Of a stretch of DNA of 41,004 nucleotides, positions 1-41,004 are shown piece after piece (the stretch's first letter is position 1; each line of letters starts with the position of its first letter). The stretch comes from Nitrososphaera sp. AFS (lineage in GTDB: Archaea > Thermoproteota > Nitrososphaeria > Nitrososphaerales > Nitrososphaeraceae). Under the pieces are notes generated by a model. That model made no database searches and had not been told where the DNA came from. It saw nothing but the letters and a program-made list of their open reading frames with translations. Both the position numbers and the translations under genes were made by a program. The stretch is taken from positions 1 through 41,004 of the forward strand of contig NZ_QURE01000019.1 of assembly GCF_009898475.1 (NCBI RefSeq), written 5' to 3'.

Positions 1-277
1 ACAAAGGGAACATGCTGGTATAAAGAGGCTAACACCAATGATTGGAATTTTTCTACAAACATTCAAAGATGCCATATCGGAAAGAAAACCAAGCAGAAAA
101 CTGTAACCTATGTCTGTATCTAGAATTATTACCCATCTCTGCAAGTACTACAATTAATAATGTTGAAATTAATATTTCACGACTTAAATCTATAAAATTC
201 TCGATTTAGATATACTACTCAAATTGGAAAATATACCGCTCTTGTACTTTTCAAATGCAGGTGAATTAAGCTCTGGG

Positions 278-427
278 CTATTGTGTGAGATCTACTATAC
301 TTTTCCTGATAATTGATTTAGCTTTGGGTGAAATATTGTATTGTTCCAGGACCTTCGAAGGCTCCTTAACCAACTGGTTTCTAAATTCTGGCTCGCTAGC
401 TGCTCTGAGCAAAATGTCACTAATCAT
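278..427 (-). CDS. Small helical peptide, RiPP leader/precursor-like
   Basis: A 49-codon gene divergent from the YcaO-TfuA pair. The peptide contains RAASEPEFRNQL, then KEPSKVLEQY, then NISPKAKSIIRKS. This matches, from memory, the pattern R-A-x-x-D/E-P-E-F-R-x-x-L-x-x-x-P-x-x-x-L-x-x-Y of NHLP/Franean1_4349-type RiPP precursor leaders. An AAGGA sits 7 nt upstream of the ATG at 427. A TTG at 454 would add nine residues (LDPRQKDAE) in frame. No Cys- or Ser/Thr-rich core follows; the chain ends in VDLTQ, so it may be a stand-alone leader or recognition protein rather than a classical precursor. The coding reading is supported by the family-like pattern and location; the substrate role is inference. 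Confidence 0.6.
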   Translation of the reverse strand: MISDILLRAASEPEFRNQLVKEPSKVLEQYNISPKAKSIIRKSIVDLTQ

Positions 428-545
428 CTCAGCGTCCTTTTGTCTTGGGTCCAATTACTCCACGGTTGCAAAATTCTTGTATATATTCCTAATGCATCAT
501 TCGTAAGCTTGATATGAACTTGTTGACCGCTTTCGAACATGAAAT

Positions 546-1853
546 ATGAACCTGCAAAGTAGAAAGAAATTGGGTACGGATGGAAGTCCTAGGGCAGTAA
601 GTGCTCAGCAAACATTAAGAGTCGCTAACTTGACTTGCAAACAAATTGGAGTAACTCGCCTTGCGGACATTACACACATGGACAAATTAAATATTCCTAA
701 CTATTCTGCTGTTTTACCCGGAACAGAAGATTACATCTGGGTCTATAGTGGCAAGGGTCAAACAAAAGTACATGCTCAAGTAAGTGCACTAATGGAAAGT
801 ATTGAAAGGTACTCTTCTCTTCCTAGCAGTTCCCAGAGGAGATTCATCCAAGGAAGTTACGATCAGCTCTCCAAAGAACACACTGTCCTTCATCCAGAAG
901 AGGTTGTAGAACCGTTCAATTTTCAATACAAAGATTACATGTCTATGGATTTTCTTTCCGGTTTTGAGATGTTAAGCGAAGGTATCATTTTAGTACCTGC
1001 TGCATTAGCTCTTTTTAGATACTCTCCAAAGCCTCCCGCGTTAAATCCCTTTGCATTTTATCATACAAATGGCCTTGCCTCTGGCAACGTCTTAGAGGAG
1101 GCCATATGTCACTCATTGTGTGAGGTCATAGAGCGCGATGCTGTGAGTTTGGCGCAACTCCGAGCTAGCGCCTTACCTTTTCACTCTATTCAGCACATAT
1201 CGAACGCACTTAGATCTCAGGGTTATCCCGTGACTTCCATACCTCCAGATCTGTTTAGGGATGATGCAAGTATATTTTCTGACATCGATATTTACGACTT
1301 AGATTTTCAGCCCCTAAAAGTAATGATTAGGAAATTTGAAGAAGCTGGAATTCCCTTGATAATAAAGAATATAACTTCAGATATTGGCATTCCAACTTTC
1401 AACGCCTCAAGTGTTGAGTGGTTATCCCATGACTACGGCTACTTGGTTGAAGGCCATGGTACTCATCCTGACTCGAGAATTGCCTTATTACGAGCTATCA
1501 CTGAAGTTTCTCAAACTAGAGCCGCCAATATTCAAGGTGCCAGGGACGACTTGCGTAAGATAAAATACGGACAAGAAAATTCCGATGACAAAAGAGCATG
1601 GCAATTTACACCCTCTAAGAGAAAGAGCAGATTCTCAGACATCAGATCGTATTTAAATGAAGACATCCTAGATGACATAAAGCTTCTTTTGAATTGTCTA
1701 AAAAAAGTAGGATTAACTAAAGTTATTATTGTAGACTTGACAATCGCGGAAATAGGAATACCTGTCGTCCGAGCTATTGTACCAGGGCTTGAGACTTTTA
1801 AATTCACAAAATCAGTCATTGGTTTGAGAGCAAAGAGGTACTTAAATGAATAA
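546..1853 (+). CDS. ycaO: YcaO-domain protein (TfuA-associated, thioamide-forming type)
   Basis: A 435-residue YcaO enzyme. Family members activate a peptide backbone amide with ATP to make azolines, amidines or, with TfuA, thioamides. The YcaO ATP-site blocks are visible: SALMESIERYSSL (about residues 80-92), EEAICHSLCEVIERDA (about 183-198) and LLRAITEVSQTRAA (about 316-329). There is no C-terminal proline-rich PxPxP tail of the azoline-forming type; the chain ends in a basic segment. It overlaps the downstream TfuA gene by 8 nt, so the two are translationally coupled. In methanogens the YcaO-TfuA pair makes the thioglycine of methyl-coenzyme M reductase; no such target is expected in an ammonia oxidiser, so the substrate is unknown. 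Family assignment is secure. Confidence 0.93.
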   Translation: MNLQSRKKLGTDGSPRAVSAQQTLRVANLTCKQIGVTRLADITHMDKLNIPNYSAVLPGTEDYIWVYSGKGQTKVHAQVSALMESIERYSSLPSSSQRRFIQGSYDQLSKEHTVLHPEEVVEPFNFQYKDYMSMDFLSGFEMLSEGIILVPAALALFRYSPKPPALNPFAFYHTNGLASGNVLEEAICHSLCEVIERDAVSLAQLRASALPFHSIQHISNALRSQGYPVTSIPPDLFRDDASIFSDIDIYDLDFQPLKVMIRKFEEAGIPLIIKNITSDIGIPTFNASSVEWLSHDYGYLVEGHGTHPDSRIALLRAITEVSQTRAANIQGARDDLRKIKYGQENSDDKRAWQFTPSKRKSRFSDIRSYLNEDILDDIKLLLNCLKKVGLTKVIIVDLTIAEIGIPVVRAIVPGLETFKFTKSVIGLRAKRYLNE

Positions 1854-2526
1854 GCCAATTATTTTTGTGGGTCCCAGCCTCGACGTACAAAAGGCTAGGA
1901 AGATATTTGATGCAGATTATCGCCCCCCTGCCAAGAAAGGGGATCTGATAGGGCTGCTATCCGAATCAAAAGATGCTGATTCAATGATTGTGGGTCTAAT
2001 CGATGGCTTATTTCTGCAAGATTATCCCCCTACCCCCATAGAAGTTTATCAATTAGTGAGAAAAAGAAATACCCTTGTTTTAGGGGCAGCAAGCATCGGA
2101 GCTCTGAGAGCTGTAGAACTGGAAAGATTTGGTATGATTGGCATCGGGAAGATTTTTGAATTGTTTAAACTGAGAAAATTCACAGCAGATGACGAAGTTG
2201 CAGTTACATTCAACGAAGAAACTCAACATCTTCAGTCCGAAGCAATGATTGACATTAGATACAATCTTCTTATCGCGTTTAAGAAAGGGGTAATCGATGA
2301 AAATGCTCGAAGAACCACAGCCAAAGTAGCAAAAAGTATGTACTTCCCTGATCGGAACTATGCGGATATTATAAATGAAACACAAAGGCGATTCCCTCAT
2401 CTTTCAGCATCCATGAATTTTTTGCAATCTTTTATAGCTAAGAACAGGAGAAGTTTAAAGGAAAAGGACGCAGTAAGGCTAATCACACACGCAAAAATGA
2501 AATACGAAAGCAAATCCACCGTTTAA
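1846..2526 (+). CDS. tfuA: TfuA-like protein, YcaO partner
   Basis: A 226-residue TfuA-family protein. The N-terminus IIFVGPSLD and the central block GAASIGALRAVELERFGM (about residues 80-97) are typical of TfuA domains from trifolitoxin and thioamide clusters. TfuA proteins are thought to deliver sulfur or recruit a sulfur carrier for the YcaO reaction. The ATG lies inside the last codons of the YcaO gene (8-nt overlap), so the pair forms one operon. No sulfurtransferase or hydrolase gene follows; the next 1.2 kb has no convincing gene. The C-terminal 100 residues are basic and helical. Confidence 0.92.
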   Translation: MNKPIIFVGPSLDVQKARKIFDADYRPPAKKGDLIGLLSESKDADSMIVGLIDGLFLQDYPPTPIEVYQLVRKRNTLVLGAASIGALRAVELERFGMIGIGKIFELFKLRKFTADDEVAVTFNEETQHLQSEAMIDIRYNLLIAFKKGVIDENARRTTAKVAKSMYFPDRNYADIINETQRRFPHLSASMNFLQSFIAKNRRSLKEKDAVRLITHAKMKYESKSTV

Positions 2527-3723
2527 TAGCAAGACAAGTTGAAGAGTTTAGATAAGCACACCTTTGCCCTCATTTACTAGAGTCTAAAAGATTATCTTTC
2601 ATCGTGACAAGTTGACGTACCCATTGATGCCTACTATTAACCAACAGAGTGAAGTCATTGCGATTGTCTCTTCCAAGATAATCGCGCGAGGTTGAAAACT
2701 ATGAAAACACGACAAGAACACCCATCAAAATCAATCTACCTGCTGCTTAATGGAAATCTGTAGGAACTCTGACATTCACGTCACCAACAGAAGAAAAGAA
2801 TTGAAGATTATTAAAAGCTTGAGTTGATAAACATATCCAGGCTCTTCAATTGCAGTTATGTATACAAACCCAGCTTCATAACAAAAGACTGTAGAGATAA
2901 TGGCAAGTCTTCTCACTGGTGAAATAATCCTGAATGGCTAGAGACTTCAATGTTAAACTCGAACCATTGGATTTCCGTCAAAATTTGAACAAAGATTGCT
3001 TTTCACAATAATGTGAACGTATAGCCTCTCACCAAGAACTTGCACAATTTTCATATAAGATAGCGTTGTTCTTGTTTTATGTCTTACGATTCTTACCAAT
3101 GGTATCTTATGCCACATGCCTAACCATAACTAAGAAGACAATCAAAGAAAGAAGATTATAGAACAGAAATGGATTGAAAAAGGGAGTTATCAAGCCTCAC
3201 ATTAGTATAGATACTAAATTCAATATCATTCAGTATTACTAAAGGTGATGCTTGTTCATGATTTAAGATATTTGTCTTATTACAAGAGAGATATCTAAAG
3301 TAATATGTTATTGACAAGGTGTCCGCTGATAAGGCTGTTTTTTCATCGTTAAAAAGAGTGATAACCTCAAAACATAAAAGTTAGAGTGGGATTGAAAGTT
3401 ATGCTTTATAATAAATTCGTATTTTTGTAAACCACACTAGATAGTAATGATAGCGTACATAAGGATTGAATTAATCTATGAACTAGTTCTCGGTATCAAA
3501 CTTGCAATTTGAATAGCCATCAGTCCTTATCCGATCCAGTAACAGAAAGCTGAGTCCATAGTATCAATGGTGATTGACTTAATATTTTATGTCATCTTAA
3601 GGATTTGATATTTTGAGTAGCCAACGATTCCATAAAGGTTAGTATCGCTAGTAAGACTATGAATAAAAAATTCTCTGAGCGATTTAAATTCCTAGAAATT
3701 CCAAGAATTCAATAATTAATGAG
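2527..3723. other. Gene-poor 1.2-kb intergenic stretch
   Basis: No open frame of 60 codons or more. A minus-strand frame of 54 codons (2953-3117) and a shorter open stretch further along that strand have no recognisable motif. The region separates the 3' end of tfuA from the 3' end of the L12 gene, which converge on it. It may hold a decayed gene or untranslated sequence; I see no tRNA or clear repeat array. Confidence 0.6.
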
Positions 3724-4026
3724 CTAGCCAAATAGGGCAGATAGCCCCTCCAATGCCTCTTCCTCTTTCTTTTCCTCTTTCTTTTCCTCTTCAACCTTAG
3801 TTTCAGTTGAAGGTGTAGCCGAGGCTGGACTCGCGATACTAGGGGCAGCCACTGGTGCGCTCTTCAGAGCTTCCTCGATATTCACCTCGCTCAGTGCAGC
3901 AACAAGGGCTTTGACCTTCACTTCATTCGGAGTGGCACCTGCAGACTTAATTATATTCGTGATATTATCCTCCGTAATGTCCTGTTTTAACTTGTGTAAT
4001 AGCAAGGCGGCATATACGTACTCCAT
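3724..4026 (-). CDS. rpl12: Ribosomal protein P1 (L12 stalk protein)
   Basis: A 100-residue archaeal P1/L12 stalk protein that forms dimers on the P0 C-terminal helices and recruits translation GTPases. The N-terminal helical dimerisation domain begins MEYVYAALLLHKL. An Ala/Pro/Ser hinge (about residues 58-76) leads to a Lys/Glu run and the conserved tail ALEGLSALFG, which contacts EF-1A and EF-2. Length is normal. It is 35 nt downstream of the unknown gene at 4062-4565 on the same strand and probably shares its transcript. In many archaea this gene follows L1 and L10; here those lie about 7.5 kb away. Confidence 0.96.
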   Translation of the reverse strand: MEYVYAALLLHKLKQDITEDNITNIIKSAGATPNEVKVKALVAALSEVNIEEALKSAPVAAPSIASPASATPSTETKVEEEKKEEKKEEEALEGLSALFG

Positions 4027-4061
4027 TGGAGTAATTTCTGTTTATTACCATAATATAAAAC

Positions 4062-4565
4062 TTACAATATGTTGGTGCTACGAACGACAGTATAAAGGTG
4101 ATCCTTTAGATCTTTTTCATATAGAGAATTCATTTTTTCTAGTAAAATCGTTCTAGCATCGTGTCGCTCTTGCTCCGTACCAGCCCTTAAGACATCCGCA
4201 AACATATCTGGCAAGTGTTCCCTGATCCACCCATCTAACACATAGTAGCGCTTTTCATTTATCCACGTTGCCTTGCTTATGTCTTGATCAAGTTCCCCAT
4301 TAAAATATCCGGCTTCGACCCTGTCGATCAGCATGAAAATACAATTATTCGGATTAGGATTTTGAAGGACTTCTTTTGGTCTACCTAATGCGTATCCAGA
4401 CTCGACCCGCTGGATTAGACCCGTAGGGCGTATGTAGGTACCCTGTACTTGAAGCTTTTTCCCATTGACAGCCTGAACCCTCCCTATTACCAATCTAGTA
4501 TATTTATCGTCTTTGTCCACAACGAAAACATAGTCACCAGGCTTTATTCTGCCTCTGCCGAACAT
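4062..4565 (-). CDS. Conserved hypothetical protein upstream of L12
   Basis: A 167-residue soluble protein that I cannot assign to a named family. The first 75 residues (MFGRGRIKPGDYVFVVDKDD, then RLVIGRVQAVNGKKLQVQG) look like a small beta-barrel, KOW/SH3-like, with GD and GRV turns. The rest is mixed alpha/beta with a charged helical end (GTEQERHDARTILLEKM). No signal peptide or membrane segment. The link to the L12 gene 35 nt downstream suggests a ribosome- or RNA-related role, which is inference. The start at 4565 is the first ATG after an upstream AT-rich region. Confidence 0.8.
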   Translation of the reverse strand: MFGRGRIKPGDYVFVVDKDDKYTRLVIGRVQAVNGKKLQVQGTYIRPTGLIQRVESGYALGRPKEVLQNPNPNNCIFMLIDRVEAGYFNGELDQDISKATWINEKRYYVLDGWIREHLPDMFADVLRAGTEQERHDARTILLEKMNSLYEKDLKDHLYTVVRSTNIL

Positions 4566-4718
4566 CTACCAGATCAGCTGTAGTAAATTATATAATTTTT
4601 CCGATCTTTTTTAAACATCCAATTATCATCATGACAATATATCTACAATTAAACTTAATGGGCTCTTTAGAAATTACATTTATTAATGTATGCTCGTCAG
4701 TTATAGAAAGAATAAGAC

Positions 4719-5189
4719 TTGCAGAGATTTGATGAGTTAGATATGAGGATATTATCAGAGCTTACCAAAGACGCAAGTATTTCAGTTCCTCAGCTTAGCA
4801 AAAAACTCAGCGTCAATGCTTCTGTATTATATAGTAGAATAAAACGCCTGTCTAAGCGCAATCTTATTCAGAAATTCACCGTAATAGTTAATGAGGGGAT
4901 GCTTGGCTTTAACGTGAAAGCGACGGTCGGGATCAATAGGGATCCTAAGCTCAAGGATCCAATACACTCTGAACTTTTGAAGATTCCTGAAGTACGATCT
5001 TTGTCAGAGGTCACCGGTCGCTTCGATATGATTGTTACTGTCAACGCACGTACTTTGGAGGAATTGCATAACGTAGTGATAGGTCTCATTGGGAAGGTTG
5101 AAGGGATTCAAAATACTGAGACATTCGTGGAAATGCAGACAACCGAAAAAGAGCCCGTTTATGCAGTTCAGCGATCCCTCTCTAGATAA
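4719..5189 (+). CDS. Lrp/AsnC family transcriptional regulator
   Basis: A 156-residue regulator with an N-terminal winged helix-turn-helix (LDMRILSELTKDASISVPQL, with NASVLYSRIKRL as recognition helix, about residues 7-50). A C-terminal RAM ligand-binding domain follows (KATVGINRDP, VTGRFDMIVTV, about residues 65-145). The TTG at 4719 is preferred because it preserves the standard RFDELD lead-in; the next ATG at 4743 would cut into the first helix. Archaeal members usually sense amino acids and form octamers. It is divergent from the 4062-4565/L12 unit and may control it, but no operator is evident. Targets cannot be read from sequence. Confidence 0.92.
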   Translation: MQRFDELDMRILSELTKDASISVPQLSKKLSVNASVLYSRIKRLSKRNLIQKFTVIVNEGMLGFNVKATVGINRDPKLKDPIHSELLKIPEVRSLSEVTGRFDMIVTVNARTLEELHNVVIGLIGKVEGIQNTETFVEMQTTEKEPVYAVQRSLSR

Positions 5190-5278
5190 ATTGAAGTCAT
5201 TACATCGAAAAAATGTGTAAAAGGCTTACAGTAGGTTCAAATATGACGTTAAACCAGATTACATGACTATTTTTGGCA

Positions 5279-5467
5279 ATGGTGCAGCGGAAGGTTGTTG
5301 AGATGATTCAGACAATGAAATTGGCGAAGAAGACAAGCAAGGACGACTACTTCACTCACTTACGTCTGGTCTTACTTGGCATGGCCGCTGTGGGAGGTAT
5401 TGCCTTTGTAATAAAACTAATAGCAGAATTTATTACATTCGGAGGAGGCACAAATACCGGACACTAA
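5279..5467 (+). CDS. secE: Protein translocase subunit SecE/Sec61-gamma
   Basis: A 62-residue single-span membrane protein and clamp subunit of the SecYEG channel. It has an amphipathic N-terminal helix (KVVEMIQTMKLAKKTSKDDY) then one membrane segment (LVLLGMAAVGGIAFVIKLI, about residues 31-49) and a short Gly/Thr tail. That is the SecE layout and length. ATG at 5279 is chosen; a TTG at 5273 would add two residues. In many archaea secE precedes nusG and L11; here neither follows and the next gene is purP. Confidence 0.9.
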   Translation: MVQRKVVEMIQTMKLAKKTSKDDYFTHLRLVLLGMAAVGGIAFVIKLIAEFITFGGGTNTGH

Positions 5468-5502
5468 TATGTGCCCATCGGCTACTTAACACTGGCTTGT
5501 CT

Positions 5503-5543
5503 GGTGGGTCCTACTCGTCTAGGTGCGATACCCTAGACCCGCC
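5503..5543. repeat. Stable two-tier stem-loop downstream of secE
   Basis: GGTGGGTC (5503-5510) pairs fully with GACCCGCC (5536-5543), allowing one G-T pair. Inside is a second short stem TAGG/CCTA closing a loop containing TGCGATA. It lies 36 nt after the secE stop. It could be a structured 3' UTR or a small RNA; the inner loop resembles a tRNA T-loop but the full cloverleaf cannot be built. Confidence 0.5.
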
Positions 5544-5690
5544 ATATTTGGAGCTTTGTATCGTAGCATCAATATCATTAGTCAGGCATCAATGATTAAA
5601 ATTGACTTCTGGAATGCCGTGATAGATGGTATTTAAAGTATATTTGTTCGTGAGAATATTTAATATGGGTTCTTTAACATCGATAGTCGA

Positions 5691-6734
5691 ATGGCTGGAA
5701 TAGGACGTGATTTATCAATAGCTACACTAGGATCCCATTGTTCTCTTCAAGTACTGAAGGGGGCTAAGGATGAAGGATTCAAAACATTACTCCTGTGTGA
5801 AAAAAAAAGAGTCGAGTTATATAAGAGATTTAAATTTATTGATGAAATTTTTGTAGTAAATAGCTTTAGCGAACTATTGGATAACTCTTGTCAAGAGAGG
5901 CTTGTGCAGTCCAATACAATAATCATTCCCCACGGTACCTTCATCGCTTATTTGAGCAGCGAGCAGATCGAGCAGCTATCTATTCCAGTGTTCGGCAACA
6001 AATGGATTTTCAGGTGGGAGGCAGACAGAGAGTTAAAACAGAAGCTAATGGAAGCAGCTGGCTTGGTCGTACCAAGGTCAATAGGCTCTAAAAACGAGAT
6101 ACATGGATTATCCATAGTAAAATTACACGGTGCAGCAGGAGGGAGAGGATATTTTTTGGCGTGGGACAAAAAGAGCTTCGACGATGGAGTCGAAAAATTG
6201 ATCAAACATAAGGCAATAAAAAGCGAAAATGAATTATATATACAGGAGTATGCCAGCGGTGTGCCGGTTTACCTTCAGTTCTTTTTTTCCGCAATTTCCA
6301 AAGAAATTGAATTACTAGGCATAGATAGAAGATACGAATCAGATGTTGATGGAATCGGGAGGATACCTGCAAGGGAGCAGTTAGCATTACAACAAGAACC
6401 TTCGTATAATGTCGTAGGAAACATCCCCTTAGTCTTAAGGGAGTCTTTACTACCTGAGGTATTCTCGATGGGGGAAAAATTCACTAAAGCTGCCGCAAGT
6501 CTGGTGCCACCTGGAATGACAGGTCCATTTTGTATAGAAGGTGTTTACGATAGTCAAGGAAGCTTTATTACATTTGAATTTTCGGCAAGGATTGTAGCAG
6601 GAACGAATCTGTATCCTGAAGGATCTCCATATTCTTGTTTGATATTTGATGAGCCGATGAGTATGGGAAGGAGAATTGCCCGGGAGATAAAAATTGCCTG
6701 TGAGCAAAACGCATTGGACAAGGTATTAACTTAG
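5691..6734 (+). CDS. purP: FAICAR synthetase PurP (formate-dependent)
   Basis: A 347-residue ATP-grasp enzyme. PurP makes 5-formaminoimidazole-4-carboxamide ribonucleotide from AICAR, formate and ATP, the penultimate step of archaeal IMP synthesis. The N-terminus carries the family block [20 protein letters not shown] (about residues 10-29). Next comes [12 protein letters not shown], then the ATP-grasp glycine loop [14 protein letters not shown] (about 144-157) and the metal-binding block [20 protein letters not shown] (about 281-300). Full length; the ATG at 5691 starts directly before the conserved strand. No other purine gene is adjacent. Confidence 0.93.
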
Positions 6735-6804
6735 TATGGTGTGACGTCATCCAATCTGTTCTTTAAATTCATGTTTAATCAAGGAGGATCAGATAGGATT
6801 CTAC

Positions 6805-7317
6805 TCATCCGCCAGTCATTTTGCTAAATTTATTAGTTCGATTAGTTATCGAAACATAGTCGATATTCGCTAGAGCAATTTTAGCTGATTCACGTACTTC
6901 TTCACTTTTGTCCTCTAATGCTTCATTCAGCGCTTCCCTCCCTTCTTCAGAACCTATTACGCCTAAAGCAATAGCAGCTTCATGTCTAACGAAGAAACTT
7001 TGATCAGACTTTACTGCACTCGAAAGAGCGCTGATCGCACCGCTAAAACCAAGCTGTCCCAATGAAAAAGCTGCCTCATGTCTAACTAATGGATCGAGGT
7101 CATTTTTCAGGACCTTGGTAATATGTTCAATGGAATTTTCGCCAGCTATTTCGGCGAGAATACAAATTGCCCTTGTTCTGACCACTTTGTCATCATTAGT
7201 AAGTAAATTCAAAAAATAATTCGAATCACGAAGATTGAATTGTCTTTCCATTTCTTGTAATATATGCATCCTTCCCGATTCTCCTTGGTTGCGTTGATTA
7301 TGAAACACTTCGCCCAT
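6805..7317 (-). CDS. HEAT-repeat (PBS lyase-like) protein
   Basis: A 170-residue soluble protein with about four HEAT-type repeats. Each has the pattern D-x-x-V-R-x-x-A-x-x-x-L-G/A-x-I/L: DKVVRTRAICILAEIAG, DPLVRHEAAFSLGQLGF, SFFVRHEAAIALGVIGS, SEEVRESAKIALANID. These helical-pair repeats are scaffolds for protein contacts. Related archaeal proteins are sometimes called deoxyhypusine hydroxylase-like, but the tandem His-Glu iron-binding pairs of that enzyme are only partly present (RHEAA twice), so I do not call an activity. It converges with purP, 70 bp apart. Confidence 0.85.
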   Translation of the reverse strand: MGEVFHNQRNQGESGRMHILQEMERQFNLRDSNYFLNLLTNDDKVVRTRAICILAEIAGENSIEHITKVLKNDLDPLVRHEAAFSLGQLGFSGAISALSSAVKSDQSFFVRHEAAIALGVIGSEEGREALNEALEDKSEEVRESAKIALANIDYVSITNRTNKFSKMTGG

Positions 7318-8066
7318 GACCCCTGATTGTCTCAGGATCGGCTTAAATGTTTCCGATACTGCAACTTAATAGAAAGTTCTTGTTTGGCAAATCACGACCA
7401 TGTACAATCCATGCTGGACTAAGTTAGAATATTAGTAATTTCTATGTAATATCAATTTGGCTGTATAGAATTACAATTCATTCGCAGGCACTGCGTAGAA
7501 GCTAACTATTCTAATAACCAGATTCCTGGATGCAAATTTAATTTAGGACTTGTTTCTTGCAATGCTTCTGCAAATGGTAGTAACTGACTATTCGATGGAA
7601 AAGAGCTTAAAATAAACTACACAGAAGCTACGGATGCCATCTACAGACTTAATTAAATGGAACGTCGAGCAGCAAATAAATGTCATCTTTAACCAATATC
7701 TAAATCAACGATGATTTCTGTGAAATTCACCACTCATCATTCGAGCCTTGCAAACAAATCTTCATATTTGACTGTAGTAGCGGCAATGATCAACCAGTAC
7801 GCAAGAACGCATATAATAAATATAGTATAAAATGGCTGCTGAGGTAACATAACCGTTTATCGATAAAACGATATCAAAAAATGGATAACGTCCTTGATAT
7901 ACAATAAAAGGCAAGTCGACATGGCTGGTATCCCAACCAATTTGATACTTATGGAAGTAGCAGCTTAGAACAACATGACAATTATTCCCATAATCGATGA
8001 CTGGTCCTTTTTAAATATGTAGCCAGTATCTATTTTCCATAATATAGCGTGCCTTGTGATATTATT
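7318..8066. other. 750-bp intergenic region with one possible mini-gene
   Basis: No frame of 60 codons or more. The only convincing content is the 37-codon minus-strand frame at 7737-7850, listed separately. The rest is AT-rich and without visible repeats or RNA genes. Confidence 0.55.
7737..7850 (-). CDS. Possible small single-pass membrane protein
   Basis: A 37-codon ATG-started frame. The peptide begins MLPQQPFYT, has one uninterrupted hydrophobic span (IFIICVLAYWLIIAATT, about residues 10-26) and ends with the charged tail VKYEDLFARLE. A Pro/aromatic N-terminus, one span and an amphipathic charged end are typical of real small subunits of membrane complexes and unlikely by chance in such AT-rich DNA. 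I cannot name a family. It lies alone on the minus strand between the GNAT and HEAT genes. Confidence 0.45.
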   Translation of the reverse strand: MLPQQPFYTIFIICVLAYWLIIAATTVKYEDLFARLE

Positions 8067-8615
8067 TTATTTGTAATTAAGTCTATAATACAATAATATA
8101 TTATGATACCTATTCTGTTTAAACACTGAATCTATCAGTTCTCCCTCTTTTCTCAAATGGTTTTTCTCAAGAACTCTTACCGAAGCCTTATTGGAATCAA
8201 AAACATTAGCATATATTTTGTGTAATCTAAGAACATTAAATGCATATTGAATGACAAGGCGGATGGATTCAGTTGCTATGCCCATATTCCAGTAGTTTTG
8301 TCCTAGCCAGTACGAAATTTGACCGCTATTGCTAATCTGATCAATTTTGTGCAAACTAATTATTCCAACCAAAGTCCAAGTGCTTACAAACTCTATAGCA
8401 AAATTTAGTTCCTTTTTTGTTTTAAAATTCCGCCTGCTTTTGTCGATGAATCTCTTTGCGTCAAGCATTTCATAAGGGTAGGGTACGTTCATTAGGTAGC
8501 GAACTACTCCTCCTGTAACAAGTCGCGTTATTACGGGAATGTCCTTGTATCCCAATTGTCTCAGCCTAACCAGGCTGCTAGCCAAAGTGGGAAATTCACT
8601 CAATCCACTCATCAC
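8067..8615 (-). CDS. GNAT N-acetyltransferase, RimJ/RimL type
   Basis: A 182-residue acetyl-CoA-dependent acetyltransferase. The acetyl-CoA-binding block is ISYWLGQNYWNMGIATESIR (about residues 98-117), in which W-x-x-G-I/L-A-T-E-A/S is the RimJ/RimL signature. It is followed by LRLHKIYANVFDSNKASVRV and the VLEKNHLRKEGELID end block. The last part, VFKQNRYHNILLYYRL, fits the family C-terminus. Substrate could be a protein N-terminus, an amino acid or an antibiotic; nothing nearby decides this. Codon and base composition look like the neighbours. Confidence 0.9.
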   Translation of the reverse strand: MMSGLSEFPTLASSLVRLRQLGYKDIPVITRLVTGGVVRYLMNVPYPYEMLDAKRFIDKSRRNFKTKKELNFAIEFVSTWTLVGIISLHKIDQISNSGQISYWLGQNYWNMGIATESIRLVIQYAFNVLRLHKIYANVFDSNKASVRVLEKNHLRKEGELIDSVFKQNRYHNILLYYRLNYK

Positions 8616-9076
8616 ACTTTTTAGTCATAGTTGGGATTTATTGTTGTGGAAACTAGTTTGACAAAAATGGACTTATTATATTTTGTCAATTGAAACTAGT
8701 GCTGGCAGGAGTTCTGCTTGATTATCGAAATATCGACTGTTGAGATAGAACCAGAGGTACTATCATACTAGCTCGCCAAGCCATATGAATAAAAGGTACA
8801 AGTCTATATACATAAGTTAGACGCTCCACCAATTTCTATTCTCTAAATTAGTAGTTGCTTAGACCTATTACCGTCTACATTCGGTTAACGTTACGTTCGT
8901 CTAATTACATCGCATAATAGAAAAGCAGGCCTGTGGCATTGATTAGTTGAAACCGTTTATTCAGGTCAAGTAGTTCGCAATCATAGACCCACATAACTTA
9001 TCTTACACACTTGTCTACATTGGTCTGTCAATATTTAATATAGGGCTAAAATGCCAGCACAAAGTGAAGAATGTAG
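8616..9076. other. Intergenic region between divergent GNAT and aspartokinase genes
   Basis: 460 bp upstream of both flanking genes, so it should contain their promoters. It holds the imperfect inverted repeat at 8652-8700. A nine-codon frame (ATG 9051) just upstream of the aspartokinase start ends at its start codon and could be a coupling uORF, but this is weak. A TATA-like TATTTAATATAG lies near 9030-9041. Confidence 0.5.
8652..8700. repeat. Imperfect inverted repeat
   Basis: The left arm ACTAGTTT-GACAAAA and the right arm TTTTGTC-(5 nt)-AAACTAGT are complementary over 15 bp, broken by a 5-nt bulge on one side. The loop is about 13 nt. It begins about 37 bp upstream of the GNAT start. It could be an operator, a decayed miniature element end pair, or an RNA hairpin. 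Confidence 0.55.
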
Positions 9077-10498
9077 ATGACACCTGTTACTGTCGCTAAA
9101 TTCGGAGGTAGCGCTCTGGGGATAGATGGTGTCTTGATTGGAAAAATAGTTGATAGAATATGCCAACTTCAAGCAAATGCTAAAGTAATTGCAGTTTTCT
9201 CTGCCCCCGTTATTAAATATGAGGGAAAAGCGCATTCAATGACTGATATCGCCATAAAAGTGGGCAGAAACTACGCATCTTCCAATCCCGTGGAAATTGA
9301 CATTTTAAAAGAAGTCTATGACAAAATAGCCACTCAATATCTCACCGATCCTTATTATAATGAATTCCTAGATCATCTTGATAAATTCTATCAACAAGTA
9401 ATAATTGCATTAAAGCAAGCTGCAGAATATCGACGGTTCGTGGATATTATCAGATCAAGAACACTCGCTTATAGCGGCGAAATCACTATGTCATATCTCA
9501 TGGACTACGTCATTAGAAGTAGAGGATTAAGGTCTGCTCATGTAAATATCGAAAAATGGCCAATCATTACTGATGATAACTTTGAGGCTGCCAACTTTAT
9601 GATTGAAGAATCAAGGCAGAATTGCGGTCATTTATTGGATTTAGTGGAACGCAAGGATATCGTTTGTATGGGCGGTTTTATCGGTAAAACCGTGGATGGC
9701 CTTGAAACAACTTATGAACGAGGGGGTTCAGATAGAACCGCCGTTGATGTGGCAATTCTACTAAACGGGCCATATGAATCAAAGGTCCACTTCGAAAAGG
9801 ACAGTGCTGTACTCAGTGCAGATCCAAAAATAGTAACAAGCAATTTAGAGAATATACGACATCTATCGTACAACGAGGCAAAACTGGCGGGAATGTTTGG
9901 TATGAAGATTCTCGATCCCATTGCAATTAAGGAAATACTTGACAATAACTTAGATATAGCCTTAGTCATTACCAACATGTCTAATCAGTCGCACACTACA
10001 TCGATCCATTTAGACCCACCTCAAGATAAGCCTAGTAACAGTTTAGTAAAAATAGTCACTGGCAAGAAAAATTGCGCTATAGTAAGAGTTGAAAGTATAG
10101 CAGCTTCACATTTGATTGCCGCGCTTGAAAAAGGCAAACAATATTATGATTTTGTCAAATTATCCCCATTTAAACGAGAAGGCGTAGAAATTTGTCGGTT
10201 ACTTTTTCTCGATGCAGACTTCGTAAAGAAACAAGAGCGACATTTTAAGGCATACTATCCGAAGACTGAGATTGTTTATGGAAGAGGGGTTGTAACCCTT
10301 ATTGGTGATATGATGTGGCAAATGCCCAATATCGCATCTGCAGCCAGTAGTACGGTAGGAGAGCAAGGAATAAACATTCTAAACCTAGATGCACAAGAGG
10401 AAACCTCAAGGATCCTGATTATTGTAGATGATAAAGATACCAATGTTGCTGATGCTATCAGGGCAATTCATTCTAAGCTATGTATGATTAGTAAGTGA
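9077..10498 (+). CDS. lysC: Aspartate kinase
   Basis: A 473-residue aspartokinase, which phosphorylates aspartate as the first step to threonine, methionine, isoleucine and lysine. The kinase domain starts VAKFGGSALG (the family K-F-G-G motif, here S in place of T-S). It contains ERGGSDRTAVDVA (about residues 214-226) for ATP/aspartate binding and KDSAVLSADPKIV (about 242-254). ACT regulatory domains occupy the C-terminus: the segment VTLIGDMMWQMPNIASAAS followed by EQGINILNLDAQEETSRILI, so feedback control by an end product is likely. It is 4 nt upstream of ilvE, forming an operon. Confidence 0.94.
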   Translation: MTPVTVAKFGGSALGIDGVLIGKIVDRICQLQANAKVIAVFSAPVIKYEGKAHSMTDIAIKVGRNYASSNPVEIDILKEVYDKIATQYLTDPYYNEFLDHLDKFYQQVIIALKQAAEYRRFVDIIRSRTLAYSGEITMSYLMDYVIRSRGLRSAHVNIEKWPIITDDNFEAANFMIEESRQNCGHLLDLVERKDIVCMGGFIGKTVDGLETTYERGGSDRTAVDVAILLNGPYESKVHFEKDSAVLSADPKIVTSNLENIRHLSYNEAKLAGMFGMKILDPIAIKEILDNNLDIALVITNMSNQSHTTSIHLDPPQDKPSNSLVKIVTGKKNCAIVRVESIAASHLIAALEKGKQYYDFVKLSPFKREGVEICRLLFLDADFVKKQERHFKAYYPKTEIVYGRGVVTLIGDMMWQMPNIASAASSTVGEQGINILNLDAQEETSRILIIVDDKDTNVADAIRAIHSKLCMISK

Positions 10499-10502
10499 TA
10501 AA

Positions 10503-11429
10503 ATGACTGACGCAAAAATTTGGATGGACGGATCATTTGTGAGTTGGAATGATGCAAAAATCCATGTTTTAACTCATGGCTTGCACTATGGAACTGCAGT
10601 GTTTGAAGGTATCCGTTGTTACAAAACCCATCGAGGCCTTGCAATATTTCGCCTCAGCGATCACATACTTCGATTAAGTCTTAGCGCCAAAATATATTTT
10701 ATGAACATCAAGTATTCTAAGAGACAAATTGAAAATGCGGTCATAGAGACAATTAATGTTAACGAGCCTGAAGAAAACTATGTTAGAGTTATTGCGTATT
10801 ATGGGTACGGTAAGCTCGGTGTCAATCCTCTCCCAAATAAGGTTTCCGTAGCAATAGCAATATGGAAATGGGATGAATCCATCACAAATAGAGAACCAGA
10901 AAAAGGAGCACGGCTAGCTGTTTCGTCGTGGACTAGAATAGATAGCCGGTCGATGCCAACACAGGCCAAAGCTACTGCCAATTATGCAAATTCTGCTCTG
11001 GCAAGGATGGAAGCCCTGAAAATGGGATTCGATGAGGCGGTGATGTTAAACCCAGCAGGAAAGGTCATTGAGGCCAGTGCGGAGAATATATTTGTGGTGA
11101 GAGATGACGTGTTCATCACCCCTCCAGTTAGCTCAGGAGCCCTAAATGGAATTACTAGAGATAGCATATTGGCAATTTTACACCATTCTGGAAGCCCTTT
11201 CGAAATTCGAGATATATCTAGGGAAGAACTGTACATGGCTGATGAAGTATTTCTCACTGGGACTGCAGCCGGTATTAGAGAAGTAGGAGAGATAGATAAT
11301 CGGATGATTGGCGATGGGTGCATTGGAAAACATACTATGCGGGTCAAAGAGAAATTTCATACGATAACCCAAGGGAGAGACGATATCTTTAGCAAAAGAT
11401 GGCTTACATACGCGAATCAGGGCCAGTAG
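10503..11429 (+). CDS. ilvE: Branched-chain amino-acid aminotransferase
   Basis: A 308-residue fold-type IV PLP enzyme that transaminates branched-chain 2-oxo acids with glutamate. The N-terminus IWMDGSFVSWNDAKIHVLTH and HYGTAVFEGIRCY are the IlvE signature. The PLP lysine is in QAKATANYANS (about residues 156-166). MLNPAGKVIEASAENIFVV (about 182-200) and FLTGTAAGIREV complete the cofactor site. Full length. Pairing with aspartokinase, 4 nt upstream, links the aspartate route to isoleucine formation. Confidence 0.95.
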   Translation: MTDAKIWMDGSFVSWNDAKIHVLTHGLHYGTAVFEGIRCYKTHRGLAIFRLSDHILRLSLSAKIYFMNIKYSKRQIENAVIETINVNEPEENYVRVIAYYGYGKLGVNPLPNKVSVAIAIWKWDESITNREPEKGARLAVSSWTRIDSRSMPTQAKATANYANSALARMEALKMGFDEAVMLNPAGKVIEASAENIFVVRDDVFITPPVSSGALNGITRDSILAILHHSGSPFEIRDISREELYMADEVFLTGTAAGIREVGEIDNRMIGDGCIGKHTMRVKEKFHTITQGRDDIFSKRWLTYANQGQ

Positions 11430-11516
11430 CTACTTTGATTAGTTTCAAAATTTTCTAATTCGGCATTAAACCTTTGCTGCTACAATCCTTTTTAATACGT
11501 CCCCGCAGATAGAATG

Positions 11517-12416
11517 CTAACTTGTAGTGTACCCTGCCTTCTTTACCAATTCAGCTAAAATTTGTCCGTCATTGCTAGCTCTAGATAAGAGGGAGATTAT
11601 AGTGTCAGATGAGACATAGCCTGACTGAATGGCTAATGACAATACATTTTGATGCGTCTTCAAGACTAGGCCTCGGATAGTTTCGGGAGTAGGATAGGCA
11701 GCTTCCATTGCCAATGAGATTGCTTGTTGGAAAGAAATGGCCAACTCCTTTCCATATTCATCGAGGTTGATCTTTAGATCGTTTTCCCTTAGGAATAATC
11801 CATTAGCTATTGCTATACTGACCGAAATTCCTGCTTCGACGGGCTTGATATTGAGTTTGCTCATTAACGAAGCCAACTTTTGTGAAATGATGCCCCCCCC
11901 CCCCGAACGCACAACCGCAGTATCTTTACTTACCCATATACTACCCTGATCAATTTTTGTAGGCACGTTTGCCTCTTTGAACTCTGAAAGGACTGGACCA
12001 GGTGGGATTCCAGTATTCCCTGCAGGTATCATAATATCTTTAGTAGCAATATCCCCTCCTTTCGCAGGCATGAAAACTTTATTCTTGTCAAATAACAAGT
12101 TAAGCTTAAACGGGCTAATGTTCGTGAATAAGAGGGCACACTGCCCTTCCAGTTCTTTACTTAAATCGCTTAATCCCTTCCTGTTATTTGTTTTTTCGAA
12201 TGAACGCTGAGCTACTCTGTTTTTGATCACCTTAATCTTCATCGTAGTCCTAAATTTCTTCCGAATTGTCATAAGTTGGGTGGCGCGCACCTTGGACATT
12301 TTGGAAATTGCAATTACATCAAAGCGATTAGGTAGCTCTCGCAACTCATCATACAACAACAGCTTTTTCTTGGGATAACTCGTCCTTTGCTTGTCAGCTA
12401 TAGTTTGAGACGACAT
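11517..12416 (-). CDS. rplP0: Ribosomal protein P0 (L10)
   Basis: A 299-residue archaeal P0/L10, base of the ribosomal stalk. An N-terminal rRNA-binding domain (KKKLLLYDELRELPNRFDVIAIS, with the IRKKFR and VIKNRVAQRSF blocks) precedes the archaeal insertion with PAGNTGIPPGPVLSEF (about residues 131-146). The C-terminal part holds the helices that bind P1 dimers. The usual acidic tail ending in LFG is absent, so the chain stops after the helical spine (AELVKKAGYTTS). A run of 12 C on the plus strand (11893-11904) encodes Gly172-Gly175. The gene follows L1 by 4 nt. Confidence 0.94.
   Translation of the reverse strand: MSSQTIADKQRTSYPKKKLLLYDELRELPNRFDVIAISKMSKVRATQLMTIRKKFRTTMKIKVIKNRVAQRSFEKTNNRKGLSDLSKELEGQCALLFTNISPFKLNLLFDKNKVFMPAKGGDIATKDIMIPAGNTGIPPGPVLSEFKEANVPTKIDQGSIWVSKDTAVVRSGGGGIISQKLASLMSKLNIKPVEAGISVSIAIANGLFLRENDLKINLDEYGKELAISFQQAISLAMEAAYPTPETIRGLVLKTHQNVLSLAIQSGYVSSDTIISLLSRASNDGQILAELVKKAGYTTS
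11893..11904. repeat. 12-bp homopolymer C tract inside the L10/P0 gene
   Basis: Twelve consecutive C on the plus strand, read as four GGG glycine codons in the minus-strand P0 gene. Frame is intact on both sides, so the stated length encodes a full protein. Such runs slip during replication and sequencing. Confidence 0.9.
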
Positions 12417-12420
12417 TTGA

Positions 12421-13098
12421 TCATTCGGTCCTCCTTTTGTCCTTTTCTCTGACCGCTGGTGGCAGCTTTGCGGCTTTACCCATAGTAAATTTGACTAGGA
12501 CATCGCGTATGTTCTTGTCGCCTTGTGGAAGCTTTTTTTCTACAGCCGCAAGGACAGCACTAGCATTAGCTGTCAATTGACTGTCATCCATTTTCTCGTC
12601 ACCAATTTTTGCAGATGCGTTGAGTTGATTTTTTGCTCTTATTCTAACTGACTTGCGCATGCGGTCTGCGATAGCTTCTATAGGAGCCCCATATGGCATA
12701 GGGGTAGGCATCTTGCCTTTCGGCCCCAGAAATTGTCCAAAGGCGCGTCCAACAGTTGCCATTAGGGCTGCATCTGCAAGAAAGAAGTCATGCTCTTTTA
12801 CAACCTTTCTTGCCTCCCTTTTGTTGGTCCCCAGCCTATCTAACTCTTCAGGTTGCAAAATTCGATCTACATTGGCTTTCTGTGCTCGCGTGCCAGTGTC
12901 ACCAGTTCCAACTACGCAAATACTCGCTTGCCTAGTAGGGGTGTAAGGCAAAACAACCACTTCATTAAGGTTAAAGCCACGTTTAACGTCAATATCCTTT
13001 AGTAGGAGCGTTATTTCTGCAGATTGGCTAAATTTGCGTGGCACTGCTCCATCTCTCGCTTGTTTTACAATGCGGCGCAAATCGTTATCATTTAACAT
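12421..13098 (-). CDS. rpl1: Ribosomal protein L1
   Basis: A 225-residue archaeal uL1, the mobile L1-stalk protein that helps E-site tRNA leave the ribosome. Typical blocks are AREGAVPRKFSQ-like near the start (ARDGAVPRKFSQSAEITLLL), DVKRGFNLNEVVVLPY, FFLADAALMATVGRAFGQFL and LGPKGKMPTPMPYGAPIEA (about residues 118-146). It is followed 4 nt later by L10. In other archaea L1 often binds its own mRNA to repress translation; I did not find a convincing mimic site here. The usual L11 partner is not upstream; a tRNA gene is. Confidence 0.95.
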   Translation of the reverse strand: MLNDNDLRRIVKQARDGAVPRKFSQSAEITLLLKDIDVKRGFNLNEVVVLPYTPTRQASICVVGTGDTGTRAQKANVDRILQPEELDRLGTNKREARKVVKEHDFFLADAALMATVGRAFGQFLGPKGKMPTPMPYGAPIEAIADRMRKSVRIRAKNQLNASAKIGDEKMDDSQLTANASAVLAAVEKKLPQGDKNIRDVLVKFTMGKAAKLPPAVREKDKRRTE

Positions 13099-13188
13099 AT
13101 TTTAGATATTAGCATGTGCATAAATAGCCACTTAAAATCGTTTAGCACGTAACATGACATATTTGATAGCAAATATTGTTTACAAAAA

Positions 13189-13274
13189 CGGGCCCGGTGG
13201 GCTTCGATCCCACGACTTCCGGCTGTCTCCCAGTTTAGAAGGCAGGCGCTCTGTCCATGCTGAGCTACGAGCCC
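13189..13274 (-). tRNA. tRNA-Arg (UCU) with a short intron
   Basis: On the minus strand a cloverleaf can be built: acceptor GGGCTCG/CGGGCCC (one G-T pair), D arm GCTC/GAGC, T arm GTGGG-ATCGAAG-CCCAC, discriminator G at 13189. The anticodon loop CTTCTAA gives UCU at 13237-13239. The 86-nt length exceeds a mature tRNA by 11 nt, which fits an 11-nt intron after position 37 (about 13225-13235). Its AGA can pair with the anticodon TCT, as in archaeal bulge-helix-bulge introns. The anticodon stem CCTGC/GCCGG has one central mismatch. CCA is not encoded. Confidence 0.82.
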
Positions 13275-13522
13275 CAGATTTTCACCCGTCTGTAAAAGAG
13301 ACACTGGTCATACTCAGATCAGGCGGCATGGTAGATTAAAAAGATGAGTGCACCTTTATAAAACGTAACTGTATGCGCGCCAGATAAAGATTTTCGCTAT
13401 TTTCCCAGATCATACGTAGCATCAATATTCCGTACTCAAGATCTTCTTACGAAAAGGTATAATAATTAGATGAGAATAGAGTTTGAATATTGTCACAACA
13501 GAAATAGTGACAACTAGTAAAA

Positions 13523-14182
13523 ATGAATCATATGGTCATGCATGGCGATGTTGATAGTAATAGGGAGGACAATACAAATGACAAAACCGGTGAAAAGCGG
13601 GGCCAAGCCAATCCCGAATTTGCCACCGAACAGTTGACACAAATGCTAAACATTTGGTCAGATATTAGTCGTTTGCCAACTGTAGGACCATTCTTTGCTT
13701 ATTCACAGTGTTCCAGATCTGATCTTCAGGATATTCTTGATCTTTGGAAAACCTTTCTCGAGTTTCAGATACACGTAAAGGAATTTTGGGCACAGATTAA
13801 TAATACATATACACATGCATTGGCAAAGGCTTCCGAGAAGGCACCAAAAGAGTATAGCTCAAAAAAAGACTTCGAGAACTTTAGAAAAATTGTGATAGAC
13901 ATTTTTGAGGAAGAGTTTACAGGCCTGTTTGATTCTAAGGATTACGCAATTTTGAATGGTACATTATTAAGGGATCAATATGACTCTGTGATGCATTTAC
14001 AGAAGCTTACGGAGAAACAATTTAAGGTACTTAATCTCCCTACCCGAAGTGAATTAGATTATCTATCTAAGGATATTCATGATTTGAAAAAAACTGTTCA
14101 TGACTTGAACAAAAATTTTCGTGACTTTGCCCTAAAGATAGGAGCTTTGAAACAAAATGAATCCGGAGATATATCTAAGTAG
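13523..14182 (+). CDS. phaE: PHA synthase subunit PhaE (class III)
   Basis: A 219-residue accessory subunit that pairs with PhaC in class III polyhydroxyalkanoate synthases. It has a charged, low-complexity N-terminus. A helical core follows (FATEQLTQMLNIWSDISRLP; ILDLWKTFLEFQIHVKEFW; about residues 33-95). LNLPTRSELDYLSKDIHDLK (about 171-190) is the conserved PhaE motif: N-L/V-P-T-R-x-E-L/v-D. A C-terminal coiled coil (HDLKKTVHDLNKNFRDF) ends the chain. It overlaps phaC by 26 nt, so the two are translated together. Confidence 0.92.
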   Translation: MNHMVMHGDVDSNREDNTNDKTGEKRGQANPEFATEQLTQMLNIWSDISRLPTVGPFFAYSQCSRSDLQDILDLWKTFLEFQIHVKEFWAQINNTYTHALAKASEKAPKEYSSKKDFENFRKIVIDIFEEEFTGLFDSKDYAILNGTLLRDQYDSVMHLQKLTEKQFKVLNLPTRSELDYLSKDIHDLKKTVHDLNKNFRDFALKIGALKQNESGDISK

Positions 14183-15281
14183 CACTTCAGAAAAGAAATT
14201 AGGGAAAGACCACGAGATAAGCGGCGAAACAGATACCAACTCAATATTAAAGGAAATTGGAGAATTAACTCGCAAGCTCGAAAAAACCAGAGTGGTGCTC
14301 CATAATGCAGGAGCTGTAGAGGTTGGAAGTACCCCTCATGAAATAGTAGATGAGACAAGTTTGTACAGACTTCTGCACTATCGGCCGATGGTGAGCAAGA
14401 CTGCCAAGACACCGATTTTGTTTGTATACGCATTGATAAACAGGTCTTATATCCTCGATTTGCAACGGAACAAGAGTTGGATTCGTAGCTTGCTAAGCCA
14501 AGGCTTCGATATTTATTTGATAGATTGGAAGACACCGACTCAAGCAGACAAGTATGTTTCATTTGATGATTACATAAACAATTACATCGATGATTGCGTG
14601 GAATTTGTTAGAAGAAAGAACTCCGTAGACAAGGTAACGCTACACGGATATTGTATGGGTGCAACGATGTCTGCGATTTATTGTTCACTTCATGAGGACA
14701 AAGTTAGAAATTTGGCCACCATAGCACCGGTTATTGACTCAAATCAAGATACCACGGTACTTGGGAATTTTTCTAGACATTTCGAGGCAGATAGAATGCT
14801 CAGTTCGATAGGCAATTTACCTCCAGAACAACTTTACGCATTATTCTCCACTTTGAAACCATTTAAGCAGGGAGTAAACAAGTATTTCAATTTAGTTGAA
14901 AATATTGATAATGATGAATTTGTTCAGAACTTTCTCCGTGTAGAAAAGTGGCTGTACGATACCCCACCAATCGCCGGCGAGACGTTTAGACAGTGGATCG
15001 TTGACATTTACCAAAAGAATCTCTTGGTGGCAAACGAAATGAAGATAGGAAGCGATGTCATAGATCTTTCTAGGATTAAACTTCCTGTATTAAATATAAT
15101 CGCAGAAGAGGATCATCTCGTGTCTCCGCAGTGCAGTGCACCATTGAATGATGTCGTATCCAGTCGTGACAAGAGACTAATGCGATTTCATACTGGGCAT
15201 GTCGGGCTTATCGCTAGCAGTTATTCCCAGAATAATGTCCTTCCTAAAGTAGGGCAGTGGATTAAAGCTCGATCACAGTGA
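14157..15281 (+). CDS. phaC: Class III PHA synthase catalytic subunit PhaC
   Basis: A 374-residue alpha/beta-hydrolase-fold synthase that polymerises hydroxyacyl-CoA on granule surfaces. The lipase-like box is GYCMG with nucleophile Cys166. The acid is Asp319 (in AEEDHLVSP) and the base His348 (in HTGHVGL). Upstream blocks LFVYALINRSYILDL and DIYLIDWKTPTQADKY are typical of PhaC. Length fits class III, smaller than class I. The ATG at 14157 lies within the phaE end; the first 45 residues are variable and charged. The enzyme gives this organism a carbon and reducing-power store. Confidence 0.96.
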   Translation: MNPEIYLSSTSEKKLGKDHEISGETDTNSILKEIGELTRKLEKTRVVLHNAGAVEVGSTPHEIVDETSLYRLLHYRPMVSKTAKTPILFVYALINRSYILDLQRNKSWIRSLLSQGFDIYLIDWKTPTQADKYVSFDDYINNYIDDCVEFVRRKNSVDKVTLHGYCMGATMSAIYCSLHEDKVRNLATIAPVIDSNQDTTVLGNFSRHFEADRMLSSIGNLPPEQLYALFSTLKPFKQGVNKYFNLVENIDNDEFVQNFLRVEKWLYDTPPIAGETFRQWIVDIYQKNLLVANEMKIGSDVIDLSRIKLPVLNIIAEEDHLVSPQCSAPLNDVVSSRDKRLMRFHTGHVGLIASSYSQNNVLPKVGQWIKARSQ

Positions 15282-15664
15282 GCCTTCTTAGTCATTAAAC
15301 TTTCTAGATTACGATGGAAGGATCTCACCTCCAATCAAACGAGTTAGCATTTAGTATTTGAGGTATGTATACAAGTTGAAAGTCCATATCTACTTGTATA
15401 CATGTCCTAATTCACATCCTAATTTTGTACAGTGATCTTAGTAATCATAATCAATCGAAATCCTCAATTCTCCTATTCTGTACTGTATTATTCTCCATTA
15501 ATGCACTTTCTTTTAGTACTATGAATTCAAATGATGCGCTACAATCAGTAAAATACCCGCTTCAGGATACCATGTGCTGTAGTCAGAATAGACAACAACA
15601 GACTTTCCATTCATTAAAGCGATCTAGGTAGGCAGATTATATTTGGACTGCCTATTCCAATTAT
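15282..15664. other. Intergenic region between convergent phaC and AbrB-like genes
   Basis: 382 bp with a perfect 12-bp inverted repeat at 15365-15403. A plus-strand frame at 15425-15631 (TTG start, 68 codons) has a hydrophobic stretch but no homology I recognise and no clear promoter; I do not call it. Confidence 0.5.
15365..15403. repeat. Perfect 12-bp inverted repeat after phaC
   Basis: ATGTATACAAGT (15365-15376) and ACTTGTATACAT (15392-15403) are exact reverse complements with a 15-nt spacer. The site lies 83 nt after the phaC stop and about 260 nt beyond the end of the AbrB-like gene. As an RNA it would form a 12-bp hairpin; as DNA it could bind a dimeric regulator. Confidence 0.7.
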
Positions 15665-15964
15665 TTAATGACTGTCTTTCCTTCTCCTAATAGGTATAAT
15701 GATCACTTGAACTAGGTCACCGTCTTCAATATTCAATGCTTGTCTTTCAGCTTCAGGGATAGAAATCCTGCCCCCACTTTGAACGGTAGTCTTAAACATT
15801 GCATTATAATATGTCAGGCCTTGAAGCGTGGTGAGAAAATTATGAATTGCATCCTGCTGAACTGCTGTATAATTTCTTATGAGATCTTTCTGAGCTGCAA
15901 CTCCTTTTTCGATAGCATCCCTAAAAATTCCCGCCGGTTCATCTCCACCGCCAGTGTTAGTCAT
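15665..15964 (-). CDS. Phasin-like/AbrB-SpoVT domain fusion protein
   Basis: A 99-residue protein with two parts. Residues about 10-55 form an amphipathic helix-rich segment (FRDAIEKGVAAQKDLIRNYT, QQDAIHNFLTTLQGLTYYN) like short phasins. Residues about 57-93 form a swapped-hairpin AbrB/SpoVT domain (TVQSGGRISIPEAERQALNI, EDGDLVQVIIIP). In haloarchaea a separate AbrB-type PhaR regulates phasin PhaP; here both features seem joined in one chain. Location next to phaEC supports a role on granules, in their gene control, or both. The phasin reading of the N-terminus is inference. Confidence 0.8.
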   Translation of the reverse strand: MTNTGGGDEPAGIFRDAIEKGVAAQKDLIRNYTAVQQDAIHNFLTTLQGLTYYNAMFKTTVQSGGRISIPEAERQALNIEDGDLVQVIIIPIRRRKDSH

Positions 15965-15990
15965 TGTCTACTTAGGGTTATATCCAGGAT

Positions 15991-16998
15991 TTATTTAATA
16001 TGATCCTCCCGAGTACGATTGGCTAAGAATTTTAGAACGGCTTGGTTAAACTCTGTAGGCTTTTCCACGAATGGACTGTGTCCGCAATCATTGATCACTA
16101 CAAGTTCTCCCCGGGGAACTAGTCTATAATCTTTCAAACATTGGATAGGTATCATGTTGTCATCTTTTCCCCAAACAAACATTGTCGGCATTAATATTTT
16201 TGAAAGTCGCTCATTAAGGGTCGGAGAGTCCCTCATTCCTAACAAAGTCGACATGAATGCGTACTTGGCATTTGGAAGTCTCATCCGATTCACGAAATCT
16301 GTGACTGTGTCCTCAGTGACAATACTAGGATTAAATGCCATATCCATGAACGCTTTAAGCGTGTTTTCTGGAGTAGGATAAAGTGCTGCCATAATATACT
16401 GATCAAGGACGTGAGTTGAAAATTGCATCAGCCCTGCTGGCGCGGCCAGAACCAGCTTGTCTACTCTTCTGCTAAATCGCATAGCAAATTCCATTGCCAC
16501 CCATCCACCAAAAGATGAACCTACAATGTTCAAGCTCTCGATGCTCAAATTGTCCAAGAAACCCTGTAGGAATGATATAAAGAAATCCAAAGTATATTCT
16601 ACTGTTGGTTTGTCACTGTAACCGAAACCGATTATGTCTGGGATTATTACCTTAAAATATTTGGATAGTTCCGGTACTACTGGCAACCATCTTTCGGCAG
16701 ATGCTCCTATGCCGTGCAACAAAAGTAATACTTGGGAGGTATCAGATATCTTTGGAACTTTATCACATTCTAAATATCTAATTCTGAAATCATTAATATT
16801 AGTCATCTTCATCGAAATGTCATCTTCTAACAACCAATCTACATTCGAATTTGACCATACATGGCTATTTAATTTCTTTTGAAGTAAAACTGAAATTTTT
16901 GGAAGGTTTATTGTTTCATTGGAACTTAAATGTGGAGTTAATAGTAAACCTCTTGAGAATAGAGTCGTCGTTGGCTTTAAATTAGTAGGTTGCTGCAA
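15991..16998 (-). CDS. Alpha/beta hydrolase
   Basis: A 335-residue serine hydrolase. The oxyanion motif is LLLLHGIGASAERW (HG at about residues 95-96) and the nucleophile Ser162 is in GSSFGG. The acid is Asp279 or Asp280 (WGKDDNMIP) and the base His307 (NDCGHSPFVEKP). The fold with a cap insertion (FMDMAFNPSIVTEDTVTDFV) resembles epoxide hydrolase/C-C hydrolase and PHA depolymerase-like enzymes. The first 60 residues are a variable extension. It lies 26 nt upstream of, and on the same strand as, the phasin/AbrB gene, so a PHA-related esterase role is possible but unproven. Confidence 0.9.
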   Translation of the reverse strand: MQQPTNLKPTTTLFSRGLLLTPHLSSNETINLPKISVLLQKKLNSHVWSNSNVDWLLEDDISMKMTNINDFRIRYLECDKVPKISDTSQVLLLLHGIGASAERWLPVVPELSKYFKVIIPDIIGFGYSDKPTVEYTLDFFISFLQGFLDNLSIESLNIVGSSFGGWVAMEFAMRFSRRVDKLVLAAPAGLMQFSTHVLDQYIMAALYPTPENTLKAFMDMAFNPSIVTEDTVTDFVNRMRLPNAKYAFMSTLLGMRDSPTLNERLSKILMPTMFVWGKDDNMIPIQCLKDYRLVPRGELVVINDCGHSPFVEKPTEFNQAVLKFLANRTREDHIK

Positions 16999-17041
16999 AC
17001 ATCGACGTTCAAAGATTTATCCCAGCATAGTAAGTGGCTTT

Positions 17042-18178
17042 TCACTCGGTTCGAAGCTGCCTATCAAGTTCCTTAAGTAATGACTTTTGCGTATCGTTCA
17101 ACTTAACGGGAACTTTCATATTAATTCTAATTAGTTCGTCCCCTTTGCCATAACTACCATATTGAGGTAAACCTTTACCTTTGATCTTCAAAATTGCATT
17201 TGGCTGTGTTCCCGGTGGGATTTTCAATTTTTCACTATCATCCAGGGTAGGAATACGGACTTCGGTCCCTAACGCAAGATCTGTAAAGTTAAGATTGAGT
17301 ACGTAAAGAAGGTGACCATTTTCAAGCCTCTCAAAAAGCGGGTGTGGCTGAACATGAACTCTAACAAGTAGATCGCCTGGTGAGCCATTCGCAGATGGCT
17401 CGCCCTCACCTCTTACTTGTAGAGTGACTCCATCCTCCACACCAGCAGGAATCTCCAACTTTAATTTTTTATTCTTTCTAATTTTACCTGAGCCATCACA
17501 GACCCTGCACGGTTTGTCTATTATCTCCCCTTGTCCTTGACAAGTTTGACATGGTTCAAGAGAAACGAACGTTGAAAACCTATTCTGGCTATAAATGCGC
17601 CTTGTTTGTCCCTGTCCATTGCATACGTTGCACTTCCTAGGCTTGGTTCCAGGAGACGCCCCAGATCCTCCACAAGAGCTACATCGTTCTAGCTTTGGTA
17701 GCTCGATTTCATCTTTTTTACCCTTTAGTACTTCTTCTAAACTAAGCTCCACATCATAGAGTATATCACGTCCCTTTCTTCGTCCTCCGCCGAACCCAAA
17801 GCCAAATCCGAATGGATCACCAGCTTCGTTACCAAATCCTCCGGCGCCAGCACCTCTACCTCCAAAAATTTGTTCGAAGATGTCCCTGAAGCCCCCAAAT
17901 CCCATGTCTTTAAACACTTCATTGAAATTGGCTTCTGAACCACGGAAAACTTCCTCAGCTCCGACGTGACCATACATGTCATATCTCTTTCTTTTCTCGT
18001 CGTCTGACAAAACAGCATAAGCCTCTGAAATCTCTTTGAATTTTTCTTCAGCGCCATGTGTCTTATTTCTATCAGGATGATATTGTAACGCTAATTTTCT
18101 GTATGCGTTTTTGATTTCATCCTTACTTGCATTTCTTGATAACCCAAGTGTCTCATAATAATCGCGCTTGGTGCTCAT
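17042..18178 (-). CDS. dnaJ: Chaperone DnaJ (type I Hsp40)
   Basis: A 378-residue DnaJ with all type I parts. The J domain starts [16 protein letters not shown] and holds the HPD motif (LQYHPDRNK). A Gly/Phe-rich segment follows ([14 protein letters not shown]). Four zinc-binding CxxCxGxG repeats come next ([32 protein letters not shown]), then the two beta-barrel substrate domains. The ATG at 18178 is chosen because it directly precedes the J domain; a longer open frame to 18268 overlaps dnaK and adds an unlikely His-rich leader. Last gene of the grpE-dnaK-dnaJ operon. Confidence 0.95.
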
Positions 18179-18236
18179 GATGTAAAAATCCTGATGTATT
18201 TCGTCAAGGTTAAGGTTATGGCAGTAATAGCCATCA

Positions 18237-20102
18237 CTATTGTGGTGGTGGACCACCACCGCTAGCATTAGACGTTTGATCTGTGCTGGCCGTGGATGCT
18301 TCTTGAGTAGCGGATTCAGAAGGTTGACCGGGTGAACCTGGGGTAGCTCCTGCTGTCCGATAGACTTCCGTGCTAACCTCGCCTATCACATTTTTAAGTT
18401 CTTGGGTTTTTGCCTTCATATTGTCTATATCATTGCTGGAGATTGCATCCTTAAGCTGCTGTGCACTGTTGTTAATCTTTTCAGCCTGCTCTGGTTTTAT
18501 TTTATCTTTTAGATCCTGTTTTACTAATTTGTCAGCAGCATAAACCAGATTGTCTGCCTCATTTTTAACAGCTTCTACTCTCTTCTTCTGGTCAGCCTCG
18601 GCGAATTGTTCAGACTCTTTCTTTAACTTTTCAATTTCCTCTTTAGATAGCTTGGTATTTGCAGTGATTGTTATCTTTGCCTCCTTGCTCGTAGCCATAT
18701 CTTTGGCACTGACATTAAGGATACCGTTAGCATCTATGTCGAATGTGACTTCAATTTGAGGCACACCCCGCGGCGCCGGCGGTATGCCTGAAAGATTAAA
18801 CATCCCTAGAGAAACACAATCAGCGGCCATGGCCCTTTCGCCTTGAACCACATGTATAGTAACCGCGGTCTGATAGTCAGCAGCAGTAGTGAACACCTTG
18901 CTCTTTTTAGTTGGGATGGTTGTATTGCGATCTATTAATGACTCTTTAAGTCCACCCAGAACTTCTACTCCTAATGTCAATGGGGTAACGTCAACCAGAA
19001 GTATGTCTGTGGATACATCGCCTGAGATGATAGCCCCTTGTATTGCTGCTCCTAGTGCAACTGCTTCCATCGGATCGACTCCCCTTTCTGGTTCTTTACC
19101 CATGACCGCTGCCACAAATTGCCTAACTATCGGCATTCTCGTTGGACCACCGATAAGTATTATCTTGTCAACATCGTTCGGACTCAATTTTGCGTCTTGA
19201 AGCGCCTGCATCATTGGTGCTTTGCACCGTTCTACTATAGGCCTCAATAATTCCTCTAACTTTGAACGAGTCAAGTTATGAACTAGATTCTTTGGTCCTG
19301 TGGCCGAATCGTATGCTAGAAACGGCAAATTGATTTCGGTGGTGATTACGTTTGATAACTCAATTTTAGCTTTCTCGGCAGCTTCTCGTATTCTCATCAT
19401 GGCAGCCTTGTCGTTTCTCACATCTAACCCAGATTGTGTCCTGAACTCCTGAAGTACATACTCAACTAGGGCATTATCCATATCTGTTCCACCAAGTTGG
19501 GTATCGCCGGAGGTGCTCTTGACCTGGAACACCCCACCGCCCATCTCCATAAGCGTAACATCGAGGGTTCCGCCTCCAAAATCGAACACCAAGATCTTCA
19601 GGTCCTTCTGTACCTTATCTAGACCATATGCTAAGGAAGCCGCTGTAGGCTCGTTAATTATCCTAACTACCTGTAACCCCGCTATCTCGCCAGCATCCTT
19701 GGTAGCTTGCCTCTGATTATCGTTAAAGTATGCTGGTGCAGTAATAACGGCTCTATCAACCGTGTCGCCGAGAAATGCTTCGGCATCCCTCTTTATTTTT
19801 TGCAGTATGAAAGATGAAATTTGCTGGGGAGTATACTCCTTGCCAAATATTCTGTATTTAAAATCTGTTCCCATTTTTCGCTTCGCACCAATTACGGTGC
19901 CTTCTGGATTTGAAATCATTTGCCTCTTGGCAGGTTCTCCAACTAGAAGTTGACCATCCTTAGTGAATGCTACAACCGAAGGAAAGGCTTTTCCTCCTAC
20001 AGAAGTCCCTTCTGCTGCCTGTATAATTGAAGGTTTTCCTCCTATCATTGCAGCAGCTGCAGAATTACTAGTTCCAAGATCGATTCCTATAATTTTTCCC
20101 AA
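18237..20102 (-). CDS. dnaK: Chaperone DnaK (Hsp70)
   Basis: A 621-residue Hsp70. The nucleotide-binding domain begins [17 protein letters not shown] and contains [19 protein letters not shown] and [14 protein letters not shown] (signatures 1-3). The linker ([16 protein letters not shown]) leads to the substrate-binding domain and a helical lid. The end is a low-complexity Ser/Thr/Pro/Gly tail with GGGPPPQ in place of a bacterial EEV-like end. The start is TTG at 20102, 2 nt after the grpE stop. Hsp70 in Thaumarchaeota is generally viewed as acquired from bacteria. Confidence 0.97.
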
Positions 20103-20104
20103 CT

Positions 20105-20788
20105 TTAATTTTCAGTCCCCTTTTCTGATTTTTCAGTATCATTAACGGTATTTTTAACTATCTTTTTAGAAATTTCGACGAGGCTCGGTCTTAGAACTTT
20201 GTTGTCTAGCATAAACCCCTTCCTGACTTCTTTCGTGACAGTGTTTTCTGGCAAATCGTCTCGATAGGCAAAACTTATCGCATCATGAACGTTTGGATCG
20301 AAAGGAGTTTCTATTGTCTCTATTTCCATAACTCCCTCAGACTTTAACAAACGGTCGAAATTCTTCAAAATGCCTTCTAATCCTTCAAGCACCACTTCGA
20401 CCTTACTTTGCTTTGCTATCTCCAGCGCACGTACGTAATCATCTCGAATACCTAAGAATTTAAGCAACAGTTCGGCTTTGTTTTCTATAGTCTTCGTAAC
20501 AACTTGCCTTTCCATTTGCTTGCGATAATTGTCAAAATCTGCCATCATGTACTTGAGCTTATTCAGATGATTGTCTGAATTTTCCTTAGCCTTACGCAAT
20601 TCCTCCCTGACCTGAAATAGCTCTTCTTTCACTTGGAATATATCATCACTCGATGCTGAGACTTTCTCTGCTGCAACCTGTGGGCCATTCTCATCCGTGT
20701 GCATTGTCTCGATATCCTCCTCTGCTGCAACCTGTGGGCCATTCTCATCCGTGTGCATTGTCTCGATATCATCTTCTTCCAATAACAA
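20105..20788 (-). CDS. grpE: Nucleotide exchange factor GrpE
   Basis: A 227-residue GrpE, which releases ADP from DnaK. A long coiled coil ([40 protein letters not shown]) leads to the beta-wing domain ([41 protein letters not shown]). The N-terminus holds two identical 18-residue units containing [16 protein letters not shown], encoded by a 54-bp tandem repeat. The first possible start is TTG at 20788; TTG at 20782 is also possible. First gene of the chaperone operon. Confidence 0.94.
20666..20773. repeat. Tandem 54-bp direct repeat in grpE
   Basis: Two copies (20666-20719 and 20720-20773) differ at a single position near the end (CTC versus ATC). The period is 54 bp, so the frame is kept and 18 residues are duplicated. 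Confidence 0.92.
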
Positions 20789-21154
20789 TCTAAAATTAAA
20801 ATCTGCTTAAGCTAGATAATTAGATATCGACAGTAAAATACAAGACCAAATAATTTGATGAAAATCGCACATAAGCTGAAGTATGCGATATAGATTAAAT
20901 TATAACGTCAAGTTTTGAACCATAAAAGACTGACACAATATAAAAAGGACCGATCTACTGCAAGTTTGAACTAAAGGAAAGTGGTCTATAGAGAATATGG
21001 TAAACCTGCCAATATCTAAGAGGATGCTTTATTGAAGACTCCAAAATGTGGATAAGTGCTATCTAGCTCTTGATGGTCCTAGGACCATCTACTACCTATA
21101 TAGGATAGCCGTATATGAGCTAAAAAGTAAAGACGTGGTAGATATGCCAAAGAA
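20789..21154. other. Intergenic region upstream of grpE
   Basis: Expected to carry the chaperone operon promoter. A minus-strand TATA-like TTTTTATATT lies near 20939-20948, about 150 bp upstream of the start. The region also contains a perfect 18-bp palindrome at 21072-21089. A plus-strand open frame here (21048-21260) has no family features. Confidence 0.4.
21072..21089. repeat. Perfect 18-bp palindrome
   Basis: GATGGTCCTAGGACCATC equals its own reverse complement with no spacer. It lies between grpE and the small gene at 21155-21382, close to the 3' end of the latter. Confidence 0.75.
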
Positions 21155-21382
21155 CTATGCGATGTCTAGATTCGGGAAAGAAGCTACACTAATGCCTAGT
21201 TCACCTTGGATTTTTCTGATTTTAGTAGCATATTCCGTCATCTTAACATTGTCACTTTGAACTTTAGCAATTCTATAACCTTTCCACGCCTTTCTAAGTG
21301 CTCCCCAACTTTGGCCCGCTGAAAAAGTGCTTTCGAGCTGAGTTGAATGAATATCTGGCTGAAGTGACATTATTGCTGTCAT
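21155..21382 (-). CDS. Small conserved-looking hypothetical protein
   Basis: A 75-residue soluble frame; an internal ATG gives a 71-residue form starting MSLQPDIHS. The central part WGALRKAWKGYRIAKVQSDN and MTEYATKIRKIQGELGI reads as two basic amphipathic helices, with aromatic residues spaced as in a folded helical hairpin. No named family is recognised. It is preceded by ordinary AT-rich intergenic DNA and stands alone on the minus strand. Composition and helical periodicity favour a real gene over a chance frame. Confidence 0.55.
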   Translation of the reverse strand: MTAIMSLQPDIHSTQLESTFSAGQSWGALRKAWKGYRIAKVQSDNVKMTEYATKIRKIQGELGISVASFPNLDIA

Positions 21383-22060
21383 GCCTTGTTAGATAAGAAT
21401 ATCATACTTAGAACCAATAGTCAGCTTTATCCACGTTTCTTGTGAAAAGTCATGGCACTATCTTCAAATAGTCTTATTGAACTTGGCAATACATTTTATG
21501 TCTACTCAATAAAATTAATGAGAATGTCGCAGCGAGCTGCTTATATTTCTCAAGGACTCAAGGCTCCAAACTAACCCATCTGCAGCTGATACCCCACTTA
21601 CATAGTCAAATTGACGTTGGGGGTTAAACCATTTAGACGATTTGATCCATCTCGCAGATTTGAGCCGTTTATCCGTAGCACAGATACTAATATCCACGGC
21701 GATAGCAACGCCAATTTTATATTACTATTACCAATCTCCCAAATGTTCTCAGTTTTCTTAGTGAACCAATTGAGAGGTCTCATATTATATGATTACAGAA
21801 GTTGTAGGATGCACTAGTATGATCAAAGTTTACTCTTCTAAACCACCTGATTCTCTAAGAATCGTTTTCTAAATGTACAAATTAACTCAAGTTGGAAAGT
21901 TCTAGGCCAAAAAAGATAGCCTACAGATCAGATTACTTTACAGCCCAATGGATAGAAGATTATTTTTATTTTTTTAGGTCGGGTGAGATTTACTGGTATC
22001 ATATGGATGTTACCATATAACAGCCGCTGATTAGCAGGATTAAATGGATTGAAATATCAC
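21383..22060. other. 680-bp stretch without convincing genes
   Basis: Two overlapping minus-strand frames of about 60 codons (21515-21783) and one plus-strand frame compete over the same bases, and none shows family motifs. It could hold a decayed gene. A T-rich run near 21960-21977 may serve as the aIF2-beta terminator. Confidence 0.45.
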
Positions 22061-22492
22061 TCATGCATAATTTGCTTTGATCGAAGATCGTGCGCCGCAT
22101 GCTTCGCATCTAAGAAAGCCTAGCTTCTTGTTCTTTTCAGTTCTTGTATCAGGGCTTCCACAAACGGGACATATTACATAGTCCTTTACATACCTATCAA
22201 TAAGTGCGCCGAAGGAAGAGGGCTCTTTTCGACCCAAAAATATAACTCTTTCTCCAGCAATATATCCAGCTGAGGCAAGCTCTTTGTTCAGATATAATAG
22301 TAGTTTAGCTGGCTCTCTTCGAAGGGCTTTTGGGAATTCCATAAAATTCCTGAAAATTGTACGCTGACCCACCCATATAATCTGGGGAGTCGGGATTTCT
22401 AATCGTGAAACTGCTTTTCTGGACTCTGTTCCCAGTTTATCTTGTAATCTTTTCAGCATATTTTCATAGTCTGACTTAGCTTGAGTGTTCAC
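22061..22492 (-). CDS. eif2b: Translation initiation factor aIF2 subunit beta
   Basis: A 143-residue aIF2-beta, part of the heterotrimer that carries Met-tRNAi to the ribosome. It has the short N-terminal helix that docks on gamma (YENMLKRLQDKL). The central alpha/beta domain follows (RTIFRNFMEFPKALRREP, LLLYLNKELASAGYI, RVIFLGR). The C-terminal zinc ribbon is CPVCGSPDTRTEK...CEACGA (two CxxC pairs). Length is normal for archaea. No subunit alpha or gamma gene is near. Confidence 0.95.
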   Translation of the reverse strand: MNTQAKSDYENMLKRLQDKLGTESRKAVSRLEIPTPQIIWVGQRTIFRNFMEFPKALRREPAKLLLYLNKELASAGYIAGERVIFLGRKEPSSFGALIDRYVKDYVICPVCGSPDTRTEKNKKLGFLRCEACGARSSIKANYA

Positions 22493-22628
22493 AAGGAACG
22501 ATAAGGTGGCGCTGGTTTATGTAGGTTATTAATTATTGGTATGATCTATCAAGAGGCATCTACACTTGAACAAATAAGTCCGTAAAGTGTAATCTTAATT
22601 ATATGAATTCCGTACTTATGAAGGGGAA

Positions 22629-23582
22629 ATGGGGCCAGAAGACATCCAAGTGGGGAACTTTTTTAATCGTGACGTAGTCTCAATAAAAGATTTCAGTAGG
22701 AAGGATCTTGAATTCATTTTTAGTTGTACCGATAGAGTAGCCTCCTTGAAGCCACATGAGAAAGCGGAATTGGGAAAGGGAAGAACTCTGGGTTACATCT
22801 TTTATGAGCCTAGCACTAGGACTAGGATGAGCTTTGAGGCCGCGATGGCTTCGCTAGGAGGAAGTTCCATCGGGATTTTTGATTCCAAAACCGCCTCAGT
22901 CGAGAAAGGTGAAAGTCTGGCGGATACTATCAGAATTATGGATCTTTATTCAGATGTCATTGTCTTAAGACATCCGTTAGATGGTTCAAGCAGATTTGCC
23001 GCAGAGCTGTCAAAACACCCACTGATTAATGCAGGAAGTGGAGGAGAAGAGCATCCGACCCAAGCCATGCTTGATCTATACACAATGCTTAAAGTGAAAA
23101 AAAGAATCGATGGTCTCAATATAGGCATAGTCGGCGACCTAAAGTATGGGAGGACCGTCTATTCGCTACTATATGGTCTATCAAATTATGACGTAACTAT
23201 TCATCTAATCTCGCCTCCAACACTAAGCATACGAAAGGAATCGATATATGAGGCTATGAAAGATTTAAAAATTATTGAGCATGAAAATCTTGACGACAGG
23301 ATCCTTTCAGACCTTGATATTATTTATGTAACCAGGATACAGAAGGAGAGGTTTCCCGATCCGCAGGAATACGAGAAAGTAAAAGGGACATATACTATTG
23401 ACACCAGTATTCTTGGCAGAGCAAAATCTGATGTCTCAATTATGCACCCAATGCCGAGATTAGAAGAAATTTCGCACTCAATAGACAATACTGAGAATGC
23501 AATCTACTTCAAGCAAGCTGCTTATGGAAAGGAGCTGCGGGCTGCTCTATTGGCATTAATACTAAATGAGCGCCTAATATAA
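22629..23582 (+). CDS. pyrB: Aspartate carbamoyltransferase catalytic chain
   Basis: A 317-residue ATCase that makes carbamoyl aspartate for pyrimidine synthesis. The carbamoyl-phosphate motif is FYEPSTRTRMSFEAAM (about residues 58-73). DSKTASVEKGESLADTIR supplies the loop Ser/Lys pair. EEHPTQAMLDLYTM (about 139-152) and IMHPMPRLEEI complete the active site. Full length. In many archaea the regulatory chain pyrI follows directly; here it does not. Start ATG 22629 is preceded by a purine-rich GAAGGGG. Confidence 0.96.
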   Translation: MGPEDIQVGNFFNRDVVSIKDFSRKDLEFIFSCTDRVASLKPHEKAELGKGRTLGYIFYEPSTRTRMSFEAAMASLGGSSIGIFDSKTASVEKGESLADTIRIMDLYSDVIVLRHPLDGSSRFAAELSKHPLINAGSGGEEHPTQAMLDLYTMLKVKKRIDGLNIGIVGDLKYGRTVYSLLYGLSNYDVTIHLISPPTLSIRKESIYEAMKDLKIIEHENLDDRILSDLDIIYVTRIQKERFPDPQEYEKVKGTYTIDTSILGRAKSDVSIMHPMPRLEEISHSIDNTENAIYFKQAAYGKELRAALLALILNERLI

Positions 23583-23964
23583 AATGGGTAACGAGACTGC
23601 AACCAACTTAATAGCATTGGTAGGAAATAGTTTTGATGTTCATAGGAACGAAAAAGTCTTAACCAAAATGGGTTTGCAATTGTAGCTTAAGAATGATTGT
23701 CGATATTCTACATTCTTGCTGCGAATCTATGGGTAGCTTCTTTGACAATATGCCGTATTGTCAACGTTCTAAATGAAATTCGTTATAACCGCCTTTTTGT
23801 TCGAGTTCTCAACTTTGACATGTAGGAGCTATAATGGCTGCCAAGTATTAAAAAGGGGATTTCAATTTCTGTTTAGCCATTTAAATTAAACCCGATTTTG
23901 GAGATTGAATCTTGGCCACTATCAATAGGTTCATATTCATAGCATTAGAGAGAAAGTTCGTTAC
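23583..23964. other. Intergenic region between pyrB and aIF6
   Basis: 382 bp. A 33-codon frame (23584-23685) begins 1 nt after the pyrB stop and has no recognisable motif. A TTTAAATTAAA box near 23880 could be the aIF6 promoter. No RNA gene is visible. Confidence 0.45.
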
Positions 23965-24630
23965 TTGGGGATTTATAGGTATAGTGTATACAAAAGTCCT
24001 AATCTTGGTTTATTTGCAAGGACGAATGATTCCGTAGTAATAGTGCCTTTCGGTTTTGCTAAGACGAAGGCAGCTAAGCTAATAGAATACTTGGAGGTGA
24101 GAAATGAAATCTATACGTCTGTTGCTAACACGAGATTGATAGGCCCGATGACTGCGATGAATAATAACGGAATTTTGGTTCCTTCAATTGCGACAGAGGA
24201 AGAGGTACAGCTTCTAAAAAAGGAAACTGGACTCAATGTTGATCGTTTAAAAAGTAAATTGACTGCTATTGGAAACCTGATCTCTACCAACGATAATGGA
24301 GCGATATTGTCGCCCTTATTTAAGGGCGAGGTAGACCAGCAGGTTCGCGATGTTCTAGGCGTACCAGTTCATTCCATGACAGTTGGTGGTTTCATTCAAT
24401 CTGGGTCCATGATTGTAGCCACAAACGTTGGAGCGGCGGTCCATCCAAAGGCCACGGAGATCGAAATTATGACTATATCGGAGACGCTGCAGGTTCAAGT
24501 TGAACCTCTCACAATTAACGGGGGCAGTCCATTTTTAGCATCTGGGATATTGGCAAATTCGAAATCAGTGATAGTAGGCACTTCGACTAGTGGTCCCGAG
24601 TTGATTATGCTTAGCAGGATTTTCAAATGA
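23965..24630 (+). CDS. eif6: Translation initiation factor aIF6
   Basis: A 221-residue aIF6, the ring-shaped anti-association factor that binds the large ribosomal subunit at L14. It is a five-fold pseudo-symmetric pentein protein; repeats are visible as NLGLFARTNDSVVIVP, TRLIGPMTAMNNNGILVP, NLISTNDNGAILSP and NVGAAVHPKATEIEI, each with the N-D/N-x-G/V-x-I/L-V-P/S pattern. Length is normal. The start is TTG at 23965. The usual archaeal partners L39e/L31e are absent here. Confidence 0.95.
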   Translation: MGIYRYSVYKSPNLGLFARTNDSVVIVPFGFAKTKAAKLIEYLEVRNEIYTSVANTRLIGPMTAMNNNGILVPSIATEEEVQLLKKETGLNVDRLKSKLTAIGNLISTNDNGAILSPLFKGEVDQQVRDVLGVPVHSMTVGGFIQSGSMIVATNVGAAVHPKATEIEIMTISETLQVQVEPLTINGGSPFLASGILANSKSVIVGTSTSGPELIMLSRIFK

Positions 24631-25084
24631 TAGTATAGATTAAGGTCATTAAATCACAACTCGAAATATTTCCAATCACGACAGTGAGTGCTAAATCCGT
24701 GCGTCCGATGATTTATAGAATATAGTTCTGAATATTGATATACCATTAAACATGAAGACAAAAAGAATCAGTAATGACCCAGCCACAAAAATACACTAGA
24801 ACATTGCACGTATTCTTGCATTTCCTTAGACGCTGATTCATCTTTCTCTGCGTTTTTAGTATATAGATAGACTTGCTCAGAGTGTAAATCCATGACTTTT
24901 TTGCTATAATTGTGGTTACCACTTGAAATTGCTCTGTCGTGGCTTCACTCTGCCTGAGGGGAGTGAACAACATTGCATTAGCTTGAAGGCTGGTTGGCAT
25001 AATGTGACGCATTCCAGAAGATTTTCATATGTTCTCTATGATGGTGAAAGTCCAAAAGTTTATAGATACGTATGAGGGTTTCTT
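24631..25084. other. Intergenic region upstream of the Rieske gene
   Basis: 454 bp. A minus-strand 88-codon frame (24746-25012) overlaps a second frame encoding about 41 codons, and neither resembles a known family. The last 60 bases should carry the promoter of the respiratory cluster. Confidence 0.4.
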
Positions 25085-25708
25085 GTGTACTCGATGGCGC
25101 AGCAAGGCCCTCCTGGATCTGGAAGGAAGGTATCGCGGCGTGATTTCCTTAAACTCATGGCCGCTGCTGGTACGATTGTGACTTTTATACCATTTATCGA
25201 TTGGGGCAAATATTTGCCTAATCCTACTTCTAATGTATCCGCAAAGGCTCAAGTGATATTGCCGGATGGCACACAGGCCAACTTAAAGACATTTCCTGTC
25301 AACCACTCAGAATCTGTTATTTACCCCAAGACCAACGATCAGGTATTAAATCAGGAATCCTTCAGACTTTGGCAATTTATACGATTGCCTCAGGAGCTTG
25401 GAGGAGCGAGAAGCGATGTCTCTGCATTTAGAATGTACAGTCAAGTCTGCTTACACTTGTGGTGTTTATGGAAATATTGGCCAGATCCAGGAAGAAAGCG
25501 AGGTGAATGTCCATGTCACGGCAGTATGTATGATCCCCTTACCGGAAAGGCATTTGCAGGCCCAGCATCACTACAATCGCCACCAAGCAACGTTCTTCCG
25601 ATGTTAAACTTAGAAGTGGATGGAAGCGGCAACATATGGATTTTGCCGCCTAACTGGAGTCCCAATGGAAATGGGATCGTTGGTTTTGGTAGGTTTTTGA
25701 AGGAGTAA
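25085..25708 (+). CDS. petC: Rieske iron-sulfur protein
   Basis: A 207-residue Rieske 2Fe-2S subunit of a cytochrome bc1/b6f-like complex. The Tat-type N-terminus SRRDFLKLMAAAGTIVTFIP (about residues 17-36) serves as both export signal and membrane anchor. Cluster box I is CLHLWC (ligands Cys122, His124; disulfide Cys127) and box II is CPCHGS (ligands Cys142, His145; disulfide Cys144). Box I has Trp where the usual CTHLGC has Gly. A GTG at 25085 or ATG at 25094 can start; both keep the Tat motif. It is followed 6 nt later by cytochrome b. Confidence 0.95.
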   Translation: MYSMAQQGPPGSGRKVSRRDFLKLMAAAGTIVTFIPFIDWGKYLPNPTSNVSAKAQVILPDGTQANLKTFPVNHSESVIYPKTNDQVLNQESFRLWQFIRLPQELGGARSDVSAFRMYSQVCLHLWCLWKYWPDPGRKRGECPCHGSMYDPLTGKAFAGPASLQSPPSNVLPMLNLEVDGSGNIWILPPNWSPNGNGIVGFGRFLKE

Positions 25709-25714
25709 ATCTAA

Positions 25715-27385
25715 TTGGGTACAGCACTCTCACATGAAAACAGTCTGTCTTTGTTCATCAAATGGGTCTATGCTGGTATAGACAGAACTATTTTTATGGG
25801 CCTTAAGTTTACCTTTCCTGGAAGGTTCGTAAGCCCCCTCGGTTTTCTAGGGATGATTACTTTTGTGCTATTCATTATTTTAGGGATTACCGGTGCTTTA
25901 CTCATGCTTTGGTATGAGCCAGAACTTGATAGGGCGTGGAATAGCGTACAAAATATTAACAATACTATTCCGTTTGGCTTTCACATTCGCAATATACACT
26001 ATCATGCGTCAAACGCGATGGTTATGGTAGCCCTGTTACACATGTATTATCAGTATTTCAGCGGGAGATATAAGATCAGAAACGAGATAATATGGGTTAC
26101 CGGTGTAATTATAGGGGTTCTTACTATCCTAGAAGCATTCACTGGTTATGATATCATATTCAGTGAACGATCAGAGCTTGCAATTTCTATCGCAGCTTCC
26201 CTTACAAACTCTATACCAATATTGGGGCCACAAATGAGAGACGCATTTTTTGGAGGAGGTTTCCACGACTTTGTCTTGAGATTTTATGCTTTCCACGTGT
26301 TTTTCCTTCCTATAGCGCTACTGGGTTTGATGGTTGTGCACTTTCCCAGATTTTTGGTATTCGACGTGCCTATGGTTATGGCAGTAGCTGGAGCAGTGAT
26401 GATCACCGGAGGCGTATTCCCCATAGATCTGGGTACAAAATTCGTTCCTACTTCCCCTCCTGGCATCACTGTGCCTGAATGGTATCTAACTGGGCTCTAT
26501 GCGTTTCTCAGAAGTCAATATGATAAATTTGTCACCGGGGTTGCATGGCCTGGTCTGCTCATAGTGACGTTGATGATAATGCCATTTATTGACAGGTACA
26601 AGAAATTTTCATGGAAAGACAGGCCGCTTGTTACTGCTGTGGGTATAACGAGTATAGCACAGATATGTGTTACCACATATTGGGGGTTCTACATTGATCC
26701 GAATATTCAAAAATCATTACTTGAAAGGTTAGTTATTGATCCAATTTTCCTTTATACAGTCATGTTGCTACTCGTTCCACTTTCCTTTGGTTTTACATAC
26801 ATGATCATAAAGCTAGCCAAGAATGCTGAAGTTAAAGCAAAATCGCAGCCTAGGAAGCCAGCAGGCAAGAGCTCTATCAATATTCCAGAAAACTGGATTT
26901 ACATCATATTTGTAGCTCTGCTAGCGTTTCAAATCTATCTTAACATCGCTGCTTACTATGCTGTCCTGAGCGGCATGAAGAACTTCTCATTGTTCATAGT
27001 GGGCATCATAATGCTTGTATTTGCTGGCATGTATCATCTTTACAGGCACGCCAAGGCAACTCCAGCTACTCCTCGCCCTCCAATAAAACCTGTAGCACCC
27101 CCATCAGGTGCAAAACCTATACCAACCCGACCAAGTCCTCCCTCACCTAGCTTACCTCCAGGGCCCAGCAAGATATTGTCACCTCCCCCCTCGCCCAAAG
27201 GTCAAACAGTTGCTACTCAATCTCCATCACGTGCAGATACTGTTACAAGGCAAGCAAATTTGGGCGCAGCCAAGGATCCATCTCTAACAAAAGGTGCAAT
27301 GCCCGAAAAATCTCTCTCAGAGGCCAGGATGCAGGATATAGATAAAACAACCGACACCGACTCCTCTAAGGAAACAAGAATGTAG
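25715..27385 (+). CDS. petB: Cytochrome b of a bc1/b6f-type complex, with Pro-rich tail
   Basis: A 556-residue membrane quinol-oxidising subunit. Heme ligands are His95/His109 and His194/His209; the latter pair is 14 residues apart, as in b6. The Qo motif PEWY is Pro254-Tyr257. About nine to ten membrane spans are visible, so the b6 and subunit IV halves are fused, with an extra span near 425-445. After residue about 450 the chain is Pro/Ser-rich (APPSGAKPIPTRPSPPSPSL) and then charged, probably cytoplasmic and disordered. TTG start at 25715 with AGGAG about 9 nt upstream. It acts with the Rieske protein and the cupredoxin downstream. Confidence 0.95.
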   Translation: MGTALSHENSLSLFIKWVYAGIDRTIFMGLKFTFPGRFVSPLGFLGMITFVLFIILGITGALLMLWYEPELDRAWNSVQNINNTIPFGFHIRNIHYHASNAMVMVALLHMYYQYFSGRYKIRNEIIWVTGVIIGVLTILEAFTGYDIIFSERSELAISIAASLTNSIPILGPQMRDAFFGGGFHDFVLRFYAFHVFFLPIALLGLMVVHFPRFLVFDVPMVMAVAGAVMITGGVFPIDLGTKFVPTSPPGITVPEWYLTGLYAFLRSQYDKFVTGVAWPGLLIVTLMIMPFIDRYKKFSWKDRPLVTAVGITSIAQICVTTYWGFYIDPNIQKSLLERLVIDPIFLYTVMLLLVPLSFGFTYMIIKLAKNAEVKAKSQPRKPAGKSSINIPENWIYIIFVALLAFQIYLNIAAYYAVLSGMKNFSLFIVGIIMLVFAGMYHLYRHAKATPATPRPPIKPVAPPSGAKPIPTRPSPPSPSLPPGPSKILSPPPSPKGQTVATQSPSRADTVTRQANLGAAKDPSLTKGAMPEKSLSEARMQDIDKTTDTDSSKETRM

Positions 27386-27482
27386 GGGGTAAACCGGCTC
27401 ATTTTACTTGCGAAAGGCTCAAACAAACTTTATATGTGCAAGTTCAGTAGAACCTGAGAATAGCGAGAGGTGGGTTCATTTT

Positions 27483-27962
27483 ATGGAACGGCGAGGGATT
27501 CTAGAAAACAATACCGCTGGAATTAGCATTATAGCATTTGTAGTTGCAGTTGCAATAAGCTTGAGCTACTACCAATTTCTCTACATTCCTCAATCGAATG
27601 AAAAACCAGTACTCCCCCCTGAAGTCCTCAACCCCCCCCAAACTACCAAGGTCACGATCGTACCTGGTGCATCCAATCCATCCCAATCCATAAACTTCGT
27701 ACCAAAGGCAGCTCAAGGTAACTTGGGTGTGTCCAATAGAGTAACTTGGACCAACACAGATTCAGTTCCGCACTCCGTCACCTCAAATGATGGTTACACC
27801 GACGCTATTTCTGGGTCGTTCAATTCTATTCAACATATTGGATTGATTCCTCCAAAACAGAAATTTACTTTTGTATTTACGACAGATGGGGCATACTCGT
27901 ACCATTGTGAACCCCACCCTTGGATGCAAGGCAAAGTTACGATTGCGAAGCAGAAGTTTTAA
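27483..27962 (+). CDS. Membrane-anchored cupredoxin (plastocyanin-like)
   Basis: A 159-residue blue-copper protein. One N-terminal membrane span (ISIIAFVVAVAISLSYYQFL) is followed by a Pro-rich linker and a cupredoxin domain. The type 1 copper ligands are His97 (in VPHSV), Cys142 and His145 (in YHCEPH) and Met148. The ATG at 27483 is preferred; an upstream in-frame start at 27408 overlaps the region just after cytochrome b and adds a non-family leader. It is likely the electron acceptor of the Rieske/cytochrome b complex, passing electrons to the terminal oxidase; thaumarchaea use copper proteins instead of cytochrome c. Confidence 0.93.
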   Translation: MERRGILENNTAGISIIAFVVAVAISLSYYQFLYIPQSNEKPVLPPEVLNPPQTTKVTIVPGASNPSQSINFVPKAAQGNLGVSNRVTWTNTDSVPHSVTSNDGYTDAISGSFNSIQHIGLIPPKQKFTFVFTTDGAYSYHCEPHPWMQGKVTIAKQKF

Positions 27963-27989
27963 TGCATAATAAAGTGAGAGGACTATTCT

Positions 27990-28355
27990 TTACCTTGATA
28001 TCCTAACAAACGCCAAATCACTAGCTACTTCCTTATGTTCTTGAATAACAGCTACCCTGAACTTAGCATTCGTATATTCCGATATCGGAGTATGCTCTGT
28101 TCTGGCAGCAAATTCCAGGGTTTTTGAATCTCCTATATCATCACGTAAAATTGAAAATCGCGCATATGAATGGTTGATTCTCGTTCCATTGATACTCGTA
28201 AAGGCAAATGTGTCATTGGAGTTTTCAATATTAGAATTTATCACTATGCTATCAAACCTTCCAGGGAAAGTCAAGTTTATTCTGCCATGGACTTCCTCAC
28301 CATGTGAAACCTGGCTTTTTTCAATCACGATTGAAACCCCGTTAGCACTGGCCAT
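27990..28355 (-). CDS. Conserved hypothetical beta-sandwich protein
   Basis: A 121-residue all-beta-looking protein: VSIVIEKSQVSHGEEVHGRI, FDSIVINSNIENSNDTFAFT, RINHSYARFSILRDDI, KTLEFAARTEHT. Alternating hydrophobic residues and the opening I-x-I-E-K-x-x-V-x-x-G-E-x-V-x-G pattern resemble arrestin/Spo0M-like sandwiches. No signal peptide. Function unknown. It converges with the cupredoxin gene, 27 bp apart. The fold call is inference. Confidence 0.7.
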   Translation of the reverse strand: MASANGVSIVIEKSQVSHGEEVHGRINLTFPGRFDSIVINSNIENSNDTFAFTSINGTRINHSYARFSILRDDIGDSKTLEFAARTEHTPISEYTNAKFRVAVIQEHKEVASDLAFVRISR

Positions 28356-28441
28356 CTGCTAGTTTCTACCCCACCTTTGCTTCGGCATCATTCCGGTCGT
28401 AAATGTTCAATTGTATTTAAACATCTCGTATTGGCTTTTAA

Positions 28442-28828
28442 TCATAGAAGTTTTTCGCCCTTTACCACCCATTTGCCTGATTTTGTAGTTAACTCCAAGT
28501 GTCCTATTATACTCCCTCCGCTGTACACTTTCGCAAACTCTCGTGATATTCCCAAAAGGGAGGAAAGAAGATGTCCCTTGGCATGATAGCCCGAATCTAC
28601 CACTTTGATATTTAGCTTTCTACTGGCAACTATCATCATCTTACGCGCAGCTGCCCAGTCGCCTTTCCAGGAGACGACCTCAAAGTCTCCAAAATTAGTA
28701 GTATGTAGAAAATAACCCTCTAACTCTAGTTCAAGATTCCTGTTGTTTTTTATGGCGTAGGAGTTGATCCACTCAGCCGCGAGTTGAGCCTTATTTTGCT
28801 GGAGAGCGAAGTTATTAGCAACCGTCAA
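28442..28828 (-). CDS. Conserved hypothetical protein
   Basis: A 128-residue soluble protein without recognised family. The sequence alternates helices (NKAQLAAEWINSYAIKN, AARKMMIVASRKL) and strands (LELELEGYFLHTTNF, IIGHLELTT, KWVVKGEKLL). The WxGDWAAARKM block may be a conserved core. It is on the same strand as the beta-sandwich gene, 86 bp upstream, so they may be co-transcribed. Confidence 0.65.
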   Translation of the reverse strand: MTVANNFALQQNKAQLAAEWINSYAIKNNRNLELELEGYFLHTTNFGDFEVVSWKGDWAAARKMMIVASRKLNIKVVDSGYHAKGHLLSSLLGISREFAKVYSGGSIIGHLELTTKSGKWVVKGEKLL

Positions 28829-29418
28829 TGTAGTCGTTGAAAAGATAGTATGGATAGCCGGGTTATCAACTATCCCACTAAATCAAGCCCTTATAAAACG
28901 AGTATTGTGGGAAAGTCAAGTTGTTCAAAAAAATGCTCGCTACCTTTCTCTTTTGCGCTAATTTTATCATAGCTTACCAGCTACTATAGAGTATACGGAA
29001 CAAGGAATGAAGAAAGGAAAGTCACATACATTCAACCAGCTGAAGCTTGAATAATTCGTAAACATTCGATTTCGATCAAATCTATCAAATGTCATTTTGT
29101 CTCCAATTTTCCCATTCAGACCCTTTTGTAAGGAGTAGATCTGAAAATGTAGGTTCTGATAACTTGAAAGCTGGCATGCAGAGCACTGCCAATTTGAATT
29201 ATCAAGGGTGTACCAAGCAAGCAAGCAAATTTGGAATAACGGTGGGCTAAAGTTCGGTACCAAAGTGCAACAGATGTATTTTCATTTAATTGTGTTGGTG
29301 TCATATTCTTAGATTCGTACCTTATAGGAATATTGGATGAAGTGTATTGGTACGAATGGGATACATATGAAATAACAGCTTCATAGGAAATTTTAAATTA
29401 TTTCTGTGTATTTTCATA
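28829..29418. other. 590-bp intergenic stretch with a 9-bp inverted repeat
   Basis: Overlapping minus-strand frames (28967-29304) lack family motifs and start from weak positions. ATTCGTACC (29313-29321) and GGTACGAAT (29349-29357) form a perfect 9-bp inverted repeat 62 bp upstream of the cupin gene; it could be an operator of that gene. Confidence 0.45.
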
Positions 29419-29766
29419 ATGATGGATACATACTCCGAGGATAGGCCTTGGGGAAGCTTTAAAAAATTTCACGAAAATCAGCAATGCACAGTCAAATTAA
29501 TTTATATCAATCCTGAAGCTAGACTCAGCCTTCAATATCATCGTGAGCGGTGGGAGTTCTGGGAAATTATCAAAGGCATTGCTGAAGTACAATTAGACGG
29601 AATATCCCACATATTAAAGGAACGTGAGAATATCACTATACCAACTGGCTCTAGACACAGGGTGAAAGCATTGGGAGGATTATGCATCATTCTTGAAATT
29701 TCTTATGGCAGATTTAATGAAAACGACATAGTAAGAGTTGAAGACGATTACCAACGCTTAAAATGA
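29419..29766 (+). CDS. Mannose-6-phosphate isomerase-like cupin
   Basis: A 115-residue single cupin domain of the type II phosphomannose isomerase/GDP-mannose pyrophosphorylase C-terminal family. The opener RPWGSFKKFHE is the family signature R-P-W-G-x-F/Y. Metal-binding His/Glu residues are in LSLQYHRERWEFWEIIKG (about residues 35-52) and TGSRHRVKALG (about 75-85). Members interconvert mannose-6-phosphate and fructose-6-phosphate or act as stand-alone cupins. Length is that of the isolated domain. Confidence 0.9.
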   Translation: MMDTYSEDRPWGSFKKFHENQQCTVKLIYINPEARLSLQYHRERWEFWEIIKGIAEVQLDGISHILKERENITIPTGSRHRVKALGGLCIILEISYGRFNENDIVRVEDDYQRLK

Positions 29767-29941
29767 GTCATGACACATAATGTGAAACAGGAGCCCTTAA
29801 TTCATTACCCAGCTCCTTTAATTTTCCATGCCTAATAACTTAGCATACAGGATAAGCCTATTTTCTCATGGTATCACTATCAAGATAATAATAACAGTTT
29901 TATCGAAATACAAATAAAGCCCTTGCGAATGTTTACCCGAT

Positions 29942-31255
29942 ATGAGCGCAAGCAAGAAGCCGCACATGAATTTGGTGGTTGTGGGCCATGTTGATAACGG
30001 CAAATCGACCATCGTAGGTCACATGATGGTAGATTTAGGTGTTATCGAGCAACGCACCATAGAAGCATTTGCCAAGGAGTCAGAAGCAACTGGAAAAGGT
30101 GACACTTTCAAGTATGCTTGGGTTCTAGATAGTATTAAAGACGAAAGGGATAGAGGTATCACTATAGATCTCGCTTTTCAAAAATTTGAAACTCAAAAGT
30201 ATTTTTACACTTTGATTGATGCTCCTGGTCACAGGGACTTCATAAAGAATATGATAACCGGTGCATCAGAGGCCGATGTTGCAATACTCGTTGTCTCGCT
30301 CAAGCCAGGTGAGACTGAAGCTGCTACTGAACCAGGGGGCCAGGCTAGAGAACATGCGTTTCTAGCACGAACTCTTGGAGTAGGACAGGTAGTTGTTGCA
30401 CTTAATAAGGCTGATGACGTGGGTTATGCTGAATCTCGATATAAAGAAGTGAAGGAATCCGTAGAAAAAATGTTAAAACTTGTAGGATATAATACTGCCA
30501 AAATAAATTTTATTCCTGTCTCAGGATGGAAAGGTGATAACTTGATCAAAAAATCAGAAAACATGTCATGGTACAAGGGCCCCGCCTTAGTAGAAGCCTT
30601 GGATATGTTTGAAGCTCCTGCAAAGCCCATAGGAAAACCACTTAGAATTCCGGTTCAAGACGTCTACTCGATTACGGGTGTTGGCACGGTTCCCGTCGGT
30701 AGAGTTGAAACCGGAAAAATTAAGGCTAATGATAAAGTTATCGTGATGCCTTCTGGAATAACCGGCGAAGTAAAATCGATCGAAACACATCACACTCAGA
30801 TGGAATACGCTGAGGCTGGCGACAACATAGGTTTTAACCTTAGGGGTGTTGACAAGAAAGGCATCAAACGTGGTGACATTATTGGCCCGGTTGACAATCC
30901 CCCCACTGTAGCAAAGGAATTTGAAGCACAGATCATAGTAATTCATCATCCCACCGCGATGGCTCCGGGTTATACACCTGTATTACATGCTCATACTGCC
31001 CAGGTTGCTGCTACTTTATCAGAGTTCCAAGCCAAAATTGATCCCAAATCCGGTGGAACAGTAGAAGAGAAGCCAAAGTTTTTGAAGACTGGTGATGCCG
31101 CGATTGTCAAGATAAAACCTGTGAGGCCACTTGGGATAGAAACTTTCAAAGACTTTCCAGAAATTGGAAGATTTGCGTTAAGGGACATGGGCACAACTAT
31201 TGCTGCAGGTGTTGTCAAATCGATAACAGAAAAGTATGATCCGTCAAAAAAATAG
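29942..31255 (+). CDS. tuf: Translation elongation factor aEF-1A
   Basis: A 437-residue GTPase that brings aminoacyl-tRNA to the ribosome. GTP motifs are GHVDNGKST (G1), DRGITIDLAF (G2), DAPGHRDFI (G3) and NKADDV (G4). Archaeal-type blocks such as LDSIKDERDRGITID and the domain 2/3 segment VYSITGVGTVPVGRVETG are present. Full length. It is followed 13 nt later by ribosomal protein S10, the common archaeal pair. Confidence 0.98.
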   Translation: MSASKKPHMNLVVVGHVDNGKSTIVGHMMVDLGVIEQRTIEAFAKESEATGKGDTFKYAWVLDSIKDERDRGITIDLAFQKFETQKYFYTLIDAPGHRDFIKNMITGASEADVAILVVSLKPGETEAATEPGGQAREHAFLARTLGVGQVVVALNKADDVGYAESRYKEVKESVEKMLKLVGYNTAKINFIPVSGWKGDNLIKKSENMSWYKGPALVEALDMFEAPAKPIGKPLRIPVQDVYSITGVGTVPVGRVETGKIKANDKVIVMPSGITGEVKSIETHHTQMEYAEAGDNIGFNLRGVDKKGIKRGDIIGPVDNPPTVAKEFEAQIIVIHHPTAMAPGYTPVLHAHTAQVAATLSEFQAKIDPKSGGTVEEKPKFLKTGDAAIVKIKPVRPLGIETFKDFPEIGRFALRDMGTTIAAGVVKSITEKYDPSKK

Positions 31256-31268
31256 TAAGTGAAATTAT

Positions 31269-31580
31269 ATGCCACAGGAAGCGCGAATTAAGCTCACAAG
31301 CACTAACCTTCTAACATTAGAGGGAGTGTGTACTGAAATAAAGGGTATTGGCGAAAAAAATGGAATTCGGTTGAAAGGTCCACACCCTCTTCCTACTAAG
31401 AAAATGAAAGTTGTCACAAGAAAGTCTCCTTGCGGTCAAGGAACGAACACATACGATAAATATGAGCTAAGGATCCATAGAAGAGTAATAGATCTTGGTG
31501 CTGATGATCGGTCAATACGACAACTGATGAGATTGAAGATACCTGACGACGTTTACATAGAAGTATCTTTGACCCAATAA
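31269..31580 (+). CDS. rps10: Ribosomal protein S10
   Basis: A 103-residue archaeal uS10 of the small subunit head. Typical segments are ARIKLTSTNLLTLEGVC, GIRLKGPHPLPTKKMKVVTR (about residues 33-52) and KYELRIHRRVIDLGADDRSI (about 64-83), ending LKIPDDVYIEVSL. Normal length. It shares the aEF-1A operon. Confidence 0.97.
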   Translation: MPQEARIKLTSTNLLTLEGVCTEIKGIGEKNGIRLKGPHPLPTKKMKVVTRKSPCGQGTNTYDKYELRIHRRVIDLGADDRSIRQLMRLKIPDDVYIEVSLTQ

Positions 31581-31666
31581 AAAAAGATGATATGTAATGC
31601 CAGTTCAAGGCCAGGGAGAGAAAAAGAAATCCAATCAATCACTGCATATACACCACTTAACTGTTT

Positions 31667-32041
31667 GTGGATAATATTGGAGCTGGGCGTAGGATAAAAC
31701 TAGGAGACAAGAATAGCACCATAGGTCTGGAGCAGCTTCGATCCAAAGCTCTCTTCCAAAACACCATAGATGTTTGGATAATGTGCTGCGAGGAGAATCA
31801 GTGGGATTGGTATGATATTGAAAGTTATAGAAACTTTATCCGTTATTTAAGATCTCAAGAAGTTAAATTGCAAAAGTTTTCGCTCTGCATTAAGGAATCA
31901 GGGGGCATGTATGAGAGGGGCAGAGATAAGTCGAAGTTCCTTGAGCAGCTATCACATTACAATTCTGATGACGCAGCTGCTTATACCGTTAAGCTCAGTT
32001 CTGAAATTATTTCTAAAATAAGGTCTTTTAAAAATACTTGA
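31667..32041 (+). CDS. Hypothetical protein
   Basis: A 124-residue soluble protein, not assigned to a family. It contains aromatic-rich helices (NTIDVWIMCCEENQWDWYDI, ESYRNFIRYLRSQ) and a charged C-terminal half (GRDKSKFLEQLSHYN, VKLSSEIISKIRSF). The start is GTG at 31667. A 25-codon ATG frame (31597-31674) ends just inside this gene and might couple its translation to the S10 transcript. Confidence 0.65.
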   Translation: MDNIGAGRRIKLGDKNSTIGLEQLRSKALFQNTIDVWIMCCEENQWDWYDIESYRNFIRYLRSQEVKLQKFSLCIKESGGMYERGRDKSKFLEQLSHYNSDDAAAYTVKLSSEIISKIRSFKNT

Positions 32042-32104
32042 ATTTGGACCTAAATATCGCCTGATAATGTTGGCTTTAAATGCCATGCATTAATAGAATA
32101 ACCA

Positions 32105-32764
32105 ATGGCCACCACAATAGAAAGAATATTATCCAAACTTGCCAAACAGTCTGAGCTCGAACGTTCCGGAAAGAGCCAAGCCGCTTCTGGGGAGGAAATG
32201 CTTGCAATTACTTATGACACAGGGAAGTTATTTGAAATATTGCTAATTGCTATGAAAGCAAAACGAATTTTAGAAATTGGAACTTCTGTTGGATATTCAA
32301 CTCTATGGTTTGCGAATGCACTTGTTTATAATAATTCGATGGAATCAATAAATATAAAACCCATCATTACTGTGGAAATGAACCCGTCAAAGATCAAGAG
32401 AGCCTCAGAGAATTTTGCAGAGGCCGGTGTTGAAAACCTAATTGAGGTTTTAGAAGGAAACGCAAAGACAGTACTTCATGACATACTAAAGGACTTTAAA
32501 CGGACTGAAGGGGTTCAAAAAACAGATGGCTTGTTTGACTTTATTTTCTTGGACGCAGACAAAGAATGCTTGACTGAATATTTTGACATGGTCCTCCCAA
32601 TACTTAGAATCGGAGGTATCATCGCAACTGATAATATGCTTTATCCAGAAGAATATAGAGGTTTCATGTCAGAGTATGCTAATTATATTCGCAGTGACAA
32701 TTCCGTTAAAACTGTGACCGTAGCGATAGGCAATGGCGAGGAACTTACAACTAAATTATTTTAA
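32105..32764 (+). CDS. O-methyltransferase (class I, SAM-dependent)
   Basis: A 219-residue methyltransferase of the catechol O-methyltransferase-like family 3. SAM-binding motif I is RILEIGTSVGYSTLWFA (about residues 54-70). Acidic motif II ends TVEMNP, and the metal-site aspartate block is FDFIFLDADKECLTEYF (about 144-160), with IGGIIATDNMLYPEE (about 170-184) giving the second Asp-Asn pair. Members methylate hydroxyls of small phenolic or other metabolites in a Mg-dependent way. Substrate unknown. Confidence 0.92.
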   Translation: MATTIERILSKLAKQSELERSGKSQAASGEEMLAITYDTGKLFEILLIAMKAKRILEIGTSVGYSTLWFANALVYNNSMESINIKPIITVEMNPSKIKRASENFAEAGVENLIEVLEGNAKTVLHDILKDFKRTEGVQKTDGLFDFIFLDADKECLTEYFDMVLPILRIGGIIATDNMLYPEEYRGFMSEYANYIRSDNSVKTVTVAIGNGEELTTKLF

Positions 32765-32796
32765 ACTTCTGTAAAGCCGGATAACATGAATTAAAT

Positions 32797-33783
32797 TTAT
32801 CTATTATCGGCTAGGATATAATCCAACAAGGTTTCAAGTTCTATCGTTGCCAAACAACAAACCTTGTCAGCTGCACCATAATAAACAAATAATTTATTGT
32901 CGATGACACAAATTCCAGTTGGAAAAACAACATTGTTTACGTCTCCATTTTTTTCATATGGTTCTGTCGGTTCAAGAATAGGTTTTTTGGTCCTACCTAG
33001 TACTTTGGATGGATCATTTAAATCCAAAACGGCAGCGCCAGTCCTATAAACTGCCGCACTATCTTTTCCATGGTACAATAATAGCCAACCAGCTCTTGTC
33101 TTTAATGGCGGTGGACCGGCTCCAATCTTTAACTGCTCCCAATCTTGCTCCGGTTGCATAAGCAAGGTATGCCTCTCAAATTTGGTGAGAGCATTACCTT
33201 CGCCAAGCCAGATGCTGGGCTTAGCTACGCCAAATTTTGGACCAACCCAACTTGTAGGGCGATGTAAGAAAAGATAAGTAGTAGTTTTATTGTCTAGTTT
33301 TTTATTTGAATTTTGAGGGATTGCGTTTACTTTTTCGGGAAACAGTACGACATCTTTGTTATCGGATCCCTTACTGGTAATAATCCCAAGCCTTACGTAA
33401 TTCCTAAAATCACTAGTGGTTGCCAAAGCAGTAGAAGCTTCCGGATTTTCTCTAACGTAACCAGAGAGTGTCACGTAACTCAAATAAATTTGATGGTCTA
33501 TCTCTACAAGTCTGGGGTCCTCTATACCGTATTTCTCATAAGATTCTTCTGGTACCATTACAGGCTCATCATACCTGTCAAAAGTAATTCCGTCAGTACC
33601 TGATGCATAACCTATTCTTGAAATGTAATTCTCGTATTCTCCTATTGCTCGATACAGCATATGGATACGGGTGTCGGTGTACAGTATAGCGCAGTTAAAG
33701 ACCGCTTGTGACTCCCACCAGCTCGATTTTTTTGGAGTCAATATAGGGTTATTTTTATTGCGTTCAAGATGGATTGTCTTCAT
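32797..33783 (-). CDS. GH130 family glycoside phosphorylase/hydrolase
   Basis: A 328-residue five-bladed beta-propeller enzyme of family GH130, acting on beta-1,4/1,2-mannosides, mostly by phosphorolysis to mannose-1-phosphate. Blade motifs are visible: NPILTPKKSSWWESQAVFNC, HMLYRAIGE, RIGYASGTDGITFDRY, and YGIEDPRLVEIDHQIYLSYV containing the proposed acid Asp (about residues 88-107). GWLLLYHGKDSAAVYRTGAA and FPTGICVIDNKLFVYYGAAD complete the propeller. No signal peptide, so it acts inside the cell, perhaps in glycan or compatible-solute turnover. Confidence 0.92.
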   Translation of the reverse strand: MKTIHLERNKNNPILTPKKSSWWESQAVFNCAILYTDTRIHMLYRAIGEYENYISRIGYASGTDGITFDRYDEPVMVPEESYEKYGIEDPRLVEIDHQIYLSYVTLSGYVRENPEASTALATTSDFRNYVRLGIITSKGSDNKDVVLFPEKVNAIPQNSNKKLDNKTTTYLFLHRPTSWVGPKFGVAKPSIWLGEGNALTKFERHTLLMQPEQDWEQLKIGAGPPPLKTRAGWLLLYHGKDSAAVYRTGAAVLDLNDPSKVLGRTKKPILEPTEPYEKNGDVNNVVFPTGICVIDNKLFVYYGAADKVCCLATIELETLLDYILADNR

Positions 33784-34235
33784 AAAATCTTCATCTCTAT
33801 CAATCCCGTCTAGTGATCGACCTTAAATTCAGAAGAGTGCTCGACAGAATTTTGTAAAGAGTAGACTACTCCTCCATTGACACTATATAGATTCTTGCAG
33901 TAATTCAAGATTCAACTACCTTTTTAGATTCCAAACGCTTTACTTATGACATATTGAGCTAAAAGACAAACCTTATAAGAATAACTAAAGATATCAATTG
34001 ATGAGTTGTACAGGTACATACTGAGTAACTTTTTATAATTTGCATGCTGTGGGAGGGAGATCTAAAGAACCTCGAGTCCTTTAAACGACTACTGCTAAAA
34101 GTCTTCTTAATCGATGGAAGGTTTGTTTAGGCACATCCCATGTTCAAGTTTATCCAATAATACTATCATTTCTGAGGCCCCTATTGCGATAGCGAAAGAA
34201 CAAAGGATTTATATCAATAATATATAGTGTAGGAT
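33784..34235. other. Intergenic region upstream of Hsp20
   Basis: 450 bp between divergent GH130 and hsp20 genes. No frame of note. Contains the hsp20 promoter candidate at its 3' end and a TTATAAGAATA box near 33973. Confidence 0.5.
34208..34215 (+). promoter_or_regulatory. Candidate TATA box of hsp20
   Basis: TTTATATC lies 21-28 bp upstream of the hsp20 ATG, preceded by purines (AAAGGA) that could serve as BRE. The spacing fits a leaderless or nearly leaderless archaeal transcript. Confidence 0.45.
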
Positions 34236-34622
34236 ATGGGTTTTGCACAGTATGTGGCAAAAGAGTTTGCAAAGGAAATTGGAAATAGATCTAGGGAATT
34301 TTATGAATTTATACTACCACCTATTGATATGTTTGAAGAAGGAAATGAATTAGTAATCATTATTGACCTGCCAGGATTTTCGAAGAAGGATATTAAATTA
34401 AGTATAATCGAAAATGTCTTGTCTATTAATGCTAGAAGAGAATCTGAGGAAATCATTGGGACAATTTACTATAGACAGAGGCCTAACCATATAGATAAAA
34501 AAGTGCCATTGCCTTTTTCTGTGGCAGATGACGAAAGGGTTATTGGAACAGCTACATACGCGGATGGTGTAGTCACCCTTAAAATTCCAATCCCCAGGTC
34601 AAGCAATATACCGATAACTTAA
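34236..34622 (+). CDS. hsp20: Small heat-shock protein Hsp20
   Basis: A 128-residue alpha-crystallin-domain holdase. The core is DMFEEGNELVIIIDLPGFSK (about residues 31-50), followed by DIKLSIIENVLSINARR, the strand KKVPLPFSV, and the family pattern ATYADGVVTLKIP (G-V-L/V-x-L-x-I/V-P, about 108-120). The C-terminal I-x-I oligomerisation motif appears as IPI or as NIPIT. Short N-terminal arm. It keeps unfolding proteins soluble for the DnaK system encoded elsewhere in the window. Confidence 0.93.
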   Translation: MGFAQYVAKEFAKEIGNRSREFYEFILPPIDMFEEGNELVIIIDLPGFSKKDIKLSIIENVLSINARRESEEIIGTIYYRQRPNHIDKKVPLPFSVADDERVIGTATYADGVVTLKIPIPRSSNIPIT

Positions 34623-35118
34623 CACGACAACTACACTAGACCTTTTTCCATCATTTGCATATTTAACGTAGCTCCTATCACAATTTCGAATTCAACCTAC
34701 AAACCACCAGTCATTTTCGCTACGAATAGCACATGAACCATTTATAGTGATATTGGAAATAGTGCCTGAATGATATTATTTTTGAATTATACTGCAAACT
34801 TTATCCAGCCAAGTAGTTGATGATCTTTTGATTTATAGAAATTTTAGTTAGAAGAGACTTTTTCTGATATGAATTACTGGTTTCGCAAAAATTTTTCCTA
34901 GTATGAAAGTTTATAACAATGTGTTTATGAATTTGATCTTGTAAACGGCACGTTTGCTGGCAGCCTATACTAATAAGGTAAAATCGGGTTATAGTGCACA
35001 TGTATGGTACATCTATCTCTCAAAAAAGATACATATGTCACTAATTGCAACTATTCTATCTTCTTTGTGAGAAGAGTTGTCTATATATTCTAGATGTTTG
35101 AACTAATATGATATTTAC
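34623..35118. other. 500-bp intergenic stretch
   Basis: AT-rich, with no frame I would defend (a 66-codon minus frame at 34801-35001 lacks family features). No RNA gene or long repeat is visible. It should hold the ABC ATPase promoter. Confidence 0.5.
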
Positions 35119-36033
35119 ATGAAACTAGGCAAGGATGCAAACCCTAATGGTAGTGGCTATGAAGGCCACAAAGGGAATGAACATCAACCTAGTTTGATAG
35201 ACGAAAATGTAGTCCCTACTTCTCCATTTTTAGTTAATGATTATAATAGTGGCTCACGCGTTAATAGGAACCAGGCTACACCTTTACTAGAGCTCAGGGA
35301 TATTACCAAAGAGTACGTAGACGACCGTGGGAAAAAAATCGTTGTCTTGAATAATATTTCCCTGTCGATAAATAGTCACGAATACATTTCCGTAGTTGGA
35401 CCATCTGGTGGCGGCAAATCTACTTTGTTAAGGATTATGATGGGGTTGGAGAAATGCACCTCTGGAGAAGTTATGATAAAAGGCGAGCAACTCAAAGATA
35501 AAGTGGACCCCCACATGGCGATGGTGTTCCAATCATTTGGACTGTTCCCTTGGTTGACAGTAGTTGAGAACGTAGAGTTTGGACTAGAATCTATTCACAT
35601 TTCAAAAGAGGAAAGAAGGAAGAAATCTGTAAATATAATCCAGGAAGTAGGCTTAGAAGGCTTCGAGAATGCATATCCTAGGGAACTGTCTGGAGGGATG
35701 AAACAGAGGGTCGGGATTGCCAGGGCATTAGTGCTGGATCCGGAGGTCCTCTTAATGGATGAACCTTTTTCTGCACTTGATCCCTTGACAGCTGAAGCTC
35801 TAAGAGAAGAGATTCTTAAAGTCTGGAGCAACCGCCTAACCACACCTGACGTAGTCATGATGGTAACCCACAACGTGGAGGAGGCAGTATATCTTTCGGA
35901 TAGGGTAGTGATTTTGAGTCAACGGCCTGCGCGGGTAGTTAAGGATTTGTATATCGATATCCCTAGACCTCGCGAAAAGCGCGATGCATCGATTTATGAA
36001 TATACGGATCAGATAACAACGCTAATCGCATGA
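35119..36033 (+). CDS. ABC transporter ATP-binding protein (nitrate/sulfonate/taurine type)
   Basis: A 304-residue ABC ATPase with a variable 55-residue N-terminal extension. Motifs are Walker A GPSGGGKST, Q-loop VFQSFGLFPWLT, signature LSGGMKQRVGIARAL, Walker B EVLLMDEPFSALDPLT and H-loop MMVTHNVEEA. The FGLFPWLTV wording is typical of the SsuB/TauB/NrtD group. No permease or substrate-binding protein gene is adjacent on either side. The next gene encodes the AAA-associated domain that is often fused to the C-terminus of such ATPases. Confidence 0.94.
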   Translation: MKLGKDANPNGSGYEGHKGNEHQPSLIDENVVPTSPFLVNDYNSGSRVNRNQATPLLELRDITKEYVDDRGKKIVVLNNISLSINSHEYISVVGPSGGGKSTLLRIMMGLEKCTSGEVMIKGEQLKDKVDPHMAMVFQSFGLFPWLTVVENVEFGLESIHISKEERRKKSVNIIQEVGLEGFENAYPRELSGGMKQRVGIARALVLDPEVLLMDEPFSALDPLTAEALREEILKVWSNRLTTPDVVMMVTHNVEEAVYLSDRVVILSQRPARVVKDLYIDIPRPREKRDASIYEYTDQITTLIA

Positions 36034-36126
36034 TAGTAAAATAACTCTGATATCCAAATTTTAGATTGCGGCCAGGTCTAAAAATTTAAATCATAGGCTA
36101 GTTTATAGATTAGTATATAGAATAAC

Positions 36127-36598
36127 TTGGATATACCAAAGGTTCATTATAGCGTTCTCGTTGGCTTCTTAGAAATCTTGAATGATCTAGGTGGAAAGTC
36201 GGACATAGCTGGTATTGCATCTAGACAAGGATTAGAGTTAGATGATCTACTACCAATTCTCGACTCGGGTGAAATGCTTGGCCTAATTCAAGTCACTGCA
36301 GGAGATGTGTCAATAACTGAAAAAGGACATCTATTTATTGCAGCTAGCCCTGTTGCGCGACGTGGTAATAAACCTGGAAGCCTTTAGAAAATTAGTCGAA
36401 CTAGTAAAGCAAAGCGAAAAAGGTCGAATAACCAAGGATGACGTAATCCAATTTGTCTCAAATCATGATATAACCACGCCAAATGCTAACGGAGGCGATT
36501 CCGATGAGTTTAATTGGATTGTCGAATGGGGTAGACAAGCTCTCGTTTTTAACTACGACGCAAACGAAGAAAGCATAAGCATTAGAAGTTTCAGGTAG
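36127..36598 (+). pseudogene. AAA-associated C-terminal domain protein, split by a frameshift
   Basis: Two overlapping frames read as halves of one protein. The first (36127-36387, TTG start) has VHYSVLVGFLEILNDLGGKS, then DIAGIASRQGLELDDLLPIL and a winged-helix-like ending SITEKGHLFIAA. The second (36338-36598) continues ALLRDVVINLEAFRKLVELV, then GRITKDDVIQFVSNHD and a C-terminal helical block. This order matches the AAA-associated domain found after NrtD-type ATPases. The frame must shift by +1 near 36340-36360; some residues may also be lost. Sequencing error, programmed shift or true decay are all possible. Confidence 0.65.
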
Positions 36599-36626
36599 TG
36601 TCGAATATCTTATTCGTTAAGTAAGG

Positions 36627-38264
36627 TTAAAACCATTTTCGAATGGCCGCTACTAAAGATATTCCAAATATCCCAGCAGACAAAATGAATCCCATGTACA
36701 ACAAATTGGGGTTATGGTCACTAAAATAAACCGTGCCCAGGAACAAGGCTGATGCAAATAAACTTGCTCCAAGAAAGTTGTTACTAATTTTGTGTCCATC
36801 ATGATTAGTCATTCTTGTGTCCAGATAAGATTTCATCAAGGGAGCAAGCTCAACTGATTGCTCTATACCCTTTGCAAATCTATTAATAGAATATTTTATT
36901 TCCTCCAAATACGCTTCTTTTATAAGCCCTTCTTGCTCCAGTAATTGTGAGAGTACTCTAACAAAACGTAAATCTACATTATGATGTTGATAAATTCCTT
37001 CAACTATGGAGGTCATACGCATATATAATGCAAGATTCTTTGGTAATCTAAACGGAAATTTGCTTAGTGTTTTATTGGCAAGATCCATCAAAGCCCGTAC
37101 TTCCATTCTATCCACTTTCGTACCATGTAATGATCTAATACTAAGTTCTAATGCTCTTTCCACTACAAAACGGTTAACATCGGGCTCCAATGAACCCAGC
37201 TCTATCAAGACATTTACTGCCCTAGTAGGGTCTTTTTCCAATAAGCTCAGATATAACCTTATTAATTTTAAACGAGTCTCGTTTTCTAATCTACCTACCA
37301 TTCCAAAATCATAAAGAATTATCTGGCCTGTCTTTGATACAGATATATTTCCGGGATGTGGGTCGGCATGAAAGAGGTTATGATGCAAAAGCATTTTAAA
37401 AAACACGTGATGCACTCTAACCACTAGCTTTTGCCTATCAATTCCTGCCTGGTCTAGAGATTCTATATCAGTGATCTTGATGCCTGGGACATATTCTAGA
37501 GTAATTACATGTCGAGTTGTTCTTTCTAAAACTACGTTTGGGATGATTACCATCTTGTCGCCTTTGAGGTTCTGCTTGATTGCTGCCAAATTAGCAGCTT
37601 CTATCCTGTAATCCATTTCCTCATGAATAGTTTCAATAAATTGTGAAAACATAGCCTCTGCAGAAAATCGTAAATTTGGATCTATAAAGCGTGTGGCAAT
37701 TGGTAAAATGGCTCTTAGAATAGCAATATCCTTTTCTACTATATCTTCAATATCTGGACGACTGACCTTAACAACAACTTTTTTGGCCTTATAAGTTGCC
37801 AAATAAACTTGACCTAGACTCGCACCATTTAGCGGACTAATATCAAATTCGTCAAAGATATTCTTGATTTCCCCTAGCTCTGCTTCAATTATAGGCCTAG
37901 TCCTTGAAAATGGAGCTGGGGGAACTTCATCCTGCAATGTAGACAACACCTCCAGATATGGTTGGGGCAGTATGTCAGCACGAGTTGATAGCCACTGCCC
38001 AAGTTTAATATATGATGGGCCAAGATCGATAAAAATCCTCAAGCCTCTCTGCGCATTTTTACGGTATTTTTTTTCATTGATATTTTTCCCCTCTCGCTTG
38101 ACCCATTCACGTCGATCTTTTCTCAGACGAATTACAAACGGCAAAAGCTTTAGAATAACCCTTGCAACTTGAATTTTTGACGGTTTTCTTCTAAAGTATT
38201 TTTTTTTCGTTTTTTCGGGTGTATTTACTTTATCCCGTCGTTGGATTTGCGATGGATTCTCCAA
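36627..38264 (-). CDS. ubiB: ABC1/UbiB family kinase-like protein
   Basis: A 545-residue atypical kinase of the ABC1/ADCK/UbiB family, linked to isoprenoid-quinone metabolism. The family N-terminal motif is YIKLGQWLSTRAD (about residues 85-97, the KxGQ motif). The Ala/Gly-rich nucleotide loop is LNGASLGQVYLATY (about 144-157), and the catalytic blocks are HNLFHADPHPGNISV (about 295-309) and LYDFGMVGRL. Two membrane spans near 490-540 (LGASLFASALFLGTVYF, LYMGFILSAGIFGISLV) anchor it. TTG start. It follows the unknown gene at 38270-38692 by 5 nt, so they form an operon. Confidence 0.94.
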   Translation of the reverse strand: MENPSQIQRRDKVNTPEKTKKKYFRRKPSKIQVARVILKLLPFVIRLRKDRREWVKREGKNINEKKYRKNAQRGLRIFIDLGPSYIKLGQWLSTRADILPQPYLEVLSTLQDEVPPAPFSRTRPIIEAELGEIKNIFDEFDISPLNGASLGQVYLATYKAKKVVVKVSRPDIEDIVEKDIAILRAILPIATRFIDPNLRFSAEAMFSQFIETIHEEMDYRIEAANLAAIKQNLKGDKMVIIPNVVLERTTRHVITLEYVPGIKITDIESLDQAGIDRQKLVVRVHHVFFKMLLHHNLFHADPHPGNISVSKTGQIILYDFGMVGRLENETRLKLIRLYLSLLEKDPTRAVNVLIELGSLEPDVNRFVVERALELSIRSLHGTKVDRMEVRALMDLANKTLSKFPFRLPKNLALYMRMTSIVEGIYQHHNVDLRFVRVLSQLLEQEGLIKEAYLEEIKYSINRFAKGIEQSVELAPLMKSYLDTRMTNHDGHKISNNFLGASLFASALFLGTVYFSDHNPNLLYMGFILSAGIFGISLVAAIRKWF

Positions 38265-38269
38265 AACGC

Positions 38270-38692
38270 TTACTTACTTACCCTTGTCAATTGCTTGATA
38301 ATGCTGGTAATCGCATAAGAAAAAATGGCTCCGGCGACACCTGCCTGAAAGGCTTTGCTCAGGTCATTTATCATTCTATGACTATCATTTCTACCGTGAT
38401 GACCCCTACAAGCAGTCTGCTGTGCAACTTTCAGTCCTATTATTGAAGCGATAAAATATTCAGGAGCATCCATCAGGAGATGTCCCAGTGGATCTTTTGC
38501 CGGGTCGACCTTATCCGTGTGGACCGTATAGTAATTTTCAAACTGCCGTATGTGGAGATTGCCATGGCGAAACTGTTTCTTGGCACCTTTTTTGGTACCG
38601 AAGAATGATTCCTTATAGTCTATTATTGGCCTGACGGATTTGGGTACAATAATACAGCCTTCTCCGTCAAGAAAATCCACATAAACCAACAA
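38270..38692 (-). CDS. Conserved hypothetical protein linked to ubiB
   Basis: A 140-residue protein of unknown function. The first half is polar and beta-rich (MLVYVDFLDGEGCIIVPKS, GNLHIRQFENYYTVHTDKVD); DPLGHLLMDAPEYFIASIIG leads to a region with CRGHHGRNDSHR, and a C-terminal weakly hydrophobic helix (AFQAGVAGAIFSYAITSII) may touch the membrane. It is the first gene of a two-gene operon with ubiB and could aid quinone-related work there; that is inference. Confidence 0.8.
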   Translation of the reverse strand: MLVYVDFLDGEGCIIVPKSVRPIIDYKESFFGTKKGAKKQFRHGNLHIRQFENYYTVHTDKVDPAKDPLGHLLMDAPEYFIASIIGLKVAQQTACRGHHGRNDSHRMINDLSKAFQAGVAGAIFSYAITSIIKQLTRVSK

Positions 38693-38838
38693 ACCAAAAT
38701 GGAATATAAAATTAACTTTTCTTCATACTTCATCATTATGCATCAAACCTCGTTTCTTGGCTCAATTAACGTCTATGCTCTGAAAAACATCCTAGTATTC
38801 ACAAAATTATTTTTAGACATTATCGGTGTTAAATAGAT

Positions 38839-39429
38839 GTGTCTAGTACCACTGCAAGACGAAAATTTACGAAGCAGATATATTCTGGAAATGTATCGCT
38901 GAGGATTGACAAATTCTTACTCGGTGGCAAAGTAATCAAACAGGAAATCGTTGAACATTCACCATCAGTAGGAATAATTCCGCTAATAGGAGATTCTGAG
39001 ATTCTATTCGTAAGCCAGTTCAGAAACGCAGCAGGCAAAAGATTGCTAGAAATCCCAGCCGGCAGCATTGAGAAACGGGAGACCCCTAGGCGAGCAGCTC
39101 TAAGGGAGATGAGTGAGGAAATAGGCTATATCGGAAAACTCACACCGCTTCTGAAGATGTATTTGGCTCCAGGTTATAATACTGAATATATTCGCATATA
39201 TATTGCGAAAGATCTTAAGAAAACACATCAAATTAATAGAGATGACGACGAAAATATAAGAATACGCAGAGTTAGCGTTAACTCTGCCGTTGAAAAATGC
39301 ATCAACGGCGAAATTCAGGATAGCAAAACTATTGCGGCGGTTCTTGCTTTTAACAAGCTTATCGGGATGTCTTCGAAAAGCTTGGCTCATCCCATGCAAG
39401 CTAAAGATTACATAAAGAACATTAAATGA
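38839..39429 (+). CDS. NUDIX hydrolase (ADP-ribose pyrophosphatase-like)
   Basis: A 196-residue NUDIX enzyme. The Nudix box is a perfect match to GX5EX7REUXEEXGU at residues 75-97 (starting GSIEKRE, ending REMSEEIGY). Preceding KRLLEIPAG and VSQFRNAAGKRLLE, and following TPLLKMYLAPGYNTEYIRIY, fit the ADP-ribose pyrophosphatase subgroup (E-I/L-P-A-G; P-G/S-x-x-x-E). It cleaves nucleoside diphosphate-linked compounds, probably ADP-ribose. The start is GTG at 38839 in frame; an ATG at 38837 is out of frame. Confidence 0.95.
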   Translation: MSSTTARRKFTKQIYSGNVSLRIDKFLLGGKVIKQEIVEHSPSVGIIPLIGDSEILFVSQFRNAAGKRLLEIPAGSIEKRETPRRAALREMSEEIGYIGKLTPLLKMYLAPGYNTEYIRIYIAKDLKKTHQINRDDDENIRIRRVSVNSAVEKCINGEIQDSKTIAAVLAFNKLIGMSSKSLAHPMQAKDYIKNIK

Positions 39430-39470
39430 TGACGAGTACAAATAATGTTGATGAATGTTGAATCGACTGA
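39426..39470 (+). ncRNA. Possible C/D box small RNA
   Basis: ATGATGA (39426-39432, C box) overlaps the NUDIX stop codon. TTGATGA (39448-39454) can be a C' box, and CTGA (39467-39470) a D box, with exactly 12 nt between C' and D, as in archaeal 2'-O-methylation guides. A clear D' box is missing and the terminal stem is weak. I cannot test whether the 12-nt guide matches rRNA. Confidence 0.25.
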
Positions 39471-39749
39471 ATTGAGATGACTATCCAATTATTTCTAGTA
39501 AAGGACCTCAATTCTGGATCTCGCAAATTGGTGAATTAAAAAAAGGTACCTTTTACTGCTTTCTCTAGTTAAAGCTGGACATATAGGGTCAGCTGACTGC
39601 GATTTAATAGTTACATTTTCGGCCTCTTTTTCCTGTCGTGGGCAGGCGACCTTAATATTATGAGGACCGGGTAGATCGTTTTGGTTGAAGGTTCTCCATT
39701 TCTGATAGGCACGGCTATCGACCACAAAACGACAGGTTTGAGCAAAAAA
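39430..39749. other. Intergenic region between NUDIX and surface-protein genes
   Basis: 320 bp between convergent genes. A 76-codon minus frame (39495-39725) has no family features. The C/D box-like element lies at the start of this region. Confidence 0.45.
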
Positions 39750-41004
39750 CTAGGCAGGGGGGGTTATTTCCCTTACACTTGCATCTTTAATATCCATGCT
39801 ATCGATGTTGTCCCATCTAAAGAGTGCAATCGGCCCTCCCCACGAAGCAATTTGGAATTCGCCTCCCCCGCAGGCTCCATCTATGCTTCCCCTAGTAGGA
39901 CCCCATTGCCCATGGTCAACGGTTTCCAAGACCTTGCGCCAGTGATTTCCAGGCACAACGTTGCTAGAGTGGTCATCTACCCATTGCTCAACTTTCACGG
40001 AGCCGTTCGGGAAGTCATATACCACTGCTTTGATCCCTATCCAATTCCCGTTCTTGAATTCAGTTGTATTCACTTGGTTTAATTTCTGAGGGTCAGCACT
40101 TTCCACAGAATATCCTGGTGTATGCTTTAGGTCTTTTTCAAACTTAACTCGGCCGGTGAGATAAGTATTGGAATGATATGCAGTAGCTTCACAGCTGCTA
40201 TCGAATCCTCCTACACTACCTCCACTGGTATTTCTTGCCCCATGAGCACCAAACTCAATGTGAGATGCACCATTAGAACTTGAACTCGTTGCATGAACCA
40301 CTCGCAAATAGGCTGTTAACTCCACATTCTTCCAGTCATTAGGCCTGAGCATGTAGCCCTGAGCTGCCATTTGCTTTTGATTGAGAGTCTTTATCTGGTT
40401 TTCTTGGAACAGGGTTGAAGTCAGGACTCCATAGCGGACTTCGGAACTCTGGACTCTCCAACTCCCATCTGGATTTTTCTGCGTGAAAGTAGTATGTGGT
40501 CCTTCGTTAGGTGTACCGGTTCTAGGGTCACCGTTCGGATTGTTAGCATCAAAGAACCATTGCTCACCACTTGGCTTTGATGGATACAGCTCTTTCACGC
40601 CGAATTTATCGAATCCGGGAGAGGTTGTATTTCCACCTCCTGTCGAATTGCCCGCACCCACTATTATCGTTACCGTCGCCGGATCGCTGCTAACTCCTTG
40701 TCCATCTATAGATTTGTAGGTGAAGCTGTCCGTACCAGTAAAGCCTTGATTCGCGGTATAAAATTTGTCGCTTGAGACCGTTCCATTAGTAACGACACCA
40801 TTTTGTGGCTTAGTTACCACCGAGAACTTTAGGATATCATTTTGAATTGGAGAGGTGCCGGATAGGGGTATTTGTACGGGCGAGCTTCTGGTAGCATGAA
40901 CGATTATGTTATTGGCAGTGGGTTTCTGAGTCGGTGGTGGTTGTTGTACTGGATTGACTGTTATAGATACAGTAGCGATGGTACTGTTTACTCCGTGACT
41001 ATCT
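39750..41004 (-). CDS. Secreted Ig-like repeat protein, C-terminal part (partial, runs off window)
   Basis: The open frame continues to the window edge, so the N-terminus is missing; at least 417 codons are present. It begins in one Ig-like domain (end: ATVSITVNP) and contains one complete domain opening TANNIIVHATRSSPVQIPLS, with the ending pattern GTDSFTYKSIDGQGVSSDPA and ATVTIIVGAG. A Gly/Asn/Thr linker leads to a ~240-residue C-terminal domain starting DKFGVKELYPSKPSGEQWFF, rich in Trp, Gly and Asp, with ELTAYLRVVHATS, IEFGAHGARNTSG and IKAVVYDFPNGSVKVEQWVD. It resembles concanavalin-like carbohydrate-binding or lyase-fold modules seen on secreted proteins. The likely location is the cell surface. 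Confidence 0.88.
   Translation of the reverse strand, partial: DSHGVNSTIATVSITVNPVQQPPPTQKPTANNIIVHATRSSPVQIPLSGTSPIQNDILKFSVVTKPQNGVVTNGTVSSDKFYTANQGFTGTDSFTYKSIDGQGVSSDPATVTIIVGAGNSTGGGNTTSPGFDKFGVKELYPSKPSGEQWFFDANNPNGDPRTGTPNEGPHTTFTQKNPDGSWRVQSSEVRYGVLTSTLFQENQIKTLNQKQMAAQGYMLRPNDWKNVELTAYLRVVHATSSSSNGASHIEFGAHGARNTSGGSVGGFDSSCEATAYHSNTYLTGRVKFEKDLKHTPGYSVESADPQKLNQVNTTEFKNGNWIGIKAVVYDFPNGSVKVEQWVDDHSSNVVPGNHWRKVLETVDHGQWGPTRGSIDGACGGGEFQIASWGGPIALFRWDNIDSMDIKDASVREITPPA

Follow-up and report, generated by a model that had tools for sequence, protein, structure and literature searches.

Ammonia-oxidizing archaea are known to store carbon from their synthase genes and from granule imaging (PMC11082331, PMC4084955, PMC7554672), and we found no named PHA regulator of these organisms in the literature that we searched. 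A 41,004-nucleotide stretch (hereafter the window) of the genome of Nitrososphaera sp. AFS, a soil ammonia oxidizer of the Nitrososphaeraceae, carries the synthase genes phaE and phaC, and facing them a small gene for a 99-residue protein. This arrangement raises the question of whether that protein controls PHA storage, and to which family it belongs. The original prediction held that it is a phasin fused to an AbrB regulator, a single molecule coating granules and binding DNA, and that haloarchaea divide the same work between two separate proteins, PhaP and PhaR.

A class III PHA synthase locus

The predicted layout, with phaE-phaC facing a gene for a 99-residue protein with an amphipathic segment and an AbrB domain, and an esterase gene on the strand of the latter, was confirmed, the esterase being an alpha/beta hydrolase (Table 1). 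The products of the two plus-strand genes, which overlap by 26 nt, both score above the curated cut-offs of the families that together mark a class III PHA synthase, TIGR01836 and PF09712. The phaE product falls under the cut-off of TIGR01834, so we regard it as a divergent PhaE. PhaC is 80-94% identical in congeners across residues 1-374, and the GYCMG nucleophile motif can be read in its sequence. Many relatives encode further PhaC-like proteins (G001, G003, G006, G016, G017, G024 and others); these extra frames are longer, at about 440-545 aa, and fall short of the class III cut-off.

The minus strand carries dnaK, dnaJ, the hydrolase gene and the gene for the 99-residue protein. The dnaJ and dnaK genes (17042-20102) are directly upstream of the other two, and they also adjoin the hydrolase-phaR pair in at least four congeners (L034-L037); none was seen beside phaR in other genera.

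Table 1 Features of the locus (positions in the window, except in the last row, where they refer to the named loci).
Feature	Position	Strand	Evidence or remark
phaE promoter element ACGAAAAGGTATAATAA, TATA-like (predicted)	13449..13465	+	Nearly invariant 17-nt block in five congeners
Inverted repeat TTGTCAC-N10-GTGACAA	13490..13513	+	Near expected phaE transcription start
phaE, PHA synthase class III subunit E (219 aa)	13523..14182	+	PF09712, 50.9 bits (cut-off 25.7)
phaC, class III PHA synthase catalytic subunit (374 aa)	14157..15281	+	TIGR01836, 460 bits (cut-off 365.3)
phaR homologue (99 aa), N-terminal amphipathic helix and C-terminal AbrB domain	15665..15964	-	Identity to Haladaptatus PhaR; profile-profile match
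AbrB swapped-hairpin domain, residues 55-92	15689..15802	-	TIGR01439 (below cut-off), PDB profile matches, Foldseek, signature
Amphipathic helix, residues 10-52, putative granule- or protein-contact segment	15809..15937	-	AlphaFold, helical-face test, N-terminal profile match
Predicted phaR TATA box (ATTAAATAAA)	15990..15999	-	~31 nt before ATG; overlaps hydrolase stop codon
Alpha/beta hydrolase (273 aa from ATG 16812), candidate intracellular PHA depolymerase/oligomer hydrolase	15991..16812	-	Abhydrolase_1
f9 PhaR with apparent N-terminal duplication	L082:4869-5279; L084:4839-5261; L087:4980-5444; L090:4986-5399

Relationship of the 99-residue protein to haloarchaeal PhaR

Haloarchaeal PhaR is known from Haloferax mediterranei, where it was reportedly described by Cai et al. 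in 2015, also under the name GAP12. The window protein is 36% identical to Haladaptatus PhaR over 90 aa, nearly its whole length, and a profile-profile comparison of thaumarchaeal with haloarchaeal PhaR sets aligned 87 columns with 99.9% probability (E = 9.3e-31). After removal of the AbrB domain, the N-terminal parts still matched at 57.9% probability (E = 1e-4), against a maximum of 4.9% in 30 column-shuffled controls. These two matches, full-length and N-terminal only, indicate that both parts are conserved between the 99-residue protein and PhaR. A tblastn search against 72,556 plasmids returned four haloarchaeal AbrB-type proteins and nothing else, two of them (H45 and H46) annotated as phaR of phaR-phaP-phaE-phaC clusters. 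Judged by sequence, the 99-residue protein is a member of the known PhaR family and not a new kind of fusion. We consider it the thaumarchaeal orthologue of haloarchaeal PhaR, probably working likewise as a granule-titrated repressor, and put the probability of this reading at roughly 70%.

The family's AbrB part carries the signature FKTTVQSGGRISIPEAERxALxIxxGDLVQVxxxPI. The family profile picks up AbrB-fold PDB chains (2glw, E = 1.3e-10), and the top Foldseek matches to the AlphaFold model are mostly AbrB/MazE/SpoVT-type chains, none significant alone. The C-terminal AbrB-like domain of an archaeal PhaR is therefore present, with TIGR01439 alone staying below its cut-off (22.8 bits versus 28.3). 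The structure prediction proposed for this protein gave a single helix at residues 10-52 within a model of low overall confidence (mean pLDDT 66); the AbrB part was poorly modeled, an expected outcome since this domain adopts an interleaved dimeric fold.

The claim that the N-terminal segment is amphipathic and conserved also held. Its conserved hydrophobic positions share a single face of the helix (p = 0.0018), and single-sequence helical moments exceeded those of shuffles in all ten homologues tested. Conservation, as the mean frequency of the commonest residue, is 0.55 in the N-terminal part versus 0.88 in the AbrB part. In family f9, which has small genomes, this segment appears to be tandemly duplicated (self-alignment p from 0 to 0.004 in four genomes); the f9 proteins are about 137-141 aa long, that of L087 reaching 155 aa from its earliest start.

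According to reviews, haloarchaeal PhaR is found on granules, has a C-terminal AbrB domain and represses the phaRP promoter in a manner that depends on this domain; the activity of that promoter responds to PHA, and PhaP is a further protein, additional to PhaR (PMC7137286, PMC9049629, PMC10948481). The contrast drawn with haloarchaea consequently falls away, since their PhaR already combines an N-terminal segment with an AbrB domain, sits on granules and represses its own expression (PMC7137286, PMC9049629). For the same reasons, the proposed autoregulatory sensor, in which the unbound protein represses as long as there are no granules, is the already published haloarchaeal model. The haloarchaeal proteins share with the window protein this two-part layout, a similar length (100-110 aa versus 99 aa), the signature FKTxVQSGGRISIP and co-occurrence with class III PhaEC.

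The same logic, a repressor titrated by polymer, has been proposed for bacterial PhaR (PMC9049629). We treat this regulator of PHB accumulation as an analogue, and its families PF07879 and PF05233 gave no match to the window protein at E <= 1.

Co-occurrence, gene order and alternative explanations

Among 300 Nitrososphaeria genomes that were 80% complete or more, we detected PhaR in 194 and PhaC in 203; 191 contain both and 94 neither. PhaC thus accompanies PhaR in 191 of 194 genomes, PhaR is absent from 94 of the 97 that lack PhaC, and the association has a Fisher p of 5e-60, uncorrected for shared ancestry. The original prediction would have been abandoned had relatives lacked co-occurrence with phaEC, and on this point the counts agree with it. 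A nearer sample of 101 genomes gave the same picture (PhaR in 60, PhaC in 60/60 of these), and in 79 Halobacteria PhaR was present in all 35 PhaC-bearing genomes and occurred without PhaC in only two. Like archaeal PhaR elsewhere, the window protein is therefore found with a class III PHA synthase. Gene order is conserved as well: of the 60 PhaR-bearing relatives, 42 have phaR and phaC no more than 6 kb apart and convergent in every case, the two genes of the other 18 being farther apart or on separate contigs.

A few PhaC-bearing lineages have no detectable PhaR, which argues that PhaR is not indispensable. In genus g11 (G015, G022, G027, G032, G037), PhaC exceeds the family cut-off and PhaR was undetected, in three genomes also by profile; PhaR may have been lost there, may have diverged strongly, or another regulator may be at work. 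In three g20 genomes (G161, G169, G261) the stretch matching PhaR is interrupted by one TAG codon, which could stem from a sequencing error or a disrupted gene, or mean that translation starts later. The halobacterial locus L072 has an atypical phaC, with phaR not nearby but elsewhere in the same genome.

Three features set the ammonia oxidizers apart from haloarchaea: undetected PhaP, convergent gene order and a linked hydrolase, our candidate depolymerase. Whereas haloarchaeal phaR heads a phaR-phaP-phaE-phaC cluster, phaR of the window converges on phaC, and the window does not contain the phaJ-phaR-phaP-phaE-phaC arrangement in which phaR and phaP are co-transcribed upstream of phaEC. PhaP was also undetected in the window genome, unlike in haloarchaeal PhaR systems. 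The haloarchaeal PhaP profile, which detected its target in 7/7 haloarchaeal controls, found none in 20 ammonia-oxidizer genomes save one marginal match (E = 0.009). This difference, together with the amphipathic N-terminus, would suit a regulator with a phasin attached, a single protein in place of haloarchaeal PhaP and PhaR. The window protein resembles PhaP in being small, helical and tied to PHA genes, yet it has no detectable homology to it: the profile of its family did not match haloarchaeal PhaP, and it showed no sequence match to the phasin families PhaP, Phasin and Phasin_2. Its N-terminal part instead matches that of haloarchaeal PhaR, and the same two-part layout occurs in haloarchaea that also possess PhaP. 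We rejected a PhaP-PhaR fusion on the lack of PhaP profile similarity and of phasin family matches; the predicted phasin gives way to a full-length PhaR homologue, and it is improbable that one phasin-regulator here replaces the two haloarchaeal proteins.

A helix attached to a DNA-binding domain could also serve mainly to tether granules to the nucleoid for segregation, as bacterial PhaM and PhaF do, in which case DNA binding by the AbrB domain would be largely sequence-independent. We found no conserved operator, and AbrB-type histone-like archaeal proteins (5itm, 5itj) are among the structural matches, both of which would agree with such a role; the haloarchaeal homologue, however, reportedly acts on a specific promoter, which it represses (PMC9049629), and we think tethering unlikely to be the main function. 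AbrB domains are common, and three more PF04014 matches exceed the cut-off in this genome, so that an unrelated AbrB-type regulator or antitoxin might lie beside phaEC by chance. That the protein almost always accompanies PhaC in two phyla, holds a conserved position with no toxin gene adjacent and bears the family-specific signature makes such a coincidence very hard to credit. Returning to PhaR orthology, we entertain as a tentative and rather doubtful extension that in ammonia oxidizers PhaR acts both as regulator and as the sole small protein dedicated to coating granules, closing the feedback loop alone, its phasin-like segment even duplicated in f9 (probably Nitrosopumilaceae).

As PhaR, the protein is a specific and nearly universal candidate regulator of PHA storage in ammonia oxidizers, and our analysis adds a probable phaR promoter and a linked candidate depolymerase. 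With it, PhaR is known from a second archaeal phylum besides that of the Haloarchaea, and the thaumarchaeal cases show that PhaR does not depend on PhaP.

Control elements, proposed circuit and the linked hydrolase

Unlike its haloarchaeal counterpart, phaR of the window has its own TATA box just ahead of the start codon. A TTAAATAAA-type box is conserved at the corresponding place upstream of phaR in most aligned genera of the family, and is kept also in genera without a hydrolase gene upstream. From this conserved box and its distance from the ATG we infer that phaR has its own promoter and a leaderless or near-leaderless mRNA. The predicted phaE promoter element ACGAAAAGGTATAATAA occurs once in the window. 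Downstream of it, the repeat at 13490-13513 is the sole copy in the genome, intact in the sister genome and degenerate in three others, and is a weak candidate for a phaE operator. An operator common to the phaE and phaR promoters was rejected, as this repeat is unique in the genome and not intact at phaR. Sequences ahead of phaR share no inverted repeat from one genus to another, and our search for an operator conserved outside the closest genomes found none.

A second repeat, at 15365-15403, had been put forward as a binding site. It is indeed a strong inverted repeat, with 15-nt arms that are 93% complementary and an RNA fold z of -4.3. As an operator it was rejected: it sits in the 383-bp spacer between the convergent 3' ends of phaC and phaR, and is a promoter element of neither gene. 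It is also unconserved, its core TGTATACA being absent from 5/5 congeners and mere remnants persisting in the closest sister, whose PhaR is 94% identical. The spacer itself (15282-15664) measures about 380 bp here, about 850 bp in the sister and about 40-100 bp in four other congeners, indicating that it grew in this small lineage.

By homology with haloarchaeal PhaR, a dimeric AbrB domain would bind the phaR promoter, and perhaps that of phaE, keeping expression low while polymer is absent. Once PhaEC starts making PHA, the amphipathic helix would let PhaR move to the granule, where it may contact the polymer surface or granule proteins; the free pool would fall, repression would be lifted, and bound PhaR would help shape the granule. 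The linked hydrolase would probably degrade the polymer or its oligomers. In this scheme we infer PhaR dimerization, DNA binding and granule binding, the direction of regulation and the substrate of the hydrolase. Our best guess for ammonia oxidizers, drawn from the haloarchaeal case, is that free PhaR represses and granule-bound PhaR does not.

The hydrolase, described as an esterase, probably starts at ATG 16812 and not at TTG 16998, because its sister locus L034 has stop codons in frame upstream of that ATG; homology in other congeners likewise begins near this ATG. It has an intact Ser-Asp-His triad, with GxSxG, Asp and His conserved in relatives. No PHA depolymerase of ammonia-oxidizing archaea was named in the literature searched, and NF050089 (intracellular short-chain PHA depolymerase) gave 95.5 bits against a cut-off of 300. 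Its closest PDB matches are C-C bond hydrolases, with the PHB depolymerase 8ynv at E = 5.3e-19. These scores single out no one substrate, and the enzyme is a candidate PHA depolymerase of these archaea.

The gene shares a locus with phaR in 69 of 75 loci, a count in which some entries are overlapping fetches of one place, and in 40 of 45 PhaR loci of a less redundant set. Among these 40, it is directly upstream on the same strand in 33, adjacent on the opposite strand in 4 and farther away on the same strand in 3, where it adjoins phaC instead. This linkage, repeatedly lost and re-established, suggests that the enzyme takes part in PHA turnover. Across the order, the hydrolase gene shows linkage to phaR, or else to phaC.
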